The position numbers and the translations under genes are program-made. This document shows, in pieces, positions 1 through 64,000 of a DNA stretch of 64,000 nt (position 1 is the stretch's first letter; each line of letters starts with the position of its first letter). The notes beneath the pieces were generated by a model. That model made no database searches. It worked only from the letters and a program-made list of their open reading frames with translations, and was not told where the DNA came from. The stretch covers positions 930,001 through 994,000 of the forward strand of contig NZ_JAMZFY010000002.1 in the NCBI RefSeq assembly GCF_025457605.1, read 5' to 3'. The stretch comes from Haloarcula laminariae. Its GTDB lineage: Archaea > Halobacteriota > Halobacteria > Halobacteriales > Haloarculaceae.

Positions 1-485
1 GAGAGCGCGCGGCGACGCTTCGAGGATATCGGCTCCGCGGCCCCCCGGTAGGCGTCGAGCGCCTGTGCGAGCCCGACCACGGCGACCGCGGGGACGACCG
101 GTCCCAGCGCCGGGAGGAGCGTCCGCGTGAGCCCGGCAGTGACGAGCCACGTGACCGCCGCCGTCCCGACTGTCGGAAGCAAGCGGTTGTGTGCCGCCCG
201 ACCGACGAGCACGGCCGCGGTGATTCCCGCGGCAAACAGCAACCACGTCAGTACGACGGCCGCGGCCAGGTTCAGCTGCTGGCCGAGGCTGCCGAGATAC
301 GTTATCGCCAGGGTGACTATCTCGCCCGGCATCGTCCGCGAGAGCGTTCGCTCGACCGGCGAGGCGACGAACGTCGGCGCGTAGCCGGTCGCGGCGTAGG
401 AGCCGGCGACGCCGGCGGCCCCGGCGGCGAGACCGACCAGCAGCCGCCCGCCCCGGCTGTCGAGCAGCGCGTCGTTCACGCTCAC
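1..485 (-). CDS. Membrane protein, N-terminal part only (runs off window)
   Basis: The reverse strand is open from a GTG at 485 (alternative in-frame GTG at 479) to base 1, about 161 residues, with the C-terminus outside the window. Hydrophobic stretches begin near residues 15, 65, 85, 115 and 130, so it looks like a multi-span integral membrane protein starting VSVNDALLDSRGGRLLVGL. The N-terminus resembles the membrane region that precedes the molybdopterin (sulfite oxidase-like) domain in some haloarchaeal oxidoreductases, but that domain would lie outside the window, so the function is inference only. The coding reading is supported by uninterrupted frame and by haloarchaeal codon use with G/C at third positions. 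Confidence 0.6.
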   Translation of the reverse strand, partial: MSVNDALLDSRGGRLLVGLAAGAAGVAGSYAATGYAPTFVASPVERTLSRTMPGEIVTLAITYLGSLGQQLNLAAAVVLTWLLFAAGITAAVLVGRAAHNRLLPTVGTAAVTWLVTAGLTRTLLPALGPVVPAVAVVGLAQALDAYRGAAEPISSKRRRAL

Positions 486-575
486 TCGTAGGGGGCCCCG
501 CTGAAAAGCTGTTTTTCCAACACTGTTCCAATTTCGTCCCAAAGAGCGATATAGGGACGGCCCGTTCGCGGTGGT

Positions 576-695
576 ATGAGCGACGACGCCGGCCGGCCCT
601 GCCCGCGCTGTGACCGGTCGATGTACCACCGACACTGCAAGTACGTCTGTCCGGAGCACGGCGTCGTCTACGACTGCGCCGACACGTTCTACTGA
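576..695 (+). CDS. 39-residue zinc finger protein
   Basis: A very short ORF starting at ATG 576 encodes MSDDAGRPCPRCDRSMYHRH and ends ...DCADTFY. Potential ligands are C9, C12, H18, H20, C21, C25, H28 and C34, arranged as CPRC, HRHC and CPEH, enough for one or two zinc sites in only 39 residues. Haloarchaea carry many such one-domain zinc finger micro-proteins (HVO_2753/HVO_2523-like groups), whose roles are mostly in regulation or stress adaptation; assignment to one of those groups is from memory. The intervals on both sides are short and the gene stands alone before the histidine kinase. Family membership is likely; the function is unknown. Confidence 0.7.
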   Translation: MSDDAGRPCPRCDRSMYHRHCKYVCPEHGVVYDCADTFY

Positions 696-826
696 GGCTG
701 GTAGCTGGCCTCGTCCCGATGTTCGCGGCGCCGACGCCGGCAGTTCCGGACAGCCGCCCGTGGCGTGGCAGTCGGCCGAACCTGTCTGTTAACGGATTTA
801 TAGGGCTGGGACCGTAGTATTGGGCA

Positions 827-3049
827 ATGAATAGCGACGGCGACATCCGCGTGCTCCACGTCGACGACGAGCCGGAGTTCGCGGAGGTCGCCGCACTGCA
901 TCTCGAACGGGCCGACGACGGCCTGGACGTGGTCACCGAGTCCTCGGCCCGTGACGGGCTGGCGCGGCTCCGGACGACACCGGTAGACTGTGTCGTCAGC
1001 GACCACGATATGGCCGGGATGAACGGACTGGAGTTTCTGCGGGCCGTCCGCGAGGAGTTCGAGGCGCTGCCCTTCATCCTCTTTACCGGGAAGGGCAACG
1101 AAGAGATAGCGAGCGACGCAATCAGCGCCGGGGTCACGGAGTACCTCCAGAAGGACGTCGGCACCGACCAGTACACGGTCCTGGCCAACCGCATCAGGCG
1201 CGCTGTCGGCGAGACCCGGGCCAAGTCGGCGCTACAGGAGTCCGAGCGCCAGCTCTCGACGCTCATCTCGAACCTCCCGGGGATGGTGTACCAGGCGCGC
1301 AACGAGCCCGGCTGGCCGATGGCGTTCGTCAGCGACGGGGCCGAGGACCTGGTCGGCTACAGCGCCGAGGCCATCGAGTCCGGGGAGGTGGTGTGGGGGT
1401 CGCTCATCGACGACGAGGACGCCGACCGCATCGACCCGCAGGTCCAGCGGAGCATCAGTGACGGCGAACCGTTCGAGGTGACCTACCGGGTCACGACGGC
1501 GGACGGCGAGCGGCGCTGGCTCTGGGAACGGGGGCGGGTCGTCGGGCACGACGGCGACGTCGAACTACTGGAGGGGTTCGTCACCGACATCACCGCCCGC
1601 AAGGAGCACGAACGGGAGCTGAAACGGGAGCGGGAGTTCACCGAAACTCTCGTCGACACGCTGGACGACCTGTTCTACGTCATCAGCCCGAACGGCAAAG
1701 TACTGCGCTGGAACGACACCGCCAGTGAGGTACTGGGATACAGCGACGAGGAACTCTCGACGCTGACGGCGTACGACCTCGTCCCCGAGACGTTCCACGA
1801 CCGGCTCGACGCGGCTATCGAGCAGTCCGTCCGGACGGGCCAGGCCTCCTTCGAGGCCCCGCTCGTTACGAGCGACGGCGACCTGATACGCCACGAGTTC
1901 CGCGGGTCGCTCATCGAGGACGGGAGCGACGCTCCGCTCGGCGTCGCCGGTATCGCCCGCGATATCACCGACCGGAAGCAGCGCGACCGGGAGCTGGGCC
2001 GGTACGAGACCATCGTGGAGGCGGTCGGCGACCCGGTGTACGCCCTCGACGAGGACGGCGTGTTCACCTTCGTCAACGAGGCCATCGAGCCGATGACCGG
2101 CTACACGACCGACGAGCTCGTCGGCGAGCACATCGGGAGTATCATGACCGACGAGGACCTCGCCCGGGGCAACCAGCTTATCCGGGACCTGCTCGCCGAC
2201 CCCGAGACCGACAGCGGCACCCTGGAGATGGACGTGGTGACGAAGTGGGGCGAGCGAATCCCCTCGGAGAACAACCTCGCGCTCCTGCCGTCCGACGACG
2301 GCTGTTTCACCGGCACCGCCGGTATCATCCGGGACATCCAAGAGCGAAAGGCCCGCGAGGAGCGCCTCTCGGAGTTCGCCTCCGTCGTCAGCCACGACCT
2401 CCGGAACCCGCTCAACGTCGTTCAGGGGCGTATCTCGCTGGCCCGGGAGAGCGGCGACGTGGGCCACCTCGACGCCGCGGCCGGGGCCGCCGACCGGATG
2501 GAGAAGCTCATCGAGGACCTGCTCACGCTCGCTCGGCAGGGCGACGCCGTCGGGACCGTCGAGCGGATAGATATCGCGACGGCCGCCGAGGAGGCGTGGG
2601 ACAGCGTCGACACCGTTGGGGCGACGCTCGAACTGGCCGGCACAGCGACCGTCGACGCGGACCCCGACCGGTTGCGGGAGCTCCTCGAGAACCTCTTTCG
2701 AAACGCCGTCGAACACGGCGGCTACCGGCAGAGCCCGACCTACGAGACGATATCCCGCCGCCCGCTCGACCAGTCGGCGCTCCGGGAACTGACGGTGACC
2801 GTCGGGACGATACCCGAAGACGGCGACGCCATCACCGGGTTCTACGTCGCCGACGACGGCCCCGGCATCCCGGCCGAAGACTGTGAGAAAGTGTTCGAGC
2901 GGGGCTTCACCACGTCCACGGGCGGCACCGGCTTCGGGCTCGCAATCGTCGAGGACATCGCGACGGCCCACGGCTGGTCGGTGCGGGCGACAGAGAGCGA
3001 CGCCGGCGGCGCTCGCTTCGAGTTCACGACGAGTCGGGCCGACCGCTGA
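827..3049 (+). CDS. Hybrid sensor histidine kinase: receiver-PAS-PAS-PAS-HisKA-HATPase
   Basis: 740 residues. An N-terminal receiver domain (about 5-125) has the acidic pair D13/D14, phospho-acceptor D59 (VVSDHDMAGMNGLEFL) and the conserved lysine K109. Three PAS/PAC units follow (about 140-258, 265-388, 389-505), the first two ending in the usual D-I-T-x-R-K PAC signature and the third in a DIQERK variant. The HisKA helix carries the phospho-histidine H523 in SHDLRNPL, followed by an HATPase_c domain with the N box (NAVEHGG), G1 (DDGPGIP) and G2 (GGTGFGLAI). No membrane segment is seen, so it is a cytoplasmic sensor. This inverted layout, receiver first, is common in haloarchaea. The ligand is unknown. 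A start at ATG 827 follows a TATA-like TTATAGG at about 797-803. Its last 26 bases overlap the convergent TVP38-like gene. Confidence 0.92.
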   Translation: MNSDGDIRVLHVDDEPEFAEVAALHLERADDGLDVVTESSARDGLARLRTTPVDCVVSDHDMAGMNGLEFLRAVREEFEALPFILFTGKGNEEIASDAISAGVTEYLQKDVGTDQYTVLANRIRRAVGETRAKSALQESERQLSTLISNLPGMVYQARNEPGWPMAFVSDGAEDLVGYSAEAIESGEVVWGSLIDDEDADRIDPQVQRSISDGEPFEVTYRVTTADGERRWLWERGRVVGHDGDVELLEGFVTDITARKEHERELKREREFTETLVDTLDDLFYVISPNGKVLRWNDTASEVLGYSDEELSTLTAYDLVPETFHDRLDAAIEQSVRTGQASFEAPLVTSDGDLIRHEFRGSLIEDGSDAPLGVAGIARDITDRKQRDRELGRYETIVEAVGDPVYALDEDGVFTFVNEAIEPMTGYTTDELVGEHIGSIMTDEDLARGNQLIRDLLADPETDSGTLEMDVVTKWGERIPSENNLALLPSDDGCFTGTAGIIRDIQERKAREERLSEFASVVSHDLRNPLNVVQGRISLARESGDVGHLDAAAGAADRMEKLIEDLLTLARQGDAVGTVERIDIATAAEEAWDSVDTVGATLELAGTATVDADPDRLRELLENLFRNAVEHGGYRQSPTYETISRRPLDQSALRELTVTVGTIPEDGDAITGFYVADDGPGIPAEDCEKVFERGFTTSTGGTGFGLAIVEDIATAHGWSVRATESDAGGARFEFTTSRADR

Positions 3050-3686
3050 AGTGCCGGTACGTGGGGCCGGCAAGCACCAGTATCGCCAGGGCGCCCAGCA
3101 GCACGAGCAGCTGCGGGAGCGCCTCGATAGAGAGCCCCTGCAGCGTCAGCGAGCGCATCGACGCGCCGGCGATGACCTCGACGACGACCCACGGTATCTC
3201 GCCGACGAAGGTGCCGACGACGAACGCGCGGGTCGAGACGCCCGCAAAGCCCGCGCCGTAGGAGACGGGGTCCGCGGGCACGGGCGAGAGCCGGGCCGCG
3301 AGGACGCCCCGCGTCTCGCCGGTCACCTCGATGATACGCCGGCCGGACTCGCCCAGCCAGCCGAACATCCCGCCCTGCTTGCCGGCCCGCTCGGCGAAGC
3401 GATAGGGGATGAGACAGGTCACCAGCGCGCCCATCAGCGCGACCGGAATCCCGTAGCCGATACCGAGCACGAAGCCGACGAAGGCCGACAGCGGCATCGT
3501 CGGCCACGCGAAGAAGGGACGGACGAGATACAGCGCGACGATGACGCCCGCGAGATACACCGGGTGGTCGGCCAGGTGCATGGCCTCCCGGATGAGCCGC
3601 GCCGGGGAGAAAAAGACCGCGACGGCGGCCACCACGGCGACGAGGACGGCCGAGCCCAACAGCTGCCGCTTCGCGAGACGGTCCAT
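3024..3686 (-). CDS. TVP38/TMEM64 family (DedA/VTT) membrane protein
   Basis: 220 residues with an N-terminal membrane anchor (about 9-27) and several more hydrophobic helices. The central part has the family hallmarks: FAWPTMPLSAFVGFVLG, a stretch with repeated glycines (GIGYGIPVALMGALV) and a later ARLSPVPADPVSYGAG segment that matches the 'R-x-x-P-x-x-P' re-entrant motif of VTT-domain proteins. Members are lipid scramblase-like or transporter-like proteins of the cytoplasmic membrane; the substrate here is unknown. The ATG at 3686 is the only good start. It is convergent with the histidine kinase and shares 26 bp with it. No partner gene is visible on its own strand. Confidence 0.85.
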   Translation of the reverse strand: MDRLAKRQLLGSAVLVAVVAAVAVFFSPARLIREAMHLADHPVYLAGVIVALYLVRPFFAWPTMPLSAFVGFVLGIGYGIPVALMGALVTCLIPYRFAERAGKQGGMFGWLGESGRRIIEVTGETRGVLAARLSPVPADPVSYGAGFAGVSTRAFVVGTFVGEIPWVVVEVIAGASMRSLTLQGLSIEALPQLLVLLGALAILVLAGPTYRHFSGRPDSS

Positions 3687-3765
3687 CTACCACGTGTGAG
3701 CGGGTCGGGTCGGCAAACCTCTTGTGGTCGCCCGCGGCGCGAATCCGTATAAAATGGCGGGGGTG

Positions 3766-3945
3766 TCAGTTACGCGTCGTCGTCGCCACGGCGCCCCGGT
3801 CTTCCGACCGGAGGGTGATACCGCGGGAGCGCAGCTCCGACGCGAGTTCGCTCTCGTCGACCCCTGCTCGTGCCGCTATCCGGGAGAGGCCCAGCTCCGT
3901 GGTTCGGTACGTCTCGACCGACTCGCCGAGTGGCGTGTATGTCAT
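3766..3945 (-). CDS. Small helix-turn-helix-like protein (UPF0175-like)
   Basis: 59 residues if started at ATG 3945, MTYTPLGESVETYRTTELGL...; the longer frame to 4062 runs through AT-rich promoter-like DNA and is unlikely. The segment TELGLSRIAARAGVDESELA followed by ELRSRGITLRSEDR reads like the UPF0175 / antitoxin-type helix-turn-helix ('tGxlSlgkaAelaGvs...ELLrerGI'). Such proteins are usually DNA-binding antitoxins paired with a PIN or related toxin, but no toxin gene adjoins it here. The upstream region 3950-4060 is clearly AT-richer than the surroundings, fitting a promoter. Family assignment is by pattern only. Confidence 0.55.
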   Translation of the reverse strand: MTYTPLGESVETYRTTELGLSRIAARAGVDESELASELRSRGITLRSEDRGAVATTTRN

Positions 3946-4172
3946 AGCAACTGAAGGAAATCGCTCTACTGTTGTAAATCTTGTCCGGAAATTGATGTGT
4001 ATGTCACGATTGTGCCGGAAAATCAACCGATTATCGGCATATATAGCGCTACAGATGGACAACCGTCATACTCAGTTACTCGCCAGCTACGAGCTATCGG
4101 TAGCGACTGTGACCAGTACGCCGGTCGATGGCGTCGGTAAGGATTAATCCGGTCGCCCGCGTCGTGACGGGT

Positions 4173-4541
4173 GTGCCCGACGACGAGCGCGACCCCGTGG
4201 CACTCGGGGTCGAACTGCTTGCCCATCTGGAACACGAGTCGCTGTCGGTCGCCGAGGCGATGGACCGAATCGAAGCGGTGACCACGAACCCCGGCGTCCA
4301 GCGCGAGATTCTCGACACCGCCGCGATGCGCGGGGTCATCGACCGCGAAGACGGGCTCGTTCGACCGACCTCGGGGGGTACCTACGTCAGCTTCGAGTCC
4401 GACGTGACGGTCCGGGAGGGCGAGTTCTCCTGTGAGCGCTGTGGGGCCGCCATCACCACCGGCCACTTCGTCCAGCTCGACGGCGGCGAACTCGGCCCCT
4501 TCGGCTCGACGTGTATCCGGAAGGTACTCGGGCGGGAGTAG
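4173..4541 (+). CDS. DUF5830-like haloarchaeal protein
   Basis: About 122 residues from GTG 4173 (VPDDERDPVALGVELLAHLE). An upstream extension to 4128 is open, but a TATA-like GGATTAAT lies at 4141-4148, about 25 bp before 4173, fitting a leaderless start there. The N-terminal half is helical and helix-turn-helix-like (AMDRIEAVTTNPGVQREILD, then a 'RGVIDRED' wing). The C-terminal half has a CERC pair and a later single Cys (GPFGSTCIRKVLGRE) with a His in between (TGHF), suggesting a zinc site. The arrangement matches the uncharacterised family DUF5830 as I remember it. A regulatory role is inference. Confidence 0.72.
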   Translation: MPDDERDPVALGVELLAHLEHESLSVAEAMDRIEAVTTNPGVQREILDTAAMRGVIDREDGLVRPTSGGTYVSFESDVTVREGEFSCERCGAAITTGHFVQLDGGELGPFGSTCIRKVLGRE

Positions 4542-4655
4542 CGGGGCGTGACCGTCGGACACGCCCGGAAGCGACCCGTGACCGCAGCAGACCCGGGCCC
4601 GGCGTCACCGGAACGCAGTGGGGGCGACACTCCCGACGGCGCCGGAACGACCGCC

Positions 4656-5579
4656 TCAACGACCCTGGCGTAGCTCCTCGATGAGCGCCTGAATCGTCTC
4701 GTCCTGTGCCGCGATGCGTTCGTTCTGTCGCTCGACGGCCGCGGTGAGTTCCGCGACCTGCTGTTCGAGCGCGGCGATATCGCCCTGCCCATCGCCGCTG
4801 TCGGTCGACGGGGTGTCGGGCTGGCGACCGGCGTCAGCCGATTCTACCGTCTCCGTCTCCTCGCCGTCGTCGCTCACCAGCGGGTCGATACCGGTCTCCA
4901 GGTCCAGCTCCGAGCTGTCGCCGTCGGCCTCGTCCCCGTCGTCGCCGGCCACCTTCGCGTTGAGGTCGGCCAGCGACGACACCTCGTGGAAGGCAAACAG
5001 CGCCTCCTGGAGCGTCTTGCGGACCGCGGGCGCCTGGTCGCTGGGCGCCTTGATTCGCTCCGGTCGGTCGTTGACGGCGAGGACGATGGCCGTCGCGACC
5101 GACCCCTTCTCGAACTCCAGCCCGGTGACGGCGTCGAACGGGTATGTCTCGAAGTCGCTGTCCCAGGTGACACTGCCCAGGTGTTTCAGCAGGCGCTCCT
5201 CGGTGATAACGAGCGTGAGCTCGCTGAAGCGGAAGACGCCGGTGACGCGCTCCTCGGCGCCGATAGCGTCAGAGACCCGCAGTGCCCCCTCGATGAGGCG
5301 TTCGAGGACGGCGTCGGCACGGTTCCCCGGGACACCGAAGTCCCGCTTTTCGTCGGTGTAGACGAGCGTGAACTTCGTCTTCCGACGGCCGGTCGAGATA
5401 GTCAGCCGCTCGAAGTCGTAGGGGTAGGACTCGACTTTCTCGTCGCTCAGTAGGCCCTCGCCGCGGTAGACGAGCGTTCTGGTCGGTGTGAAACAGACCG
5501 CGTCCTCGTCGCCGAGCGTGACGCCGGCCTGAATCTCCTCGTCTCCGAGTTCCTGTTTGACGAGGTCTGGTATATCCAT
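4656..5579 (-). CDS. Haloarchaeal protein with two PH-like repeats and C-terminal coiled coil
   Basis: 307 residues starting MDIPDLVKQELGDEEIQAGV. Residues about 10-95 and 105-195 look like two copies of a beta-rich module: each has a 'TRTLVYRGEG / EERLLKHLGSVTW' strand pattern followed by 'SYPYDFERLTIS / TYPFDAVTGLEFE', the pattern of bacterial PH (YdbT/YvbH-like) domains. A very acidic, low-complexity linker (about 205-260) leads to a heptad-like C-terminal coiled coil (IAALEQQVAELTAAVERQNE...). No signal peptide or membrane helix is seen. I recognise it only as a conserved haloarchaeal family (DUF7115-like); the function is unknown, with oligomerisation likely through the coiled coil. Confidence 0.75.
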   Translation of the reverse strand: MDIPDLVKQELGDEEIQAGVTLGDEDAVCFTPTRTLVYRGEGLLSDEKVESYPYDFERLTISTGRRKTKFTLVYTDEKRDFGVPGNRADAVLERLIEGALRVSDAIGAEERVTGVFRFSELTLVITEERLLKHLGSVTWDSDFETYPFDAVTGLEFEKGSVATAIVLAVNDRPERIKAPSDQAPAVRKTLQEALFAFHEVSSLADLNAKVAGDDGDEADGDSSELDLETGIDPLVSDDGEETETVESADAGRQPDTPSTDSGDGQGDIAALEQQVAELTAAVERQNERIAAQDETIQALIEELRQGR

Positions 5580-5687
5580 GGAGGGGGATACCAGCGTGGT
5601 GGCTTAAATCCCCCGACCGTGTGAGGACGACACAGCCTCCGGGGAGATGAGAACCTTCAATACGGCGAGTGGCAAATCACCGAGTGC

Positions 5688-5832
5688 GCCCGGGTGGCTT
5701 AGCTGGACATAGCGCCGCACTCATAGGGTCACACGACTCATGCGGTACCACACCGGCATGACCCGTGGGGTGCTCGTCACACCCCGGACCTGGGTTATGC
5801 GGAGATCGAGGGTTCGGAGCCCTCCCCGGGCA
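5688..5832 (+). tRNA. Elongator tRNA-Met(CAU) with 71-nt archaeal intron
   Basis: Exons 5688-5725 and 5797-5832 give a 74-nt tRNA. Acceptor GCCCGGG (5688-5694) pairs with CCCGGGC (5825-5831), discriminator A5832; T arm GAGGG-TTCGGAG-CCCTC (5808-5824); anticodon stem CCGCA/TGCGG (5715-5719/5798-5802) with loop C-T-CAT-A-A, anticodon 5722-5724. The intron 5726-5796 sits at the canonical 37/38 position. A clean bulge-helix-bulge is visible: central helix CTCA (5720-5723) with TGGG (5791-5794), bulges TA^G and TT^A, and outer helix GGTC (5727-5730) with GACC (5787-5790). This is the substrate of the archaeal splicing endonuclease. CCA is not encoded. A TATA-like CTTCAATACGG lies about 25-30 bp upstream. 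Haloarchaeal elongator tRNA-Met genes are known to carry introns here. Confidence 0.95.
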
Positions 5833-5968
5833 TTCTCAAACCGTCGCGAACGTCCGTGAGCGGTAGCCCTGTGAATGCGCTGCGGTGGGCGGCGCAGGGA
5901 TTCACGCGAACGCCGGCGAGCGTGAAGCAGGCCAAACGGAGTCTGGCCGTGGTTCGAAGCCCCACGAA
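5833..5968. other. Noncoding hairpin-rich interval 3' of tRNA-Met
   Basis: No ORF with coding character fills this interval. Several perfect inverted repeats are present: GTGAAT (5871-5876) with ATTCAC (5900-5905), enclosing CTGCG (5880-5884) with CGCAG (5893-5897); TTCACGC (5901-5907) with GCGTGAA (5920-5926), which competes with the first; and CGTGG (5948-5952) with CCACG (5962-5966). It directly follows the tRNA 3' end and directly precedes the stop of the reverse-strand FG-GAP gene. It could be a structured small RNA, a processing or termination region for both transcripts, or a remnant of an element inserted next to the tRNA. Confidence 0.4.
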
Positions 5969-7735
5969 TCACCGCTGGAAGAGATACGTCGCCCCCGTCC
6001 TTGCGGCGCTTCCGCCCCGTTCGTCGACGGCACAGACGAACGCTGTGTCGCCGTCGAGCGCGACGTCGTACCCGAACTTGTCGTAAGGGTCGCCGTCGTC
6101 GGCGGTAAGCTTCACCAGCTGGTCCCACTCCTGACCGTCGCGGGTGAAGATGTACGCCGCGCCGCGGGCGTCGTTGCCCACCCCGTCGAAGATATCGGCG
6201 CCGACGATGAGGCGGTCGCCGTCGAGCGAGACCGAATAGCCGAACCAGTCCCGGGTGTCCCAGTCGTCGGGGGTGAGCTTCGCCTGCTGCGTCCAGTCTG
6301 CCCCGTCCCGGGTGTAGACCCAGGCGGCCCCGGCGTCGGCTCCGGCGACGTCCTCCTTGTGTGCGTCGTGGCTCGCCACGACCGCCGTGTCGCCGTCTAT
6401 CGCCACCGACTGGCCCTGTCGGTCCTCGTCGATGACGTCCTCGCTCCGGAGGAACGCCTGCTGGGTCCACCCACCGCCGGAGCGGCTGAAGACGAGCGCG
6501 CCGCCGACCGAGGCGTAGCCGAAGTCGTAGTAGATGGTGTAGGGGGCGCCGGCGACGATGGTGTCCCCGTCGACCGCCACGTCGTAGCCCAGCCCCTCGG
6601 CCTCGTCGTTCACGTCGGTGCGGGTCTCTTCGAGCGTCGTCTCCCGGGTCCACGTCCCGTCGGACCGCGTGAAGACGTGGACCGTCCCTTCGCTGTCCCC
6701 GCCGGTACCGTCGTCTTCGGGCGCGCCCACGGCGATGGTGTCGCCGTCGATGTCGAACGCGCTGGCGAACCCGTCGTCGGGGGCGAGGTCGTCGGGCGCG
6801 AGCGTCGCCTGTCTCTCCCAGCGCCCGTCCGAACGCGTAAAGACACTGACGGCGTCGTTCTGTTCGGTCGTGCCGGGCGCGTCGACGAGTATCGTCTCCC
6901 CGCTGACGGCCACGTCGTTTCCGGTTATCTCCGTTTCGTCACCGAGTTTCGCCTCCGTGACCCAACCGTAGTCGGTGAGCGTGAGGACGTACGCGGCCGC
7001 CTCGCCGTCGGCGCCGATAACCGCCGTGTCGCCGTCGATTGCGGTGGACACACCGAAGCCGGCGTCTAGCCCGCCCCTGACCAGTTTTTCCACCTGCATC
7101 CACTGTTCTCCGGGTGACAGCCGCTCCAGTGAGACGCGCACGAGGTCCATCGGCGAGCCGAGCGCCGCGCCGTCGCTGTCGACCGCCGTGACGTCCTCGA
7201 AGTCGGCGCCCAGCGACTCGGTACTCTCACTCCCGGTAACCCGATAGACGCCGCCGGTCGCCAGCGTCGTGTCGGACCCGACGAACAGCCAGCTACCACA
7301 GGGCTGCCCCCAGGGACCGTGGCCGCTGGGCCCGCCGGCGAGGTCGACGTCTTCCGAAGCCGTGACAGTGTAGGCCCCGAAGCGCTCGGTCTCGCCCGCG
7401 GTCGCCGACGGGCCCGGGACCTCGACGGCGACGCCGGCCTCACCGTCGCTATCTTCGGCAACCCGCGCCACGTAGAAGGTGTCACCCCACCCCTCGACGT
7501 TCGGGACGCAGGCCACGTCGTCGGACCCCGTCAGTTTGCGGTACGACGAGTGGCTGATGTAGCCGTCCACTTCCTCGCTGTCGCCGTCGGTTCGCGCGCT
7601 GACGCCCCCGCCGGACATCGCGGCTGCCACCAGTCCCCCACCGACGACCGCGCCGCTGCGAAGAACGCCACGCCGGTTCATCAGTCTCTCTCCGGTCTCT
7701 TCTGTCATCTGTCTGGCCTCGCTACGACCCGGCAT
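5969..7735 (-). CDS. Tat-exported FG-GAP repeat protein (integrin-like beta propeller)
   Basis: 588 residues. The N-terminus has a twin-arginine signal, NRRGVLRSGAVVGGGLVAAA, after about 18 residues; an internal ATG at 7708 would shorten the n-region, but a TATA-like sequence near 7755 fits ATG 7735. After a linker region (about 60-200) come about seven repeats of 'F-G-x-S/D-V-A-(I/V)-D-G-D-T-x-(V/A)-V-G-A' (FGYSVSLDGDRLIVGAD, FGYDVALDGDTAFVCAV and others), each followed by 'G-A-A-Y-V/I-F-x-R'. These are FG-GAP blades of a calcium-binding beta propeller. It is probably secreted or cell-wall associated; partner and ligand are unknown. No TM anchor or PGF-CTERM is seen at the C-terminus. Confidence 0.85.
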   Translation of the reverse strand: MPGRSEARQMTEETGERLMNRRGVLRSGAVVGGGLVAAAMSGGGVSARTDGDSEEVDGYISHSSYRKLTGSDDVACVPNVEGWGDTFYVARVAEDSDGEAGVAVEVPGPSATAGETERFGAYTVTASEDVDLAGGPSGHGPWGQPCGSWLFVGSDTTLATGGVYRVTGSESTESLGADFEDVTAVDSDGAALGSPMDLVRVSLERLSPGEQWMQVEKLVRGGLDAGFGVSTAIDGDTAVIGADGEAAAYVLTLTDYGWVTEAKLGDETEITGNDVAVSGETILVDAPGTTEQNDAVSVFTRSDGRWERQATLAPDDLAPDDGFASAFDIDGDTIAVGAPEDDGTGGDSEGTVHVFTRSDGTWTRETTLEETRTDVNDEAEGLGYDVAVDGDTIVAGAPYTIYYDFGYASVGGALVFSRSGGGWTQQAFLRSEDVIDEDRQGQSVAIDGDTAVVASHDAHKEDVAGADAGAAWVYTRDGADWTQQAKLTPDDWDTRDWFGYSVSLDGDRLIVGADIFDGVGNDARGAAYIFTRDGQEWDQLVKLTADDGDPYDKFGYDVALDGDTAFVCAVDERGGSAARTGATYLFQR

Positions 7736-7919
7736 CGATTAGTTACGGACAATGTACATACCAGTTCGACGGGAGTAGTCAGTGATACACCACAGGTAGA
7801 TACGCCCTACCGTCGGCTCCGGGGCAGTTGTGGCCCAACTCCCTACGACCAGACCCCGCCGCCGGGGGACCAGGCCGGTCCGCTCGGCTCCGGGTCCCCT
7901 CTTTTCCCGGCCGGTGTCG

Positions 7920-8300
7920 CTACAGTTCGGTCGCGGCGCTGACGTGCATCCCGACGAAGGCCCAGTCCCCGTCGCGGCGTTCCAGGACGCCGCTCCAGCG
8001 GCTGTCGAACTCGTGGCGCTCGCCCCCGTCGGTCCAGGCCATCGCCACGTCGTCGCTGAACCACGCGACCGAGTCACGCTGGGTGACGCGCAGGTCGCGG
8101 CTGTCGACGGACCAGTCGCTCGTCGAGGCGGTCTGGTCGCGCAGTCCCGCCCGGACGCGGTCGGAGCCGACCAGCCGCTCGCTGATGCCGACCTTCACGA
8201 TGGCGTCGTCCCCGGGACGGTCGTCGGCGAAGAAGGTATCGAGCGGTGCCCCGTGGCGCAGCGAGTCGTAGTACTCGTGGATGGTGGCTCGCGCGTCCAT
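7920..8300 (-). CDS. SnoaL/NTF2-like protein (nuclear transport factor 2 family fold)
   Basis: 126 residues starting MDARATIHEYYDSLRHGAPL. The pattern of an N-terminal helix pair (IHEYYDSLR...APLDTFF), then 'DDAIVKVGISERLVGSDRV', and alternating strands ending 'WSGVLERRDGDWAFVGMHVS' is that of SnoaL_3/DUF4440-type NTF2 domains, with the typical 'R-W-S-x-V-L-E-R-R-D-G-x-W-x-F-V-x-x-H-x-S' C-terminal strands. These small alpha-beta barrels act as isomerases, hydrolases or ligand-binding modules, so a precise role cannot be given. It is divergent from the alcohol dehydrogenase gene, with about 105 bp between starts. Confidence 0.8.
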   Translation of the reverse strand: MDARATIHEYYDSLRHGAPLDTFFADDRPGDDAIVKVGISERLVGSDRVRAGLRDQTASTSDWSVDSRDLRVTQRDSVAWFSDDVAMAWTDGGERHEFDSRWSGVLERRDGDWAFVGMHVSAATEL

Positions 8301-8405
8301 ACCGGGAGATTCGCCCGGAGGAACTTATACTGCCGGCCGTCCGGCACTCCCGTCCCCCTCGCCGTGGGGCGAACGGATTTCAGGGCCCCGGTCCAATCAG
8401 GGCGT

Positions 8406-9446
8406 ATGCGCGCTGCAATCTACAACGGCCCCGGCGACATCGCAATCGAGGAGGTCCCGAAGCCGACTCTCGACTCCCCCACCGACGCCATCGTCCGGGT
8501 CACACACACGGCCATCTGTGGCTCGGACCTGTGGTTCTACCGCGGCGAGAGCGACCGCGAGGAGGGGTCCCGCGTCGGCCACGAACCGATGGGCATCGTC
8601 GAGGCGGTCGGCGAGGACGTCACCTCGGTCGAGCCCGGCGACCGCGTCTTCGCCCCCTTCGTCATCAGCTGTGGCCACTGCGAGTTCTGCCGGAAGGGGC
8701 TGCACACCTCCTGTGTCAACGGCGACTCCTGGGGCGGCGAGAACGGCGGCTGCCAGGGCGAGTACATCCGGGCGACACAGGCCGACGGGACGCTCGTCAG
8801 AGTGCCCGACCGGCACGCCGACGACGAGGAGACGCTCAGGTCGATTCTGCCCCTGACCGACGTGCTGGGGACGGGCCACCACGCCGCTGTCAGTGCGGGC
8901 GTCGGCGAGGGCGACACCTGTATCGTCGTCGGTGACGGCGCGGTCGGGCTGTGTGGCGTGCTCGCGGCCCGGCGGCTGGGCGCCGAGCGCATCATCGCGA
9001 TGGGCCACCACGAGGACCGACTGGAAATAGCCGAGCAGTTCGGCGCGACCGAGACCGTCGCCGCCCGCGGCGAGGAAGCGGTCGAGCGCGCGACGGAACT
9101 CACCCACGGCGGGGCGAACCACGTCATAGAGTGCGTGGGCGCCGCGTCGGCGATGGACACCGCCATCGACGTCTGTCGTCCCGGCGGCACCGTCGGCTAC
9201 GTCGGCGTCCCCCACGGGGTCGACGAGTCGGGTATCGACGTCTTCGGACTCTTCCGGCAGAACCGCACGCTCCGGGGCGGCGTCGCACCGGTTCGGGCCT
9301 ACGCGGAGGAACTGCTCGCCGACGTGTTGCAAGGGACGCTGGACCCGTCACCGATATTCACCAAGACCGTCGACCTCGACGGCGTTCCGGAGGGGTACCA
9401 GGCGATGGACGAACGGGAAGCGATCAAAGTCCTCGTGACGCTCTGA
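8406..9446 (+). CDS. Zinc-dependent alcohol dehydrogenase family protein (MDR)
   Basis: 346 residues from ATG 8406; the open frame extends upstream to 7830 but crosses the promoter of the divergent gene. Catalytic zinc ligands are C38 (TAICGSDLW) with H59-E60 (RVGHEPMG); the structural zinc site is C89, C92, C95 and C103 (SCGHCEFCRKGLHTSC). The Rossmann dinucleotide motif GDGAVG is near residue 178. It belongs to the threonine/sorbitol dehydrogenase-like branch of the medium-chain dehydrogenases and should oxidise an alcohol or polyol with NAD(P)+; substrate is not predictable. It stands alone. Cytoplasmic. Confidence 0.9.
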   Translation: MRAAIYNGPGDIAIEEVPKPTLDSPTDAIVRVTHTAICGSDLWFYRGESDREEGSRVGHEPMGIVEAVGEDVTSVEPGDRVFAPFVISCGHCEFCRKGLHTSCVNGDSWGGENGGCQGEYIRATQADGTLVRVPDRHADDEETLRSILPLTDVLGTGHHAAVSAGVGEGDTCIVVGDGAVGLCGVLAARRLGAERIIAMGHHEDRLEIAEQFGATETVAARGEEAVERATELTHGGANHVIECVGAASAMDTAIDVCRPGGTVGYVGVPHGVDESGIDVFGLFRQNRTLRGGVAPVRAYAEELLADVLQGTLDPSPIFTKTVDLDGVPEGYQAMDEREAIKVLVTL

Positions 9447-9569
9447 GCTCGGTGACACGGCCGGACGGGCAGATACCGCTTCCTCACGAGAAACCCTCTC
9501 CGAGACTGGCTGTCGTCGCCGGTGCGGCAGACAGAGCGACGCGGACGCCGAGACGCTTCGCGACCGGTG

Positions 9570-10139
9570 TTATCCGCCCGGGAAGTCCCTGAACGCCGAC
9601 TCGAAATCGTCGAGTTCGTCGACGGCGGAGTCGGCCCGCTCCCGGAGGGCCTCGACCCGCTCGCTCACCTCGCGGTACTCCTCGTGTGCGTCGAGTTCGA
9701 CCGGGTTCTTCTCGGATTCGAGCGTGGCTTTCTTCGAGGCCATCGCGAAGTACTCCTGGAGGTGTTCGTCGTAGGTGTCCCGGGTCCGCATCGCCTCGAC
9801 CGTCTCTAGCAAATCGTTCCGGTCTACCGGTTTCGTCAGGTAGTCGTCGAAGGGCATCTCGACGATGTCGAAGCCCGGGTCGACCGCTGTGACCATAACC
9901 ACGCGGCAGTCGACTCCCCGCGCCTCGATTTCGTCGAGTACTTCGTCGCCGGACATCGCCGGCATCTGACGGTCCAGAAACACGACATCGACGCCGTCGA
10001 CGCGGTCCAGTGCCTCCTGCCCGCCGTTGGCACTCCGCACGTCGTGGTCCGTCCCGAGCCAGGTCGCGTACAGCTCGGCGACGTCCCGCTCGTCGTCGAC
10101 GACGAGAACGGTCGTTTCCTCTGTTGCTGTTGTTTGCAC
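9570..10139 (-). CDS. Response regulator with HalX C-terminal domain
   Basis: 189 residues. Receiver domain at about 10-120: acidic pair D15/D16 (VVDDERDVAEL), phospho-acceptor aspartate in VVFLDRQMPAMSG, T in VMVTAVDP and the lysine of DDYLTKPVDR. The C-terminal 70 residues (TRDTYDEHLQEYFAMASKKA... and EREALR-type helices) form the helical HalX module found almost only in haloarchaea, with no DNA-binding motif that I can recognise. Such proteins are thought to relay phosphorylation in haloarchaeal phosphorelays. No kinase gene is adjacent; the nearest kinase in the window is at 827-3049. Confidence 0.9.
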   Translation of the reverse strand: MQTTATEETTVLVVDDERDVAELYATWLGTDHDVRSANGGQEALDRVDGVDVVFLDRQMPAMSGDEVLDEIEARGVDCRVVMVTAVDPGFDIVEMPFDDYLTKPVDRNDLLETVEAMRTRDTYDEHLQEYFAMASKKATLESEKNPVELDAHEEYREVSERVEALRERADSAVDELDDFESAFRDFPGG

Positions 10140-10296
10140 CGTTTACCTCCTCTCGGTCACCGCGGACACGTTTCGGAGTGTTTCCCAGCCACCATGATAA
10201 ACCCACGCACGAGATTATCAGCGCTGATTGCTCAGGTCACCGCGTTTCGACCGACAGTCGTTCCGTCTTTGTATCGTGCGTCCCTGGGTTTCGGTG

Positions 10297-10710
10297 ATGA
10301 CTACCGACCCGTCGGTGCTTCGCTCGCTCGCTGTCAGCGCGGAGGACCTGCTCGCGGCGATGGAGGCCGACGCTCGCGGGGGTCCCCGGACCGTGCTTCG
10401 CGTTACCCCGCCGTTCAGCGGCCGGATGCGTGCCCGCCTGCACGTCGTCCGGACGGCAGACGACGAGGGGACAATCAACGTCCCGCCGCGGGCGTTTCTC
10501 GACGACGACGCGCCGCCCTACCCGACACCGGACGAGACGGCCGACGAACTCCGCTCGCGGGCGGACCTCGACTACTCGGTCGACCGCCACCGCGAGTACC
10601 ACGAGGAGCGGGTCGACGACTGGCGGTCGGCGCTGCTCGACCACGTCGCCGAGTCGGTCACCCTCCCCGATGTCGACGGCGAGATAGACGTCTCGCTGCT
10701 GGGTCCATAG
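10297..10710 (+). CDS. Conserved haloarchaeal protein of unknown function
   Basis: 137 residues from ATG 10297, MTTDPSVLRSLAVSAEDLLA; the upstream extension to 10228 covers the promoter region. It contains the stretch RTVLRVTPPFSGRMRARLHV, a run of Asp/Glu and Pro around 60-80 (RAFLDDDAPPYPTPDETADE) and a Tyr/His-rich helix (YSVDRHREYHEERVDDWR). There is no signal peptide, membrane segment, or Cys cluster. The basic-then-acidic layout suggests a soluble protein that may bind nucleic acid or a protein partner, but I recognise no characterised homologue. Confidence 0.7.
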   Translation: MTTDPSVLRSLAVSAEDLLAAMEADARGGPRTVLRVTPPFSGRMRARLHVVRTADDEGTINVPPRAFLDDDAPPYPTPDETADELRSRADLDYSVDRHREYHEERVDDWRSALLDHVAESVTLPDVDGEIDVSLLGP

Positions 10711-10873
10711 TCTCCGGAGACGACCCCAGTGCTACGTAGTTTTGCCCGTACACGCGTGACGGGGCCAGGAAGACGGATAAAAGCTCTCGGCGCCTCTGAA
10801 GCGGTTGTAAAACGTTCGCAAGGCGTCTTCTAGGGCCGTGAAACGGGGTGAAACATACCGAAACCTCTCGCGG

Positions 10874-10880
10874 TTATAAG
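10874..10880 (+). promoter_or_regulatory. TATA box for the small membrane gene at 10,915
   Basis: TTATAAG sits 35-41 bp upstream of ATG 10915 in an AT-rich island of otherwise GC-rich DNA, so transcription should begin near 10,903-10,906 and leave a leader of roughly ten bases. Confidence 0.5.
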
Positions 10881-10914
10881 ATGATGACCTCTGTACGTAG
10901 TGACAAGTAACACA

Positions 10915-11157
10915 ATGCCAAGTTCGTCAGTCAACGAACTGTTCGCCACCGTCGACGACGCGGTCCCCAGTGTCGGGCGGTCGATCGTGACCCCCATCCG
11001 CGGGGTCGCGTTCTGGACGGCAGTCGCCCTCCCGTTCCTCTACCTGCCGCTGCTCGCGACCGGGCTGCAGTCCTCGGCCGTCCGGACAGCGTTCGGGGCG
11101 CTGTTGCTCGCCAACGCCGTGTCCCTGCTCGTCGGCCACTCCTACGCCAGAGACTAG
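10915..11157 (+). CDS. Small two-helix membrane protein, paralogue-like to the one at 12,144
   Basis: 80 residues from ATG 10915 (MPSSSVNELFATVDDAVPSV). Two hydrophobic segments (about residues 32-52 and 58-75) are separated by a short loop with RTA (SSAVRTAFGALLLA). It looks like a short integral membrane protein with cytoplasmic N-terminus. The same order of features, including the RTA between helices, is seen in the 83-residue protein at 12,144 on the other side of the RNase H gene, so they are probably related. Function unknown. Confidence 0.65.
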   Translation: MPSSSVNELFATVDDAVPSVGRSIVTPIRGVAFWTAVALPFLYLPLLATGLQSSAVRTAFGALLLANAVSLLVGHSYARD

Positions 11158-11225
11158 TCGGGGACCGTCGCCGGGAGCGGTAGCGAGCCGGCGGTGTGTC
11201 GGTTTTCCCGGAATTTCGGACCACA

Positions 11226-11235
11226 TATTTAATAT
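11226..11235 (+). promoter_or_regulatory. TATA box for the RNase H gene
   Basis: TATTTAATAT lies 22-31 bp before ATG 11257, placing the expected start site on or next to the A of the start codon; the gene is therefore probably leaderless. Confidence 0.6.
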
Positions 11236-11256
11236 CCCGCTTGTCCTACCTGTCCC

Positions 11257-11919
11257 ATGGCCGCTTATGGCCGGCCGACGTTACGAGACCTGTTCGATGA
11301 GTCACCCACTCCGCATATCGCTCACCCGCCTCGTAGCCACCATCGGGACTTCTACATCGCTACCGACGGCTCGTTCCGACCCCACAGCGGCGGGCCGGTA
11401 AACGGCGACCGGACACCGACCGAGTCCGGCGGGCTGGGCGTCGTCATCGAGACGCTCGACGGCGAGCGCGTGGTCCGGCTCTCGGTTCCGGACAGCGCCC
11501 CCGACAACAACGTCGCGGAGTATCGCGCGCTCCACCTGGGGCTGGACGTCCTCGCCACGCGAGCGCCCGACGACGCGCGCGTGGGGCTGCTTATCGACCA
11601 CGACCAGTTGGCGGAGAACGTAAACGCCGAGTCGCTCGCGACACACGGCTCGGCCTACGACCCGCCACACGGCGTCAGCGTGCCGCCGGCGACGGGGCTG
11701 CACTGGCGGGGCATCCAGGCCCGCATCAACGGCTTCGACGAGGTCAGGGCCGCACGCATCTCCGGCGACCGGAACCCCGCCCACCCGCTCGCCAACGCGC
11801 CCGACCAGTACGACCACGTCAACACCGAGGCGGACCGCTGTCTCCGGACGGAGTCCGCGAGTAGCGACGAGCGGGTCCCCCCGCCGTCGCGTGCCGACCG
11901 CGGCGAGGCGATAGACTGA
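11257..11919 (+). CDS. Ribonuclease H-like protein (RNase HI fold)
   Basis: 220 residues. The RNase H fold begins near residue 31: first catalytic aspartate D37 in YIATDGSF, a long strand with GGLGVVIE, the glutamate E88 in NNVAEYRALHLGL (the hallmark helix), the aspartates D114/D116 in LLIDHDQL, and a C-terminal D/N candidate in SGDRNPAHPLAN. The spacing matches type 1 RNase H or archaeal RNase H/Rv2228c N-domain-like proteins that hydrolyse RNA in RNA/DNA hybrids. The 30-residue Pro-rich leader and the acidic C-terminal tail are extra. All four acidic positions are present, so activity is plausible. Leaderless start. Confidence 0.82.
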   Translation: MAAYGRPTLRDLFDESPTPHIAHPPRSHHRDFYIATDGSFRPHSGGPVNGDRTPTESGGLGVVIETLDGERVVRLSVPDSAPDNNVAEYRALHLGLDVLATRAPDDARVGLLIDHDQLAENVNAESLATHGSAYDPPHGVSVPPATGLHWRGIQARINGFDEVRAARISGDRNPAHPLANAPDQYDHVNTEADRCLRTESASSDERVPPPSRADRGEAID

Positions 11920-12087
11920 CGCTCCCCCGCGCCCCGTTTTCCCTCACCGTCTCTCACTCGACCGGGCAGTGTCGGTATCGATAACTCCGGCCGTAGTAGC
12001 CACTCATAAGTTATGGCATAGTTACAACGCGATTCTCTCGCGGTTCTGATAACGTTCGTTCAACGTTCCCCCAACGTCACTCAGGCA

Positions 12088-12111
12088 AATTTTAAGTGGG
12101 GGGGGGGGGGG
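12088..12111 (+). promoter_or_regulatory. TATA element followed directly by a 14-G tract
   Basis: AATTTTAAG (12088-12096) is followed by a run of 14 G (12098-12111) and then ATACATACAC. The G run fills most of the spacer between the TATA element and the expected transcription start near 12,116-12,120 of the gene at 12,144. Replication slippage in the tract would change promoter spacing. Confidence 0.6.
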
Positions 12112-12127
12112 ATACATACACTCGAAC

Positions 12128-12136
12128 GAGAGGTGA
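12128..12136 (+). promoter_or_regulatory. Shine-Dalgarno site for the gene at 12,144
   Basis: GAGAGGTGA contains AGGTGA, complementary to the archaeal 16S 3' end, with seven bases to ATG 12144. It decides the start within a frame that is open upstream to 12,096 and shows that this mRNA has a leader, unlike many neighbours. Confidence 0.6.
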
Positions 12137-12143
12137 CAGTGAC

Positions 12144-12395
12144 ATGAACACTGGACGCCAAACGCACGGCCCAGACGGACAGTCCTGGAACCGTCTCCTC
12201 CGGCCGGGGTCGGTCTCCCGGTACGACCTCGTGCTGGCCGTCATCCCGGTGGCGTTCCTGCTTACGGCCGTCGCGAGCGGGCTTCTCGGCGTGACGATGC
12301 GGACTGCCCTCGCCGTCGGGGCGCTGCTGGGTGCGGCCGTCGTCACCGACGCCCTCTTTCTGAACCCGCCCACCGGGGGCGGACGAAGAAACTGA
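12144..12395 (+). CDS. Small two-helix membrane protein
   Basis: 83 residues starting MNTGRQTHGPDGQSWNRLLR. A polar, positively charged N-terminus (about 1-28) precedes two hydrophobic helices (about 29-50 and 54-72) joined by GVTMRTALAV, and a short basic tail PPTGGGRRN. Positive charges at both ends predict both termini inside. It resembles the 80-residue protein at 10,915 in length, topology and the RTA turn. Expression may vary through the G tract in its promoter. Function unknown. Confidence 0.6.
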   Translation: MNTGRQTHGPDGQSWNRLLRPGSVSRYDLVLAVIPVAFLLTAVASGLLGVTMRTALAVGALLGAAVVTDALFLNPPTGGGRRN

Positions 12396-12416
12396 GTCCC
12401 TTCGGCGGCGCCGACG

Positions 12417-14672
<2,256 letters not shown>

Positions 14673-14868
14673 AGCGAATAGCTGTCAGGCGTGCGTATAA
14701 AGGTACCCTGACTCGGGTGTGAGTTCCTGTCCTCTCGCGGCTGTACCGGGGGTCGGGCGGCGAAACCGCGGACAGTTCGAGCGTTCATCTCACGGCGCGG
14801 AGCCACGACGCCGGTCGCAGCGACCGCAAAGAGCGGGGCATAAGTACATCCAGTTCGCATCGCTAGCT

Positions 14869-15360
14869 ATGACCACCCGTTTCCGCCAGCTGCTCACGGG
14901 GACGACGGCGCTGACCTTCCTGCTCATCCTGCTCGGTGTGTACACCGGGGCCATCGGTGCCGGTCTGACCTGTGGCGCGCGCTGGCCGCTGTGCGACGGC
15001 TGGATGGGGCTGTTCCCGGCCAACTGGGCGAGCTTCGTCGAGTGGTTCCACCGCCTCGTCGCGATGATAACCGGTTTCGCCATCATCGGCTCGGCTGTCG
15101 CCGCCTGGCGGGGCGAGTACTCGTCGCGAATCAAGTACGCCACCGCCGTCGCGACGGTGGTGCTGCCGGTCCAGATACTGCTGGGCGCGAACACGATCAT
15201 CAACTTCGGCGCTCTCGCGCAGGTGCTTCACCACGCCGCCGCGCTGACTATCCTGACCGCGATGGTCGCCGCGACCGCGTGGTCGTTTGCCGCCCCCGCG
15301 ACGGCCGCCGCCGATGCCGCGGCGGGGACCGACACCGACGCGACGCCGGGTTCGGACTGA
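14869..15360 (+). CDS. COX15/CtaA-type heme A synthase-like membrane protein, half-size
   Basis: 163 residues from ATG 14869 with four hydrophobic helices, which is half of the eight-helix bacterial CtaA. It contains TGAIGAGLTCGARWPLCDGWMG, where the two cysteines lie in the first extracytoplasmic loop as in CtaA, and two heme-ligand candidate histidines in VEWFHRLVAM and VLHHAAAL. CtaA/COX15 converts heme O to heme A for the terminal oxidases. A half-size form could act as a dimer, as known for some archaeal members. The C-terminal tail is Ala/Asp-rich. The window carries no oxidase subunits next to it. Confidence 0.83.
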   Translation: MTTRFRQLLTGTTALTFLLILLGVYTGAIGAGLTCGARWPLCDGWMGLFPANWASFVEWFHRLVAMITGFAIIGSAVAAWRGEYSSRIKYATAVATVVLPVQILLGANTIINFGALAQVLHHAAALTILTAMVAATAWSFAAPATAAADAAAGTDTDATPGSD

Positions 15361-15437
15361 CCCCGTCGAGTTGGCCAACTTACTACACGCGTTAGCTGGT
15401 TCGTAACACTCATTTCGGCATACCCCGATTGACGGGT

Positions 15438-16220
15438 ATGTTTGAGAGTGAGCTCTCGCGTCGACAGTATCTGACGACCGTCGGCGGAACCGCGGTCACG
15501 CTTTCGGTGGCCGGCTGTTCCGGCGACGACGGCGACAGCGCACAGACCATCACCGCCGGAACCGCGCCCAGCTTCCCGCCCTTCGAGATGAAACAGGACG
15601 GCGAAATCGTGGGCTTCGACGTCGACCTGCTGGAGGCCGTAGTTGAGCAGACCGACTACGAGTTCGACGGCTGGGAGGAGTACGAGTTCGACTCGCTCAC
15701 GCCCGCGCTCGTCAACGAGAACATCGACGTCATCGCGGCCGGGATGACCATCAACGATGACCGCGACGAGACCATCGACTTCAGCGACCCGTACTACTCC
15801 TCGAACCAGGCCATCGTCGTCCGCACCGACGGGGACTTCTCGCCGGGTAGCCTCTCGGACCTGTCCGACCGACCCGTCGGGGCCCAGAAGGGGACCACGG
15901 GCGAGGGCGTCGTGCAGGACGAACTCGTCGGCGACGAGATTACCCAGGACCAGTACAACGCCTACGACAACTACGTCCTGGCCATCCAGGACCTCCAGAA
16001 CGGCAACGTCGACGCCGTCGTCATCGACGTCCCGGTCGCCGAGACGCTCACCGCCGACCGACCTGTCGAGTCGGCGTTCGTCCACGAGACCGGCGAGAAG
16101 TTCGGCTTCGGCGTCCGCGACGGCGACGAGGCGAGACAGACGGCGCTCAACGACGGGCTCTCGACGGTCCGGGAGTCGGGCACGTACGAGGAACTGACCC
16201 AGACCTGGTTCGGCGAGTAG
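15438..16220 (+). CDS. Amino-acid ABC transporter substrate-binding lipoprotein
   Basis: 260 residues from ATG 15438. A twin-arginine motif (SRRQYL, 8-13) and a lipobox VAGC with C27 give a Tat-exported lipoprotein, the usual haloarchaeal anchoring. The mature part is a family 3 solute-binding protein: TAPSFPPFEMKQDGEIVGFD at the N-terminus, 'VDLLEAVVEQ', 'IAAGMTINDDRDETIDFSDP' and 'GAQKGTTGEG' are its classical blocks. It is the first gene of an operon with two permeases and an ATPase (four bases to the next gene). The ligand is a polar amino acid or similar, but cannot be chosen further. Confidence 0.92.
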   Translation: MFESELSRRQYLTTVGGTAVTLSVAGCSGDDGDSAQTITAGTAPSFPPFEMKQDGEIVGFDVDLLEAVVEQTDYEFDGWEEYEFDSLTPALVNENIDVIAAGMTINDDRDETIDFSDPYYSSNQAIVVRTDGDFSPGSLSDLSDRPVGAQKGTTGEGVVQDELVGDEITQDQYNAYDNYVLAIQDLQNGNVDAVVIDVPVAETLTADRPVESAFVHETGEKFGFGVRDGDEARQTALNDGLSTVRESGTYEELTQTWFGE

Positions 16221-16224
16221 ACCG

Positions 16225-16899
16225 ATGATGCAGGCTGGCGACTGGGCGTTCGTCCTCGGCAATCTGAACTACCTGCTGTCCGGCGTGGTGGTCACGGTCG
16301 GACTGACAGTGGCGGCCCTCTCGCTTGGGTTCCTGCTCGGCTTCCCCGCGGGCGCCCTCGAAGTGTACGGCGGCGGGGTGTCGCGCTGGGCGGTACAGAC
16401 CGCCGGCGTCGTGCTCAGGGGGACACCGATTGTCGTCATCATGCTGGTGCTCTACTTCGTCGTCTCCATCTCGGAGTCGGCGTTCGTCACCGCCACTGTC
16501 GGCCTGGGGCTCCGGAGCGCGGCGTACCAGTCCCAGCTGTTCCGGGGGGCACTCCAGAGCGTCGACGACGGGCAGGTAGAGGCGGCCCGCGCGGTCGGGA
16601 TGAGCCGCTTCGAGGCCATCCGTCACGTGGCCGTCCCACAGGCGCTCCGGCGCAGCATGCCCGGGTTCCAGAACGAGTTCACCATCGTCCTGAAAGACAC
16701 CAGCATCGCGTTCGCGATCGGGCTCGCGGAGCTGCTGACGCGGGGGTACGACCTGTTCACGCAGTCGGGCGGGTCGACCGCCGTCCTCGAAGTGATACTC
16801 GTCATCAGCGCTATCTACTTCGTGTTGACGTTCGCGACCAACCGCGGGCTGGACCGGCTGGCCGACTACTACGCGATTCCGACCGGAGAGGACAGATGA
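16225..16899 (+). CDS. Polar amino-acid ABC transporter permease (first)
   Basis: 224 residues, HisM/GlnP family. The EAA loop is visible as 'EAARAVGMSRFEAIRHVAVPQALRRSMP', with 'ALRGTP'-type motif VLRGTPIVVIMLVLYF before it and the five membrane spans of a type I importer permease. Its stop overlaps the ATPase start by 4 bp (ATGA), indicating coupled translation. It forms a transmembrane domain with the second permease at 17,636 or as a homodimer; the ATPase gene between them implies a heterodimer. Confidence 0.92.
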   Translation: MMQAGDWAFVLGNLNYLLSGVVVTVGLTVAALSLGFLLGFPAGALEVYGGGVSRWAVQTAGVVLRGTPIVVIMLVLYFVVSISESAFVTATVGLGLRSAAYQSQLFRGALQSVDDGQVEAARAVGMSRFEAIRHVAVPQALRRSMPGFQNEFTIVLKDTSIAFAIGLAELLTRGYDLFTQSGGSTAVLEVILVISAIYFVLTFATNRGLDRLADYYAIPTGEDR

Positions 16900-17639
16900 C
16901 ACTGCTACGAGTAGAGGACGTACACAAGTCCTACGGCGACGAGGAGGTACTGCGCGGCGTCAGCTTCGAGATGGACCGCGGCGACGTCGACGTGTTGATG
17001 GGGCCGAGCGGAAGCGGGAAGTCCACGATGTTGCGCTGTATCAACAGACTGGCCGAAATCGACAGCGGCGACATCTGGCTCGGCGACACGCACGTCACCG
17101 ACGCGGGGACGGATGTCAACGACCTCCGACAGCGGGTCGGCATGGTGTTCCAGGATTTCAACCTCTTTGCCCATCTCACGGCCCTGGAGAACGTCACGCT
17201 CGGGCTCAAGCGCGTCCGCGGGATGGCCGAGGACGACGCCGTCGAGGCGGCCACACACCGGCTCGAACAGGTCGGGCTGGCTGACCAGGGCGGCTCCTAC
17301 CCCGCCGAGCTCTCCGGGGGCCAGAAACAGCGCGTCGGCATCGCCCGCGCGCTCGCGATGGAGCCCGACCTGATGCTGTTCGACGAGCCGACCAGCGCGC
17401 TCGACCCCGAACTCGTCGGGGAGGTCGTCAGCGTGATGCGCGACCTCGCGGAGCAGGGGATGACCATGCTCGTCGTCAGCCACGAGACGGGGTTCGCTCG
17501 CTCGGCCGCCGACGACATCCACTTCCTCGACAGCGGCCGAATCGTCGAGTCCGGCCCCCCGGACCAGCTGTTCGACCGCCCGGAACACGACCGAACCGCG
17601 TCGTTCCTCAGCGGCCTCGAGTCGAACCCAGAGCGATGA
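16896..17639 (+). CDS. Polar amino-acid ABC transporter ATP-binding protein
   Basis: 247 residues. Walker A GPSGSGKST at 36-44, Q loop FQDFNLF, signature SGGQKQR, Walker B LMLFDEPTSALD and the H loop VSHE are all intact. It follows the GlnQ/HisP subfamily closely, including the typical 'NLFAHLTALENV' segment after the Q loop. It overlaps both neighbouring permease genes by four bases, so the complex is expressed from one transcript. It energises uptake by hydrolysing ATP at the cytoplasmic side of the two permeases. Confidence 0.95.
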   Translation: MTLLRVEDVHKSYGDEEVLRGVSFEMDRGDVDVLMGPSGSGKSTMLRCINRLAEIDSGDIWLGDTHVTDAGTDVNDLRQRVGMVFQDFNLFAHLTALENVTLGLKRVRGMAEDDAVEAATHRLEQVGLADQGGSYPAELSGGQKQRVGIARALAMEPDLMLFDEPTSALDPELVGEVVSVMRDLAEQGMTMLVVSHETGFARSAADDIHFLDSGRIVESGPPDQLFDRPEHDRTASFLSGLESNPER

Positions 17640-18607
17640 GTACCGAAGACCAGACGCTCGGCGACCAGATGCGGACGACGGTCGACGTCGACCGGCCGGT
17701 CGCCCTCGCGGGACTCGCGCTGTTCTGGGGCTGGCTCGCGGTCCGGCTGGCGAACGACTACCTGCTTCCGGCCGGCGTCGCCGTCCCCCAGGACCGCTCG
17801 TTTTTCCCCGTCTCCCCGTTCGAGTCGGCGGCCGACTCGCTTTCGAGTGTGGCCGCGTCTGCCGGCGTCGTCGGCGCGCCGCTTGACGTGGCCGCCGGCC
17901 TCCTCTCGTTCGTGGCCGGCGCCATCCCCTCGCTCCCCGCCCTGGCCCGGGGGGCGTGGCTCACCGTGATTCTCACCGTCGCCGGCATCACGCTCGGCTT
18001 CCTGCTGGCGGTGCCGCTCTCGGTCGCCCGGGTGTACGGCGGCCGCCTCCTCAGGTGGCTGTCGCTCTCCTACACCGAGCTCGTCCGGGGGACGCCGCTG
18101 CTGGCCCAGCTGTTCGTGCTGTACTTCGGGCTCCCGCTGACCGGTATCCTCCGCGAGCTCCCCGGCGTCGGGACGGGCTTTGTCCCCGGGACGGCCGCCC
18201 TGGTCGCCATCCTCGGGTTCACGCTCAACAGCGCGGCCTACCAGGCCGAGTACATCCGCTCGGCGCTCGAATCGGTCGACGCCGGACAGCTCACCGCGGC
18301 CCGCTCGCTCGGCCTCACGAAGCTCGAGGGCATCCGGTTCGTCGTCCTCCCGCAGGGGCTTCGGTACGCTATCCCCTCGTGGTCGAACGAGTTCGTCTAC
18401 CTCATCAAGTACTCCTCGCTGGCGGCGTTCATCACCGTCCGGGAGCTGTTCTTCCAGGCCGAGTCCATCGCCAACGACACGTTCCGGTACACGGAGCTGT
18501 ACGTGCTCGCGGCGCTGTTTTACCTGGCGCTTGTCGTCTCGGCCTCAGTGTTGATGGGGGTCGTCGAGGAGCGGACGGCGATTCCGGGACTGGGCGGGAC
18601 TCGGTAG
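17636..18607 (+). CDS. Polar amino-acid ABC transporter permease (second, long N-terminal extension)
   Basis: 323 residues, about 100 longer than the first permease. The extra N-terminal part has a predicted helix (about 20-38) followed by a Ser/Ala/Val-rich segment up to residue 95 before the permease core; the core begins near ALARGAWLTVILTVAG. The EAA loop is 'LTAARSLGLTKLEGIRFVVLPQGLRYAIP' and the 'LVRGTPLLAQLFVLYF' segment is intact. Fourth gene of the operon, overlapping the ATPase stop by 4 bp. It ends 7 bp from the convergent RFC large subunit gene. Confidence 0.92.
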   Translation: MSTEDQTLGDQMRTTVDVDRPVALAGLALFWGWLAVRLANDYLLPAGVAVPQDRSFFPVSPFESAADSLSSVAASAGVVGAPLDVAAGLLSFVAGAIPSLPALARGAWLTVILTVAGITLGFLLAVPLSVARVYGGRLLRWLSLSYTELVRGTPLLAQLFVLYFGLPLTGILRELPGVGTGFVPGTAALVAILGFTLNSAAYQAEYIRSALESVDAGQLTAARSLGLTKLEGIRFVVLPQGLRYAIPSWSNEFVYLIKYSSLAAFITVRELFFQAESIANDTFRYTELYVLAALFYLALVVSASVLMGVVEERTAIPGLGGTR

Positions 18608-18614
18608 TCCCGAG

Positions 18615-20090
18615 CTACATGAAATCCGAGAGGCCCGACTGCTGGTCGTCCTCGTCGGCGCTGTCGCTGTCGGGCGTCTCCGCCGGGTCGTCGCCCGCCG
18701 TGTCGTCCCCATCGAGCGTCGCCTGCGGGTCGTCGTCCGACGCGTCGGTGTCCGCCTCGCCATCGTCGGCCCCGTCCGCCACTGCGCCCTCGAAGGCCCC
18801 GCCCGAGTGTTCGACGGCCGCTTCCTCCCGCAGGCGCTCGGCGTCCTCGACGATGGACTGGACTTTGTTCGTCGACTCGCCCGAGCCGGTGATAAAGGAG
18901 ACGTGGTCGGCCTCCAGTTCGTAGGTCGCGGCCATCGCCACCGTCAGCTCGCGGTTGGTACAGTGGTGAGTCATCGTCGCGAGGAAGGGCATTATCTCCC
19001 GGCGGGCCGTGCGCATCGAGACGCCGTCGATGGCCGCTATCTTCCGGGCGACGTAGTCCCGCGTGTTGCGCGCCCCCTTCGACCGGCCCAGCTTCGACCA
19101 GTAACTCGGCGGCCCGTAGCGGGTCCAGCCGCCCTTCTCGCCGTCGCGGGCGGCCGCCACCCCGGCGGTCATCGCGTCGCCGGCGTAGCGCCAGAAGGAG
19201 TAGTTCTGACTCGCACGCACGCGCCCGAGCCAGCGGTCGGCGTCCGAGAGCGACCGGTAGGCCCGCGCGAGTTCGGCGCCCTCGTAGTCCTTGGGCATGT
19301 TGTCCTCTATCCAGTTGATGAGGTCGTCGGGGGTCTCGTCGACGTCGTAGCTCCCCTTCAGGGCCTCCTCGGCGGTGCCCTCCTTGAGGACGACGTCGAG
19401 GTACTCGAAGATGCCCGACGACGTGTCCCGCTCGCCCGAGACGTAGTCGTCGGCCTCGATGCGGTCCCGGCCCTCCGCCGTCGTCTGGAGGTCCTTGATA
19501 GCGCCCCGCAGGTCGCCGCTGTTCTGCTCGGCGATGTCCTCGATTGCGGCGTCGGTGTACTCGATGCCCTCCTTCCGGCAGATGTCCCGCAGTACCGGCA
19601 CGATAGAGCGCTTCTGGACCGCGGAGAACTCGATGTCCTGGCAGTTGTTCCGGAGGCTGTTCGACATCTCGTAGTACTCGTTGGCGATGAGTATCATCGG
19701 CTGGCCAGCCTCCTTGACCAGCGAACCGATGGCGCGGGCCCCGCCGCGGTCGGAGTTCCCGTGGATGTTGTCGGCCTCGTCCATGATGACGAGTCGACGG
19801 CCCGCCCCGCCGGCGGTGAGCGTCCCCGATTTGGCGGCCTCGCCGGCCACCTGCTCGATGATGTCTTTCGTCCGGGTGTCGCTGGCGTTCAGCTCGATGG
19901 TCGGCCAGTCCATGTCGCTGGCGAGCGCGTGGGCCGCGGAGGTCTTGCCCACCCCCGGCGTGCCGTGGAGGATGACGGCCTCGCGGTGGTCGTCCCACGT
20001 GTCGGCCCACTCCTTCAGGCTGTCGCGGGCCTTGTTGTTCCCCCGTACCTCCGAGAGCGTGCTCGGGCGGTACTTCTCGGTCCAGTCCAT
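18615..20090 (-). CDS. rfcL: Replication factor C large subunit
   Basis: 491 residues from ATG 20090 (MDWTEKYRPSTLSEVRGN); the 17-residue extension upstream has no support. AAA+ clamp-loader motifs: RFC box TEKYRP, Walker A GTPGVGKT (43-50), Walker B VIMDEAD (D104, E105), sensor 1 'LIANEYYEMS'. The collar domain follows and then a long Asp-rich tail (about 430-480) ending QSGLSDFM, a good PCNA-interacting (PIP) box at the extreme C-terminus. With small RFC subunits it loads PCNA onto primed DNA. The acidic tail is typical of halophiles. The gene is convergent with the ABC transporter operon. Confidence 0.95.
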   Translation of the reverse strand: MDWTEKYRPSTLSEVRGNNKARDSLKEWADTWDDHREAVILHGTPGVGKTSAAHALASDMDWPTIELNASDTRTKDIIEQVAGEAAKSGTLTAGGAGRRLVIMDEADNIHGNSDRGGARAIGSLVKEAGQPMILIANEYYEMSNSLRNNCQDIEFSAVQKRSIVPVLRDICRKEGIEYTDAAIEDIAEQNSGDLRGAIKDLQTTAEGRDRIEADDYVSGERDTSSGIFEYLDVVLKEGTAEEALKGSYDVDETPDDLINWIEDNMPKDYEGAELARAYRSLSDADRWLGRVRASQNYSFWRYAGDAMTAGVAAARDGEKGGWTRYGPPSYWSKLGRSKGARNTRDYVARKIAAIDGVSMRTARREIMPFLATMTHHCTNRELTVAMAATYELEADHVSFITGSGESTNKVQSIVEDAERLREEAAVEHSGGAFEGAVADGADDGEADTDASDDDPQATLDGDDTAGDDPAETPDSDSADEDDQQSGLSDFM

Positions 20091-20205
20091 TGGTCCGTGG
20101 TTGGCGCGACCGTCGTTTAGGGGTTGCGGAGCAACACTCACGGGTAGGCGGCCGGAGCCGCCGGCCCGAAGACCTATCCCGGTGCCGCTCCGGGTCCAAT
20201 CCGCT

Positions 20206-20772
20206 ATGACCCTGAACAGTCGTCGCTACGGTACCGCCGCAATCGCGGGCGTCGCCGCGTTCGCGCTCTCCTACGTACTGATATACGCATTGACCATCTC
20301 GACGGTCCGTGACTCCCTGCTGACCGGGGTCGCCGAGGCCTTCGGTGACGAGGGCGCCGACTGGAAAATCGTCGGCTGGCTCTTCTTCAACGCCCAGTTC
20401 GTCACGACGACGCTCACCGTCGATATCCCGCTGTTCGGCGGGACCGACGCGGTGAACTTCATCACTGAGAGCGACTCGCTGTCCCCGGTTCTGTACCTGC
20501 TCCCGCCGGCGCTCCTGACCGCCGCCGGGCTCGCGACGGCGCGCCTGAACGGCGTGACTGAGACGGCGGACGCGCTCAAGGTCGGGCCCGCGGTCGCGCT
20601 GGGCTATCTCCCGCTTTCGGTCGTCGGCGCGCTGGTGTTTGCCATCAGCCTCGGTGAGAGCAGCGGCGGGTCGCCGACCCTGCTGACCGCCGTCGTGCTC
20701 GCGGGCGTCGTCTACCCGGTCGTCTTCGGGGCGGTCGGGGCCGTCGCCGGGGCGGTGCTGGCCGACGACTGA
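20206..20772 (+). CDS. Haloarchaeal multi-span membrane protein, unknown function
   Basis: 188 residues from ATG 20206 (MTLNSRRYGTAAIAGVAAFA). Four or five hydrophobic helices: about 10-32, 90-110 (LSPVLYLLPPALLTAAGLA), 125-145 and 155-185, with a polar segment at 45-75 that includes 'WKIVGWLFFNAQFVTTTLTV'. The pattern matches a haloarchaeal family of transmembrane proteins (DUF7978-like, by memory). It is divergent from rfcL and followed by the pilin gene in the same direction after about 50 bp. No known partner. Confidence 0.7.
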   Translation: MTLNSRRYGTAAIAGVAAFALSYVLIYALTISTVRDSLLTGVAEAFGDEGADWKIVGWLFFNAQFVTTTLTVDIPLFGGTDAVNFITESDSLSPVLYLLPPALLTAAGLATARLNGVTETADALKVGPAVALGYLPLSVVGALVFAISLGESSGGSPTLLTAVVLAGVVYPVVFGAVGAVAGAVLADD

Positions 20773-20792
20773 CACTGCCGGCCGTCCGACCG

Positions 20793-20800
20793 TTTTTATC
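20793..20800 (+). promoter_or_regulatory. TATA box for the pilin gene
   Basis: TTTTTATC lies 24-31 bp ahead of GTG 20824, the canonical distance for a leaderless transcript and the reason to accept the GTG as start. Confidence 0.6.
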
Positions 20801-20823
20801 CGAAGGCGAGGCCAGCGCCGGTC

Positions 20824-21399
20824 GTGCAACGAGTGGACCCACCGGACGACCGAGCGGTCTCGCCCGTCGTCGGGAGCGTCGTGCTCGTCGGCCTCGCGCT
20901 CCTGCTGGCCGCCACCGCATCGGCCACGGCGCTGGGGTTCGCTGACGGGCTCGCCACCCCCGCGCCGACCGTCGCCCAGTCCAGCGGGACCTACGACCGC
21001 TACGCCGCCGGCGGCGGGCGCTACACCGAGCAGGTCGTCCGGCTCACCCACGAGGGCGGGGACACCCTGACCGTCGCCGATATCGAACTCGTCGTCGACG
21101 CGAGCGACGCCTGCGGGCAGACCGGTCGGCTGGTGAACCTGCCGGCCGAGGGGGACGACCCGCGGCCCACCAGCAGATACGTCCGCGGCGACGACATCTT
21201 CGACAACTCGGCGGACTCGGTGGAAGGGCCCATCGGCACCGGCGACGTGGACGACGACGGCGAGTGGTCCGCCGGCGAGACCGCTCAGTTCCGGCTCGCG
21301 ACGCGGGTCTGTCGCGTCGACAGCGGCGACCGGCTCGTCGTCCGCGTCGTCCACACGCCCACTGACGCCGTCGTCGTCGACCAGCGGATTACGGCCTGA
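20824..21399 (+). CDS. Type IV pilin-like protein (archaeal pilin N-terminal domain)
   Basis: 191 residues starting at GTG 20824. The segment DDRAVSPVVGSVVLVGLALLLAATAS is the archaeal type IV pilin (DUF1628) signature: a short leader ending near DDR, cleavage by the PibD prepilin peptidase before AVSPVVG, and an uncleaved hydrophobic assembly helix. The mature part is acidic, with two Cys pairs' worth of residues (C at about 94 and 156) that may form a disulfide, and 'DVDDDGEWSAGETAQF', which resembles a dockerin-like Ca-binding D-x-D-x-D-G loop. It should be assembled into or exposed on the cell surface. No pilus machinery genes adjoin it. Confidence 0.82.
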   Translation: MQRVDPPDDRAVSPVVGSVVLVGLALLLAATASATALGFADGLATPAPTVAQSSGTYDRYAAGGGRYTEQVVRLTHEGGDTLTVADIELVVDASDACGQTGRLVNLPAEGDDPRPTSRYVRGDDIFDNSADSVEGPIGTGDVDDDGEWSAGETAQFRLATRVCRVDSGDRLVVRVVHTPTDAVVVDQRITA

Positions 21400-21454
21400 C
21401 ACCGCCACGCCGCTCCGGTACCCTTTTGTCCGCGACCACCTTTCCCGTCAGGTA

Positions 21455-22162
21455 ATGGCACGCGGTGTCCGCGACGAACTCGCCGAAAAGATAGCCGGCG
21501 AGGTCGCGCTCAGCGACGACCCGGGAGCGACCCTCCGGAAGTGGCGGACGGACTTCGACGTCGCACAGACGGCGCTGGCCGAGCGGCTGGACGTCTCGCC
21601 GTCGGTCGTCTCGGACTACGAGAGCGGCCGCCGTGACAACCCCGGCATCGGCGTCGTCCGCCGGCTGGTCGACGCCTTGCTGGACATCGACGAGGACCGC
21701 GGCGGCGACCGCATCCGGCAGTACGCCCGCGTCCTCTCGTCGGGCTTCGACAGCGAGGTGGTACACGACCTCCGGGAGTACCCGGCGACCGTCGGCGTCG
21801 AGCGGGTGTACGACGCCATCGACGCCGAGGAGCTCCACCGCGGCGGCGCCGACACCGTCGCCGGCCACACCGTCATCAACTCGCTTGCGGCCATCACCCG
21901 GCTCTCCTCCGACCAGTTCCACCAGCTCTACGGGCAGTCGACCAACAGGGCGCTCGTCTTCACCGGCGTCACCCGCGGCGAGTCGCCCCTGGTGGCGATG
22001 CGGGTGCTCTCGCCGACCCCCAGCGCCGTCGTTTTGCACGGGCTCGACGGCGACGACATCTGGGAGTACGCCCCGGAGTTGGCTCGCATCGACGACGTCT
22101 CACTGGCGGTGACCGACGCGGACCTCGAAACCGTGCTGGACGGGCTGCGCGGGCTCCCGTAG
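21455..22162 (+). CDS. XRE-type helix-turn-helix regulator next to HMG-CoA synthase
   Basis: 235 residues. The HTH is at about 35-60: 'VAQTALAERLDVSPSVVSDYESGRR'. The C-terminal 150 residues form a mixed alpha-beta domain starting near the phrase 'LSSGFDSEVVHDLREYPATV' and including 'NSLAAITRLSSDQFHQLYGQ' and 'RALVFTGVTRGESPLVAMRV'; it reads like the small-molecule sensing domain of the MTH967-type archaeal regulators. The gene is convergent with HMG-CoA synthase, a neighbourhood I recall as conserved in haloarchaea, so a link to isoprenoid control is an inference. Confidence 0.82.
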   Translation: MARGVRDELAEKIAGEVALSDDPGATLRKWRTDFDVAQTALAERLDVSPSVVSDYESGRRDNPGIGVVRRLVDALLDIDEDRGGDRIRQYARVLSSGFDSEVVHDLREYPATVGVERVYDAIDAEELHRGGADTVAGHTVINSLAAITRLSSDQFHQLYGQSTNRALVFTGVTRGESPLVAMRVLSPTPSAVVLHGLDGDDIWEYAPELARIDDVSLAVTDADLETVLDGLRGLP

Positions 22163-22251
22163 GCCGCGTCTCTCCGGCATCGACGCCGGACGGTCGACTC
22201 TCTGTGGTCGAGTTCGGCGTATTCGCGCCGTCGCCGCTCGCTCGGTATCGC

Positions 22252-23589
22252 CTACGAGACGTACGTGTACGTCCGCTCGCCCATCCGGCCCCAGCCGTCG
22301 AAGACGAACTCCTCGCTCGGCTCGGTGAAGGCCTCGGCGTCGGCCTCGGCGTCGTGGTTGTGGACGTCGTGAATCTGCTCGTACTCCTCGAAGGACATCT
22401 CGTAGCGCTGGCGAATCTGCTCGTCGACATTGAGCTGGGCGATTTCGTCTTCCCAGCCCTCGACGACGGTCTCGGCGTGGACCTCGGCCTGGGCGCCCGA
22501 GCCGTAGGAGGCCACCAGCAGCTGCTTCCCGTCGAGGTCGCGACCGTTCTCGCGGGCGTGTTTCAGCCCGGCGGCGCGGGCGATGTGGACCGAACCCGTG
22601 TACCAGTTGCCGACGTGGCGTGAGATTTCCAGCGTCGGGTCGATGGTCTCGGCGTACCACTCCTGGTAGCGCTCGGTCTCGGTCAGCGCGCCGGTGTACT
22701 CCCGGATGGCCTCGTAGAAGGCCTCGTCGGAGTCGTAGGCGTCGGGAACGGGCTGGTAGCCGATTTCCTCGGCGAGTTCGTCCTCTATCTCCGTATCGCG
22801 GGTGATGTGGCGGTAGCCAAGCGCCGCGGCCTTCCGGACCATCCCCGGGAACGGGGTGTGGAACGGGATGAGCGGGTAGTCGTCGGGGTGGATGTCGCCC
22901 GAAACCGACGCGAAGTCGTCCAGCGCCTCGCGCATCCGCGCGAGGTAGACGTTCACCGACCGTTTCCCGTCGACGGAGGGGAACTGCTGGTTCGGCTTGA
23001 GGAAGTCCGTCTCGTCGGCGCTCCCGAAGCCCTGTTCGGTCGAGAGTTCGACGAGGTCGGGGTCCTCGTCGACGAGCATCGCCACCGCGCCGGCGCCCTG
23101 GGTGGCCTCGCCGGGGTCGTCACGCGCGTACAGCGCCGTGTCCGTCGCGATGACGATGGCCGCCCGGTCCCGGTTGCGACCGGCCCGAATCCAGTTGTAC
23201 GCGTCGTCTAAGCTCTGGGTGCCGGAGATACAGGCGAACTTCCGCTCGCCCTTGTTGGCGTGGTGGAAGTCGCCGTCGTAGACCTTCTCCAGACAGCCAG
23301 CGACGTAGGTCGAGACGGGCTTTGAGTTGTCGAAAGAGGACTCCGTGGCCACGTCGATGCGGCCGATGTCCTCGGGTTCGAGGCCCTTGCGGTCCATCAG
23401 CCGGTGGGCGGCGTTGGCCGCCATGGTCACGATGTCCTCGTGGACGTCCGGGAACGAGGAGGCGTGCAGTCCCAGCCCCTTCGTGTACTTGCCGGGGTCG
23501 TCGCCCTGAGCCGGCGCGAACGTCTCGGCGAGGTCCAGTTTGAGCTTTCCAGTCCAGATTTCCATCGCGTCGATGCCGACTGCAGTCAT
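22252..23589 (-). CDS. hmgB: Hydroxymethylglutaryl-CoA synthase
   Basis: 445 residues from ATG 23589 (MTAVGIDAMEIWTGKLKLDL); an upstream in-frame extension is promoter DNA. Nucleophile C120 in KFACISGTQS, acid/base residues in the eukaryote/archaeal type 'EGFGSADETDF' and 'PFHTPFPGMVRKA' blocks (His and the P-F-x-x-P loop). It condenses acetoacetyl-CoA with acetyl-CoA, the committed step towards mevalonate and the isoprenoid lipids of the membrane. TATA box CATATATA at 23612-23619 gives a leaderless mRNA. The protein is larger than bacterial MvaS and matches the haloarchaeal form. Confidence 0.95.
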   Translation of the reverse strand: MTAVGIDAMEIWTGKLKLDLAETFAPAQGDDPGKYTKGLGLHASSFPDVHEDIVTMAANAAHRLMDRKGLEPEDIGRIDVATESSFDNSKPVSTYVAGCLEKVYDGDFHHANKGERKFACISGTQSLDDAYNWIRAGRNRDRAAIVIATDTALYARDDPGEATQGAGAVAMLVDEDPDLVELSTEQGFGSADETDFLKPNQQFPSVDGKRSVNVYLARMREALDDFASVSGDIHPDDYPLIPFHTPFPGMVRKAAALGYRHITRDTEIEDELAEEIGYQPVPDAYDSDEAFYEAIREYTGALTETERYQEWYAETIDPTLEISRHVGNWYTGSVHIARAAGLKHARENGRDLDGKQLLVASYGSGAQAEVHAETVVEGWEDEIAQLNVDEQIRQRYEMSFEEYEQIHDVHNHDAEADAEAFTEPSEEFVFDGWGRMGERTYTYVS

Positions 23590-23897
23590 TGCCGGAGGGT
23601 CAGTTCGCACGTATATATGGCTGTCGACCACTAGTTCGATGAACGTCGAACTGGCGTGCGACCGAACGCGGCAGGCGACGGACGGCCTGACACAGCGCTT
23701 ACAATCGCTGAACATAGCCGGTGCTTTCATATCGACTCACGCTAAGGTTATAGCCATCAACGCACCACGCAACAGCCGGTTGTGGGACGGGACGACCCCG
23801 GAACTGTGGTGGAACTAGCAAGGATGCACGTGAGCAACCCAGTGGATAGAACGCACGCCGGGCCAGGCGGGGACACGCCCGGCCAGGGGCGATACCG
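23590..23897. other. Divergent intergenic region with 5' leader hairpin
   Basis: 308 bp between hmgB and the surface protein gene. Besides the hmgB TATA box it has a second TATA-like GGTTATAGCC near 23746-23755 reading rightwards, which would leave a leader of about 120 nt for the gene at 23,898. That leader contains the inverted repeat CCGGGC...GCCCGG near 23859-23884. No coding sequence is supported here. Confidence 0.5.
23612..23619 (-). promoter_or_regulatory. TATA box for HMG-CoA synthase
   Basis: On the reverse strand CATATATA lies 23-30 bp upstream of the ATG at 23589, the typical haloarchaeal leaderless arrangement. Confidence 0.6.
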
Positions 23898-26726
23898 ATG
23901 ACAGCTCGGTCCCGGAAGTGTCGAAGTGTCTTCCTGACGATGCTGCTCGTGTGTTCGCTCGTCGCGATGGCGGGGCCGCTGGCCGGAAGCGCAAGCGCGA
24001 TACAGACCGCGGGGAACACGTCCGTGCTGACGGCCGGACCGAACTGGTACGGCCAGGAGTTCACTGTCGACGTCACACAGGGCTCGGGCGGCGAGTTCAC
24101 CGCACAGAGCGGTGACACGGTGTATCTGCTGGAGGTCGACGAGGGGACGGACAGCGTCAACCGCACCGCGCGGGTCCTGACAGTCAACAGCAGCGGCTAC
24201 ATCAACCTGGAGACGGAGGAGCTCGAAACCGACGGCCGGCAAGCCTACGCGCTCAACGACGACAACGAACTCAACAGCGGCGCGGTCAACTTCACGCTGG
24301 AACCCCAGACCCTCGACCTTGAGTGGGAGCGGGACTCGATTGCGACCGACAGCGAGTCGGTCGCGCTCGAAACCGTCGAGAGCAACCGCGGCGCCGGCGA
24401 GTACAACGTGACGATACGCGCGGACGGGTTCGACTACGAGCAGCTCCGGGCCCTGTTTGTGCATTCCGGGACGGACCTCACCGAGGTGACCGACCGGAGT
24501 CATCTCCCGCTGGAGAAGCTTGGCTTCGACCCCGACGACGGCGACGGGCTGGACGACATGCGCTCGGCTGGGTACATCACGCTGAACTTGAGCACGTCGA
24601 CGAACTTCCGGCAGGACGGGGAGATAATCGCGAACTTCTCGAACCTGGAGGCCAACGAGACGCTCCCGAGCGACGGCGAGTACCAGTTCGACATCGCGGT
24701 CACCGACGCGACGACCGAGGACACGGCCGCGATTACCATCGGCGGCGCCGAGGCCGACTTCGAAAAGCCGCTGTACACGCGGGCCGCCGGGGACGTCGCC
24801 GCCTTTACCGTCGACCTCGGTTCGACGGACCAGACCTGGGTGCAGCTACGGGACAGAAACTCCGAGTTCGTGGACGTACTCTACGTGGAAGACGACGACG
24901 GGGACGGGCGGGTCACCTTCTACGCGAACACCCGCCTCATGGGAACTGACCACTCGGAGCTGAGCGGCATCAGCGAGGGCGACGCCGAGGTGGTCTATCA
25001 CTCCAACGACACGGTCCAGAGCTACATCCACCACGAGACGATTCCGTCGGTCAGCGGGACCAAAGTCGGCGACGCCAAGTTCTACGACGCCGAGACGGCC
25101 AACAGTTCCAACGAAGTGACGTTCAGCCAGTACACGCAGGCGGTCAACGGCGCCACGCCGACCAACCAGCTATCCAGTCCGCTTGCGACGACGACGTACG
25201 AACTCGTTGCTGACCGACGGGGGCGGTTCACGGTCGACGACGGCGAAGCGGCCGTCGACCGGCCGCTCGGCGAGACCGAACTGGACCTCGTCCAACCGAC
25301 GGTTCGGGAGTCTAACACGTACGTCGCGCCCGAGAAGGAGGCCGACAGTCAGCGGTCGATAGACGAACTGGAAGCCAACCTCACATCCAGAGACGCTGCC
25401 GCTATCGGCGACCGTCTCGTTTTCCGATTCAACACGACCGGCATCGCGGGCGCGCTCGCCGCTATCGACTACGCACAGAACAGACACAGCATCGACACCG
25501 GGCTGTCCGAAGGGTACGGCGTCGACGTGTTCGCCGAACTCGCAATCGACTCCGAGGGGACCGACTGGGAGGGCGAGGGCGTCAATTTCACGCTGCTCGG
25601 CGAGAACCCGCTCAACGGGCCACGCGACCGGTTGGCACTCGAAGACGGGGAGAATCAGGACGCCTACTTCCTCCTGGACCAACAGACGGCTGAGGGCGAC
25701 CCGGGGACCCTGTACGCGGTCGTCGACACCGGGTCGACGGCCTACGACGGCTCGATCACCGACGACGAGCAGTACGACGCCGCGTTGAGTTACATCGCGG
25801 GCGGCCGATTCAAGTTCAGCGGACAGGGCCCACAGGGGGGCAAGGGCGGCGACGCGACCGACCCCACGTTCCCGTACTACGACAGCGTAATCACCGAGAA
25901 CGTGACCGAACGGCGGACCGTCTCCTTCGAGTCGACCACCCTGACGTTCGATGCAGTCGACGACGGGACGGTGGCCCTCGAACCGACCCGGAACGCGCGG
26001 GTCTCCGGGGACACGAACCTGGCCCCCGGGACATCGGTGACCCTCGGCGTTCGACTGGCCCCGCCGTCGGACGCGCTCCCCGACGAGGACCCCAGCTTCC
26101 TCGCCCAGCGGGAGATAACGGTCAACGCCGACGGGACGTTCAACGCGACGTTCGACCTCAGTGACCGCACCGTCGGCGAGGCCGCCACGGTTCGGGTCGA
26201 ACGGGGGCAAACGACCGTCGGGTCTTCGGACGCTGAGTTCGCGAACGTCGACGCCGTGCAGGGCCCGTACTTCGAGACGGACCTCGACGTGCCCCCGTCG
26301 GCACAGCGAAACGAGACCGTGAGAATCACCGGGACGGTCACCAACACCGGCGAGGAAGCCGGGACAGCGGACGTGACCATCACCGCCACCGGGACGAACC
26401 CCGTCAGAGGTATTTTCGACCTCGACACCGGCGAGTCGCGGCGAGTCAACCACTCGGTGCGGATGGAACAGACCGCCATCGACGTTCGTTTCGAGTCCCA
26501 GGACACCAGCCAGCAGAGCACGGTCGAGTACGAGGACCCGACGGCGCCGGCCACACCGACGCCGACGCAGACGCCGACCTCGACCTCAGCGACGGCCGTG
26601 GACGGCCCACAGTCGACCCCACCGCCCGCTGACGCCGGTGGCGGGGGCTTCCCGTGGCTCCTCGGCGGCGTCGGCGCGGCCGTGACTCTGACCGGTGCCG
26701 CACTACTGGTGATTCGATGGTTGTGA
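23898..26726 (+). CDS. Large secreted surface glycoprotein-like protein (BGTF/S-layer-type)
   Basis: 942 residues. A Sec-type signal peptide (basic n-region TARSRKCR, hydrophobic core MLLVCSLVAMAG, cleavage after SASA near residue 35) is followed by beta-rich domains resembling haloarchaeal surface proteins with the BGTF domain: repeated 'ADRRGRFTVDDGEAAVD', 'YELVADRRG', and a 'D-x-D-G-D-G' like DPDDGDGLDDM. There are many N-x-S/T sequons, so N-glycosylation is likely. A Thr/Pro-rich linker (TPTPTQTPTSTS) leads to a single C-terminal helix (PWLLGGVGAAVTLTGAALLV) with basic RW; no PGF motif is visible, so anchoring is by the helix. Function is probably structural or adhesive. Confidence 0.82.
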   Translation: MTARSRKCRSVFLTMLLVCSLVAMAGPLAGSASAIQTAGNTSVLTAGPNWYGQEFTVDVTQGSGGEFTAQSGDTVYLLEVDEGTDSVNRTARVLTVNSSGYINLETEELETDGRQAYALNDDNELNSGAVNFTLEPQTLDLEWERDSIATDSESVALETVESNRGAGEYNVTIRADGFDYEQLRALFVHSGTDLTEVTDRSHLPLEKLGFDPDDGDGLDDMRSAGYITLNLSTSTNFRQDGEIIANFSNLEANETLPSDGEYQFDIAVTDATTEDTAAITIGGAEADFEKPLYTRAAGDVAAFTVDLGSTDQTWVQLRDRNSEFVDVLYVEDDDGDGRVTFYANTRLMGTDHSELSGISEGDAEVVYHSNDTVQSYIHHETIPSVSGTKVGDAKFYDAETANSSNEVTFSQYTQAVNGATPTNQLSSPLATTTYELVADRRGRFTVDDGEAAVDRPLGETELDLVQPTVRESNTYVAPEKEADSQRSIDELEANLTSRDAAAIGDRLVFRFNTTGIAGALAAIDYAQNRHSIDTGLSEGYGVDVFAELAIDSEGTDWEGEGVNFTLLGENPLNGPRDRLALEDGENQDAYFLLDQQTAEGDPGTLYAVVDTGSTAYDGSITDDEQYDAALSYIAGGRFKFSGQGPQGGKGGDATDPTFPYYDSVITENVTERRTVSFESTTLTFDAVDDGTVALEPTRNARVSGDTNLAPGTSVTLGVRLAPPSDALPDEDPSFLAQREITVNADGTFNATFDLSDRTVGEAATVRVERGQTTVGSSDAEFANVDAVQGPYFETDLDVPPSAQRNETVRITGTVTNTGEEAGTADVTITATGTNPVRGIFDLDTGESRRVNHSVRMEQTAIDVRFESQDTSQQSTVEYEDPTAPATPTPTQTPTSTSATAVDGPQSTPPPADAGGGGFPWLLGGVGAAVTLTGAALLVIRWL

Positions 26727-26815
26727 TGCGTGCTGCGACCGGAAACCACAGGAACATGTTTATGACTGCGCCCGGACCTAGCGACCACTTAAGCGGCGAG
26801 GGAGGTGACCGATAG

Positions 26816-28195
26816 ATGGGATACAGCCGCCGAACCGTGCTCGGATTGCTCGGCGCCAGCGTCGGACTCGGCGCCGTCGGCGCGGCGCGACACTCGACGC
26901 TCGCACAGTCCGAGGTCTCCGAGCAGCAGCCGACGACGTCGGAGGCCGCCCGACAGACGAACGACGGCGAATCCGGTACCGCCGGCGACGGGACGCCCTC
27001 CGCGCTGTCGCGGCGCACCGAGGACGTGATGGACGAACTGTCGTGGTTCGCGGGCGAGTACGACGACGCTATCGCCGCCCTCCGGGACTCGGCCGACGAC
27101 GTACTCGCGGCCGTCAGTGACCACGGCGCGACCATCCAGCTGTCCGACACCGTCGTCGAACGGCTCGACGGGGAGACCGACCGACCGCGGCTCGACCGCG
27201 GCTGGCCGTACGACATCTGGTGGGACGAGGGCCAGCGGCGCTGGCGCTACGTCGACGTCGCGTGGCAAGACCCCACCGACGAGGTGACCGACGAGACGCC
27301 GCTTTCGGCGAGCGCCGTCGCCGATATCCGGGCCCGGACCGACGCGTTCGTCGACACCTTCTCGGCGGAGCTGGACCCGCATTTCACCGGCCTCGCGGCG
27401 GAGGAGTCGTTCGCGACGGCGACGGTGGACACCATCGCGGAGTTCAACCGCCGTGGCGACATCGCGATGGTCGTCGCGGGGCTGGTCAGGCTGTACGAAC
27501 ACTACGAGGCGCTGTCGAGCGCGGCGTACGTCGACGACTCGCTCTCGGACGACCCGGTCCGCAATCGACTCGCCGGCTATCTCAGCGCACCGGCTCCGAC
27601 GAACACGCCGGCGCTGTTCGAGGTGGAGTACTGGGGACGGTCCGGTGACACCCACCGAGCGTTCGTCTACGGCGACAGCGTCGGCGGGGCCCGCCGCGAC
27701 GAGCTGTACGACGGCGAACCGCTGGCTACCATCGACGGGTCGACCGGCGACGCCGGCGGCATACGGCTACAGGACGCCGTCAGCGAACTCAGCGTGTCCG
27801 CCGGCCGGGTCGACCGCTGTTACGTCCTCGTCAACGAGTGGGACCGGCCCGACAGCGGCTACTACAGCGCGGAACTGACCTCACAGCCCATCTTCGTCCA
27901 GCGCTACGAGTCCGCGGCGGCCGCCAGCGACGTGTACGAGCGGCTCCTGGACCGGACGGACATCTCCGAGGCGGCCGCCGACGTGACACTGGGCGCCGCG
28001 GACCCGGACGCGTGGACGCCGCTCCGCTTCCCCCACCAGGGACAGCCCTGGAGCGCGGTGATGCGACAGACCGGGCGGCACCTGCTCGTCGCCGGCGTCG
28101 CTCGGCGGCCGTTCGAGCAGCGGGAGACCGAGGTCCCGTCGACTCGGTGGACAGCGCCGCTTGAGCTGTCGTGGCTGTGGACCACGACTGCATAG
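26816..28195 (+). CDS. Tat-exported protein of unknown function
   Basis: 459 residues. A perfect twin-arginine signal (SRRTVLGLLGASVGLGAVGA) directly follows the N-terminal MGY. There is no lipobox cysteine, so the product may be released or bind the wall. A Gln/Ser/Thr-rich linker (35-65) precedes a helical domain (about 75-230, with 'WPYDIWWDEGQRRWRYVDV' as a Trp-rich patch) and a C-terminal domain (about 240-455). I recognise no family. It lies 90 bp after the large surface protein in the same direction and stops one base before the convergent pilin-like gene, so it belongs to a surface-protein cluster. Confidence 0.75.
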   Translation: MGYSRRTVLGLLGASVGLGAVGAARHSTLAQSEVSEQQPTTSEAARQTNDGESGTAGDGTPSALSRRTEDVMDELSWFAGEYDDAIAALRDSADDVLAAVSDHGATIQLSDTVVERLDGETDRPRLDRGWPYDIWWDEGQRRWRYVDVAWQDPTDEVTDETPLSASAVADIRARTDAFVDTFSAELDPHFTGLAAEESFATATVDTIAEFNRRGDIAMVVAGLVRLYEHYEALSSAAYVDDSLSDDPVRNRLAGYLSAPAPTNTPALFEVEYWGRSGDTHRAFVYGDSVGGARRDELYDGEPLATIDGSTGDAGGIRLQDAVSELSVSAGRVDRCYVLVNEWDRPDSGYYSAELTSQPIFVQRYESAAAASDVYERLLDRTDISEAAADVTLGAADPDAWTPLRFPHQGQPWSAVMRQTGRHLLVAGVARRPFEQRETEVPSTRWTAPLELSWLWTTTA

Positions 28196-28196
28196 A

Positions 28197-30302
28197 TTAC
28201 GTACTGTCGACGCTGGTGAACTCGTACGTCCCCGTCGAGCCGTCCTGGAACCCGAGTTCGACGGTCACGTCCTTGCCAGCGACGCTCTTCGCTTTGTTGT
28301 TCTTGTAGAACTGGTACATGTACACCGTGGCGAGATTCCCCGAGTTCACGACCGCGTTTTCGTTCAGTTCCTGGACCGTGTCTAGTGGCATCTCAGTACT
28401 GTCCTCGTCGTAATACGGTTCACCGGACATCTCGACGACGCCATCGGAGCCCGAGCTCGAATCGATCCACACCTCGTGTTGATACGGGTCGTACTCCCCG
28501 CCGTTCTGCTCGAACAGGGAGGCGACCGAACTATCGCCCACCGAGACGCTGATGTTGGTAATCGTTACCGACCGGCTGTTCCGGTTCTCTATCGTGAACT
28601 GGAAGCCCTTGTCCCCGTCGTACGTCTTGCTCCCCGTCGAGACCACGCTGTCACCGGCTTTCCCGCCACCGCCGCCGCCCACGTTGAACGACGCCGTCTC
28701 ACTGTCACCGGTGTCCTCTCTGACGAAATCGACGTCCAGCGGGCCGGCCTGGCTCCCGGTATCGACACCGACGACGGTAAACGAGACAGTGTCCGCTGTC
28801 GCAATCGGATTGTCAGCCGAGAGCGTCACGGTAAACGTGCCAGTACCAGTGTCGACGTTGCTGTCCTCGACACTGACGCCCGCCGGGAGGTCCGCTATCT
28901 CGTAGTTCTCGTAGTTCACCGTCGACTGCTGGGCGTCGTCGAAATTGATGTAGACCGTTTCACCGGCGCCGATAGACTGGTCCGCCGGTGAGAACGAGAC
29001 GGTCTGGTTGAGCCCGCTGCTGTCCGCTTCGAGGTTGCTGACGCTCGTCGAGGAAAACCCGTTCACGCTGCCACCGCCGCCGCCGTTCGCCGTCACTCGC
29101 ACGTCCATCGTGACGTTCTCGGGCTCCGACGCGCTGAAGCCGTCGCCCAGCCCGCGGTAGCTGAAATTGATATTCTGGATGCCCGTACTCGCGCTCTGTG
29201 TGGTCGTGTACTCGAAGGTCACCCGGCCGTCGCTCCCCGAGACCTTCTCGGAGTCCGTCAGTGACCCGTCGCTGCCGGGGTCGACGCCGCCATGGACGGT
29301 CACGCCCTGGACGGGGTTGTTGTACTCGTCGCGGACTTCGAGGACCAGGTCGGCGCTGTCCCCTTTCGCGACCGACCCGTCGCCGCCCACGTCAGTCAGA
29401 TACGCCGCCTCCTCGCTGGAGACGCCGTCCCCGACGCCGGCCTTGGCCATCCGGAGGCGGTAGTCCGCGCCCCGCTCGAACGTTATCGTGAGGTTGTAGT
29501 ACGGACCGGGGCCGTCGGTCGCGGTGACGTCGGCGACGTATCTGTCGTTGCTGAGGTCGCCCGGATTACTGTCGATTTCGTCTGCGAGCAGCTCCTTCCA
29601 CTTCGACTCGGGGAGCCGCGTTGGCACCGAGACCGAGACGTTGCTGGTCGACGCGTCGTTGCTCACGATGATGGGGTCGTTCGACCGGCTCACCGGCCGG
29701 ACGTCGACGGTGGTGGAGCCGCCCGAGCTACGGCGCAACGACCCGTTGAGAGCGACGAGGGTGATATCTCTCCCGTTGACCATCGTCTGTTCGGAGAGCG
29801 TGAGGTTGGCGGTCGGGAACTGGTTGTACGCGACCGAGTGGCCGTAGTAGGTCGTCGGCGGGTTGCTGTAGACGTTGTAGTTCGGGCTGTAGGCGATAGT
29901 GCCGGTGTTGTAGGGCCTCGCCGTTCCGTTCCAGACGTCCCCGGTCTCCCCCGCCGCGGCCGCGTTCCGGACCGTGATGTTGTACCGCATGTCGGTCGTC
30001 CCGTTGGTCCGCACCGACCCCGACGGGGGCCCGGGGTTTCTCGCGACCAATCGGCTCGGGTACCGGGTCGCGAGGCTCACGGAAACCGCCCGCGAACTGG
30101 TCGAGCCGGGGACGGAGACGATGGCGTTGCGGAGGTCCTGCATATCGGACTGGACCTCCTGGTTGTGATTGAACTCCACCTCGCGGTTCTGGTCGGGGAC
30201 GACGAAGGCCTGGTAGCTGGAGAAGGCGATGATGAGGACGCCAAACAGCAGTACGGCGCCGATCTGGATAGATTGCCCTCGCCGGTCCCCGACCAATTCC
30301 AT
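28197..30302 (-). CDS. Pilin-like-anchored surface protein with Ig-like domains
   Basis: 701 residues starting MELVGDRRGQSIQIGAVLLF. The RRGQSIQIGAVLLFGVLIIAF segment is a pilin-like N-terminal helix that stays in the membrane, the rest being outside. Residues about 300-400 contain a Big-1/Ig-like domain (SADLVLEVRDEYNNPVQGVTVHG, then 'GRVTFEYTTTQ'). A later portion has a Gly-rich spacer (NGGGGGSVNG, VGGGGGGKAG) and another Ig-like sandwich ('ENRNSRSVTITNISVSVGDS'). Numerous N-x-S/T sequons suggest glycosylation. Such proteins are typical haloarchaeal surface components of unknown function. It is convergent with the Tat-exported gene, stop codons separated by one base. Confidence 0.78.
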   Translation of the reverse strand: MELVGDRRGQSIQIGAVLLFGVLIIAFSSYQAFVVPDQNREVEFNHNQEVQSDMQDLRNAIVSVPGSTSSRAVSVSLATRYPSRLVARNPGPPSGSVRTNGTTDMRYNITVRNAAAAGETGDVWNGTARPYNTGTIAYSPNYNVYSNPPTTYYGHSVAYNQFPTANLTLSEQTMVNGRDITLVALNGSLRRSSGGSTTVDVRPVSRSNDPIIVSNDASTSNVSVSVPTRLPESKWKELLADEIDSNPGDLSNDRYVADVTATDGPGPYYNLTITFERGADYRLRMAKAGVGDGVSSEEAAYLTDVGGDGSVAKGDSADLVLEVRDEYNNPVQGVTVHGGVDPGSDGSLTDSEKVSGSDGRVTFEYTTTQSASTGIQNINFSYRGLGDGFSASEPENVTMDVRVTANGGGGGSVNGFSSTSVSNLEADSSGLNQTVSFSPADQSIGAGETVYINFDDAQQSTVNYENYEIADLPAGVSVEDSNVDTGTGTFTVTLSADNPIATADTVSFTVVGVDTGSQAGPLDVDFVREDTGDSETASFNVGGGGGGKAGDSVVSTGSKTYDGDKGFQFTIENRNSRSVTITNISVSVGDSSVASLFEQNGGEYDPYQHEVWIDSSSGSDGVVEMSGEPYYDEDSTEMPLDTVQELNENAVVNSGNLATVYMYQFYKNNKAKSVAGKDVTVELGFQDGSTGTYEFTSVDST

Positions 30303-30345
30303 GCCGACTACTTACGTACTGGTACGTAAAAACCTACCCGCCGGG

Positions 30346-30927
30346 TTACTCGTCGTCCTCTTCGACGACTTCCGGGTCCGACAGGGCCGTCTGGAGGCTG
30401 TCCAGCCCGTTGACCCACTCCGAGACGAGCCCGTATTCGAGGTCCTCGACGACCTCCATGGGCAGTTCGTCGCCGTCGATGACGCGCGTCCCGGCCTGGA
30501 CGCAGTAGCCGAGCGCCGCGTCGAGGTCCTCCTCGGCCTCGGCGTCGGCGGCCGCCCCGACGTAGTCGGTGACGGTCGCCTCGTCGGCGACCCCCTCGGC
30601 GGTGTACTCCTCGGCGGCGTAGAAGACACAGACCAGCGAGGTCTGGACGCCGTCGATGAGCATCAGCGTCTCCTCGTCGTCCATCTCTATCTCGTCGAGG
30701 ACTATCTCGCGGACCCCCGACAGCTCCGACAGCGCCGCCTCCTCGTCCAGTTCGCCGTCGTCGTAGTCGGTGAGTATCTTCGCGACCGCGATGGCGGCGT
30801 CGTCCTGCAGGTTCAACAGGAGGCGCGCCGAGTCCTCGTCTTCGGGGTCGATCCCCTCGTTTTCGATGCGGTCGAGCCAGTTCTGCCAGCGTTCGTCTGT
30901 GTAGTACTCCCCCGGCGGCGTGCTCAT
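30346..30927 (-). CDS. DUF2150 family protein
   Basis: 193 residues, extremely acidic and almost entirely helical: MSTPPGEYYTDERWQNWLDR, then 'IVLDEIEMDDEETLMLIDGVQTSLVCVFYAAEEY' and a C-terminal helix ending EVVEEDDE. The N-terminal 'YYTDERWQNWLDRIE' and the central 'ETLMLIDGVQTSLV' match the archaeal DUF2150 family as I know it. It has no catalytic motif, membrane segment or signal. It lies 40 bp from the start of the pilin-like gene on the same strand, and may be co-transcribed with it, though a functional connection is not obvious. Confidence 0.85.
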   Translation of the reverse strand: MSTPPGEYYTDERWQNWLDRIENEGIDPEDEDSARLLLNLQDDAAIAVAKILTDYDDGELDEEAALSELSGVREIVLDEIEMDDEETLMLIDGVQTSLVCVFYAAEEYTAEGVADEATVTDYVGAAADAEAEEDLDAALGYCVQAGTRVIDGDELPMEVVEDLEYGLVSEWVNGLDSLQTALSDPEVVEEDDE

Positions 30928-31123
30928 ATCTCCCCGTACGTGCGCCTGGGGATAATAGCTTCGACAGCCACTTGCGCCCGTAGTCAGGGTCGTAACCGCG
31001 ATACGGGAACGGGGCTTGCCGGTTCAGGCTCCCGGGCGTCACGACCGATATCTCGGCCGGGACCGGTGTGGCGTTCCGCTCACGGAGACGGGCGGTAGCG
31101 GGCTCCTCTCGCCCGGTTCGGTA

Positions 31124-32335
31124 CTAGTCTTCGGTCCGGATGCCGCCCGCGGCCTCGCTGCTGGCCTGCTCGTCGCGCATCGTGAGCGTGCGCTGTGGGA
31201 AGGGGATGTCGATGCCCTCCTCGTCGAACGCCGCCTTGACCGACCGCACCACTGCCGAGACGGCCCGCCACTTCCGGGGCGGCGTCGGGTGGTCGATCCA
31301 GAACCGAAGCTCAAGCACCACGGCGGAGTCGCCGAAGGACTTGGGAATGACCTGTGGCGGCGGGGAGTCGACCACGTCGCCGACGCCGACCATCGCCTCG
31401 CGGGCCAGTTCTTTCGCGGTATCGACGTCGGTGTCGTAGTCGACGCCGACGTCGAGGGTCAGTCGCAGGAGCCCCTTCCGGCTCCGGTTGGTGATGGCGC
31501 TGTCGCTCACCCTGTCGTTCGGCAGCACGACGAACTCCCCGTCGAAGTTCTCCAGACGCGTGTTGAAGATGGTGATGTCCGTGACGATGCCCTCCTGGTC
31601 GCCGATGACGACCCAGTCACCGATGGTGAAGGGTCGGGAGAACATCAACACGAAGCCGGCGATGAGCGACCCCAGCGTCTGGCGGGCCGCGAGGCCGACG
31701 ACGATACCCAGGAAGCCGGCCCCGACGAGCAGGCCGCCGACGTTTATCTGCCACACCGCGAAGATGGTCGCACCGATGGTGACGAAGATGGTGACCTGTC
31801 CCACCCGGAGGAGTATCTCCTCCTGATGGTCGGTGAAATCCGAGAGGGCGGTGCTAAAGCGCTCTATCCACCGCTGGAGCTGGTCCGACGCGACGAACGC
31901 CAGCATGATGAGAACGATAGTCTGTATCGTCGGGACGAGCGTCGGGTCGCGGTTCTCCAGGAACGGCCGGAGCGTCGCCGCTACGTCCGCGACTCCCCAG
32001 ACGACGAGAAACGAGACGACGACGACCGACAGTACGGTAAGCTGGGCCGTCCGCAGCAACAGCCCGCGAAACGTCGTCGGCGTGTACGCCGCGACCGCCT
32101 GGAGCCAGTTGCCGTCCCCCATCCGGTCGGTCGCGGCGGCGCGGAGCCGCGAGAGAACTGCCGGGATGACGACGACGGTGAGAACCAGAACGGCCACCAG
32201 CAGGGCCGTCGCGACGACCCGGCCCTGTGACGCGGCAAGCCCCTCCAGTATCTCCTGGAACGTCCGTACGAGGTCCAAAAGTCCCTTGTTCGCGTCGGTC
32301 GCGGCGGTTTCCGTCTGCTGCACACTCCCAGTCAC
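31124..32335 (-). CDS. MscS-type mechanosensitive ion channel
   Basis: 403 residues with N-terminal helices (about 45-65, 95-120, 150-175), then the pore-lining TM3-like segment (GGLLVGAGFLGIVVGLAARQ, with Ala/Gly packing) and the beta domain 'LMFSRPFTIGDWVVIGDQEGIVTDI' diagnostic for MscS. The cytoplasmic C-terminal alpha-beta domain ('VDYDTDVDTAKELAREAMV' and 'LELRFWIDHP') is complete. It opens when membrane tension rises on hypo-osmotic shock. An alternative name would be a YnaI/MscK-like channel because of the extra N-terminal helices. It sits alone. Confidence 0.9.
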   Translation of the reverse strand: MTGSVQQTETAATDANKGLLDLVRTFQEILEGLAASQGRVVATALLVAVLVLTVVVIPAVLSRLRAAATDRMGDGNWLQAVAAYTPTTFRGLLLRTAQLTVLSVVVVSFLVVWGVADVAATLRPFLENRDPTLVPTIQTIVLIMLAFVASDQLQRWIERFSTALSDFTDHQEEILLRVGQVTIFVTIGATIFAVWQINVGGLLVGAGFLGIVVGLAARQTLGSLIAGFVLMFSRPFTIGDWVVIGDQEGIVTDITIFNTRLENFDGEFVVLPNDRVSDSAITNRSRKGLLRLTLDVGVDYDTDVDTAKELAREAMVGVGDVVDSPPPQVIPKSFGDSAVVLELRFWIDHPTPPRKWRAVSAVVRSVKAAFDEEGIDIPFPQRTLTMRDEQASSEAAGGIRTED

Positions 32336-32384
32336 TCGTCGACTGACTTGGTTCTTCGTCTTTGGCTAGGCGGGGAGACCGGTC

Positions 32385-33293
32385 TCAGACGCCGCGGCCC
32401 TGAAGCTTCTCTTCCTCGGGGAGGTCTGCGTTCGCGTCGCCTTTCATCCCCTTGCCGACGTTCTTGGATATCTCGGTCAGTTTCTCGGCGTCGTCCCAGT
32501 TGTTGACGGCCTCGACGATGGCGGTGCCCATCGCCTCGGGGTCCTCGGCGCCGAAGATGCCCGAGCCGACGAAGATGCCGTCACAGCCGTGGTGCATCAT
32601 CAGGGCGGCGTCGGCCGGCGTCGCGATGCCGCCGGCGGCGAAGTTCACGACCGGCAGGCGGCCCATGTCGGCGGTCTCGTGGACGAGGTCCGCGGGCGCC
32701 TCATGCTCGCGGGCCCACTTCTCGCGCTCCTCGTGGCTCATCCCTTCGAGCTTGCGAATCGACCCCTTGATGTTGCGCTGGTGGTGGACGGCCTGGTTCA
32801 CGTCGCCGGTGCCGGCCTCGCCCTTGGTCCGAATCATCGCCGCGCCCTCGTCGATGCGGCGCAGCGCCTCCTGGAGGTTGCGCGCGCCACAGACGAACGG
32901 CGCGGTGAACTCGCGCTTGTCGATGTGGTAGCGGTCGTCGGCCGGCGTCAGGACCTCGCTCTCGTCGAGCATGTCCGCGCCCGCCGCTTCGAGAATCTCG
33001 GCCTCCTTCCGGTGGCCGATGCGGGCCTTGCCCATCACCGGGATGGAGACCTCGTCGATGACCGCCTCCAGCGAGGCCGGGTCGGCCATCCGCGCGACGC
33101 CGCCCCGCTTCCGGATGTCCGCCGGCACCGCTTCGAGGTTCATCACGGCCACCGCGCCGACGTCCTCGGCGATGCGGGCCTGCTCGGGCGTGACGACGTC
33201 CATGATGACGCCGCCCTTCTGCATCTTCGCGAAGCCGCGCTTGACCAGGTCAGTGCCGCGGCGGAGGTCCTCCAGATCGGTAGCTTCAGGCAT
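32385..33293 (-). CDS. pdxS: Pyridoxal 5'-phosphate synthase lyase subunit PdxS
   Basis: 302 residues. The (beta/alpha)8 barrel has the Schiff-base lysines: K89 in [10 protein letters not shown], which binds ribose 5-phosphate, and the second lysine K157 in [10 protein letters not shown]; the '[15 protein letters not shown]' and '[12 protein letters not shown]' phosphate-binding parts are complete. With glutaminase PdxT it makes PLP from ribose 5-phosphate, glyceraldehyde 3-phosphate and ammonia; PdxT is not in this window. The leaderless start is supported by GTTAAGTTAAT, 20-30 bp upstream on the reverse strand. Confidence 0.97.
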
Positions 33294-33448
33294 TACGCCG
33301 AGCTTAGGACTGGATTAACTTAACCCGTGTCCTTGGCGACAACGGATACCCATACGGGGTCCGACGTGCGCGCATCCGATGCGAGTGCAGTCGACGCGGC
33401 GACCGCTGGACCGCTATCGGTTTACCGCGGGAACTCACACAGGGAGAT

Positions 33449-34216
33449 ATGTCGGTTCTGGGCCGGACCGGTGAGCGAATCGAGTCGCTCGTCGCCCGGT
33501 ACTTCGACGCACCGCTGCCCGAATCGGAGGGGCTCCCGGCCTACGTCGCGCCGCTGCCCGAGTGGCTCGAAAACATCGGCCTGCGACTGGCCTGGCCCAT
33601 CGCAATCGTCAACCTCGTCGGGACGCTGTTTGGCTTCTGGTACTACGCCGGCCGGCCGCTGAACCTCTCGCCGCCGCTGCTGGGCGGGCAGCTGGGCGCC
33701 GCCACGCCGCTCGCGTATCCGCTGATTCCGGACTCGCCGGTCGCGACGCTGTTCATCGGCCTCTCCTTTGCGGCGTGGAAGCTCGACTGGGACCTCCAGT
33801 GGCTCCACGCGCTGGCCTTCTTCGGCTGTATCAAGCTCGGCCTCTGGACCCCCTACGTCCAGCTGGTCATCAACGGCCCGGGGGATATCCCGGTCTGGCT
33901 CTACTGGTTCCTGATTCTCTCCCATCTGGCGATGGCCGTCGAGGCGTTTCTCATCCACCGCTACGCGTCGTTTTCGGTCCCGGCAGTCGCAGCGGCCGCC
34001 TTCTGGTACGGCTTCAACGACGTCGTGGACTACTTCGTCCCGGTCCTGGGCGGCCCGCATCACACCTGGCTGCGCGCCGAACCGCTCGTCGGTCCGCTGA
34101 CCTTCGACCACACCGTCCCCGCCCACGACCTCGCGGCGGGCTGGGCGGTCGTGTTGACGCTTCTCGCCACCTTCCTGGCGCTCGCGACGCGGGTCGAGAA
34201 AGTCAGGCGGTCCTGA
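33449..34216 (+). CDS. DUF1405 family membrane protein
   Basis: 255 residues with six or so hydrophobic helices. Features of DUF1405: 'AWPIAIVNLVGTLFGFWYYA' in the first helix, 'AATPLAYPLIPDSPVATLF', 'LAFFGCIKLGLWTPYVQLV' and 'FWYGFNDVVDYF' with an aromatic-rich loop. It is a conserved membrane protein of Bacillus and haloarchaea without known activity. ATG 33449 is preceded by GGGAGAT, a weak ribosome-binding site. It ends 9 bp from the convergent membrane protein gene. Confidence 0.85.
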   Translation: MSVLGRTGERIESLVARYFDAPLPESEGLPAYVAPLPEWLENIGLRLAWPIAIVNLVGTLFGFWYYAGRPLNLSPPLLGGQLGAATPLAYPLIPDSPVATLFIGLSFAAWKLDWDLQWLHALAFFGCIKLGLWTPYVQLVINGPGDIPVWLYWFLILSHLAMAVEAFLIHRYASFSVPAVAAAAFWYGFNDVVDYFVPVLGGPHHTWLRAEPLVGPLTFDHTVPAHDLAAGWAVVLTLLATFLALATRVEKVRRS

Positions 34217-34225
34217 GCCCCGGAC

Positions 34226-35017
34226 TCAGAGCCGGGGCACATGGTCGTCCAGCACCCCGAGGACGCGCTCGGCGTCGTCGAGGCGCTCGCGGTCGTAGAC
34301 GATGTCGGCCCCGAACTCCGTCCCTATCGTGAGCCACTCGTCGGTCGCCTCGTAGCCGTACACCCGCGCCCACGGGGTCCGGGACTGGTCGAACGGGACC
34401 ACCCAGCAGACGTAGCGCGTGGTGACCAGCCCCGAGTCGGTCAGCCGGACCTGCGAGCGCGTCCCGGGGAGGAACACGACCATGAAGAGGCCGCCGAAGA
34501 GCCAACTGGAGGCGTCGCCGCGGACGGCCGCCCGGTACCAGAAGTAGGCGACGACGACGAGCACGCCCACGTCGGCCAGCAGCGTGAACTGTCGCCGTCG
34601 GCCGTCGCCGGCGGACGTGCCGTCGGTCGTCCGCGGGAGCACGGCGAGCGTCTCCATGTCGCCCGCCGGCCCGCCCGTCCGTTCCCCTCCGACCATCACG
34701 GCCCAGCCGACGACGGCCACGAAGACACTGCCGATGGCGAACTGATAGCGGCCGCCGGCGCCGCTTTGCACCCCGGTCCAGGTCACCCAGACGCCCAGCC
34801 CCGCCAGCGCGCCGCCGGTGAACCGCGCCGCGATTCTGTGGCCCAGCAGCCGGGTGCGGGTGACCAGCAGGCCCCCCGCGGCGATACCCAGACACGACCC
34901 CCCGACGGCGACGGCGGCGACCGTGGCGTCGGGGGACTCGCCCAGCAACAGCACGGCGGCGGCGACGCCGGCGACGTAGGCGCCACCCCCCAGCGCGGCC
35001 GGCGGTTTCCCCTGCAT
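34226..35017 (-). CDS. Multi-span membrane protein, tandem paralogue 1
   Basis: 263 residues from ATG 35017 (MQGKPPAALGGGAYVAGVAA); the frame is open to 35089, overlapping the preceding stop. Hydrophobic helices near 10-30, 35-52, 65-82, 95-112 and a pair around 150-190 precede a C-terminal soluble part of about 75 residues: 'QVRLTDSGLVTTRYVCWVVPFDQ', 'RVYGYEATDEWLTIGTEFGADIVYDRERLDDAERVLGVLDD'. It is clearly related to the next gene in tandem (same 'GLVT/S', same C-terminal pattern). The C-terminal module resembles a PH-like sensor; no function is known. Confidence 0.7.
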   Translation of the reverse strand: MQGKPPAALGGGAYVAGVAAAVLLLGESPDATVAAVAVGGSCLGIAAGGLLVTRTRLLGHRIAARFTGGALAGLGVWVTWTGVQSGAGGRYQFAIGSVFVAVVGWAVMVGGERTGGPAGDMETLAVLPRTTDGTSAGDGRRRQFTLLADVGVLVVVAYFWYRAAVRGDASSWLFGGLFMVVFLPGTRSQVRLTDSGLVTTRYVCWVVPFDQSRTPWARVYGYEATDEWLTIGTEFGADIVYDRERLDDAERVLGVLDDHVPRL

Positions 35018-35085
35018 AGCCGGTGGCACACTTCGACGGAAAATAAAGCCGTGCGGTCGGGACCTCGGTTTCGTGCGGTGTGTGG

Positions 35086-35886
35086 TCACGAACCAGTGGC
35101 GTATTCGTCGAGAACGCTTTGGACACGGTCTAAGTCGTCGATTGCAGCGGTATCGTAGGTGAAGTTCAGTCCCAGCTTTGTGGCGATGGTGAGCGTCCCG
35201 CCGTCGACTTCACACCCCGTGATCTCGTCCCACGACGTGAACTTCGTACCGATTGGCAGCGGGCCGAGGTAGTTCTCCGAGACGAGCCCTTCCTCGGTCA
35301 CACGGGTCGTGTGTTCGGGGGAGGGCGCAAGATACGCAAGCCCGGCTAGCACGAAAAAGAGGAAGAACACGCTGCCGGAGTTGAGATATCCCCAAGCGCC
35401 GGCGACGACTCCGAGCAGTCCGGTGACCGGACCCAGGAGCGACCAGGGCCACGGGAGGTCCGTGCCGAACACCAGACTCGTCCGCGGGAGTTCGGCGAGT
35501 GTCTCTCCCCGTCGGATGGCCGTGGCGCTCGCCGCGTTCTGCCCGGCCTGCACGACGGTGACCCAGCCGATTAACGCAAGTAGGATGCCGCCCATCGCGA
35601 CGGCGTACCGGCCGTTCAATCCGTTCTGCCAGCCGACCCACGACGCCCAGCCGATGAGCCCGAACAGCGGGAGTATCGTCGCGGCGACGCTCACACGCCG
35701 TGACATCCGGTCGGCGAGTCCGTTGAGAGGCAGGAGCGCGCGCCCGCCCACCGCTCCTGCTGCCAGGCCGCCGACCGTCGTTACCGCCGCTGATTCATTC
35801 GCGAACCCCGCCAGTACCGCGACGACACCCGCCATCGACCCGACGAAGATGGCACAACCCAGTACGAATAGTGTCCGGCTCACCAT
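35086..35886 (-). CDS. Multi-span membrane protein, tandem paralogue 2
   Basis: 266 residues from ATG 35886 (MVSRTLFVLGCAIFVGSMAG); the longer frame to 35943 seems unnecessary. It has the same architecture as the downstream neighbour: four N-terminal helices, two around 150-185 and a C-terminal domain 'TRVTEEGLVSENYLGPLPIG', 'EITGCEVDGGTLTIATKLGLNFTYDTAAIDDLDRVQSVLDEYATG'. Sequence identity to the neighbour is strongest in the C-terminal module. Its DNA is visibly lower in GC than the copy next to it, which suggests that they diverged long ago or that one was acquired. Function unknown. Confidence 0.7.
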   Translation of the reverse strand: MVSRTLFVLGCAIFVGSMAGVVAVLAGFANESAAVTTVGGLAAGAVGGRALLPLNGLADRMSRRVSVAATILPLFGLIGWASWVGWQNGLNGRYAVAMGGILLALIGWVTVVQAGQNAASATAIRRGETLAELPRTSLVFGTDLPWPWSLLGPVTGLLGVVAGAWGYLNSGSVFFLFFVLAGLAYLAPSPEHTTRVTEEGLVSENYLGPLPIGTKFTSWDEITGCEVDGGTLTIATKLGLNFTYDTAAIDDLDRVQSVLDEYATGS

Positions 35887-35956
35887 ATTCACAGCCGAAA
35901 CACGAACGGAAATAAAATGCCAGGCTCTGCTACAGCGAAGCAACTGCCGCTCTGCC

Positions 35957-38620
35957 TTACCGCACCACGACGACCGCGCTCTCGGTCTCGGTCATCTCGC
36001 CCTCGCCGGAGTAGGTGCGTGACTCCTCGACCTCGAAGAGGTCGGCGCCGAGTTCGAACTCGTCGGCGACGACCAGCGTGTCGCCGTCTATCTCGTAGTC
36101 GCCCGACTCGATACCCGAATCGATGGCGCCCACGTCGCTACCGAACTCGGGGCCGACGACGGAGTAGTCGAGGTCGATACCGCTTATCTCGGTCGTGATG
36201 TCGGGGTCGTCCTCGAAAACGTCCAGTCGCTCGACGTGCATCGCTTCGGCGATGGCGTCCTCGAACCCTGCGACGTGGCCGTACACCTCGACGTGGTCGA
36301 GGTCGGCGTTCAGCGGCAGCCCGTTCTCGGTCTTGTACCGGCGTAGCGCGGAGACGACTTCCATGGCCGTCTCGCCGGCTTCCAGATCGGCCTCGTAGCC
36401 GCCCGCGACCGGCCAGTCGGTGGTGTGGACGGAGTCGCCATCGCCGTAGAGGCGCTCCCACAGCTCCTCCGTGATGTGCGGGAGGAACGGCGCGAACAGC
36501 TTGAGGAACGTCCGGTGGGCCGTCAGCAGCGTGTACTCGGTGGACGCGTCGCCGCCGTCGGAGAGGCGCTGTTTCGCGATCTCGAGGTAGTCGTCACAGA
36601 AGGTGTTCCAGAAGAACGAGCGCAGTTCGTTGCGGGCCTTCGAGAAGGCGTAGTCCTCGAACTTCTCGGTGACCGACTCGACGGTGTCGTCAAGCTCCGC
36701 GAGCAGCCAGCGGTCGACCGCCGAGAGCTCGTCGGGCTCGGCGGGGCGCTGGGCCGGCGTGAGCTGGTCGACCAGCCGGGAGGCGTTCCAGAGCTTCTGG
36801 AGCAGGCGCTCGCCGGCTTCGAGGTCGCCCTCCTTGTACGGGAAGTCGTCGCCGATGGAGGTGCCGGCGGCCCAGTAGCGGGCGGCGTCGACCGGGAAGT
36901 TCTCCAGCACTTCGCTGGGCGGGATGACGTTGCCCTTCGACTTGGACATCGCCTCGCGGTTCTCGTCGAGGACCATCCCGTTTATCATGACCGACTCGAA
37001 CGGGACCTCGCCGGTGTGCTCGTAGCACTTGACGACGGTGTGGAACAGCCAGAAGGAGATGATGTCGTGGCCCTGCGGGCGGAGGTCGAACGGGTAGAGC
37101 TCGGGATTGTCCCAGGTGAAGTCCTCGCTCCCCTCGTCCCAGTCCCAGCCGGCGTTGACAAGCGGCGTCAGCGAGGAGGTCGCCCACGTGTCGAAGACGT
37201 CCTCCTCGGGGGTCAGGTCGTCGTGGCCACACTCGGGGCAGGCGTCGACCGGCGGGTCGTCCGACAGCGGGTCGACCGGGAGGTCGGCCTTCCGGGCCAT
37301 GACCGGTTCGCCACAGTCCGCGCAGTACCAGACGGGGATGGGGATGCCCGAGTCGCGCTGGCGGGAGATACACCAGTCCCACTCCAGGCCCTCTATCCAG
37401 TGCTGGTAGCGGCTGAACATCTTCTCCGGGAACCAGTCCATCTCCCGGCCCGCCTCCAGGTACTCGTCTTTCTTGTCGAGCATCTCGATGTACCACTGCT
37501 CGGTGACGAGGTACTCGACCTCGACGCCACAGCGCTCGTGGACCTGGACGGTGTGGTCGTGGTCCCGGGATTCGAGCAGGTAGCCCTCGTCGTCGAGGTC
37601 CTCGATGATGGCCTCGCGGGCCTCGGTCGTGTGCATGCCCTCGTACTCGCCGGCGACCTCGGTCATCGTCGCGGACTCGTCGATGGCCAGCCGCAGGTCC
37701 AGGTCGTGGGCCTGGTACCACTCGATGTCGTTCTGGTCGCCGAAGGTACAGCACATCACGAGGCCGGAACCGGTCTCCATGTCGACGCGCTCGTCGGCGA
37801 TGATGGGGACCTCCTGGCCGAACAGCGGGACCCGCGCGGTGCCGCCGACGAGGTGCTGGTTCTCGTCGTCGTCGGGGTGGACGAAGACGGAGACGCAGGC
37901 GGGCAGCAGCTCCGGGCGCGTCGTGGAGATGGTGAACGTCTCGTCCCACGTGATGGGGCCCTCGCTGTCGGCCACCAGTTCGAACTCGATGTCGTTGAAC
38001 TTCGTGGCCTTGTCCTCGTCCTCCTGTTCGACCTGCGAAATCGCGGTCTCGCAGTCGGGACACCAGATGGTCGGCGCGCGCTGGCGGTACTCCCGCCCCT
38101 TCTCGTAGAGGTCGAGGAAGGACAGCTGGGAGGCCCGCTGGACGTCCGGCGCGATGGTCTTGTAGGTGTTGTCCCAGTCGACCGAGATAGCGAGCGACTG
38201 GACGTCCTCTGTGAACTCCGCCTCGTAGGTGTCACAGACGTCCCGGCACTTCTTCTGGAACTCCCGGCGCTCGAAGTCCTGGTGTCGGATGTCCAGTTCC
38301 CGCTCGGTCAGGCGCTCCGAGGCGATGCCGTTGTCGTCGTAGCCGAAGGGGAAGTAGACGGTGTCCTCGGCCATCCGCCGGTAGCGGGCCACGAAGTCCT
38401 GCAGGGTGAACTGGTAGAGGTGGCCCATGTGGAGGTTGCCCGACACCGTCGGCGGCGGCGTGTCGATAGAGAAGCGGGTGTCGGCGTCCCCGTCGTAGGC
38501 GTAGGTGTCCTCGGTGACCCAGTGGTCCTGCCACTTGGATTCGATGTCGTCGGGGTCGTACTCCCCGGTGAGCTGGTCGTCGGTCGGTTCCTCGGTCGGT
38601 GGGTCCTGTGTGTCACTCAT
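35957..38620 (-). CDS. valS: Valyl-tRNA synthetase
   Basis: 887 residues, usual archaeal length. Class I signatures: HMGH at 64-67 (PPPTVSGNLHMGHLYQ) and AMSKSKGN at about 557-564 as the KMSKS loop. A zinc-binding pair CPDCETA and a second one, ADCGEPV with CPECGHD, lie in the middle; the CP1 editing domain carries 'TISTTRPELLPACVSVFVHPDD'. The C-terminal anticodon-binding domain and a short acidic tail are complete. Charges tRNA-Val in the cytoplasm. The ATG at 38620 starts the conserved N-terminal acidic leader. Confidence 0.96.
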   Translation of the reverse strand: MSDTQDPPTEEPTDDQLTGEYDPDDIESKWQDHWVTEDTYAYDGDADTRFSIDTPPPTVSGNLHMGHLYQFTLQDFVARYRRMAEDTVYFPFGYDDNGIASERLTERELDIRHQDFERREFQKKCRDVCDTYEAEFTEDVQSLAISVDWDNTYKTIAPDVQRASQLSFLDLYEKGREYRQRAPTIWCPDCETAISQVEQEDEDKATKFNDIEFELVADSEGPITWDETFTISTTRPELLPACVSVFVHPDDDENQHLVGGTARVPLFGQEVPIIADERVDMETGSGLVMCCTFGDQNDIEWYQAHDLDLRLAIDESATMTEVAGEYEGMHTTEAREAIIEDLDDEGYLLESRDHDHTVQVHERCGVEVEYLVTEQWYIEMLDKKDEYLEAGREMDWFPEKMFSRYQHWIEGLEWDWCISRQRDSGIPIPVWYCADCGEPVMARKADLPVDPLSDDPPVDACPECGHDDLTPEEDVFDTWATSSLTPLVNAGWDWDEGSEDFTWDNPELYPFDLRPQGHDIISFWLFHTVVKCYEHTGEVPFESVMINGMVLDENREAMSKSKGNVIPPSEVLENFPVDAARYWAAGTSIGDDFPYKEGDLEAGERLLQKLWNASRLVDQLTPAQRPAEPDELSAVDRWLLAELDDTVESVTEKFEDYAFSKARNELRSFFWNTFCDDYLEIAKQRLSDGGDASTEYTLLTAHRTFLKLFAPFLPHITEELWERLYGDGDSVHTTDWPVAGGYEADLEAGETAMEVVSALRRYKTENGLPLNADLDHVEVYGHVAGFEDAIAEAMHVERLDVFEDDPDITTEISGIDLDYSVVGPEFGSDVGAIDSGIESGDYEIDGDTLVVADEFELGADLFEVEESRTYSGEGEMTETESAVVVVR

Positions 38621-38933
38621 GTGGGTTCTGCGGTCCGCGGGTAGTCGAAAACGGTGCGGGCGTCGAGGGGTGGTGTTAGTGGGGCGTGGGGACCCCTACT
38701 ACGGGTACGACAACGGACGGACGCCGGACTCGACGCGCCATTAGGTGTGTATGTGCCAAGCGGAGGCTAAACGACTTCGGTTTGCTGTGGCCGATAGCGG
38801 GAGAGAAACGGAGACCGTGAACGGCCGGAACGGACCCGGAGTGTGGCTGGCCGGGCCGCTCCGGCTCTCCACCCTGCTACTGTCAAACCACGCACCGGTC
38901 ACCGGCCGCGTCTGGCCGGAATTTGGCCGCCGT
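38621..38933. other. Intergenic region upstream of valS
   Basis: 313 bp between valS and the end of the symporter gene, both on the reverse strand. It should hold the valS promoter. I see no convincing ORF, tRNA or long repeat; short ORFs on both strands here lack haloarchaeal coding character. A structured leader cannot be excluded. Confidence 0.4.
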
Positions 38934-40460
38934 TCAGTCGCCCTCAACGCCGGAGACGGCGTAGGCGCTCCGGTCTTCGGTCGCGCCGGGCGCCGTCACC
39001 AGCGAGACGCCGACCGTCAGCAGGGCGCCGACGAGGATGCCGACGACGCCGGGCGTCCAGCCGAGATACGTCGCCGGGAGGGCGACGCCGACGCCGGCCA
39101 GCCCCGAAAGCGTCGAGAGGACGGGAAAGACGTGCAGGACGTAGAACAGCTGGCTGCCGAGGACGCCGGCGAACATCCCGCTCCGGGTGGTCCCCTGCCA
39201 GTACAGCGCCAGCGCGACCGGGACGGTGAGCTGTGCGAAGCCGCTGAAGGCGGTGTCGCCGATCTGGACCAGCGTCCCCGGCGTGTATAGGCTCGCGACG
39301 AAGGAGCACGTGGCGAAGGCGACCACGCCAACGCGGGCGACGAGCGCCTCGCGGCGGTCGGTCCGCTCGTCGCTGTCGTCGTCGCGGCCGGTCAGGGGCC
39401 GGTAGAGGTCCCGTGTCAGATACGACGACCCCGACAGCAGCATGGAGTCGCTGGAGGACATCATCGCGGCCATCGCGCCGGCGATGACCAGGGCGGCGAA
39501 CCACGTCGGCGTGTACTCGCTCAGTATCGCCGGGATGACGTTGCCGCCCTCCGGGACAGCCACGCCCAGCCCGGCCGCCCACGCCCCGAGCATGAAGGCC
39601 GGGACGAACAGCAACACGACCAGTATCGGCCACAGCGCGAACGTGCGCTTGAGGACCTTCTTCGAGCCGGCGGCGAAGAAGCGCTGGTTTATCTGGGGGA
39701 ACATCGTCACGCCGAAGCCGATGCTCACCGCCGACGAAACGATGTACTGGGGGGTGTAGAGCCCGCCGCCCAGGCCGAGGAAGTCCGGCTGTTCGGCCGC
39801 GAGCAGGGCTGTGGCCTCGCCGGCGCCCCCGACGGCCGAGAGGACCCAGGCGACCGCGACCCAGACGAGCGAGAGCATAAAGAGCCCCTGGAGCGTGTCG
39901 GTCCAGGCGACGCCGCGCATCCCCGAGAGGGCGACGTACAGCACCATGAACAGGGTGATACCACCCGCGCCGACCCAGAACGGGACCGCGCCGCCGGTGA
40001 GCCCGACGATGGCCTGGCCCGCGCCCTTCTGCTGGAGCATCACGTACGGGAACAGCCAGACCAGGCTGACGCCGGCGACGACGATCCGGAGCCGCGTCGA
40101 ACCGAACCGGTCGCCGAGCATCTCGCCCAGCGTCACGTAGCCGTGGCGCTTGCCTACCAGCCACTGCTTGTACCCCAGCACGTACCAGAGGACGGCGAAG
40201 ATGACGCCGTCCATCAGCCCCATGACGAGAATCCACTCGGGACCCGCGCTGTAGGCGAGGTTCGGGCCGCCGAAGAAGGTAAACGCCGACAGCAGCGTCG
40301 CGAAGGTCGTAAACAGGAGGACGACGGTCCCCAGCGTCCGGCTCGCGAGGTAGTAGTCCTCGGCGGTCCGGTCGGTCAGGCGGTAGGCGACGACGCCGAC
40401 CGCGAGCGCGACGACCATGTACGCGCCGACGATGCCCAACTGGAGCGCCGTCTCAGCCAC
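38934..40460 (-). CDS. Sodium:solute symporter family protein (SSF)
   Basis: 508 residues with about 13 membrane spans. SSF marks: 'AEDYYLASRTLGTVVLLFTTFATLLSAFTFFGGP' in TM1-2, with Ser/Thr residues of the sodium site, 'GITLFMVLYVALSGMRGVAWTDTLQG' in TM5 and 'MMSSSDSMLLSGSSYLTRDLY' in TM8 where the second sodium-site serines lie. It should import an organic solute (proline, pantothenate or acetate-like) with Na+, common in haloarchaea. Its start overlaps the stop of the DUF3311 gene by 8 bp, so the two are co-transcribed. Confidence 0.92.
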   Translation of the reverse strand: MAETALQLGIVGAYMVVALAVGVVAYRLTDRTAEDYYLASRTLGTVVLLFTTFATLLSAFTFFGGPNLAYSAGPEWILVMGLMDGVIFAVLWYVLGYKQWLVGKRHGYVTLGEMLGDRFGSTRLRIVVAGVSLVWLFPYVMLQQKGAGQAIVGLTGGAVPFWVGAGGITLFMVLYVALSGMRGVAWTDTLQGLFMLSLVWVAVAWVLSAVGGAGEATALLAAEQPDFLGLGGGLYTPQYIVSSAVSIGFGVTMFPQINQRFFAAGSKKVLKRTFALWPILVVLLFVPAFMLGAWAAGLGVAVPEGGNVIPAILSEYTPTWFAALVIAGAMAAMMSSSDSMLLSGSSYLTRDLYRPLTGRDDDSDERTDRREALVARVGVVAFATCSFVASLYTPGTLVQIGDTAFSGFAQLTVPVALALYWQGTTRSGMFAGVLGSQLFYVLHVFPVLSTLSGLAGVGVALPATYLGWTPGVVGILVGALLTVGVSLVTAPGATEDRSAYAVSGVEGD

Positions 40461-40671
40461 GCGGGCCCACCTCCTCGATGCCGAGGCCCCAGTCAGTGCG
40501 CGCGAAGACGGCGAAGACGACGCTTGTGAGGGCCATCCAGCCGATGTGCCACCACAGCCACACCGGGAGCCCGGCGGCGGTTCCCGCCTCGCCCCAGAGG
40601 AACCACGGCACGGCCAACGCCATCAGCACCAGCGCGACGACAGCCCACCCGACGGTTCGAACGGTACTCAT
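40453..40671 (-). CDS. DUF3311 domain protein, partner of the SSF symporter
   Basis: 72 residues, two membrane helices: 'VGWAVVALVLMALAVPWFLWG' and 'LWWHIGWMALTSVVFAVFAR', joined by GEAGTAAGLPV. This is the DUF3311 (YhdT-like) small membrane subunit that typically precedes an SSF symporter in the same operon; the 'VPWFLWG' and 'GLPVWLWWHI' motifs are characteristic. The overlap with the symporter gene, 8 bp, is strong support for a joint role, similar to small subunits of pantothenate or monocarboxylate transporters. Confidence 0.85.
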   Translation of the reverse strand: MSTVRTVGWAVVALVLMALAVPWFLWGEAGTAAGLPVWLWWHIGWMALTSVVFAVFARTDWGLGIEEVGPRG

Positions 40672-40786
40672 TCTGGTCTCGGCTAGCCACTGCCGCTACT
40701 AATGCGTAATGTTTGTTCACAGCCAGTTCGTGAAGAACTATTCTCTTCAGATTGTCGTGGCCCCGCGGAGAGCCAGACACGGGCGG

Positions 40787-41695
40787 TTACGGCAGGTCAG
40801 CGTCGCGGTCCTCCGCGGAGTGGGCCCGGACCCACAGCTCCCCGATTCGCGATAGCTTGGTCCGGTAGGACTTCCCGTGGTCCTCCTGTTCGATGTACCC
40901 CTTGCCGCCGGGGCCCAGCCGGTCGACGTTGTAGATGACCTTCGAGCGGAAGGAGTCTGTGTACTCCTCGCCCATGTCGCGGGCCAGCGCCTGCGCGAGT
41001 TCGGAGACGGACTCGAACTCCCCGTGCTCGCCCAGGGTGAAGAGGATGACCTCCTCGAAGGGTTTGACGTTCGAGAAGGAGGCCACGGGCAGTTCGACGA
41101 TGTGGGAGCCGTCTATCTCCTTGGCCCCGATGGTCGTCCCGCGCTCGTCGAACTCGTCCAGCAGGTCCAGCGCCGTCGAGAGCCGGTCGTCGATTCGGTC
41201 GTCGACGGCCCCGCCCTCCCGGAGCTCCTCCAGCAGGTCGACCTGCCGGCGAAGCTCCTCGGCGAGTTCGGTCTCCAGGTACTTCTCGGGGACCGTGTAG
41301 TAGGTGTGGATTCGCTCGCGGTCGCCCTCCCGCTCGACCATGATGGAGTGGGCCGCCGTAGCGAAGGCAAACGAGACCGTCCGGGGCATCGCCGAGACGT
41401 TGACCCACACCTCGCTGCCCGAGTCGAGTTCGGCGTTGATGAGTGCGAAGGCCTGCTCGAAGGCCTCGTCGTAGTCGTAGACGTCGGCGACCACGACCCG
41501 CTCGGTCTCGGCCCCGAGCAGGTTCTCGTAGTCCTTCTCCAGCTTCTCCGCGAGGTTGCGCGAGTACTCCACGTTGGCCTCGGACCCGACCGCCCCCTCC
41601 AGCAGGATGACGCGGTCCACGTCGAGTTGCTCGCGCACCAGCGGCGCGATGAGCCGGTCGTAGTCGAAGCCGACCGGGACGATGTGGGTCTGCAT
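40787..41695 (-). CDS. CARF-like/HTH regulator of the HFX_2341 (DUF6293) type
   Basis: 302 residues. N-terminal Rossmann-like domain: 'MQTHIVPVGFDYDRLIAPLV', then 'RVILLEGAVGSEANVEYSRN', and 'EVWVNVSAMPRTVSFAFATAAHS', the last one in the position of the ligand-binding loop of CARF domains. A helical linker (about 140-180, basic and acidic heptads) and a winged helix C-terminal domain ('EEVILFTLGEHGEFESVSELAQALARDM' and 'SKVIYNVDRLGPGGKGYIEQ') follow. CARF-type proteins bind cyclic oligonucleotides; no CRISPR locus is present here, so it may respond to another nucleotide. Probable transcription factor. Confidence 0.78.
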   Translation of the reverse strand: MQTHIVPVGFDYDRLIAPLVREQLDVDRVILLEGAVGSEANVEYSRNLAEKLEKDYENLLGAETERVVVADVYDYDEAFEQAFALINAELDSGSEVWVNVSAMPRTVSFAFATAAHSIMVEREGDRERIHTYYTVPEKYLETELAEELRRQVDLLEELREGGAVDDRIDDRLSTALDLLDEFDERGTTIGAKEIDGSHIVELPVASFSNVKPFEEVILFTLGEHGEFESVSELAQALARDMGEEYTDSFRSKVIYNVDRLGPGGKGYIEQEDHGKSYRTKLSRIGELWVRAHSAEDRDADLP

Positions 41696-41770
41696 AGTTG
41701 TCGGTCGACCCGCCGACTGAAAAAGGGTCGTAGTCCGTCTCGCCGCCGACTCACCCGGTCGAGCGCGGCC

Positions 41771-43663
41771 TCACTCCGTGTCGTCGCGCCGCCGGTCGGC
41801 CAGCCAGCCGCCCACGCTCAACCCGCCCAGCGTCGCGATGGTGCCGAAGCCGGGGCCGGACCCGCCGGAGGTCCCGGTCCCCGTCGGCGTGCCCGCGGGA
41901 GTGTCCTCGGCCTGGGCCATCGCGTCCTCGTCGGTCGAGGCCGGCGTCGACTGGCCCGTCTCGCTGTCGCCCTCACTCCCCTGTCCTGCACTCACGCGAT
42001 ACAGCGACGTCGTTCCGCTGACCTCGTAGCTGACGGCCAGCATCGCGTCGTCGATGGGGCTGTCGGCCGCGGGGACGAACGCGAGTCCCTCCGGCGAGAG
42101 GTCCCCGGCCGCGTCGGCGGCCATCGACCCCTCCTCGATGTCGTCTTCCGGGCCGACGTCGAAGTTCCTGGTGTTGGTGTAGTCGACGTTCTCCGGCGCC
42201 TGCGGGTCGCTCACGTCGAAGGTCGTGACGGCACTGACCTCTTCGAGGCCGACGAACGCGTGGGGCGTCCCGCCGACGGAGCCGACGGTTATCCCTTCGG
42301 GTTCGGGGCCGCTGGCGACGCTCTCGGCGTCCCGGCCGTTCTCGTCGTCGTCGCTGTTGAACTGCTCGGGCTGTTCGGTCGCGACCAGTTGCTCCAGCGT
42401 GTCGCCGCTCTCGTAGACGCGGTTCCCGTCTGTGTCGTGGACCGAGAACGACCGCGCCCCGAAGAGGTGGAGCTCTTCGAGCACGCCGTCGCCGTCGGTA
42501 TCACCGTACTCGGTCGTCACCTCTAGCCCGGCCAGGGATTCGAGGACGCCGTCGGCGAACCCGCTGGCGTCGACCTCGACGTCGATGTTGTCGCCGTCGT
42601 CTTCCGTTGCGTCGAGGCCCCACTGACCGTCGACCTGTTTCAGGACGCCGGTCTCGAACATCGCGGCGTACTCGCGGGCGTCGCCCTCGTTGGCCGCGAC
42701 GAGATACGTCTCGCCGCCGGTCGAATACGCCTCGATGGCGTCGGGCTGGTACATCCCGTACAGCGGCTGGGTCGCGATGTCGATACTGTCGTCCTCGATG
42801 GCGTCGAGCGCGTTCTCCGGGGCCGAGAAGTCCTTGTAGCCAAGCGCCTTGAGCTCCGAGACTTCGGCGGCCGCGATGTCGACGATGGCCAACGCGTTGT
42901 TCTCCTGGAGCGTGACGTAGGCCGTCGTGCCGTCGGTGGCGATGTACTCCGGTTCGAGGTCCTCCGAAGCGCTGGCGTCGGGGCCGTAGATGCGGATGCC
43001 GCGGTCGCGGAGCGACTCCTCCTGCCCGTCGAACGGCGTGAACGACGCCGTTTGGGCGGTGGCGGCGTCGACGCCGCCGGAGACGTCGACGACGCTCACC
43101 GAGCCGGCGGGGTCCCTGCTGTAGTCGTCGTTCGGTTCCCCCTCGTTGGCCGTCAGCACGTAGTCGCCCCCGTCGGCGAACGTGACCATGTCCGGCAGCG
43201 GGCCGACTTCGACGCTCCCAAGCTCGGTCAGGTCCGACGCGTCGTAGAACGCGACCGACCCGTTGTCCTGTGTGGTCTCGGCCTCGACGGCCGCGGCGAG
43301 AGTCCCATCGTGGACGGAGACGTTGTTCGCGCCGCCCATGCCGACGCTGATGGTGTCCTCTTTCGTGGGGTTCGCCGGGTCGCTCACGTCAAGTACGTCG
43401 ATGCCGGCGACGCTCCCGTTGACGACGAACAGACGCTGCGTGTCCGGGTCGTACGTGGGGATTTCCGCGGCCCCTTCGTCGTACATGCCGGTGCTGTAGC
43501 GGCCGAGATGGGACAGCGAGACGCCGCTTCCCGTCTGGCTCGCCGACGCAGCTCGGCCGGAGAATAGCTCCGCTCCGGAGACAGTTCCGGCAGCGGTGAC
43601 GGCAGCTGTGCCGCCGAGCAACCCCAGAAACTCCCTGCGATTCGTTTCCGTGTCTTCGGACAT
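41771..43663 (-). CDS. Choice-of-anchor I family surface protein with Tat signal and PGF-CTERM
   Basis: 630 residues. Tat signal TNRREFLGLLGGTAAVTAAG at the N-terminus; mature part is a seven-bladed-propeller-like 'choice-of-anchor I' domain (PDMVTFADGGDYVLTANEGE and 'YLVAANEGDAREY', 'PEGITVGSVGGTPHAFVGLE' are the repeating 'NEG' motifs). At the C-terminus a Thr/Gly-rich linker is followed by GSGPGFGTIATLGGLSVGGW and a basic tail RRRDDTE, a PGF-CTERM sorting signal processed by archaeosortase. So it is exported folded and then lipid-anchored. An alkaline phosphatase/nucleotidase-like role has been suggested for bacterial homologues, but is unproven. Confidence 0.85.
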   Translation of the reverse strand: MSEDTETNRREFLGLLGGTAAVTAAGTVSGAELFSGRAASASQTGSGVSLSHLGRYSTGMYDEGAAEIPTYDPDTQRLFVVNGSVAGIDVLDVSDPANPTKEDTISVGMGGANNVSVHDGTLAAAVEAETTQDNGSVAFYDASDLTELGSVEVGPLPDMVTFADGGDYVLTANEGEPNDDYSRDPAGSVSVVDVSGGVDAATAQTASFTPFDGQEESLRDRGIRIYGPDASASEDLEPEYIATDGTTAYVTLQENNALAIVDIAAAEVSELKALGYKDFSAPENALDAIEDDSIDIATQPLYGMYQPDAIEAYSTGGETYLVAANEGDAREYAAMFETGVLKQVDGQWGLDATEDDGDNIDVEVDASGFADGVLESLAGLEVTTEYGDTDGDGVLEELHLFGARSFSVHDTDGNRVYESGDTLEQLVATEQPEQFNSDDDENGRDAESVASGPEPEGITVGSVGGTPHAFVGLEEVSAVTTFDVSDPQAPENVDYTNTRNFDVGPEDDIEEGSMAADAAGDLSPEGLAFVPAADSPIDDAMLAVSYEVSGTTSLYRVSAGQGSEGDSETGQSTPASTDEDAMAQAEDTPAGTPTGTGTSGGSGPGFGTIATLGGLSVGGWLADRRRDDTE

Positions 43664-43838
43664 GACAGTCCGACACTCACCGACGGTCGGTATCAGAGCT
43701 TATATGAGATATACTGTGGTCACGGTGGGCGCATATATGCTACATAGACGTATCATTCGACAGCCGCGTGCGTACGACTCGCGTTGCGGGCGCCTCACGT
43801 GTACTCGTCAGCGTTCGGGCTCCGAGCGGCCGGGAAAA

Positions 43839-43851
43839 GGGGGGGGGGGGG
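43839..43851 (+). repeat. 13-G homopolymer tract
   Basis: A run of 13 G (C on the transcribed reverse strand) lies 11 bp downstream of the stop of the zinc-ribbon gene at 43863-44132. It is the second such long tract in the window. Functionally it is unexplained; sequence length could be uncertain because homopolymers are error-prone. Confidence 0.7.
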
Positions 43852-43862
43852 TCGCTGCCGTC

Positions 43863-44132
43863 TCAGCTCGACGCCGCGTCGGCGACCCAGCCCGGGTCCC
43901 GACCGGTCCGTTTGAGCAGGTCCGCCCGACACGCCGGGCAGTAGTCCGGCGTCTCGGTCTCGCCGCGTGGCACGTAGACCGCGCCGTCACACTCCACGCA
44001 CGCATCCTCGACGATGGTGGTACAGTCGACACAGAGGTTGAAGTCGTCGACTGTCAGCTCCCGCAGGGGTTCGAGTTGTTTATCCAGGATGTACTCGTCG
44101 ATGACCGCCTGACAGTTGTGGCACGGTTGCAT
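43863..44132 (-). CDS. Small double zinc-ribbon protein
   Basis: 89 residues from ATG 44132 (MQPCHNCQAVIDEYILDKQL). Four CxxC pairs: C4/C7, C34/C37, C45/C48 and C65/C68, enough for two zinc ribbons. Between them is a helix (ILDKQLEPLRELTVDDFN). No signal or membrane helix. Proteins like this are found in most haloarchaea and are probably regulatory or interaction modules; I know no characterised one. A perfect palindrome (44152-44166) lies in its promoter. It is preceded in the same direction by two other Cys-motif genes. Confidence 0.75.
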   Translation of the reverse strand: MQPCHNCQAVIDEYILDKQLEPLRELTVDDFNLCVDCTTIVEDACVECDGAVYVPRGETETPDYCPACRADLLKRTGRDPGWVADAASS

Positions 44133-44151
44133 GTCGATCCGTTTTGGTCCA

Positions 44152-44166
44152 TGTGACCATGTCACA
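44152..44166. promoter_or_regulatory. Perfect palindrome TGTGAC-CAT-GTCACA, candidate operator
   Basis: Six-base arms and a three-base centre, located 20-34 bp upstream of the start codon at 44132 on the reverse strand, that is, over the expected TATA box/transcription start region. A dimeric repressor bound here would block the zinc-ribbon gene. Confidence 0.45.
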
Positions 44167-44208
44167 AGTATCTGCCGGCCCGGGCAACGACTGCACCGGC
44201 CGACGGTG

Positions 44209-44604
44209 TCAGGGGCAGTCGTCGTGGACGATGTCGTCGTCCTCGTTCGGCCCGCGGGACTGGCCCGCGACGATGGGCTCGCCACAGGCTGCACAGGTGA
44301 GGTAGTGTTCCCGGACCTGCGTCGCACCCGCATCGGCGGTCGTCTCCGACTTCCCACCGTCCGACTCGTCGAAGTCGATGCTGACTTCCTCGCTGTCGGC
44401 GGTCGTGTCGATGTCCAGCGCGTCGTTGACGCCGCAGTAGCCGGTGGTGGCGTTGAACCCAAAGCCCAGCGCCCCGACGCCGGCCAGCAGCCCGCGGAGC
44501 CGCTTTCCGCCACGTAGCCATCGGACCGCGGCGATACTCAGCACGGCAGCAACCAGGAAACGACCGAGGCGGTCTCGGCCGCCGACGTTCTTGGATTCGT
44601 CCAT
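44209..44604 (-). CDS. YgaP-like (DUF2892) membrane domain with C-terminal zinc finger
   Basis: 131 residues from ATG 44604 (MDESKNVGGRDRLGRFLVAA). The N-terminal 60 residues form the YgaP-type transmembrane hairpin (NVGGRDRLGRFLVAAVLSIA...LLAGVGALGFGFNATTGYCG), where the 'N-V-G-x-x-D-R' and 'T-G-x-C' endings are hallmarks. Then an acidic linker and a zinc-finger-like end with TCAACGEPIVAGQ and HDDC. Fusion of the membrane hairpin with a soluble metal-binding part is unusual. Lies between the redoxin and the zinc-ribbon gene, same direction, so may form a small redox/metal operon. Confidence 0.78.
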   Translation of the reverse strand: MDESKNVGGRDRLGRFLVAAVLSIAAVRWLRGGKRLRGLLAGVGALGFGFNATTGYCGVNDALDIDTTADSEEVSIDFDESDGGKSETTADAGATQVREHYLTCAACGEPIVAGQSRGPNEDDDIVHDDCP

Positions 44605-44644
44605 ACTCGATTTTCGGTCCGGACGCCCTTGTAGCTTGACCTCC

Positions 44645-45127
44645 CTATGCCCCGAAGGGGTCCTCGAAGTCGTCGCGGACGAAGTATCGCACCCAGTTCC
44701 CGTAGGTCCGGTCGGCGGGGTGGTCGGCCACTTGCTCGTAGCGGACGACCCCATCCGTGTCGACGACGTACGTCGCGGCGATGCCGGTGAGCCCGTGGCT
44801 GGTCTCCTCGGTGCCGCTGTACTGGTCAGCCACCTCGCCGTCGGGGTCGGCGAGCAATTGGAAATCGTAGCCGAACCGGTCGCGCATCTCGACGAGGTCG
44901 GCGACCGGGTCGGTGACTACGGGGAGAATGTCCACGTCGTCGTTGAACCAGAGGTCGTAGGATACCTCGCTGAACGTCCCGAGCTGTTCGGCACAGAAGC
45001 TACACCAGTGGCCGCGGTTGATGAGGACGACTGCGGGACCGTCCTCGAGGCGATTCGACAGCGTGACCTCGCCGCCGGCGGTGCTTTCGAGCGTGAACTC
45101 CGGGGCCTCCTCATTTTCGAGTGACAT
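44645..45127 (-). CDS. Redoxin-domain (peroxiredoxin-like, AhpC/TSA) protein
   Basis: 160 residues from ATG 45127 (MSLENEEAPEFTLESTAGGE). Thioredoxin-fold core with the active-site CxxC-like WCSFC (C42, C45) after 'VVLINRGH', and a cis-Pro region (TGIAATYVVDTDGVVRY). The active site resembles TlpA/AhpC hybrid forms ('RGHWCSFC' as in the AhpC/TSA family of haloarchaea). It should reduce peroxides or act as a thiol-disulfide reductase in the cytoplasm; no signal sequence is seen. Upstream in-frame codons reach 45235 but are not supported. Confidence 0.85.
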   Translation of the reverse strand: MSLENEEAPEFTLESTAGGEVTLSNRLEDGPAVVLINRGHWCSFCAEQLGTFSEVSYDLWFNDDVDILPVVTDPVADLVEMRDRFGYDFQLLADPDGEVADQYSGTEETSHGLTGIAATYVVDTDGVVRYEQVADHPADRTYGNWVRYFVRDDFEDPFGA

Positions 45128-45347
45128 GTTTCCTCTCGGCGCTTGAGCCTGATAACCGCTCGGGACTGTGCGCCCGGGGTAGATGTCCCAGCCGGGAACG
45201 CCGACAGCCCGGCCCGTCGATTCGCTCGTGGGCACGACGACGGCGACCGCCGAGCGGACAGGTGACAGGTTATTTGGGCCGTCGCCGCGTACGTAACGTA
45301 GTGGCAGTGGCCCGTCGGGCCGTTCTCGACGGGTCGGGAAGCAACCA

Positions 45348-46634
45348 ATGGACGAGACAGCAAAGTATCTGATACACGCAGAGATAACCGCCGCCGGGGT
45401 CGTAGAGCGCAGCGACGTCGTGGGGGCGGTGTTCGGTCAGACGGAGGGGCTGCTCGGCGACGAGCTCGACCTCCGGGACCTGCAGGACTCGAAGAAGGTC
45501 GGCCGAATCGACGTCGAGATTCACTCCGAAGGGGGGACCTCCCACGGGGAGATGACGGTCGGGAGCGGACTGGACAAGGTCGAGACGGCCATCCTGGCGG
45601 CGGCACTGGAGACTATCGAACAGGTCGGCCCCTGCAGCGCCGAAATCGCCGTCACCGACATCGAGGACATCCGAAGCGCCAAGCGCCGCGCCGTCGTCGA
45701 GCGGGCGACGGAGCTGCTCGCCGACTTCGACGCCGACGCGGTCCGGACCGAGGACATCGTCGAGACGGTCCGACAGCGCGCTCGCGTCGACGATATCACG
45801 ACCTACGAGGGGCTGCCGGCCGGACCGCGGGTGGCCGATTCGGACGCCATCGTCGTCGTCGAGGGCCGCGCGGACGTGCTCCAGCTCCTGAAACACGGCG
45901 TCAAGAACGCCGTCGCTGTCGAGGGGACCGACGTGCCCGAGGCCGTCGCGGCGCTGACCCGGGACCGGACCGTCACCGCCTTCCTCGACGGCGACCGCGG
46001 CGGCGACCTCATCCTCGAGGAGCTCTCCCAGGTCGGCGACGTGGACTACGTCGCGGTCGCGCCGCGCGGCCGCTCGGTCGAGGACCTCCCGCGGGAAGCC
46101 GTGATGTCGGCGCTCCGGGACAAAATCCCCTACGAGACGGTCGCCGAGGCCGGGAGCCCCGAGGCCGCGCTCGACGCCGACGGCGGTGAGTCGATAGCCC
46201 TCCGGCCCGGCGCCGGCGAGAGCGACGCCACCGCCGCCGTCGCCGGCGTCGAAAACGAGGCGACGGCGGAGGCGGCCGGGAGCCGCCCGGATACAGCGTC
46301 GCCGGAGGAACCCGAGAACGAGTCGGCGGTGACCGACGCGGCCGGGGACGGCCCGACCGCCCTCTCCGACCACATCGACGCCGTCATCGGCGCCGGTAGC
46401 GGTACCGTTCGCCTCCTCGACGCCGAGTTGAATGTCCTCTCGGATGGCGACGCCGCCGATGCGGTCTCGCTCATCGAGGACTGTGACCCCGCGCCCCGAA
46501 CGGCCGTCCTCGACGACACCTGCTCGCAGAAGGTCCTGGACGTCGCCGCCCAGCGCGGCGTCGAGGTAGTCGTCGCGACCGGCGACGGCGAGTACGTCAA
46601 ACAGCCCACGAGCGTGCAGGTCCGGACGGCCTAG
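45348..46634 (+). CDS. dnaG: DNA primase DnaG (archaeal)
   Basis: 428 residues. N-terminal archaeal DnaG domain (1-165), beginning MDETAKYLIHAEITAAGVVE, and a Toprim domain with the catalytic glutamate E172 (VVVEGRADVL) and the metal aspartates D214 and D216 (FLDGDRGGD). After residue 265 there is an Ala/Glu/Asp-rich linker of about 80 residues before the C-terminal conserved region (LSDHIDAVIGAGSGTVRLLD). In archaea the protein is also linked to the exosome, binding RNA through its N-terminal domain. ATG 45348 is preceded by a short leader. Convergent with the GNAT gene, 4-bp overlap. Confidence 0.95.
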   Translation: MDETAKYLIHAEITAAGVVERSDVVGAVFGQTEGLLGDELDLRDLQDSKKVGRIDVEIHSEGGTSHGEMTVGSGLDKVETAILAAALETIEQVGPCSAEIAVTDIEDIRSAKRRAVVERATELLADFDADAVRTEDIVETVRQRARVDDITTYEGLPAGPRVADSDAIVVVEGRADVLQLLKHGVKNAVAVEGTDVPEAVAALTRDRTVTAFLDGDRGGDLILEELSQVGDVDYVAVAPRGRSVEDLPREAVMSALRDKIPYETVAEAGSPEAALDADGGESIALRPGAGESDATAAVAGVENEATAEAAGSRPDTASPEEPENESAVTDAAGDGPTALSDHIDAVIGAGSGTVRLLDAELNVLSDGDAADAVSLIEDCDPAPRTAVLDDTCSQKVLDVAAQRGVEVVVATGDGEYVKQPTSVQVRTA

Positions 46635-47053
46635 AGGTCACGGACCAGCAACACGCCGTCGCCACCGTCGTCGTAGTGGTCGGGAAGCTCGTCCGCGGCC
46701 CTGAATCCGAAGCCGTCGTAGAACGACCGGACGCGTGCGTCGTCCGTGCGGGCGGTGAGCCGCACAGTCTCGAAGCCCCTCTCACGGAGCTCTCCGAGCA
46801 GCGCGTCGAGCAGTTCGCTCCCGTACCCCTGCCCCTGCATCCCCGGCGCAACGGCGAGTTCGGCGACGTAAGCGACCGGTCGGTCGGGGACCGTCAGCGC
46901 GTACCCGATGGGGCCCTCGCCCTCGTCGCAGACGAACACGTGGGGCGGGCCGTCGATGGCGACGTTCAGTAGCTCCGGCCAGGGGTCGGAGAGCGCCGCG
47001 GACTGGATGGCCCGCAGACGCGACTCGTCGGCCGGACGGGCGGGGCGAATCAT
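46631..47053 (-). CDS. GNAT family N-acetyltransferase
   Basis: 140 residues from ATG 47053 (MIRPARPADESRLRAIQSAA). Acetyl-CoA-binding motif A: 'VAYVAELAVAPGMQGQGYGS' with the Q/R-x-x-G-x-G/A loop GMQGQGYGSELLDALL, and the C-terminal part RSFYDGFGFRAADELPDHY typical of RimI-like acetyltransferases. The substrate may be a protein N-terminus or small molecule. Its ATG overlaps the stop codon of the DUF92 gene (ATGA), so the two are translationally coupled; the stop overlaps dnaG convergently by 4 bp. Confidence 0.88.
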   Translation of the reverse strand: MIRPARPADESRLRAIQSAALSDPWPELLNVAIDGPPHVFVCDEGEGPIGYALTVPDRPVAYVAELAVAPGMQGQGYGSELLDALLGELRERGFETVRLTARTDDARVRSFYDGFGFRAADELPDHYDDGGDGVLLVRDL

Positions 47054-48399
47054 ACCAGGCTGGCCGCGAGCGCGGCGCCGACGCCGGTCAGGGCCGCCGC
47101 CAGCGTCGCCAACGCGTTGACTCCCTGGTTGCCGACGACGGTCCCCTCGACCGTCGCGCCCAGCACGCTGTCGACGGTCATGCCGACGAAGCCACAGCCG
47201 ACGATGAGCGCCGCGCCGGTCGGTCCCACGGCCTCCAGGGTGGCGGCGGCGATGCCGGCGATGATGGCGGCGCCGACGAGCCCGGCGACGATGCCCTGCC
47301 AGGTGACGCCGCCGTCGGTTCCCGGTTCGACGCGCTCGAACGTGGTGATGAGCCGCGGGTTGTCGTAGAGGCCGCCGAACTCGCTGGAGAAAGTGTCGGT
47401 CATGGCCGCGGCGACGGCGCCCGCGAAGGCGTACAGAAAGAGCGTTGGGTCGACGCCGATGTGGGAGGGGCTGGCGGCCCACAGGAGGACCGCGACGAGG
47501 GCGACGATGGAGTTCGCGAGCACGTTCCCGCTTCCCCGGGCGCCCTCGTTCTCCTCGGCGATGCCGCGGTCCTGTTTGGCCTCGTACTGGTACTTCGTCG
47601 AGAGCCCGCCGAGCCCGAAGAAGGTGATGAGCATGGCGAACCAGCCATACCCTCCGAGGACGATGGTGAGCAGGGACAGCAAGACGCCGGTCAGCATCCC
47701 CGGGAGCGAGGCCGTATCGAGCGCGTAGGCGACGTACCCGAGTACCGCCGAGATAGCCAGCGCGACGAGGACGCGAGTCGTCCCCACGCCGCGGTCGGCC
47801 GCGAGCACGAAGAACAGCCACAGCAGGAGACCCACCGACAGCAGGACGAGCGGGTCGTCGCGCTCGAAGAGGACGGAGCGAAACAGCGCGGCGACGAGCG
47901 CCCCGGTGCCCGCCAGGAAGAGGGCGGTCGCGGGGGCGACGCTCCCGGCGCCCATGCGGGCGGCGACAACGGCGGCGACGGTGCCACAGGCGAAGCCGGT
48001 GACGACGAAGCCGGCGGTCGCCACCACCTCGTCGCTGTGAAGCCGGTCGGCGACGCGCTGGCCGAAGTTACCGTAGGCGACGATGACGACGGTGCCGACG
48101 AACACCCAGACGGGCAGGTCGAACCGTATCGCCAGGAACGCCAGGCTGGCCGCGGCCAGCGCGAAGGCGGCGAGCCCGTAGAGGCGGCCGTCCTCGTAGT
48201 CGCCCGGCCGCGCGAAAACGTCGAACACCGGCGTGTCGGGGCCGATGGCGAACATTGCGAAGAAGGCGACCGCGAGGAAGGGCGCGGTCGCGGCGACAGT
48301 CGCAGCGGCGGGCGAGGCGAGGCCGGCGGCGACCGGGACGGCGAAGGCCAGCGTGCCGACCGCGGCGAACGCGCCCGCCCGTCGGACTGTCGATGTCAC
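47050..48399 (-). CDS. DUF92 family membrane protein (VTE6-like polyprenyl-phosphate kinase?)
   Basis: 449 residues from GTG 48399; the frame is open further but the added sequence is GC-rich noise and covers the next promoter. Eleven or more hydrophobic helices. The C-terminal half is the DUF92/TIGR00297 domain: 'FGLGGLSTKYQYEAKQDRGIAEENEGARGSGNVLANS', 'AMTDTFSSEFGGLY' and 'GGVTWQGIVAGLVGAAII' are its signatures. Plant VTE6 of this family phosphorylates phytyl phosphate; here a polyprenyl or geranylgeranyl phosphate substrate is plausible, given two cis-prenyltransferase homologues immediately upstream. The N-terminal 170-residue membrane part is extra. Confidence 0.85.
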   Translation of the reverse strand: MTSTVRRAGAFAAVGTLAFAVPVAAGLASPAAATVAATAPFLAVAFFAMFAIGPDTPVFDVFARPGDYEDGRLYGLAAFALAAASLAFLAIRFDLPVWVFVGTVVIVAYGNFGQRVADRLHSDEVVATAGFVVTGFACGTVAAVVAARMGAGSVAPATALFLAGTGALVAALFRSVLFERDDPLVLLSVGLLLWLFFVLAADRGVGTTRVLVALAISAVLGYVAYALDTASLPGMLTGVLLSLLTIVLGGYGWFAMLITFFGLGGLSTKYQYEAKQDRGIAEENEGARGSGNVLANSIVALVAVLLWAASPSHIGVDPTLFLYAFAGAVAAAMTDTFSSEFGGLYDNPRLITTFERVEPGTDGGVTWQGIVAGLVGAAIIAGIAAATLEAVGPTGAALIVGCGFVGMTVDSVLGATVEGTVVGNQGVNALATLAAALTGVGAALAASLV

Positions 48400-48561
48400 G
48401 TCCCGCCGGTATCCCCGAGAGCCACTTACTCTTTCCGAACTGTCCGGGCCGGGAACGGTCGTCGGTTCCGCACTGACCGCTGGTGTACACCCCGTCTCTC
48501 GGTCGCTCCGATACTTCCCCGGACCGTGGGTTTTAGGCGCGGCGTCGGTGTACACGACGCC

Positions 48562-49170
48562 GTGGGACTGTACGACCGGTATCTCGCCCTCCGAATCCGG
48601 CGGAGCGACGCCGCCCTCCCCGAGACGGTCGCGCTGGTCATCACCGAGCGGGACCTGTTGACAGACGGCGCCTACACCACTCTGGAGCGGTTCTTCGAGT
48701 GGGCGGTCCAGTACGGCGCCGAGACCATCGTCGTTTACGTCTCCGTCCTGGACGAGGAGGTGGTGCCGACGCTCCGGCGGGAGCTGTCGGCCCTCCGCGC
48801 GCCGGCGGCCGTTGCCGTCCGCGGACCGGGCGACCAGCGAGCGGCCGACGCCCCCATTCAGATTTCCATCGGGCTGGGCGGTCAGTCGGAGTTCGCGACG
48901 GCGGTCCGCAAACTCGCCGAGCGCGTCGATTCGGGCGAGCTCGCCCCCGCGAGCATCGACGAGGCGGCCGTCGAGGAGCATCTCGTCTTCCCGACCGCGC
49001 CGGACCTGGTCATCAAGACCGGCGCCGAGCGCCTCTCTGACTTCATGATATGGCAGTCGGTGTACTCGGAGCTGTACTTCACCGACGTGAACTGGCAGAA
49101 CGTGCGCAAGCGCGACTACCTCCGGGCGTTACGGGACTACCAGGAACGGCAGCGTCGGTTCGGACGCTGA
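48562..49170 (+). CDS. Degenerate UppS-family protein, catalytic site lost, RxG retained (NgBR-like)
   Basis: 202 residues from GTG 48562, with a TATA-like TTTTAGG about 25 bp upstream. It is a cis-prenyltransferase by fold: 'TGAERLSDFMIWQSVYSELY', 'FTDVNWQNV' and the C-terminal RxG (R199-F200-G201) match the C-terminal half of UppS. But the P-loop catalytic motif is gone: where the family has D-G-N-x-R, this protein reads ALVITERDLLTDG (residues 24-36), the aspartate being aligned with T28. The whole N-terminal half is also shortened. By analogy with eukaryotic NgBR, the protein should be a non-catalytic partner of the true synthase at 49,295-50,212, which lies 124 bp away in convergent orientation. 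Confidence 0.8.
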   Translation: MGLYDRYLALRIRRSDAALPETVALVITERDLLTDGAYTTLERFFEWAVQYGAETIVVYVSVLDEEVVPTLRRELSALRAPAAVAVRGPGDQRAADAPIQISIGLGGQSEFATAVRKLAERVDSGELAPASIDEAAVEEHLVFPTAPDLVIKTGAERLSDFMIWQSVYSELYFTDVNWQNVRKRDYLRALRDYQERQRRFGR

Positions 49171-49294
49171 GCGAAACGACCCAGACATCGACGACCGATG
49201 TGAACGCCGGACGACGACAGCACTCCCCGCCGGTCAGCTGGCCGTTCGGCGGCGGGCTCGACGCGGTTCGCGGTCACCAGTCCGCTCGGGGCCC

Positions 49295-50212
49295 TCAATC
49301 CGCCGTCTCCAACTCGCCGTTTAGCTCCTCGCGCTCCTTGCTCGGCAGGGCGTCGCGGAACCGACCCAGCGCCCGCCGGGCCTGTGGGAGGTCGGCGTCC
49401 TCGACGGCCTGGACGAGCGACATCGCGCGTCGGGCGCGGGTAGTCCGCCAGGAGGCCTCGCGGTTCTGGTAGGTACGGATGGCCCGCAGGAAGTCGATTT
49501 TCCGGAACTCCGGCCAGTAGGGGGCACAGAAGAACGTCGCGGCCTCGTTGCCGTTGGCGTGCCACGGGAGGAAGTTCGAGGTGCGCTCGTCCCCGCCGGT
49601 CCGGACGATGAGGTCCACGTCGCGGGTGGGCCCCTCGTAGAGGCAGCGTTCGATGGTGTCGGCGTCGATGTCGGCGGGGGCGAGCTCGCCCGCGTCGACG
49701 CGCTCGGTGACGTCGCGGGCCGCACCGAGCAGTTCCGCGCGGCCGCCGTAGGCCAGCGCGATGTTGAGGTTGAGGCGGTCGTAGCTCCCGGTCCGGGCCT
49801 CGGCGTAGTCGATGGCGTCCCGGACCCGCTCGGGGAGCATGTCTATCTCGCCGATGGCGCGGATGCAGACCTCGGCCTCGTGGACGCGGTCGGCGTCGGC
49901 GAAGCTGCGGAGCTTCTCCTCGACCAGGTCGAAGATGTACTCGCGTTGCTCCGGGGGCCGGTCGAAGTTCTCGGTCGAGAAGGTGTACAGCGTCACCTCG
50001 TCGATGCCGAGGTCGTCACACCAGTGTAACAGCGCCTCGGTGGTCTCGGCGCCCTCGCTGTGGCCCTGTGTCGTCTCGACGCCCTGTTTGCGGGCGTAGC
50101 GTCGGTTCCCGTCCTGAATGACCGCGACGTGGCTGGGCGTTCCCGACAGTTCCCGCTGTAGTACCCGCTCGTATGCCCCGTAACCCAACTGCACGATCCG
50201 CTCTCGCATCAT
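49295..50212 (-). CDS. uppS: Cis-prenyltransferase (UppS family), catalytic subunit
   Basis: 305 residues from ATG 50212; ATG 50209 and 50221 are alternatives, and TTATCGG about 25 bp before 50210 favours 50209/50212. The catalytic loop is intact: HVAVIQDGNRRYARKQG with D34, then 'TLYTFSTENFDRP' and 'LIVRTGGDERTSNFLPW'. It should elongate FPP/GGPP with IPP in cis to give dolichyl-type polyprenyl diphosphate for N-glycosylation. Unlike bacterial UppS it lacks the 'AYxELYFTD' strand (here ANGNEAATFFCAPYW) and the RxG motif (here NREASWRTT), and has a helical C-terminal extension of about 45 residues. These are DHDDS-like traits. Confidence 0.9.
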   Translation of the reverse strand: MMRERIVQLGYGAYERVLQRELSGTPSHVAVIQDGNRRYARKQGVETTQGHSEGAETTEALLHWCDDLGIDEVTLYTFSTENFDRPPEQREYIFDLVEEKLRSFADADRVHEAEVCIRAIGEIDMLPERVRDAIDYAEARTGSYDRLNLNIALAYGGRAELLGAARDVTERVDAGELAPADIDADTIERCLYEGPTRDVDLIVRTGGDERTSNFLPWHANGNEAATFFCAPYWPEFRKIDFLRAIRTYQNREASWRTTRARRAMSLVQAVEDADLPQARRALGRFRDALPSKEREELNGELETAD

Positions 50213-50281
50213 CTGTAGCATATCAACGAGCCGATAAGGGGTTTGTGGCTCGGCGGCCGGCGTGGCAAGGGGCCGCATAGA

Positions 50282-50288
50282 TTTAATA
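50282..50288 (+). promoter_or_regulatory. TATA box for the cold shock protein gene
   Basis: TTTAATA lies 27-33 bp before ATG 50315, the normal spacing for a leaderless or nearly leaderless transcript, on the opposite side of the divergent uppS promoter. Confidence 0.6.
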
Positions 50289-50314
50289 GGGGCGAGCGAG
50301 AACTGTCGAGCGCA

Positions 50315-50509
50315 ATGGCGACCGGTACGGTAGACTTCTTCAACGATACGGGCGGGTACGGCTTCATCGATACCGAGGACGCGGACGAGGACGTCTTCTT
50401 CCACATGGAGGACGTGGGAGGTCCGGACCTGGAGGAAGGTCAGGAGGTCGAGTTCGACATCGTCCAGGCCGACAAGGGTCCGCGGGCGGAGAACGTGACA
50501 CGGCTGTAA
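50315..50509 (+). CDS. cspA: Cold shock domain protein (CspA-like)
   Basis: 64 residues: MATGTVDFFNDTGGYGFIDT, DEDVFFHMEDV and EGQEVEFDIVQADKGPRAENV. The RNP1 (GGYGFI) and RNP2 (DVFFHM) motifs of the OB fold are present, with aromatic residues F8/F9 and F29/F30. It binds single-stranded RNA or DNA and acts as an RNA chaperone. Highly acidic as in other haloarchaea. It is divergent from uppS (about 100 bp between starts) and is followed by a DUF5778-like gene. Confidence 0.95.
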   Translation: MATGTVDFFNDTGGYGFIDTEDADEDVFFHMEDVGGPDLEEGQEVEFDIVQADKGPRAENVTRL

Positions 50510-50582
50510 CGCGCAGAGAGCGGACTTTCCGCCGGCCACGCAATCCGAAGCGCCTTAGGACGTGCCCCGCCCAGCCACGGGT

Positions 50583-50993
50583 ATGAGCGACGGCGAGGCA
50601 CTCGACGACGACCTCTACCGACGGACAAAGCAGCTGCTAGAGCCCGGCGAGATACAGCTCAACGGCGCCGTGGTCCACACGGAGTACGACGGCAGCGACG
50701 AGATAGAGATGATGCAGGCGACCATCGACGTCGGCGAGCGAATCGCCGAGGGGTACGGGATGGACCCGACCGACACGTTCGTCTACTCGGGTAGCGACGA
50801 CCCGGAGTTCGCCTCGAACCAGCACCAGGGGCTCACGCTCGACGGCGAGGAGTTCGTCTGGGAGTGCCAGCAACTGCTGCGTGACGGCGCCTTCGACCTC
50901 GTCTTCTACTACGAAGCGAGCGCCGACCACGAGGCGATTCTCGACGCTATCGAGGACGAGGGCTTCGCCGTCACCGGCGTCCGCGGGGAGTAA
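50583..50993 (+). CDS. Conserved haloarchaeal protein (DUF5778-like)
   Basis: 136 residues from ATG 50583 (MSDGEALDDDLYRRTKQLLE). Soluble, acidic, alpha/beta: 'PGEIQLNGAVVHTEYDGSDEI', 'DVGERIAEGYGMDPTDTFVYSGSDDPEF' and 'DLVFYYEASADHEAILDAIEDEGFAVTGV'. The C-terminal strand-helix-strand resembles a ferredoxin-like fold half. It matches the haloarchaeal family DUF5778 as I recall it. It follows cspA in the same direction after 73 bp and precedes the heme operon. No function is known. Confidence 0.75.
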   Translation: MSDGEALDDDLYRRTKQLLEPGEIQLNGAVVHTEYDGSDEIEMMQATIDVGERIAEGYGMDPTDTFVYSGSDDPEFASNQHQGLTLDGEEFVWECQQLLRDGAFDLVFYYEASADHEAILDAIEDEGFAVTGVRGE

Positions 50994-51092
50994 CGATATC
51001 AGGCCCGTCGCGGCCGTTCCCACATTGACTCCAGCGGCGTGTTCGGCCGACGCCGTAGGCCGAACCGCGAGAGCGACACTGCGTCCGCGCCG

Positions 51093-51100
51093 TTTTTATC
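51093..51100 (+). promoter_or_regulatory. TATA box of the ahbAB-sirC-hemA operon
   Basis: TTTTTATC lies 23-30 bp upstream of ATG 51123, a canonical leaderless promoter for the three-gene operon that follows. Confidence 0.65.
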
Positions 51101-51122
51101 CGCCGAGTCCCGACTGTCGCTC

Positions 51123-52184
51123 ATGACCAACGAGCTCGGGCGGGTGGACAGCGCGATCTGTAACGCGTTCCAGGGTGGGTTCCCCGTCGTCTCCCGGCCC
51201 TTCGAGCCGGCCGCCGCGGCGCTTTCCGACCACGGTATCGACGTGACCGGCGCCGAATTGCTCAACCGCGTCCAGCACCTCGACGAACGCGGCGTGCTCA
51301 GCCGCTTCGGCGCGCTCATCAACGCTCAGGAAATCGGCGGGACGGCGACGCTTGTCGCGACCCACGCCCCCGAGGACAGCTACGAGGAACACGCCGACCT
51401 CGTCAACGCCCATCCCGAGGTCGCCCACAACTACGAGCGCGAGCACCCCTACCTCAACATGTGGTTCGTCCTCAGCGTGGTCGACGAATCGCGCGTCGAG
51501 GAGGTCCTGGCCGATATCGAGGCCGAGACGGGCGAGCCGACCTACAACCTGCCCAAACAGCAGGAGTTCCACGTCGGCGCGAAGTTCCCCGTCGAGGGGC
51601 CACAGACCCAGGCCGTCGACTGCAGCGACGCCGGCCCCGAGGTCGAGCCGACCGACCGACGCTCCCTGACCGCCGACGAGCTGGACCTCGTGCTGGAAAT
51701 CCAGGGCGGGCTGCCCATCACCGAGACGCCCTACGCCGACGTGGCCGACGCCATCGACGCGGACACCGAGTGGGTCGTCGAGACGATAAAACGGTTCAAC
51801 CAGGAGGGGAAGGTCCGCCGCGTCGGCGCCATCCCGAACCACTACGCCCTGGGCTACTCCGAGAACGGGATGACCGTCTGGGACGTGCCCGACGAGGTCA
51901 TCGACGAGGTCGGGCAGGCCGTCGCCGAGTTCGACTTCGTCACGCACTGCTACGAGCGGCCCCGCCACGAGGGGGTCTGGCCGTACAACTTCTTCGCGAT
52001 GACACACGGCCGCAGCGAGGAAGAGAGCGAGCGGCGCATCCAACAGGTCCACGACCGGATGACCGAGTACTGGGACGTCGAGGACGGGGACTGGGACACG
52101 CTGTTCTCGACGCGCATCCTGAAGAAGACGGGTATCAGACTGGACGAACGCGCACAGGCGAACGCGGAGCCCGCCGGGGACTGA
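51123..52184 (+). CDS. ahbAB: Siroheme decarboxylase, fused AhbA-AhbB (two AsnC/Lrp units)
   Basis: 353 residues from ATG 51123. Two homologous Lrp/AsnC-like units, each HTH plus ligand domain: first from residue 1 ('RVQHLDERGVLSRFGALINA' and 'HNYEREHPYLNMWFVLS'), second from about 185 ('VVETIKRFNQEGKVRRVGAIPNHYALGY' and 'HCYERPRHEGVWPYNFFAMTHG'). The latter motifs with H/Y-E-R are the active-site pattern of AhbA/B and NirDLGH. They decarboxylate siroheme to 12,18-didecarboxysiroheme in the alternative heme pathway. In many organisms the units are separate chains; here they are one polypeptide. It overlaps sirC by 1 bp. Confidence 0.92.
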   Translation: MTNELGRVDSAICNAFQGGFPVVSRPFEPAAAALSDHGIDVTGAELLNRVQHLDERGVLSRFGALINAQEIGGTATLVATHAPEDSYEEHADLVNAHPEVAHNYEREHPYLNMWFVLSVVDESRVEEVLADIEAETGEPTYNLPKQQEFHVGAKFPVEGPQTQAVDCSDAGPEVEPTDRRSLTADELDLVLEIQGGLPITETPYADVADAIDADTEWVVETIKRFNQEGKVRRVGAIPNHYALGYSENGMTVWDVPDEVIDEVGQAVAEFDFVTHCYERPRHEGVWPYNFFAMTHGRSEEESERRIQQVHDRMTEYWDVEDGDWDTLFSTRILKKTGIRLDERAQANAEPAGD

Positions 52185-52831
52185 TGATTCCCCTTCTCCA
52201 CGATTTCACGGGCGAGACGGTCCTGATATTCGGGGGCGGCCCCGTGGGCGCCCGCAAGGCCCGCCGCTTTGCAGCCGAGGCCGACGCTATCGTCGTCAGC
52301 CCCGACTTCGTCGACCGGGCGTTCGGCGGGGCCGAGCGGGTCCGGGAAGCGCCCGACGCCGACGGCGTCCGGGAGTGGGTCGACCGGATCGACCCGGCGC
52401 TGGTGGTCGCCGCGACCGACGACGCCGAGCTGAACGCGGCCGCCGAGGCCGCCGCCCGCGAGGCCGGCGCGCTGGTCAACCGCGCCGACGACCACGGCGA
52501 GCAGGACGCCGGCAACGTCGTCGTCCCCGCGACGGTCCGGGACGACCCCGTCGTGATGGCCGTCGCCACGGGCGGCCGCTCGCCGGCCCTGTCGAAGTAC
52601 CTCCGGGAGGCGTTCGAGGAGCAGTTCGCCGGCGCGGGGGCGATGGCCGAACTGACCGGCGACCTCCGCGAGGAGCTGAAATCCGCTGACATGACGGCGG
52701 CCGAACGCCGTGACGCGGTCAGGACCGTTGTCAGAACCCGAGAAGTTTGGAAGGCTTTAGATAGTGGCAGGTCCAATGCCAGACAAGTAGCAGCAGACGT
52801 GATTGGATACCAAATGGGTGATACGTCGTGA
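52184..52831 (+). CDS. sirC: Precorrin-2 dehydrogenase / sirohydrochlorin ferrochelatase (siroheme synthase N-terminal type)
   Basis: 215 residues starting at ATG 52184, overlapping the stop of the previous gene by one base (TGATG). NAD-binding GGGPVGARKARR is at residues 17-28; 'VVAATDDAELN' and 'VNRADDHGEQDAGNVVVPATV' are the typical Met8p/SirC blocks; 'MAVATGGRSPALSKYLREAFEE' ends the catalytic part. It oxidises precorrin-2 to sirohydrochlorin. A C-terminal helix bundle completes the family length. Its stop overlaps the hemA start by 4 bp. Confidence 0.94.
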   Translation: MIPLLHDFTGETVLIFGGGPVGARKARRFAAEADAIVVSPDFVDRAFGGAERVREAPDADGVREWVDRIDPALVVAATDDAELNAAAEAAAREAGALVNRADDHGEQDAGNVVVPATVRDDPVVMAVATGGRSPALSKYLREAFEEQFAGAGAMAELTGDLREELKSADMTAAERRDAVRTVVRTREVWKALDSGRSNARQVAADVIGYQMGDTS

Positions 52832-54162
52832 GAGAGCAGACAGGCGTCATCGTCGGTGTGCGAGTGACCCACGAACGGGCCAGCGTGGACCAGCTGGAGA
52901 CGGCCGCCGCGGACAGCCCGCGCCACGCCGTCGAGTCGTTACTCACCGAGCCCGGCGTCTCGGAGGCTTTCGCCCTCCAGACCTGCAACCGGACCGAGGG
53001 GTACGTCGTCGCGCCGGACCACGAGACGGGGCTTGACGCGCTCGACCTCTTTACCAGAGCGGTCACCGACGAGGTCGTCGTCGAGATGGGCCACGAGGCG
53101 AGCCTGCGCCACATCATGCGCGTGGCGGCCGGCCTCGAATCGATCGTGCTCGGCGAGGACCAGATCCTCGGCCAGCTCCGCGACGCCTACGAGGACGCCC
53201 GGGGCGTCGGCGGCATCGGACAGTTGCTCGAAGACGGAATCACGAAGGCCATCCACGTCGGCGAGCGCGCTCGGTCGGAGACGGCCATCAACGAGGGCGT
53301 TGTCTCGCTGGCCTCGGCCGCGGTCCGCCTCGTCGACCGCGAGGCCTCCCTGGAGGGCGAGACCGCGCTCGTCGTGGGCGCCGGCGAGATGGGACAGCTG
53401 GCCGCGAAGGCGCTCGCCGAACACGTCGACCGGCTCATCGTCGCCAACAGGACCGTTCCCCACGCCGAACACGTCGCCGAGACCGTCGACGTCGAGGCGA
53501 GCGCGGTGGCGCTCGACGCGATAGAAGCCGCCGTCGGCGAGTCCCGCGTCGTCGTCTCGGCGACCGGGAGCAACGACCAGGTGTTCGACGTCGGCACCTT
53601 CGCCGACGCGGGCGAGACGGCCGTCGTCGACATCGCCCAGCCCCGAGACGTGCCCGCGGGGGCCGACCGGCTCCCCGCCGTGTCGGTGTACGACCTGGAC
53701 GCTCTGGAGTCGGTGACCGAGGAGACCAGACAGCAGCGACAGCGGGCCGCCGAGGCCGTCGAGCAGCTGGTCGACGAGGAGTTCGACCACCTGCTGACCC
53801 AGTACAAGCGCAAGCGGGCCGACCGCGTCATCTCGGCCATGTACGAGAGCGCCGAGCGGGTGAAAACGGCCGAACTCAGCACCGCGACGGCCCGGGCCGA
53901 CTTCGACGAGGACCAGCGCGAGGTGCTGGAGGCGATGGCGGACGCCATCGTCTCCCAGCTGCTCGCCGCTCCGACCAAGAGCCTGCGCGACGCCGCCGAG
54001 GAGGACGACTGGGGGACCATCCACACCGCGCTCGAACTGTTCGACCCCGAGTTCGGCCCCGACGCCCCCGAGATAACCGAGGACATGACCATCGAGGACA
54101 TCCCCGACGGGATGCGCGACGACATCCCCCCGGCGGTGCTCGAACAGCTCGCCGACGACTAG
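52828..54162 (+). CDS. hemA: Glutamyl-tRNA reductase
   Basis: 444 residues from GTG 52828. Nucleophile C53 in QTCNRTEGY, the substrate-site motif 'GLESIVLGEDQILGQLRDAY', NADPH-binding 'VVGAGEMGQLAAKAL' and the C-terminal dimerisation helices ('QRQRAAEAVEQLVDEEFDHL') are complete. It reduces glutamyl-tRNA(Glu) to glutamate-1-semialdehyde, the first step of tetrapyrrole synthesis. The C-terminus has an extra acidic tail (PDAPEITEDMTIEDIPDGM). Third gene of the operon with sirC and ahbAB, so precursor supply and siroheme-to-heme conversion are co-expressed. Confidence 0.97.
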   Translation: MREQTGVIVGVRVTHERASVDQLETAAADSPRHAVESLLTEPGVSEAFALQTCNRTEGYVVAPDHETGLDALDLFTRAVTDEVVVEMGHEASLRHIMRVAAGLESIVLGEDQILGQLRDAYEDARGVGGIGQLLEDGITKAIHVGERARSETAINEGVVSLASAAVRLVDREASLEGETALVVGAGEMGQLAAKALAEHVDRLIVANRTVPHAEHVAETVDVEASAVALDAIEAAVGESRVVVSATGSNDQVFDVGTFADAGETAVVDIAQPRDVPAGADRLPAVSVYDLDALESVTEETRQQRQRAAEAVEQLVDEEFDHLLTQYKRKRADRVISAMYESAERVKTAELSTATARADFDEDQREVLEAMADAIVSQLLAAPTKSLRDAAEEDDWGTIHTALELFDPEFGPDAPEITEDMTIEDIPDGMRDDIPPAVLEQLADD

Positions 54163-54190
54163 TCCCCGTTTGATTCGCTTCTGGTAACGC

Positions 54191-54195
54191 TTTTT
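54191..54195 (+). terminator. T-tract, possible terminator of the heme operon
   Basis: Five T in GC-rich surroundings, 29 bp after the hemA stop (54162) and 26 bp before the palindromic element. Archaeal termination commonly uses oligo-T tracts without a hairpin. Confidence 0.35.
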
Positions 54196-54220
54196 CACTC
54201 ACAAGCGACCCTGCTAGGGC

Positions 54221-54573
54221 AGTGTTTAGTCAAGCGGTGGGGACGGCAAACAGCCAGAAAGCCCCGACCAGCTAAACTCGGGGGCCTTGCTGCGGTCCTC
54301 ACTGCGTTGCGGTCCTTACGGCGGCCGCCTTCGTTTAGCTGGCCGCCCCTTTCAGCCCCACCCATGCTGGCTGGTCAACCGGCTTTGGGTGGAATGAAAG
54401 GGGCCGCGTTCTCAGCGAACCCCGGCGACGCAAGCACCTGCGGGAGCGCAGCGAGCCGCGGGTCGCGTGGGACCGAAGGTCCCACGTCTTGACGAGCGGC
54501 AAAGCCGCGAGTCAAAGCTGAGAACGCGGGGGCTTTCTGGCTCTCGATACCAGGCACTGCTAAACTAAACACT
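54221..54573. mobile_element. MITE-like element with nested palindromes, 353 bp, no ORF
   Basis: Perfect terminal inverted repeats AGTGTTTAGT (54221-54230) and ACTAAACACT (54564-54573), with GCTAGG/CCTAGC just outside (54213-54218/54580-54585). Inside: AGCCAGAAAGCCCC with GGGGCTTTCTGGCT (54252-54265/54529-54542, 14 bp); CCAGCTAAAC with GTTTAGCTGG (54268-54277/54333-54342, 10 bp); CCCCTTTCA with TGAAAGGGG (54346-54354/54395-54403); GCGTTCTCAGC with GCTGAGAACGC (54406-54416/54517-54527, 11 bp), which encloses CGTGGGACC with GGTCCCACG (54466-54474/54478-54486) and GCGGC with GCCGC (54496-54508). The stems are strictly nested or adjacent, like a cloverleaf. No transposase or coding frame is present. 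A non-autonomous transposon is the likeliest reading; a structured RNA gene is the alternative. Confidence 0.65.
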
Positions 54574-54623
54574 ACCTTTCCTAGCGGCCAAACCACTTTC
54601 AGGCTGGCAAGCGACTCTCCGAT

Positions 54624-54902
54624 ATGGCAGACCTGCTTTCCGACGACGAGATTCGCGACCGGCTCCCCGACGGCTGGGACCGCGAGGGCGACGAAATCGT
54701 CCGCGTCTACGACTTCGACGACTATCTGGGCGCGTCGGGCTTTCTCGGCGCCGCGGCCGGCGTCGCCGAGGCCGCCTGGCACCACCCCGAGATGACGGTG
54801 CGGTGGGGCGAGTGTAGGGTGCGGCTGACGACCCACGACGCCGGCGGCATCACCGACAAGGACATCGACATGGCCGAGCGGCTGAACGACCTCTACGAGT
54901 AG
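54624..54902 (+). CDS. 4a-hydroxytetrahydrobiopterin dehydratase (PCD/DCoH)
   Basis: 92 residues: MADLLSDDEIRDRLPDGWDR, then 'FDDYLGASGFLGAAAGVAEAAWHHPEMTVRWGECRVRLTTHDAGGITDKDIDMAERLND'. The key catalytic residues H-H-P (AWHHPEM), and the later H in TTHDAGG with GIT-x-x-D match the PCD family ([EDKH]-x3-H-[HN]-P-...). It dehydrates pterin-4a-carbinolamine in recycling or may have a role in molybdopterin metabolism. It follows the palindromic element with only 50 bp. Two bases separate it from the LWR-salt gene. Confidence 0.93.
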   Translation: MADLLSDDEIRDRLPDGWDREGDEIVRVYDFDDYLGASGFLGAAAGVAEAAWHHPEMTVRWGECRVRLTTHDAGGITDKDIDMAERLNDLYE

Positions 54903-54903
54903 C

Positions 54904-55287
54904 GTGACCGGGAGCGACGACCCCGAGGCGAGCTACCTCTTCCGCGTGACCGTCCGGCTCGACCCCGACCCGGGGTATCGGGCGGAGCCCGACACGTTCG
55001 AGACCGTCCTCTCGCGGGCGGCCGACCCGCCGGGCGAGGCGGGGTGGCTGTTCTTCCGGGACACGCTCTGGCGGGGGGAGCTTGGCGACGCCGCCCACGG
55101 GCGCCGGCTGGCCGCGGACGCCCTGGGCGTGCCGGTCGAGTCCGTCTCGTTCAGCGAGCTCCGGACGAGCGAGGCGTATCTCGACGCGCTGAAGGCCGCT
55201 ATCGCCGCGGACCTCGACGCGTTCAACGCCGACAGCGTCAGCGAAGTGCTGAAGAAGTATCTGGGCAGTTCTATCCACGTCCGGTGA
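54904..55287 (+). CDS. LWR-salt family protein
   Basis: 127 residues starting at GTG 54904, one base after the PCD stop. The diagnostic motif is FFRDTLWRGELGD; the N-terminal part 'ASYLFRVTVRLDPDPGYRAEPDTFETVLSRAADPPGE' and the C-terminal helix 'AYLDALKAAIAADLDAFNADSVSEVLKKYLGSSIHVR' follow the haloarchaea-specific LWR-salt family as I recall it. No activity is known for the family. The short distance to PCD suggests a shared transcript. Cytoplasmic and soluble, with no Cys. Confidence 0.88.
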   Translation: MTGSDDPEASYLFRVTVRLDPDPGYRAEPDTFETVLSRAADPPGEAGWLFFRDTLWRGELGDAAHGRRLAADALGVPVESVSFSELRTSEAYLDALKAAIAADLDAFNADSVSEVLKKYLGSSIHVR

Positions 55288-55336
55288 CCCGTCCGGGCGG
55301 AAGGGATTTATTGGCCACGACCCTATCTCCGCCCCA

Positions 55337-55966
55337 GTGGCTCGTGACTACGATTTCTGGCTGTTCGACCTCGACGGGACCCTCGTCGACGTGGACCCGG
55401 CGTATCCGGTCGCGGTGATGGAGCGGGTCGGCGACCGGCTCGGGCAGGGGTTCAGCGAGCGCGAGGCGGCGCTGCTGTGGTACGGCCAGGGCGAGGCCAG
55501 GCGCGACCTGCTCGCCGAGCGCGGCGTCGACCCGGCGCTGTTTTGGGACATCTTCCACGAGGAGGAGGACCCGCTCACTCGGGCCGAGGCGACCTATCTG
55601 TACGACGACGTCGAAGCGTTCCTCAGCGAGCGACCCGAGCCCGTCGGGCTGGTCACCCACTGCCAGCCGTATCTCACGGAGCCGATACTCGACCGGCTGG
55701 ACATCGGCGACTGGTTCGACACTGTCGTCTGCTGTGACGACGACATCGGCTGGAAGCCCGACCCCGCGCCGGTCCGCCGAGCGATGGCTGACCTCGGCGT
55801 GGGCCACAACGGCCACGCCGGCGTGCTGGCCGGTGACAACCCCGGCGACATCGGCGCGGCACGGAACGCGGGGCTGGACGGCATCCACGTCGAACGCGGC
55901 TCGCCGATAAGCGAGGACCGCTGTGTCTGGGGCGACCACCGCGTCGAATCGCTGCGTGAACTGTAG
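55337..55966 (+). CDS. HAD superfamily hydrolase
   Basis: 209 residues from GTG 55337. Motif I: FDLDGTLVDVD with nucleophile D11 and acid D13; motif II: threonine in LVTHCQPYL; motif III: lysine in GWKPDPAPV; motif IV: GDNPGDIGAARNAGLDGI. A four-helix cap between motifs I and II (about 20-90) makes it a subclass I (phosphoglycolate phosphatase-like) HAD. It dephosphorylates a small organic phosphate; the substrate is unknown. It has its own start 50 bp after the LWR-salt gene and may belong to the same operon. Confidence 0.9.
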   Translation: MARDYDFWLFDLDGTLVDVDPAYPVAVMERVGDRLGQGFSEREAALLWYGQGEARRDLLAERGVDPALFWDIFHEEEDPLTRAEATYLYDDVEAFLSERPEPVGLVTHCQPYLTEPILDRLDIGDWFDTVVCCDDDIGWKPDPAPVRRAMADLGVGHNGHAGVLAGDNPGDIGAARNAGLDGIHVERGSPISEDRCVWGDHRVESLREL

Positions 55967-56052
55967 GCCGGGGAACTGCGTCGTTTTCGGCGATGTAGCT
56001 GACTGGTACGTCTGCGAAGTAATCGACGTGAGTCTGACCAGCTAAGCGGGAG

Positions 56053-56559
56053 TCAGAGGGATAGCGAATCCCGAATCTTCGTGATGATTCCGCCCGAGGA
56101 GCCCGCGCCGGCTCGCTTCTCGTCGGCGAGCCGTTCGAGTTCGTCGAACAAGGTCTCTACTTGACGTTCAATTTCGTCCCGGACTTCACGGACGGTCTCC
56201 ATGTCTTGTCCGTCCGGGTTCACGAGATCCCACTCGTGCGACTCGACGCCATACTGTTCGGGATTGAATTCCGTGATGGAGCACCCCATCGTGACCAGAT
56301 AGTCAGTGTCCTTGAGGTCATTGAGGTCGGCGACGTACTTGGGAGTCTTGTCCGCGATGTCAACCCCGACCTCTGCCATGGCTTCTACCACCTCTTCGTG
56401 GACCGCGTCGGCGGGGTCCGTTCCTCCTGAGTGGATCTCGACGATGTCTCCCAAGCCGCGCTCGGCGCGCTCGCGCTCGGCGAATGCGGCTGCCATCTGG
56501 CTCCGTCCCGCGTTGTGAACACAGACGAAGTCGAGCCGAATATTGTCGATTGTTGCCAT
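56053..56559 (-). CDS. arsC: Low molecular weight phosphatase / thioredoxin-type arsenate reductase
   Basis: 168 residues. The P-loop C13-VHNAGR-S (CX5R, R19) and the redox-type second cysteine in TMGCSITEF with 'EWDLVNPDGQD' place it in the ArsC (thioredoxin-coupled arsenate reductase) branch of low-molecular-weight phosphatases. The expected third cysteine of the Staphylococcus enzyme is not obvious in this reading. The C-terminus has an extra helix. TATA-like CCTATATAATT at 56603-56613 gives a short leader. Base composition is lower in GC than the surroundings, suggesting recent acquisition. No arsR/acr3 neighbour is present. Confidence 0.85.
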   Translation of the reverse strand: MATIDNIRLDFVCVHNAGRSQMAAAFAERERAERGLGDIVEIHSGGTDPADAVHEEVVEAMAEVGVDIADKTPKYVADLNDLKDTDYLVTMGCSITEFNPEQYGVESHEWDLVNPDGQDMETVREVRDEIERQVETLFDELERLADEKRAGAGSSGGIITKIRDSLSL

Positions 56560-56766
56560 ACTTCACACTCTCTCGGGTCCGGACAAGAGGTCTGCTATGT
56601 CAATTATATAGGCGAACGTATCCTCGCGGAACGAAGACTAAGTACGGATTGCTCCTTCACGGCCGTCTCGGGGGAAACAGAGCAGTGACGAAGTGGAGGT
56701 GTCTCTTCTGTACTGACCGACGACCCACTGCAAACCGTGGTCCCCGAGCGGCCCGGTGGTACCGTC

Positions 56767-57696
56767 CTACGGTAGATAGTCCCAGTCCTCGACAGCGACG
56801 GTATCGCCGGCCGCCGGGTCCAGTGTGTCCGCCGGCACCGTCACCCAGCCGTCGGCCCGCGTCGCCGTCGCGAGGTCCGTCCCCGACAGCGGCGTCGCCC
56901 GCCCGCCGTCCAGTGCGACCGGGACGAACGACCGCACGGCGTCGTCGGTGTCCAGTGGCTCTTCCAGGGTCGCCTGTCGGCTCGGGTGGGGCGACAGCGG
57001 GGCGTCGCCGAACCCCTTCAGCAGCGGGCGGAGCAACTCGACCGCGCCCACGCGGGCGGCGACGGGCGACTCCGGCATCAACAGCACCGGCCGGTCCTGA
57101 ACCACGGCCAGACCCGTCTCGCGTCCGGGGGCGACGGCGACGCGGTCGGCGACGATATCGCCCAGCTCCCGGACGACCTCCCGGAGCGTGTCGCCCGGCT
57201 CGGTGCCGGTCAGGACGACGACGTCCCGCGTCAGGTCGCGCTGGACCGCCATCCGAAGGGCGGGCGCGTCGTCGGCGACGGCGTTGCGATAGGTGACCTT
57301 CCCGCCCCACCGGTCGACGTACTGGGAGAGGGTGAAGCCGGCCGTCTCGATGCGTTCGTCGGGCCCGGGGTCCCGTTCCACCAGGCCGTCGCCGGTCGGG
57401 ACGATGCCGACCTGCGGGCGCTGGCGCACCAGCAGCTCGTTCACGCCGGCGGCCTTCAGCAGGCCCACGTCCGCGGGGCGGAGCCGGTGGCCCCGCTCGA
57501 AGACGGTGTCGTCGGGGGCGATGTCGGCGCCGGGAATCGGGTCGGCGGCCGTCACGTCTGTCGCCAGGACGCGCCCGACGGCAACCGACAGCGGGATGCG
57601 GTCGGTCCGGTCGACCGGCACCGCGTAACTGCCCAGCTGTCGGCGGGCGGTCTCCAGCGTACACTCCTCCAGGTCGCTCGGCGGGGCCCCGGCCAT
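56767..57696 (-). CDS. MoeA-like molybdopterin-binding protein, shortened
   Basis: 309 residues from ATG 57696, about 90 short of MoeA proteins. 'LSVAVGRVLATDVTAADPIPGADIAPDDTVFERGHRLRPADVGLLKAAGVNELLVRQRPQVGIVPTGDGL' is MoeA domains 1-2; the MPT-binding part retains TGTEPGDTLREVVRELGDIV and 'LLMPESPVAARVGAVELLRPLL', but the motif 'SGGVSxG(D/E)YD' of true MoeA is replaced by TGTEPGD. A C-terminal beta domain (ATATRADGWVTVPADT) is present. It may be an accessory or degenerate MoeA with a modified role in Mo insertion. Confidence 0.83.
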   Translation of the reverse strand: MAGAPPSDLEECTLETARRQLGSYAVPVDRTDRIPLSVAVGRVLATDVTAADPIPGADIAPDDTVFERGHRLRPADVGLLKAAGVNELLVRQRPQVGIVPTGDGLVERDPGPDERIETAGFTLSQYVDRWGGKVTYRNAVADDAPALRMAVQRDLTRDVVVLTGTEPGDTLREVVRELGDIVADRVAVAPGRETGLAVVQDRPVLLMPESPVAARVGAVELLRPLLKGFGDAPLSPHPSRQATLEEPLDTDDAVRSFVPVALDGGRATPLSGTDLATATRADGWVTVPADTLDPAAGDTVAVEDWDYLP

Positions 57697-57787
57697 ACCC
57701 GCCGTTGGCGCTGCTGGGGCAAAAGCGCCCGGAGTCCGGTCACACACATCGGCAACGTTTTTGCTCCGGCCAGACGCGACGGACCGT

Positions 57788-58561
57788 ATGGTCCTTCCGC
57801 AGCTGGTCGCGCTCGCGTTCCTCGCCGTCGGTGGGTACCTCCTCTATGCCGGCGGCCGCCGCCTGACGACGGTCTTTCACATCCTCCGCTCGGACCCGCT
57901 CCCGGTGCGGGAGCTCCACGGCCACCGCGGGCCCGTCGAAATCGAGGGGCGGGCCGTCGAAGGTGACGACGGGACCGTCGAGGCCCCGTTCACCGGCTCG
58001 CGCTGTCTGGCCTACACTTACGAGGTCGAGGAGCTGCGCTCGTCGGGCAAAAGCGAGTCTTGGGAGACGCTCGACACCGGGATGGCCGGCGTTGACTTCG
58101 TTGTGGACGACGGCACCGGGCGGGTGGTCGTCGACCCCGAGGGCGCGGACATCCACCTCGAACCACAGTCGGTGACCGTTCCGCCGGGGACCGAACTGCC
58201 GGAACGCCTCGCGAGGTACGTCGCGGCCACCGACGGCGTCGACCCGCAGGACAGGGTCATCGACCTCAAGGTGACGCAGCTCAACGTCGGCAACGAGCAG
58301 CGGTTCACCGAGCGCCGCCTCGACGTGGGCGAGGCAGTGTACGTCTACGGACAGGCCACCCGCGGGCCGAGCGTCGAGTGGGGGAGCAACCTCGTCGACG
58401 CGCTCGTCGGCGACGGGGCGGCGACGCCGATGTTCGTCATCTCCGACACGGACGAGCGCGGGACGGCGTGGCGAATCGCCCGCGGCGGACTCTGGCGGGC
58501 CGGCCTGGGGCTGGTCCTCGTCGCCGCCGTCGCGGCCGTCGCCGCCGGGGCCCTGCTGTAG
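57788..58561 (+). CDS. GIDE domain (E3-ligase-like) membrane protein
   Basis: 257 residues from ATG 57788. One N-terminal helix (VLPQLVALAFLAVGGYLLYA) and a C-terminal helix (AGLGLVLVAAVAAVAAGALL) frame a soluble beta-rich domain: 'GPVEIEGRAVEGDDGTVEAPFTGSRCLAYTYEVEE' and 'GMAGVDFVVDDGTGRVVVDPEGADI', which are the GIDE/MULAN domain blocks without the RING finger. In archaea and bacteria such proteins lack ubiquitin chemistry; a membrane quality-control role has been suggested for the family. Topology inside-out is typical. It stands divergently from the MoeA-like gene. Confidence 0.82.
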   Translation: MVLPQLVALAFLAVGGYLLYAGGRRLTTVFHILRSDPLPVRELHGHRGPVEIEGRAVEGDDGTVEAPFTGSRCLAYTYEVEELRSSGKSESWETLDTGMAGVDFVVDDGTGRVVVDPEGADIHLEPQSVTVPPGTELPERLARYVAATDGVDPQDRVIDLKVTQLNVGNEQRFTERRLDVGEAVYVYGQATRGPSVEWGSNLVDALVGDGAATPMFVISDTDERGTAWRIARGGLWRAGLGLVLVAAVAAVAAGALL

Positions 58562-58639
58562 GCGCGGACGCGGCGCCGCCACGCCCCCGAGACTGTCGGA
58601 ACCGCCGGGTTTACCATGCCGCCAACCCTAGACCGGCCC

Positions 58640-58996
58640 ATGTCAGCCCTGCGTGAGGCGCTGGGGTCGCTCCCCGACGCCGTGTTCGCGGACGTGCTCG
58701 AATCCGAGGAGGGGTACCTGCTCGTGTTGGACCTGCCGGGCGTGACCGCCGACACCCTCGAAGTCACGGTCGAGGCGGGTCGTCTCGTCATCGAGGGCCA
58801 GCGCAGCAAGGACGTGCCCCGGGAGTTCCGGTTCGTCCGCGAGGACCGCTCCGTGTTCCTGGACGTCGAGCTGCCGCTGCCGCCGGACGCCACCGGCCAG
58901 GGCGCCGAGGGGACCGTCTCCCGCGGGGTCCTCGAACTGTCGATTCCGAAGGCGACGGCCGCGCCGAGTACGACCGTCCCCATCGACGAGGCCTGA
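58640..58996 (+). CDS. Hsp20/alpha-crystallin small heat shock protein
   Basis: 118 residues from ATG 58640 (an upstream ATG at 58616 is in frame). The alpha-crystallin core runs from about residue 20: EEGYLLVLDLPGVTADTLEV, 'GRLVIEGQRSKDVPREFRF' and the C-terminal 'VSRGVLELSIPKA', where the conserved A/G-x-L is present as GVLEL. The expected C-terminal I-x-I/V motif is not clear (PIDEA), so oligomer linkage might differ. N-terminal arm is very short. It binds unfolded proteins to prevent aggregation. Convincing but divergent member. Confidence 0.85.
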   Translation: MSALREALGSLPDAVFADVLESEEGYLLVLDLPGVTADTLEVTVEAGRLVIEGQRSKDVPREFRFVREDRSVFLDVELPLPPDATGQGAEGTVSRGVLELSIPKATAAPSTTVPIDEA

Positions 58997-59084
58997 TAGT
59001 GAGTGCTGTAGCGATGTATCGGCGTGGGCCGACCCGTGGACGACGCGCTGTGGGAACGAACGGCCGCGGCGGGGTGGCGAGCCG

Positions 59085-60785
59085 GTGAACCTCCGCGCGT
59101 ACTGGCGGTTCCTCCGCGTCGCCCGGCAGTTCCTCCCCCTGTTGCTCGCGTACGCCCGCGACCGGAAGCGGTTTCTCCTGTTTGGCTCCGGCCGACAGGT
59201 GACGAGCGAACAGCGCCGCAGGCGGGCCCAGTCGCTGCTCGATTCGCTGCTGACGCTTGGCCCGACGTTCATCAAGCTGGGACAGCTGCTGTCGACGCGG
59301 CCGGACGTGCTCCCGCCGGAGTACATCGACGAGTTCGCGTCCCTTCAGGACCAGGTACCCCCCGCGGACTGGGACCGGGCGAAGGTCGTCCTCGAAGAGG
59401 AGCTGGGGCCGGTCGAGGAGCGGTTCGCCGAGTTCGACACCGACGCCATCAGCGGCGCGTCGCTGGGCCAGGTGTACCGGGCCCGGGTCGACGGCCGTGA
59501 CGTGGCGGTGAAGATTCGCCGGCCCGACATCGAGGACCTCGTCGAGGCCGACCTGCGGGTCATCCGCTGGTCCCTGCCGATTCTGATGTACTTCATCGAC
59601 GACGCCCGCTCTTTCTCCCTGGAGACGCTGGCCGACGAGTTCGCCAAGACCATCCGCCAGGAGATGGACTACGAGCGCGAGGCCGAGATGCTCCGCGAGA
59701 TTCGGGCCAACTTCGCCGACAACGACCGCATCCGCATCCCCGATGTCGTCGGGAGCCACTCCACGCGGCGGGTGCTCGCGATGGAGTACGTCCCCGGCAC
59801 GAAGATAAACGACATCGACGACCTCGACGCGCGGGGGGTCGACCGGACCGAACTGGCCGAGACGCTGCAGACGGCCTATCTCCAGATGATAATCGACGAC
59901 GGCGTCTTCCACGCGGACCCCCACCCCGGGAACCTGGCCGTCCAGGACGACGGGACGCTCGTCTTCTACGACTTCGGGATGTCCGGGCGGGTGGACCCGT
60001 TCGTCCAGGAGAAGATAATCGACTTCTACGCCGCCGTCGCCGACCAGAACATCCAGGCCATCCTCGACGCCCTCATCGAGATGGGCACCCTGAGCCCGGA
60101 GGCGGACCGGGAAGTGATGGGCGACGTGATGGAGCTGGCCATCGCCGACGCCCGCGGCGAGGACATAGAGCAGTACCGCGTCCAGCAGATCGTCCAGCAG
60201 GTCGAGGACACCATCTACGAGTTCCCCCTGCGCCTGCCGGCGAACCTCGCGCTCGTCCTCCGCGTGGCGACCGTCGTCGAGGGGGTCTGTGTGACGCTTG
60301 ACCCGGAGTTCGACTTCATCTCCGTGGCGACGGAGTTCCTGCGCGAGGAGGGGTATCTCACCGCCGGCGTGAAAAACTACGTCCAGGACCGCGCGACCGA
60401 GGTCCAGGACGCCGCACAGTCCGCGGTCCGCATCCCGCCCAAACTCGAATCCGTCCTCGACCGCGTCGAGCGCGAGGAACTGACCGTCCGCGCCGACATC
60501 GAGGACTCGGACAGGCTGTTGGCGACGATGACCAAACGGCTCATCCTAGGCATGATGCTCGCGAGCACGCTGTTCTCGACGGCGTTCCTCTACGCGGAGG
60601 CCGGCCTCCTCGTGGCCGGCGGCGCCGGCCTCGCGGTCGTGGTCCTCGGGCTGTCGCTGTGGTGGTCGTTCCGGCGGAAGAAGGGCGTCCGCGCGAAGCC
60701 GCAGTTCACCCGCCAGAGCATGCGCGACCGCGACGGCGGCAACGTCGGGGCGATGGGGCTCCCCGACGAGGGCGAGGACGGCTGA
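59085..60785 (+). CDS. ABC1/AarF/UbiB family kinase-like protein
   Basis: 566 residues from GTG 59085. KxGQ motif (FIKLGQLLSTRPD, K64-Q67), Ala/Gly-rich loop 'SGASLGQVYRARVDGRDVAVKIRRP', catalytic HADPHPGN with 'DDGTLVFYDFGMSG'. Two C-terminal hydrophobic helices (LILGMMLASTLFSTAFLY and 'LLVAGGAGLAVVVLGLSLWW') anchor it to the membrane. UbiB/ABC1 proteins are atypical kinases or ATPases that support quinone synthesis; in haloarchaea menaquinone is the likely connection. A cytoplasmic kinase domain with basic tail is predicted. Confidence 0.92.
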   Translation: MNLRAYWRFLRVARQFLPLLLAYARDRKRFLLFGSGRQVTSEQRRRRAQSLLDSLLTLGPTFIKLGQLLSTRPDVLPPEYIDEFASLQDQVPPADWDRAKVVLEEELGPVEERFAEFDTDAISGASLGQVYRARVDGRDVAVKIRRPDIEDLVEADLRVIRWSLPILMYFIDDARSFSLETLADEFAKTIRQEMDYEREAEMLREIRANFADNDRIRIPDVVGSHSTRRVLAMEYVPGTKINDIDDLDARGVDRTELAETLQTAYLQMIIDDGVFHADPHPGNLAVQDDGTLVFYDFGMSGRVDPFVQEKIIDFYAAVADQNIQAILDALIEMGTLSPEADREVMGDVMELAIADARGEDIEQYRVQQIVQQVEDTIYEFPLRLPANLALVLRVATVVEGVCVTLDPEFDFISVATEFLREEGYLTAGVKNYVQDRATEVQDAAQSAVRIPPKLESVLDRVEREELTVRADIEDSDRLLATMTKRLILGMMLASTLFSTAFLYAEAGLLVAGGAGLAVVVLGLSLWWSFRRKKGVRAKPQFTRQSMRDRDGGNVGAMGLPDEGEDG

Positions 60786-60830
60786 CGCGGCTACCAAAAC
60801 CTGACATGCCGGCCGGCCGAGTTCGGAGCT

Positions 60831-61481
60831 ATGACCGGCGACCGCCCCGACAGCGACTACGCGCCCTCCGACGCGCTCGTCCCGGCCACGCCCGAGGGGT
60901 ATCACGACCCGGCACCGTTCGAGTATCCGGCCTGGCTCCTCATGATAGGCAGCGCCCTCCTCTTCGTCCCCGCAGTGGTGCTGTTCGGGGGCGTGCTCTG
61001 GGCCGTCCACGGCGTGGCGGTCTACGAGTCACTCGCCGTCGTCACCGAGACGGGGACCGGTATCACGTTCGAGTTCAACCTCGCGCTCATCGTCGGCCTG
61101 ACGCTGCTCGCGGTCGGCGTGACCGTCGTCGTCCACGAACTCGTCCACGGGCTGGTCTTCGGTCGGTACGGCTACCGGGTCTCCTACGGCGCGATGCCGC
61201 AGATAGGCGCGTTCTACGCGACCCCGTTCCACCAGTTCGTCACCCGCGAACATGCCTTCCCGGTCGCGCTCGCGCCGCTGGTGGTCATCTCGCTCGTCGG
61301 GCTCCCGCTGCTCGCCGTCCCGGTGCCGCTGTTTGCCGTCTTCGTCTTCCTGGTCCTGCTCGTCAACGCCGCCGGCGCCGTCGGGGACCTCTACATCGTG
61401 GCGTATCTGCTCCGGAAGCCGCCCGGAACGCTACTGTACGACAGCGACATCCGCCACTCCTACGTGTTCGAACCGGAGTGA
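60831..61481 (+). CDS. DUF3267 membrane protein with HExxH (putative zincin protease)
   Basis: 216 residues, four hydrophobic segments. The first two flank a short loop; the third has VVVHELVHGLVFG with H102-E103-x-x-H106, the zinc-binding active site of DUF3267 putative peptidases; a third ligand candidate is D in 'AAGAVGDLYIVAYLLR' near residue 180. The family is related to site-2 proteases in having an intramembrane HExxH. Substrate not known. It follows the ABC1-like gene by 45 bp in the same direction, and is convergent with the P-loop gene. Confidence 0.87.
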   Translation: MTGDRPDSDYAPSDALVPATPEGYHDPAPFEYPAWLLMIGSALLFVPAVVLFGGVLWAVHGVAVYESLAVVTETGTGITFEFNLALIVGLTLLAVGVTVVVHELVHGLVFGRYGYRVSYGAMPQIGAFYATPFHQFVTREHAFPVALAPLVVISLVGLPLLAVPVPLFAVFVFLVLLVNAAGAVGDLYIVAYLLRKPPGTLLYDSDIRHSYVFEPE

Positions 61482-61489
61482 CGGACGAA

Positions 61490-62041
61490 CTACGGCAGTT
61501 CGACCACGCGGTCGGCCCACGCTCGGAGCCTCTCCAGGGCCTGCCGCTCGTTTTCCGATACCGGGTTGTCGACCCCGAGTTCGTCGCTCTCGAAGGCGTT
61601 TACGACGCTACAGTCGGCCCGGTCGCAGTAGCCCGTGAGCCGCTCGGTCGGCGCCCGGTCGCTCTGGAGCGCGATGGTCGCGTCGTTGACGAACACCGCT
61701 CGGGGCTCGACCGGCGCGGCGTCGAGTCGGTCGACGGCCGCCGCGGTGTTGGCCGCCGCCAGCGCGAGCGCCTCGGCGTCGGTATCCCCCTCTGACCGCG
61801 GCGCGTGTGCGTCGACGACGCCGTGGTAGGCCCTGTCGGGTACCGTCGTGAACTGTGTCAGCGGCCCGCCCAGTATCTCGCCGTCACGCTCGATGGCGGG
61901 CGCGAAATCGAGGACGACACAGCCGTCGGGTCCGTGTGCGTCGAGCCAGCGGTCGAGCGCTTGCGCCGTCAGCCGGGTCTTTCCGGCGTTCGACGGCCCC
62001 ACGGCGAGCGTGGTCCCGTCGAGCGGTACGGGCGGCGACAT
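61490..62041 (-). CDS. P-loop ATPase-like protein, unknown function
   Basis: 183 residues starting MSPPVPLDGTTLAVGPSNAG. Walker A is GPSNAGKT at 15-22, followed by 'GCVVLDFAPAIERDGEILGGPL' (a possible Walker B with D45) and 'PRAVFVNDATIALQSDRAP'. It resembles a small ATPase that loads a target, but no family comes to mind; several haloarchaea have a similar gene after the Nramp-like transporter. Adjacency: its ATG begins at the base right after the stop codon of the Nramp-like gene (62042), so the two are co-translated. That suggests a transport-related role. Confidence 0.68.
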   Translation of the reverse strand: MSPPVPLDGTTLAVGPSNAGKTRLTAQALDRWLDAHGPDGCVVLDFAPAIERDGEILGGPLTQFTTVPDRAYHGVVDAHAPRSEGDTDAEALALAAANTAAAVDRLDAAPVEPRAVFVNDATIALQSDRAPTERLTGYCDRADCSVVNAFESDELGVDNPVSENERQALERLRAWADRVVELP

Positions 62042-63382
62042 TCAGTCGGCTGCCACTGCCGGCTCGCTGTCCTCGGCCAGCCAGTTCCGCGCCGCCAGCC
62101 CGAGCAGCCCGGCCATCGCCGCGCCAAGCACGGCGGCGAAGGTCAGTATCGCCAGGGAGACCGGGTCGGTGACACCGCCCGACGCTACGCGCTGGAGCCA
62201 CTGGCCCGCGACCACGGTGCTGACGCCGATCAGCAGGAGGCCGCCGACGTTCTCGACGACCGAGCTCGTCTGCGGGACGGCGGTCGGGTCGTTCAGCAGG
62301 TAGAGCACCAGCGCCAGCACGAACGGCGTGCCGACGAAGCCGACGGCCAGAGCCTGGACGAGCAGCCCGAAGACGGCGCCGGGGATGAACACGCCCAGGG
62401 CGCTGAGGAGGGCGAAGACGGCCACAGTCGCCTGGTATCGGGAGTCGGAGGTGTCCTGGTCCCACCCCATCTTGTCCGCGACGAGATACGGCGGGACGAC
62501 GGTGTTGGCGCCCAGCGTCGTCACGGCCGCGCCCCACAGCCCCAGCAGGAACAGCCACTTGGCGTTGCTCCCGGCGAGGGGGCCGAGCGCGTTCGCGGCG
62601 CCGACGACGCCGAGGCTCGGGTCCGAAAGCACCGAGGCGGCGACGAGGAAGATGGACAGACTGGCGATACCGAAGGCGACGAGCATCGACGCGCCGATGT
62701 CGAAGCGAGCGAGCGCGCTGTCGTCGGTCGTCCAGCCGCGCGCTCGCATCGTGTAGGACTGCATCGTCACCAGTGCGATGTGGACCGCGCCGCCGAGGAT
62801 ACCGGCCGCCAGCAGCGCGCCCTCGACACCGGCCGGGATGGACGGGACCAGTCCCGCCGCGGCCGCACCGACGTCGATGGGAACGACGAAAAGCGACGCG
62901 ACAAACAGCAGGACGGCCAGCGAGACGAGCACTTTGGCGCCGAGCTCGGCGTAGCGGTAGCCGCCGCCGGCCAGGCCGACCGCGAGGACGACGCTCCACG
63001 CGACCGCCCAGACGACGGGGCTCTGGCCGGTGACCTCGGCGGAGACTCCAGCCAGCGTCTTCATGATGACCAGCTGTGCGAGCCCCGCCGCGATGACGGC
63101 GTCGACCACCAGCAGCCACGCCCACGACGAGCCGAGGTTGTCCTCGACGGCGGAGACGATGCCGGCCTCGGTCAGCAGGCCAAGCCGCATCGCGAGATAC
63201 TGCGCGGCCGCGCCCATCACCGCCGAGAGGACGACCACCCACAGCAGGGTGTAGCCATAGCCCGCCCCCGCGGTCACGAGCGCGCCGATGGTCGCCGGGC
63301 CGGTGGCGATGGCCCCGGCGAGCCACGTCGGGCCCATGTTCGAGAGCTTCCCGACCAGTCCGCTGGCGTCCGTCGCCGCCAT
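62042..63382 (-). CDS. Nramp-family metal ion transporter, atypical
   Basis: 446 residues with eleven hydrophobic helices. The fold marker of Nramp is there: 'MGPTWLAGAIATGPATIGALVTAGAGYGYTLLWVV' in TM1 and 'LLAAGILGGAVHIALVTMQSYTM' in TM6. However, the metal-binding DPGN of TM1 is here TGPA and the M-P-H of TM6 is VHIA, so aspartate, asparagine and methionine ligands are all missing. Nramp-related transporters without the canonical motif can carry Mg2+ or other substrates. Operon with the P-loop gene; the phytanoyl dioxygenase gene ends directly upstream, at 63383. Confidence 0.85.
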   Translation of the reverse strand: MAATDASGLVGKLSNMGPTWLAGAIATGPATIGALVTAGAGYGYTLLWVVVLSAVMGAAAQYLAMRLGLLTEAGIVSAVEDNLGSSWAWLLVVDAVIAAGLAQLVIMKTLAGVSAEVTGQSPVVWAVAWSVVLAVGLAGGGYRYAELGAKVLVSLAVLLFVASLFVVPIDVGAAAAGLVPSIPAGVEGALLAAGILGGAVHIALVTMQSYTMRARGWTTDDSALARFDIGASMLVAFGIASLSIFLVAASVLSDPSLGVVGAANALGPLAGSNAKWLFLLGLWGAAVTTLGANTVVPPYLVADKMGWDQDTSDSRYQATVAVFALLSALGVFIPGAVFGLLVQALAVGFVGTPFVLALVLYLLNDPTAVPQTSSVVENVGGLLLIGVSTVVAGQWLQRVASGGVTDPVSLAILTFAAVLGAAMAGLLGLAARNWLAEDSEPAVAAD

Positions 63383-64000
63383 CTACACACACCCCGGGAA
63401 CGTCTCGCCGCTGACGTGGTAGCTGTCGACCCACTCGGGCGGGTCCGGGTCGGTAAAGCGCGAGCGGTTGCGCATGTAGGCGGCGATGTAGGCCCGGCGC
63501 CAGTCGTCGGTCTCGTTGGGTGCGGTGTAGTGGGGAGCCAGGCAGTGCTGGAAGAGCACGTCGCCGGGCTCCATCGGCAGGGCAACGGCGTCTTCCGGCC
63601 CGTAGTCGCCCTCGGCGATGGTGATGTCGGTGTCGTACTCGATGGCTTCGTGACCCAGGAGCCCGTCCCTGTGGGCGCCGGGGACGACCTGCATACAGCC
63701 GTTCTCGGTCGTGGCCTGGTCAAGCGCCATCCACACCGTGACGTGGTCCATCGGGTGGATGGGGTAGTAGGCGGCGTCCTGGTGGTACTTCTTCTCGCTG
63801 CCGACCCGTGGCGGCTTGAGCATGGCGGCGCTCCGGAGCAGGGAGAGGTTCGGCCCCTGGAGCTGTCTGACGACTTCGAGGACGTTCTCGTCGGTCACGA
63901 GGTCGGCGAAGACGTCGTCCTCGCGGACCATTCCGATTCCCTCGAACTTCCGGACCGGGTCGGCGTCGCCGAGCGCGTCCTCGGCGGCGTCGGGTTCGAG
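63383..64000 (-). CDS. Phytanoyl-CoA dioxygenase (PhyH) family protein, N-terminus outside window
   Basis: At least 206 residues, open at the right edge; the visible part starts LEPDAAEDALGDADPVRKFE and includes an internal ATG at 63931. Fe(II)/2-oxoglutarate site: HxD in KKYHQDAAYYPIHP and the distal histidine in FQHCLAPHYTAPNETDDWRR, whose arginine binds 2-oxoglutarate. Members hydroxylate fatty acyl-CoA, ectoine (EctD) or small molecules. The 'QVVPGAHRDGLLGH' strand is typical of PhyH proteins. The stop adjoins the Nramp-like start (one base), so transcription into the transporter is likely. The substrate is unknown. Confidence 0.88.
   Translation of the reverse strand, partial: LEPDAAEDALGDADPVRKFEGIGMVREDDVFADLVTDENVLEVVRQLQGPNLSLLRSAAMLKPPRVGSEKKYHQDAAYYPIHPMDHVTVWMALDQATTENGCMQVVPGAHRDGLLGHEAIEYDTDITIAEGDYGPEDAVALPMEPGDVLFQHCLAPHYTAPNETDDWRRAYIAAYMRNRSRFTDPDPPEWVDSYHVSGETFPGCV

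Follow-up and report, generated by a model that had tools for sequence, protein, structure and literature searches.

The 64,000-nucleotide stretch of Haloarcula laminariae DNA analyzed here, referred to as the window, contains two neighbouring genes, D and C, which very probably (probability about 0.87) encode a heteromeric cis-prenyltransferase made of two subunits, one from each gene, where D would supply an RxG motif in trans to the active site of C, and where the product most likely becomes a carrier for N-glycosylation. The evidence in hand consists of the complementarity of the two sequences, their co-retention, their synteny, their orthology to a pair of M. mazei proteins and the UppS/DHDDS/NgBR fold of both structural models; from it we infer a physical complex, a joint activity, a product chain length and a use in glycosylation. 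The initial annotation had already proposed a heteromer of the DHDDS/NgBR kind: this reading is supported by the complementary losses, the co-retention and the M. mazei orthology, but its novelty falls, because an archaeal system of this type is already known and published from M. mazei. No report of a haloarchaeal heteromeric cis-prenyltransferase was found in the open-licence literature; new here are the class- and phylum-wide extent of the system, the conserved convergent pair and the association with DUF92.

D (48562–49170, forward strand) encodes a 202 aa protein, the putative non-catalytic, NgBR-like subunit, devoid of the DGN loop and ending in QRRFGR, which includes an RxG. C (49295–50212, reverse strand) encodes a protein of 305 aa, the putative catalytic, DHDDS-like subunit, featuring a DGNRR loop and a C-terminal helical tail, with no RxG. 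A gap of 124 bp (49171–49294) separates the two convergent stop codons; positions and spacing are those indicated by the initial annotation. The start codon of D is a GTG, backed by the N-terminus M-G-L-Y-D-R-Y-L-A, which is conserved among relatives. Both proteins score above the Pfam cut-off for the cis-prenyltransferase family PF01255: C matches nearly the whole profile (3.1e-67), while D matches only over its C-terminal half (8.5e-26). No other homologue of this family was found in the genome by a whole-genome search. On the other side of D, and divergent from it, lies the gene for an integral membrane protein of the DUF92 family (PF01940; 47050–48399, reverse strand).

The motifs of the two proteins were compared by alignment with M. 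luteus UppS, whose numbering is used for the columns. C retains D29, G30, N31, R33, H46, F73, S74, N77, R80, R197 and R203, four of which (D29, N31, R197, R203) are present in all 36 C sequences of the tree described below; no RxG is found at its C-terminal end in this alignment. D features T-E-R at the D29-G30-N31 columns and contains neither the H46 region nor the N77/R80 region: the catalytic loop is lost in its entirety, as is the FSTEN..R motif. R203, E216, F219 and D221 are retained in D, together with the SVYSELYFTD strand and the terminal RRFGR. The intact catalytic loop and missing RxG of C, as well as the lost D-G-N and the RxG-containing end of D, had all been described from the sequence, and are confirmed by the alignment. 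The description of the A-Y-x-E-L-Y-F-T-D strand as absent from C needs to be corrected: the strand is changed, but not wholly lost, as it reads WHANGNEAATFFCAPYWPEF (in context, W-HANGNEAATFFCAPY-W) and retains, after a two-residue insertion, the glutamate at the E216 column.

The hallmark of homodimeric UppS, a DGN loop and an RxG in the same chain, is thus featured by neither protein. The division extends to their relatives: a C-terminal RxG is present in 170 out of 172 distinct D sequences and in 3 out of 145 sequences of the C class, which also takes in a few MM_0014-type proteins. Such a split is not due to chance.

Structural models were obtained for both proteins. The D model (pLDDT 83) shows the UppS fold; when analyzed by VIA-align it scores a Z of about 13 with NgBR chains over residues 1–202, tied with UppS and DHDDS; enzymes from plants and bacteria score like DHDDS and the NgBR chains, and NgBR is not singled out. 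For C (model pLDDT 79), human DHDDS is the best match in the PDB both by sequence (3.3e-45) and by fold. The helical tail attributed to C by the initial annotation is predicted indeed, as one long (238–269) and two short helices (276–288 and 291–303), but it is not universal, being short or absent in C-type proteins from several families. In the human complex, the RxG end of NgBR enters the active site of DHDDS, and the helix-turn-helix C-terminal domain of DHDDS makes the heterotetramer (PMC7573591). Because of the families with a short or absent tail, a tetramer may not be generally assumed for the archaeal pair.

According to the proposed mechanism, C would bind the allylic diphosphate, Mg2+ and IPP in its intact active site, with no RxG of its own, and D, which has no active site, would reach over the dimer interface with its ...RRFGR end and complete that of C, thus playing for C the role played by NgBR for DHDDS. 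The product would most likely be a C45–C60 polyprenyl diphosphate, leading to a dolichyl-phosphate-type carrier for N-glycosylation. This use is plausible: STT3/AglB-type homologues are present in the genome and the M. mazei pair MM_0618/MM_1083 is considered likely responsible for the synthesis of glycosyl carrier lipids (PMC8131916). The same two lines of evidence make it rather improbable that a heteromeric C/D enzyme mainly serves other purposes, such as exopolysaccharide or S-layer carriers, or membrane polyprenol, even if other lipid-linked glycan pathways exist in haloarchaea (PMC9943897) and the conserved partner gene of the pair is DUF92, not a glycosylation gene.

Phylogenetic relationships were analyzed by a maximum-likelihood tree of 74 sequences, with no full NUS1 sequence among them and an unsettled root, where D proteins form one clade (100/100) and C proteins another (97/81), each including the matching M. 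mazei protein. A topology joining the two window proteins is rejected (p-AU 7e-16). In a first tree, D grouped weakly (79) with bacteria and DHDDS. A recent loss in one lineage is ruled out as the origin of D, which is one ancient clade. M. mazei itself is among the sampled genomes (G322): one of its proteins matches MM_0014 (7CAQ), but for 1 out of 220 residues and the residue before/at the native start, while of the other two PF01255 genes one is a C and one a D. Judging from the tree, C and D are each orthologous to one member of the M. mazei pair MM_0618/MM_1083. Emi et al. 2019 (BBRC 520:291) is reportedly the source study for the M. mazei heteromeric enzyme. According to PMC8131916, which cites Emi 2019, MM_0618 combines with MM_1083 into a heteromeric enzyme of the cis-prenyltransferase type, with C45-50 products.

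MM_0014, in turn, is an active homodimeric cis-prenyltransferase with no RxG (PMC8131916), and because of this the missing RxG of C does not alone prove a need for D. C might act by itself, as a homodimer similar to MM_0014, with D as a separate regulator or scaffold not completing the active site; the retention in C of every catalytic residue, and of the glutamate at the E216 column, would fit with this. The C clade, however, is separate from the MM_0014 type in the tree, C does not feature the ITLGG end of those proteins, and the M. mazei orthologues of C and D are reported as heteromeric; furthermore, the RxG end of D is kept in nearly all sequences, as reported above. To our knowledge, no use is known for such an end other than the active site of a partner, and a self-sufficient C is held to be quite unlikely.

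The distribution of the heteromeric pair was evaluated in genomes sampled from the host phylum. Within Halobacteria, PF01255 matches are found in all 145 genomes and D in all of 141 sampled genomes; C is present in 140 of these 141, the exception being G072 (99% complete, 120 contigs). C and D are less than 6 kb apart in 108 of the 141 genomes, and in all 108 they are convergent; in 32 they lie either more than 6 kb apart or on different contigs, in some cases through contig breaks. For the whole phylum, a profile of haloarchaeal D proteins finds a match in 191 out of 197 genomes, mostly two matches, corresponding to D and C. The genomes with no match to this profile are all five sampled from family f17 (G151, G160, G169, G178, G185) and one 0.7-Mb, 76% complete assembly; in G151 and G169 no PF01255 match is found either. 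The division between D and C is seen in 24 of 26 genomes picked across the families of the phylum. Co-occurrence of the two types across Halobacteria, suggested as a check by the initial annotation, is therefore borne out, and the split extends phylum-wide. Genomes containing D but not C, which it had set against its own reading, are limited to G072, G326 and G295, all of them fragmented or draft assemblies.

Judged from gene content, the two-subunit cis-prenyltransferase appears near-universal in the phylum: it would be the rule in Halobacteria and in nearly the whole phylum, rather than a peculiarity of Methanosarcina. As the haloarchaeal rule, it could therefore turn genetically tractable haloarchaea into a simple model for DHDDS/NgBR. 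That D is instead a decaying paralogue with no remaining function, as the disappearance of its DGN loop and FSTEN..R motif might suggest, can be dismissed, since its conservation (about 80% mean column identity among 15 Halobacteria proteins, one ancient clade, presence in every sampled Halobacteria genome) rules out a pseudogene.

Some genomes depart from the simple pair. Two full catalytic C-type genes are found with one D in G061, G068, G098 and G105 (loci L150, L149, L151); the single D of each genome may thus act with either catalytic subunit, as in yeast, where Nus1 serves both Rer2 and Srt1. One haloarchaeal locus (L148, G002:C1:478000-480500) features a third PF01255 protein, very divergent, with no DGN and ending in ...SLRRNEGR. 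In genus g13 (G006, G011, G038, G065, G072, G097, G103, G133) an insertion between the halves of D splits the match in two; in G072, the sole one read, it is Asp/Gly-rich.

The presence of DUF92 beside D was evaluated in loci with at least 1.2 kb of sequence upstream of D, by scoring DUF92 genes on the opposite strand. Among Halobacteria, DUF92 adjoins D divergently in 7 out of 7 named loci, and in 41 of 50 sampled ones. It is also found beside D in 11 out of 11 Methanoperedentaceae, 2 out of 2 Methanocellales and 9 out of 10 other Methanosarcinales loci; none of the 32 Methanosarcinaceae and none of the 6 Methanophagales/ANME-1 loci feature it. The link between D and DUF92 holds in several genomes where C is located elsewhere, and DUF92 may be a functional partner of D. 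The plant phytyl-phosphate kinase VTE6 belongs to this family. It is tentatively suggested, with a likelihood well below even, that the archaeal heteromeric cis-prenyltransferase and DUF92 form a module, where DUF92 might be a polyprenyl/dolichyl-phosphate kinase, might perform another missing step of archaeal dolichyl phosphate synthesis, or might anchor the soluble D to the membrane, replacing the transmembrane segment of NgBR. No report tying DUF92 to a cis-prenyltransferase was found in the open-licence literature. Few prokaryotes contain homologues of dolichol kinase, and among the steps by which archaea make dolichyl phosphate, that saturating the alpha unit, at least, still has no assigned gene (PMC5088576); the conserved neighbour is a candidate for a partner, or for a missing step, in this metabolism.

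When compared with known systems, C and D share fold and PF01255 domain with the bacterial homodimeric UppS (E. coli, M. luteus), whose features are divided between them, C having the catalytic motifs and D the ELYFTD and the RxG. Enzymes of the MM_0014/MA1831 type (7CAQ, 7VQ9) belong to the same superfamily and, like C, do not contain an RxG; unlike C, they form a separate clade and are homodimers of a short chain ending in DITLGG. In human DHDDS/NgBR (6W2L, 6Z1N) the division of labour is the same as that proposed for C and D: DHDDS, like C, is catalytic, features a C-terminal helical domain and no RxG, while NgBR ends in R-x-G-K/R and D likewise ends with an RxG. There are differences: C contains a Glu at the E216 column, where human DHDDS contains a Cys, and the N-terminal membrane-anchor extension of NgBR/NUS1 is not seen in D, where the domain starts from residue 1. 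The term NgBR-like, as used here for D, does not imply orthology to NgBR. The M. mazei pair MM_0618/MM_1083, orthologous by the tree, is composed, as in the window, of a DGN-containing subunit with no RxG and of a DGN-less subunit with RxG. In M. mazei, however, the two genes are about 0.55 Mb apart and are accompanied by the third paralogue MM_0014, while in the window they are convergent neighbours, with no third copy, and the pair adjoins DUF92.
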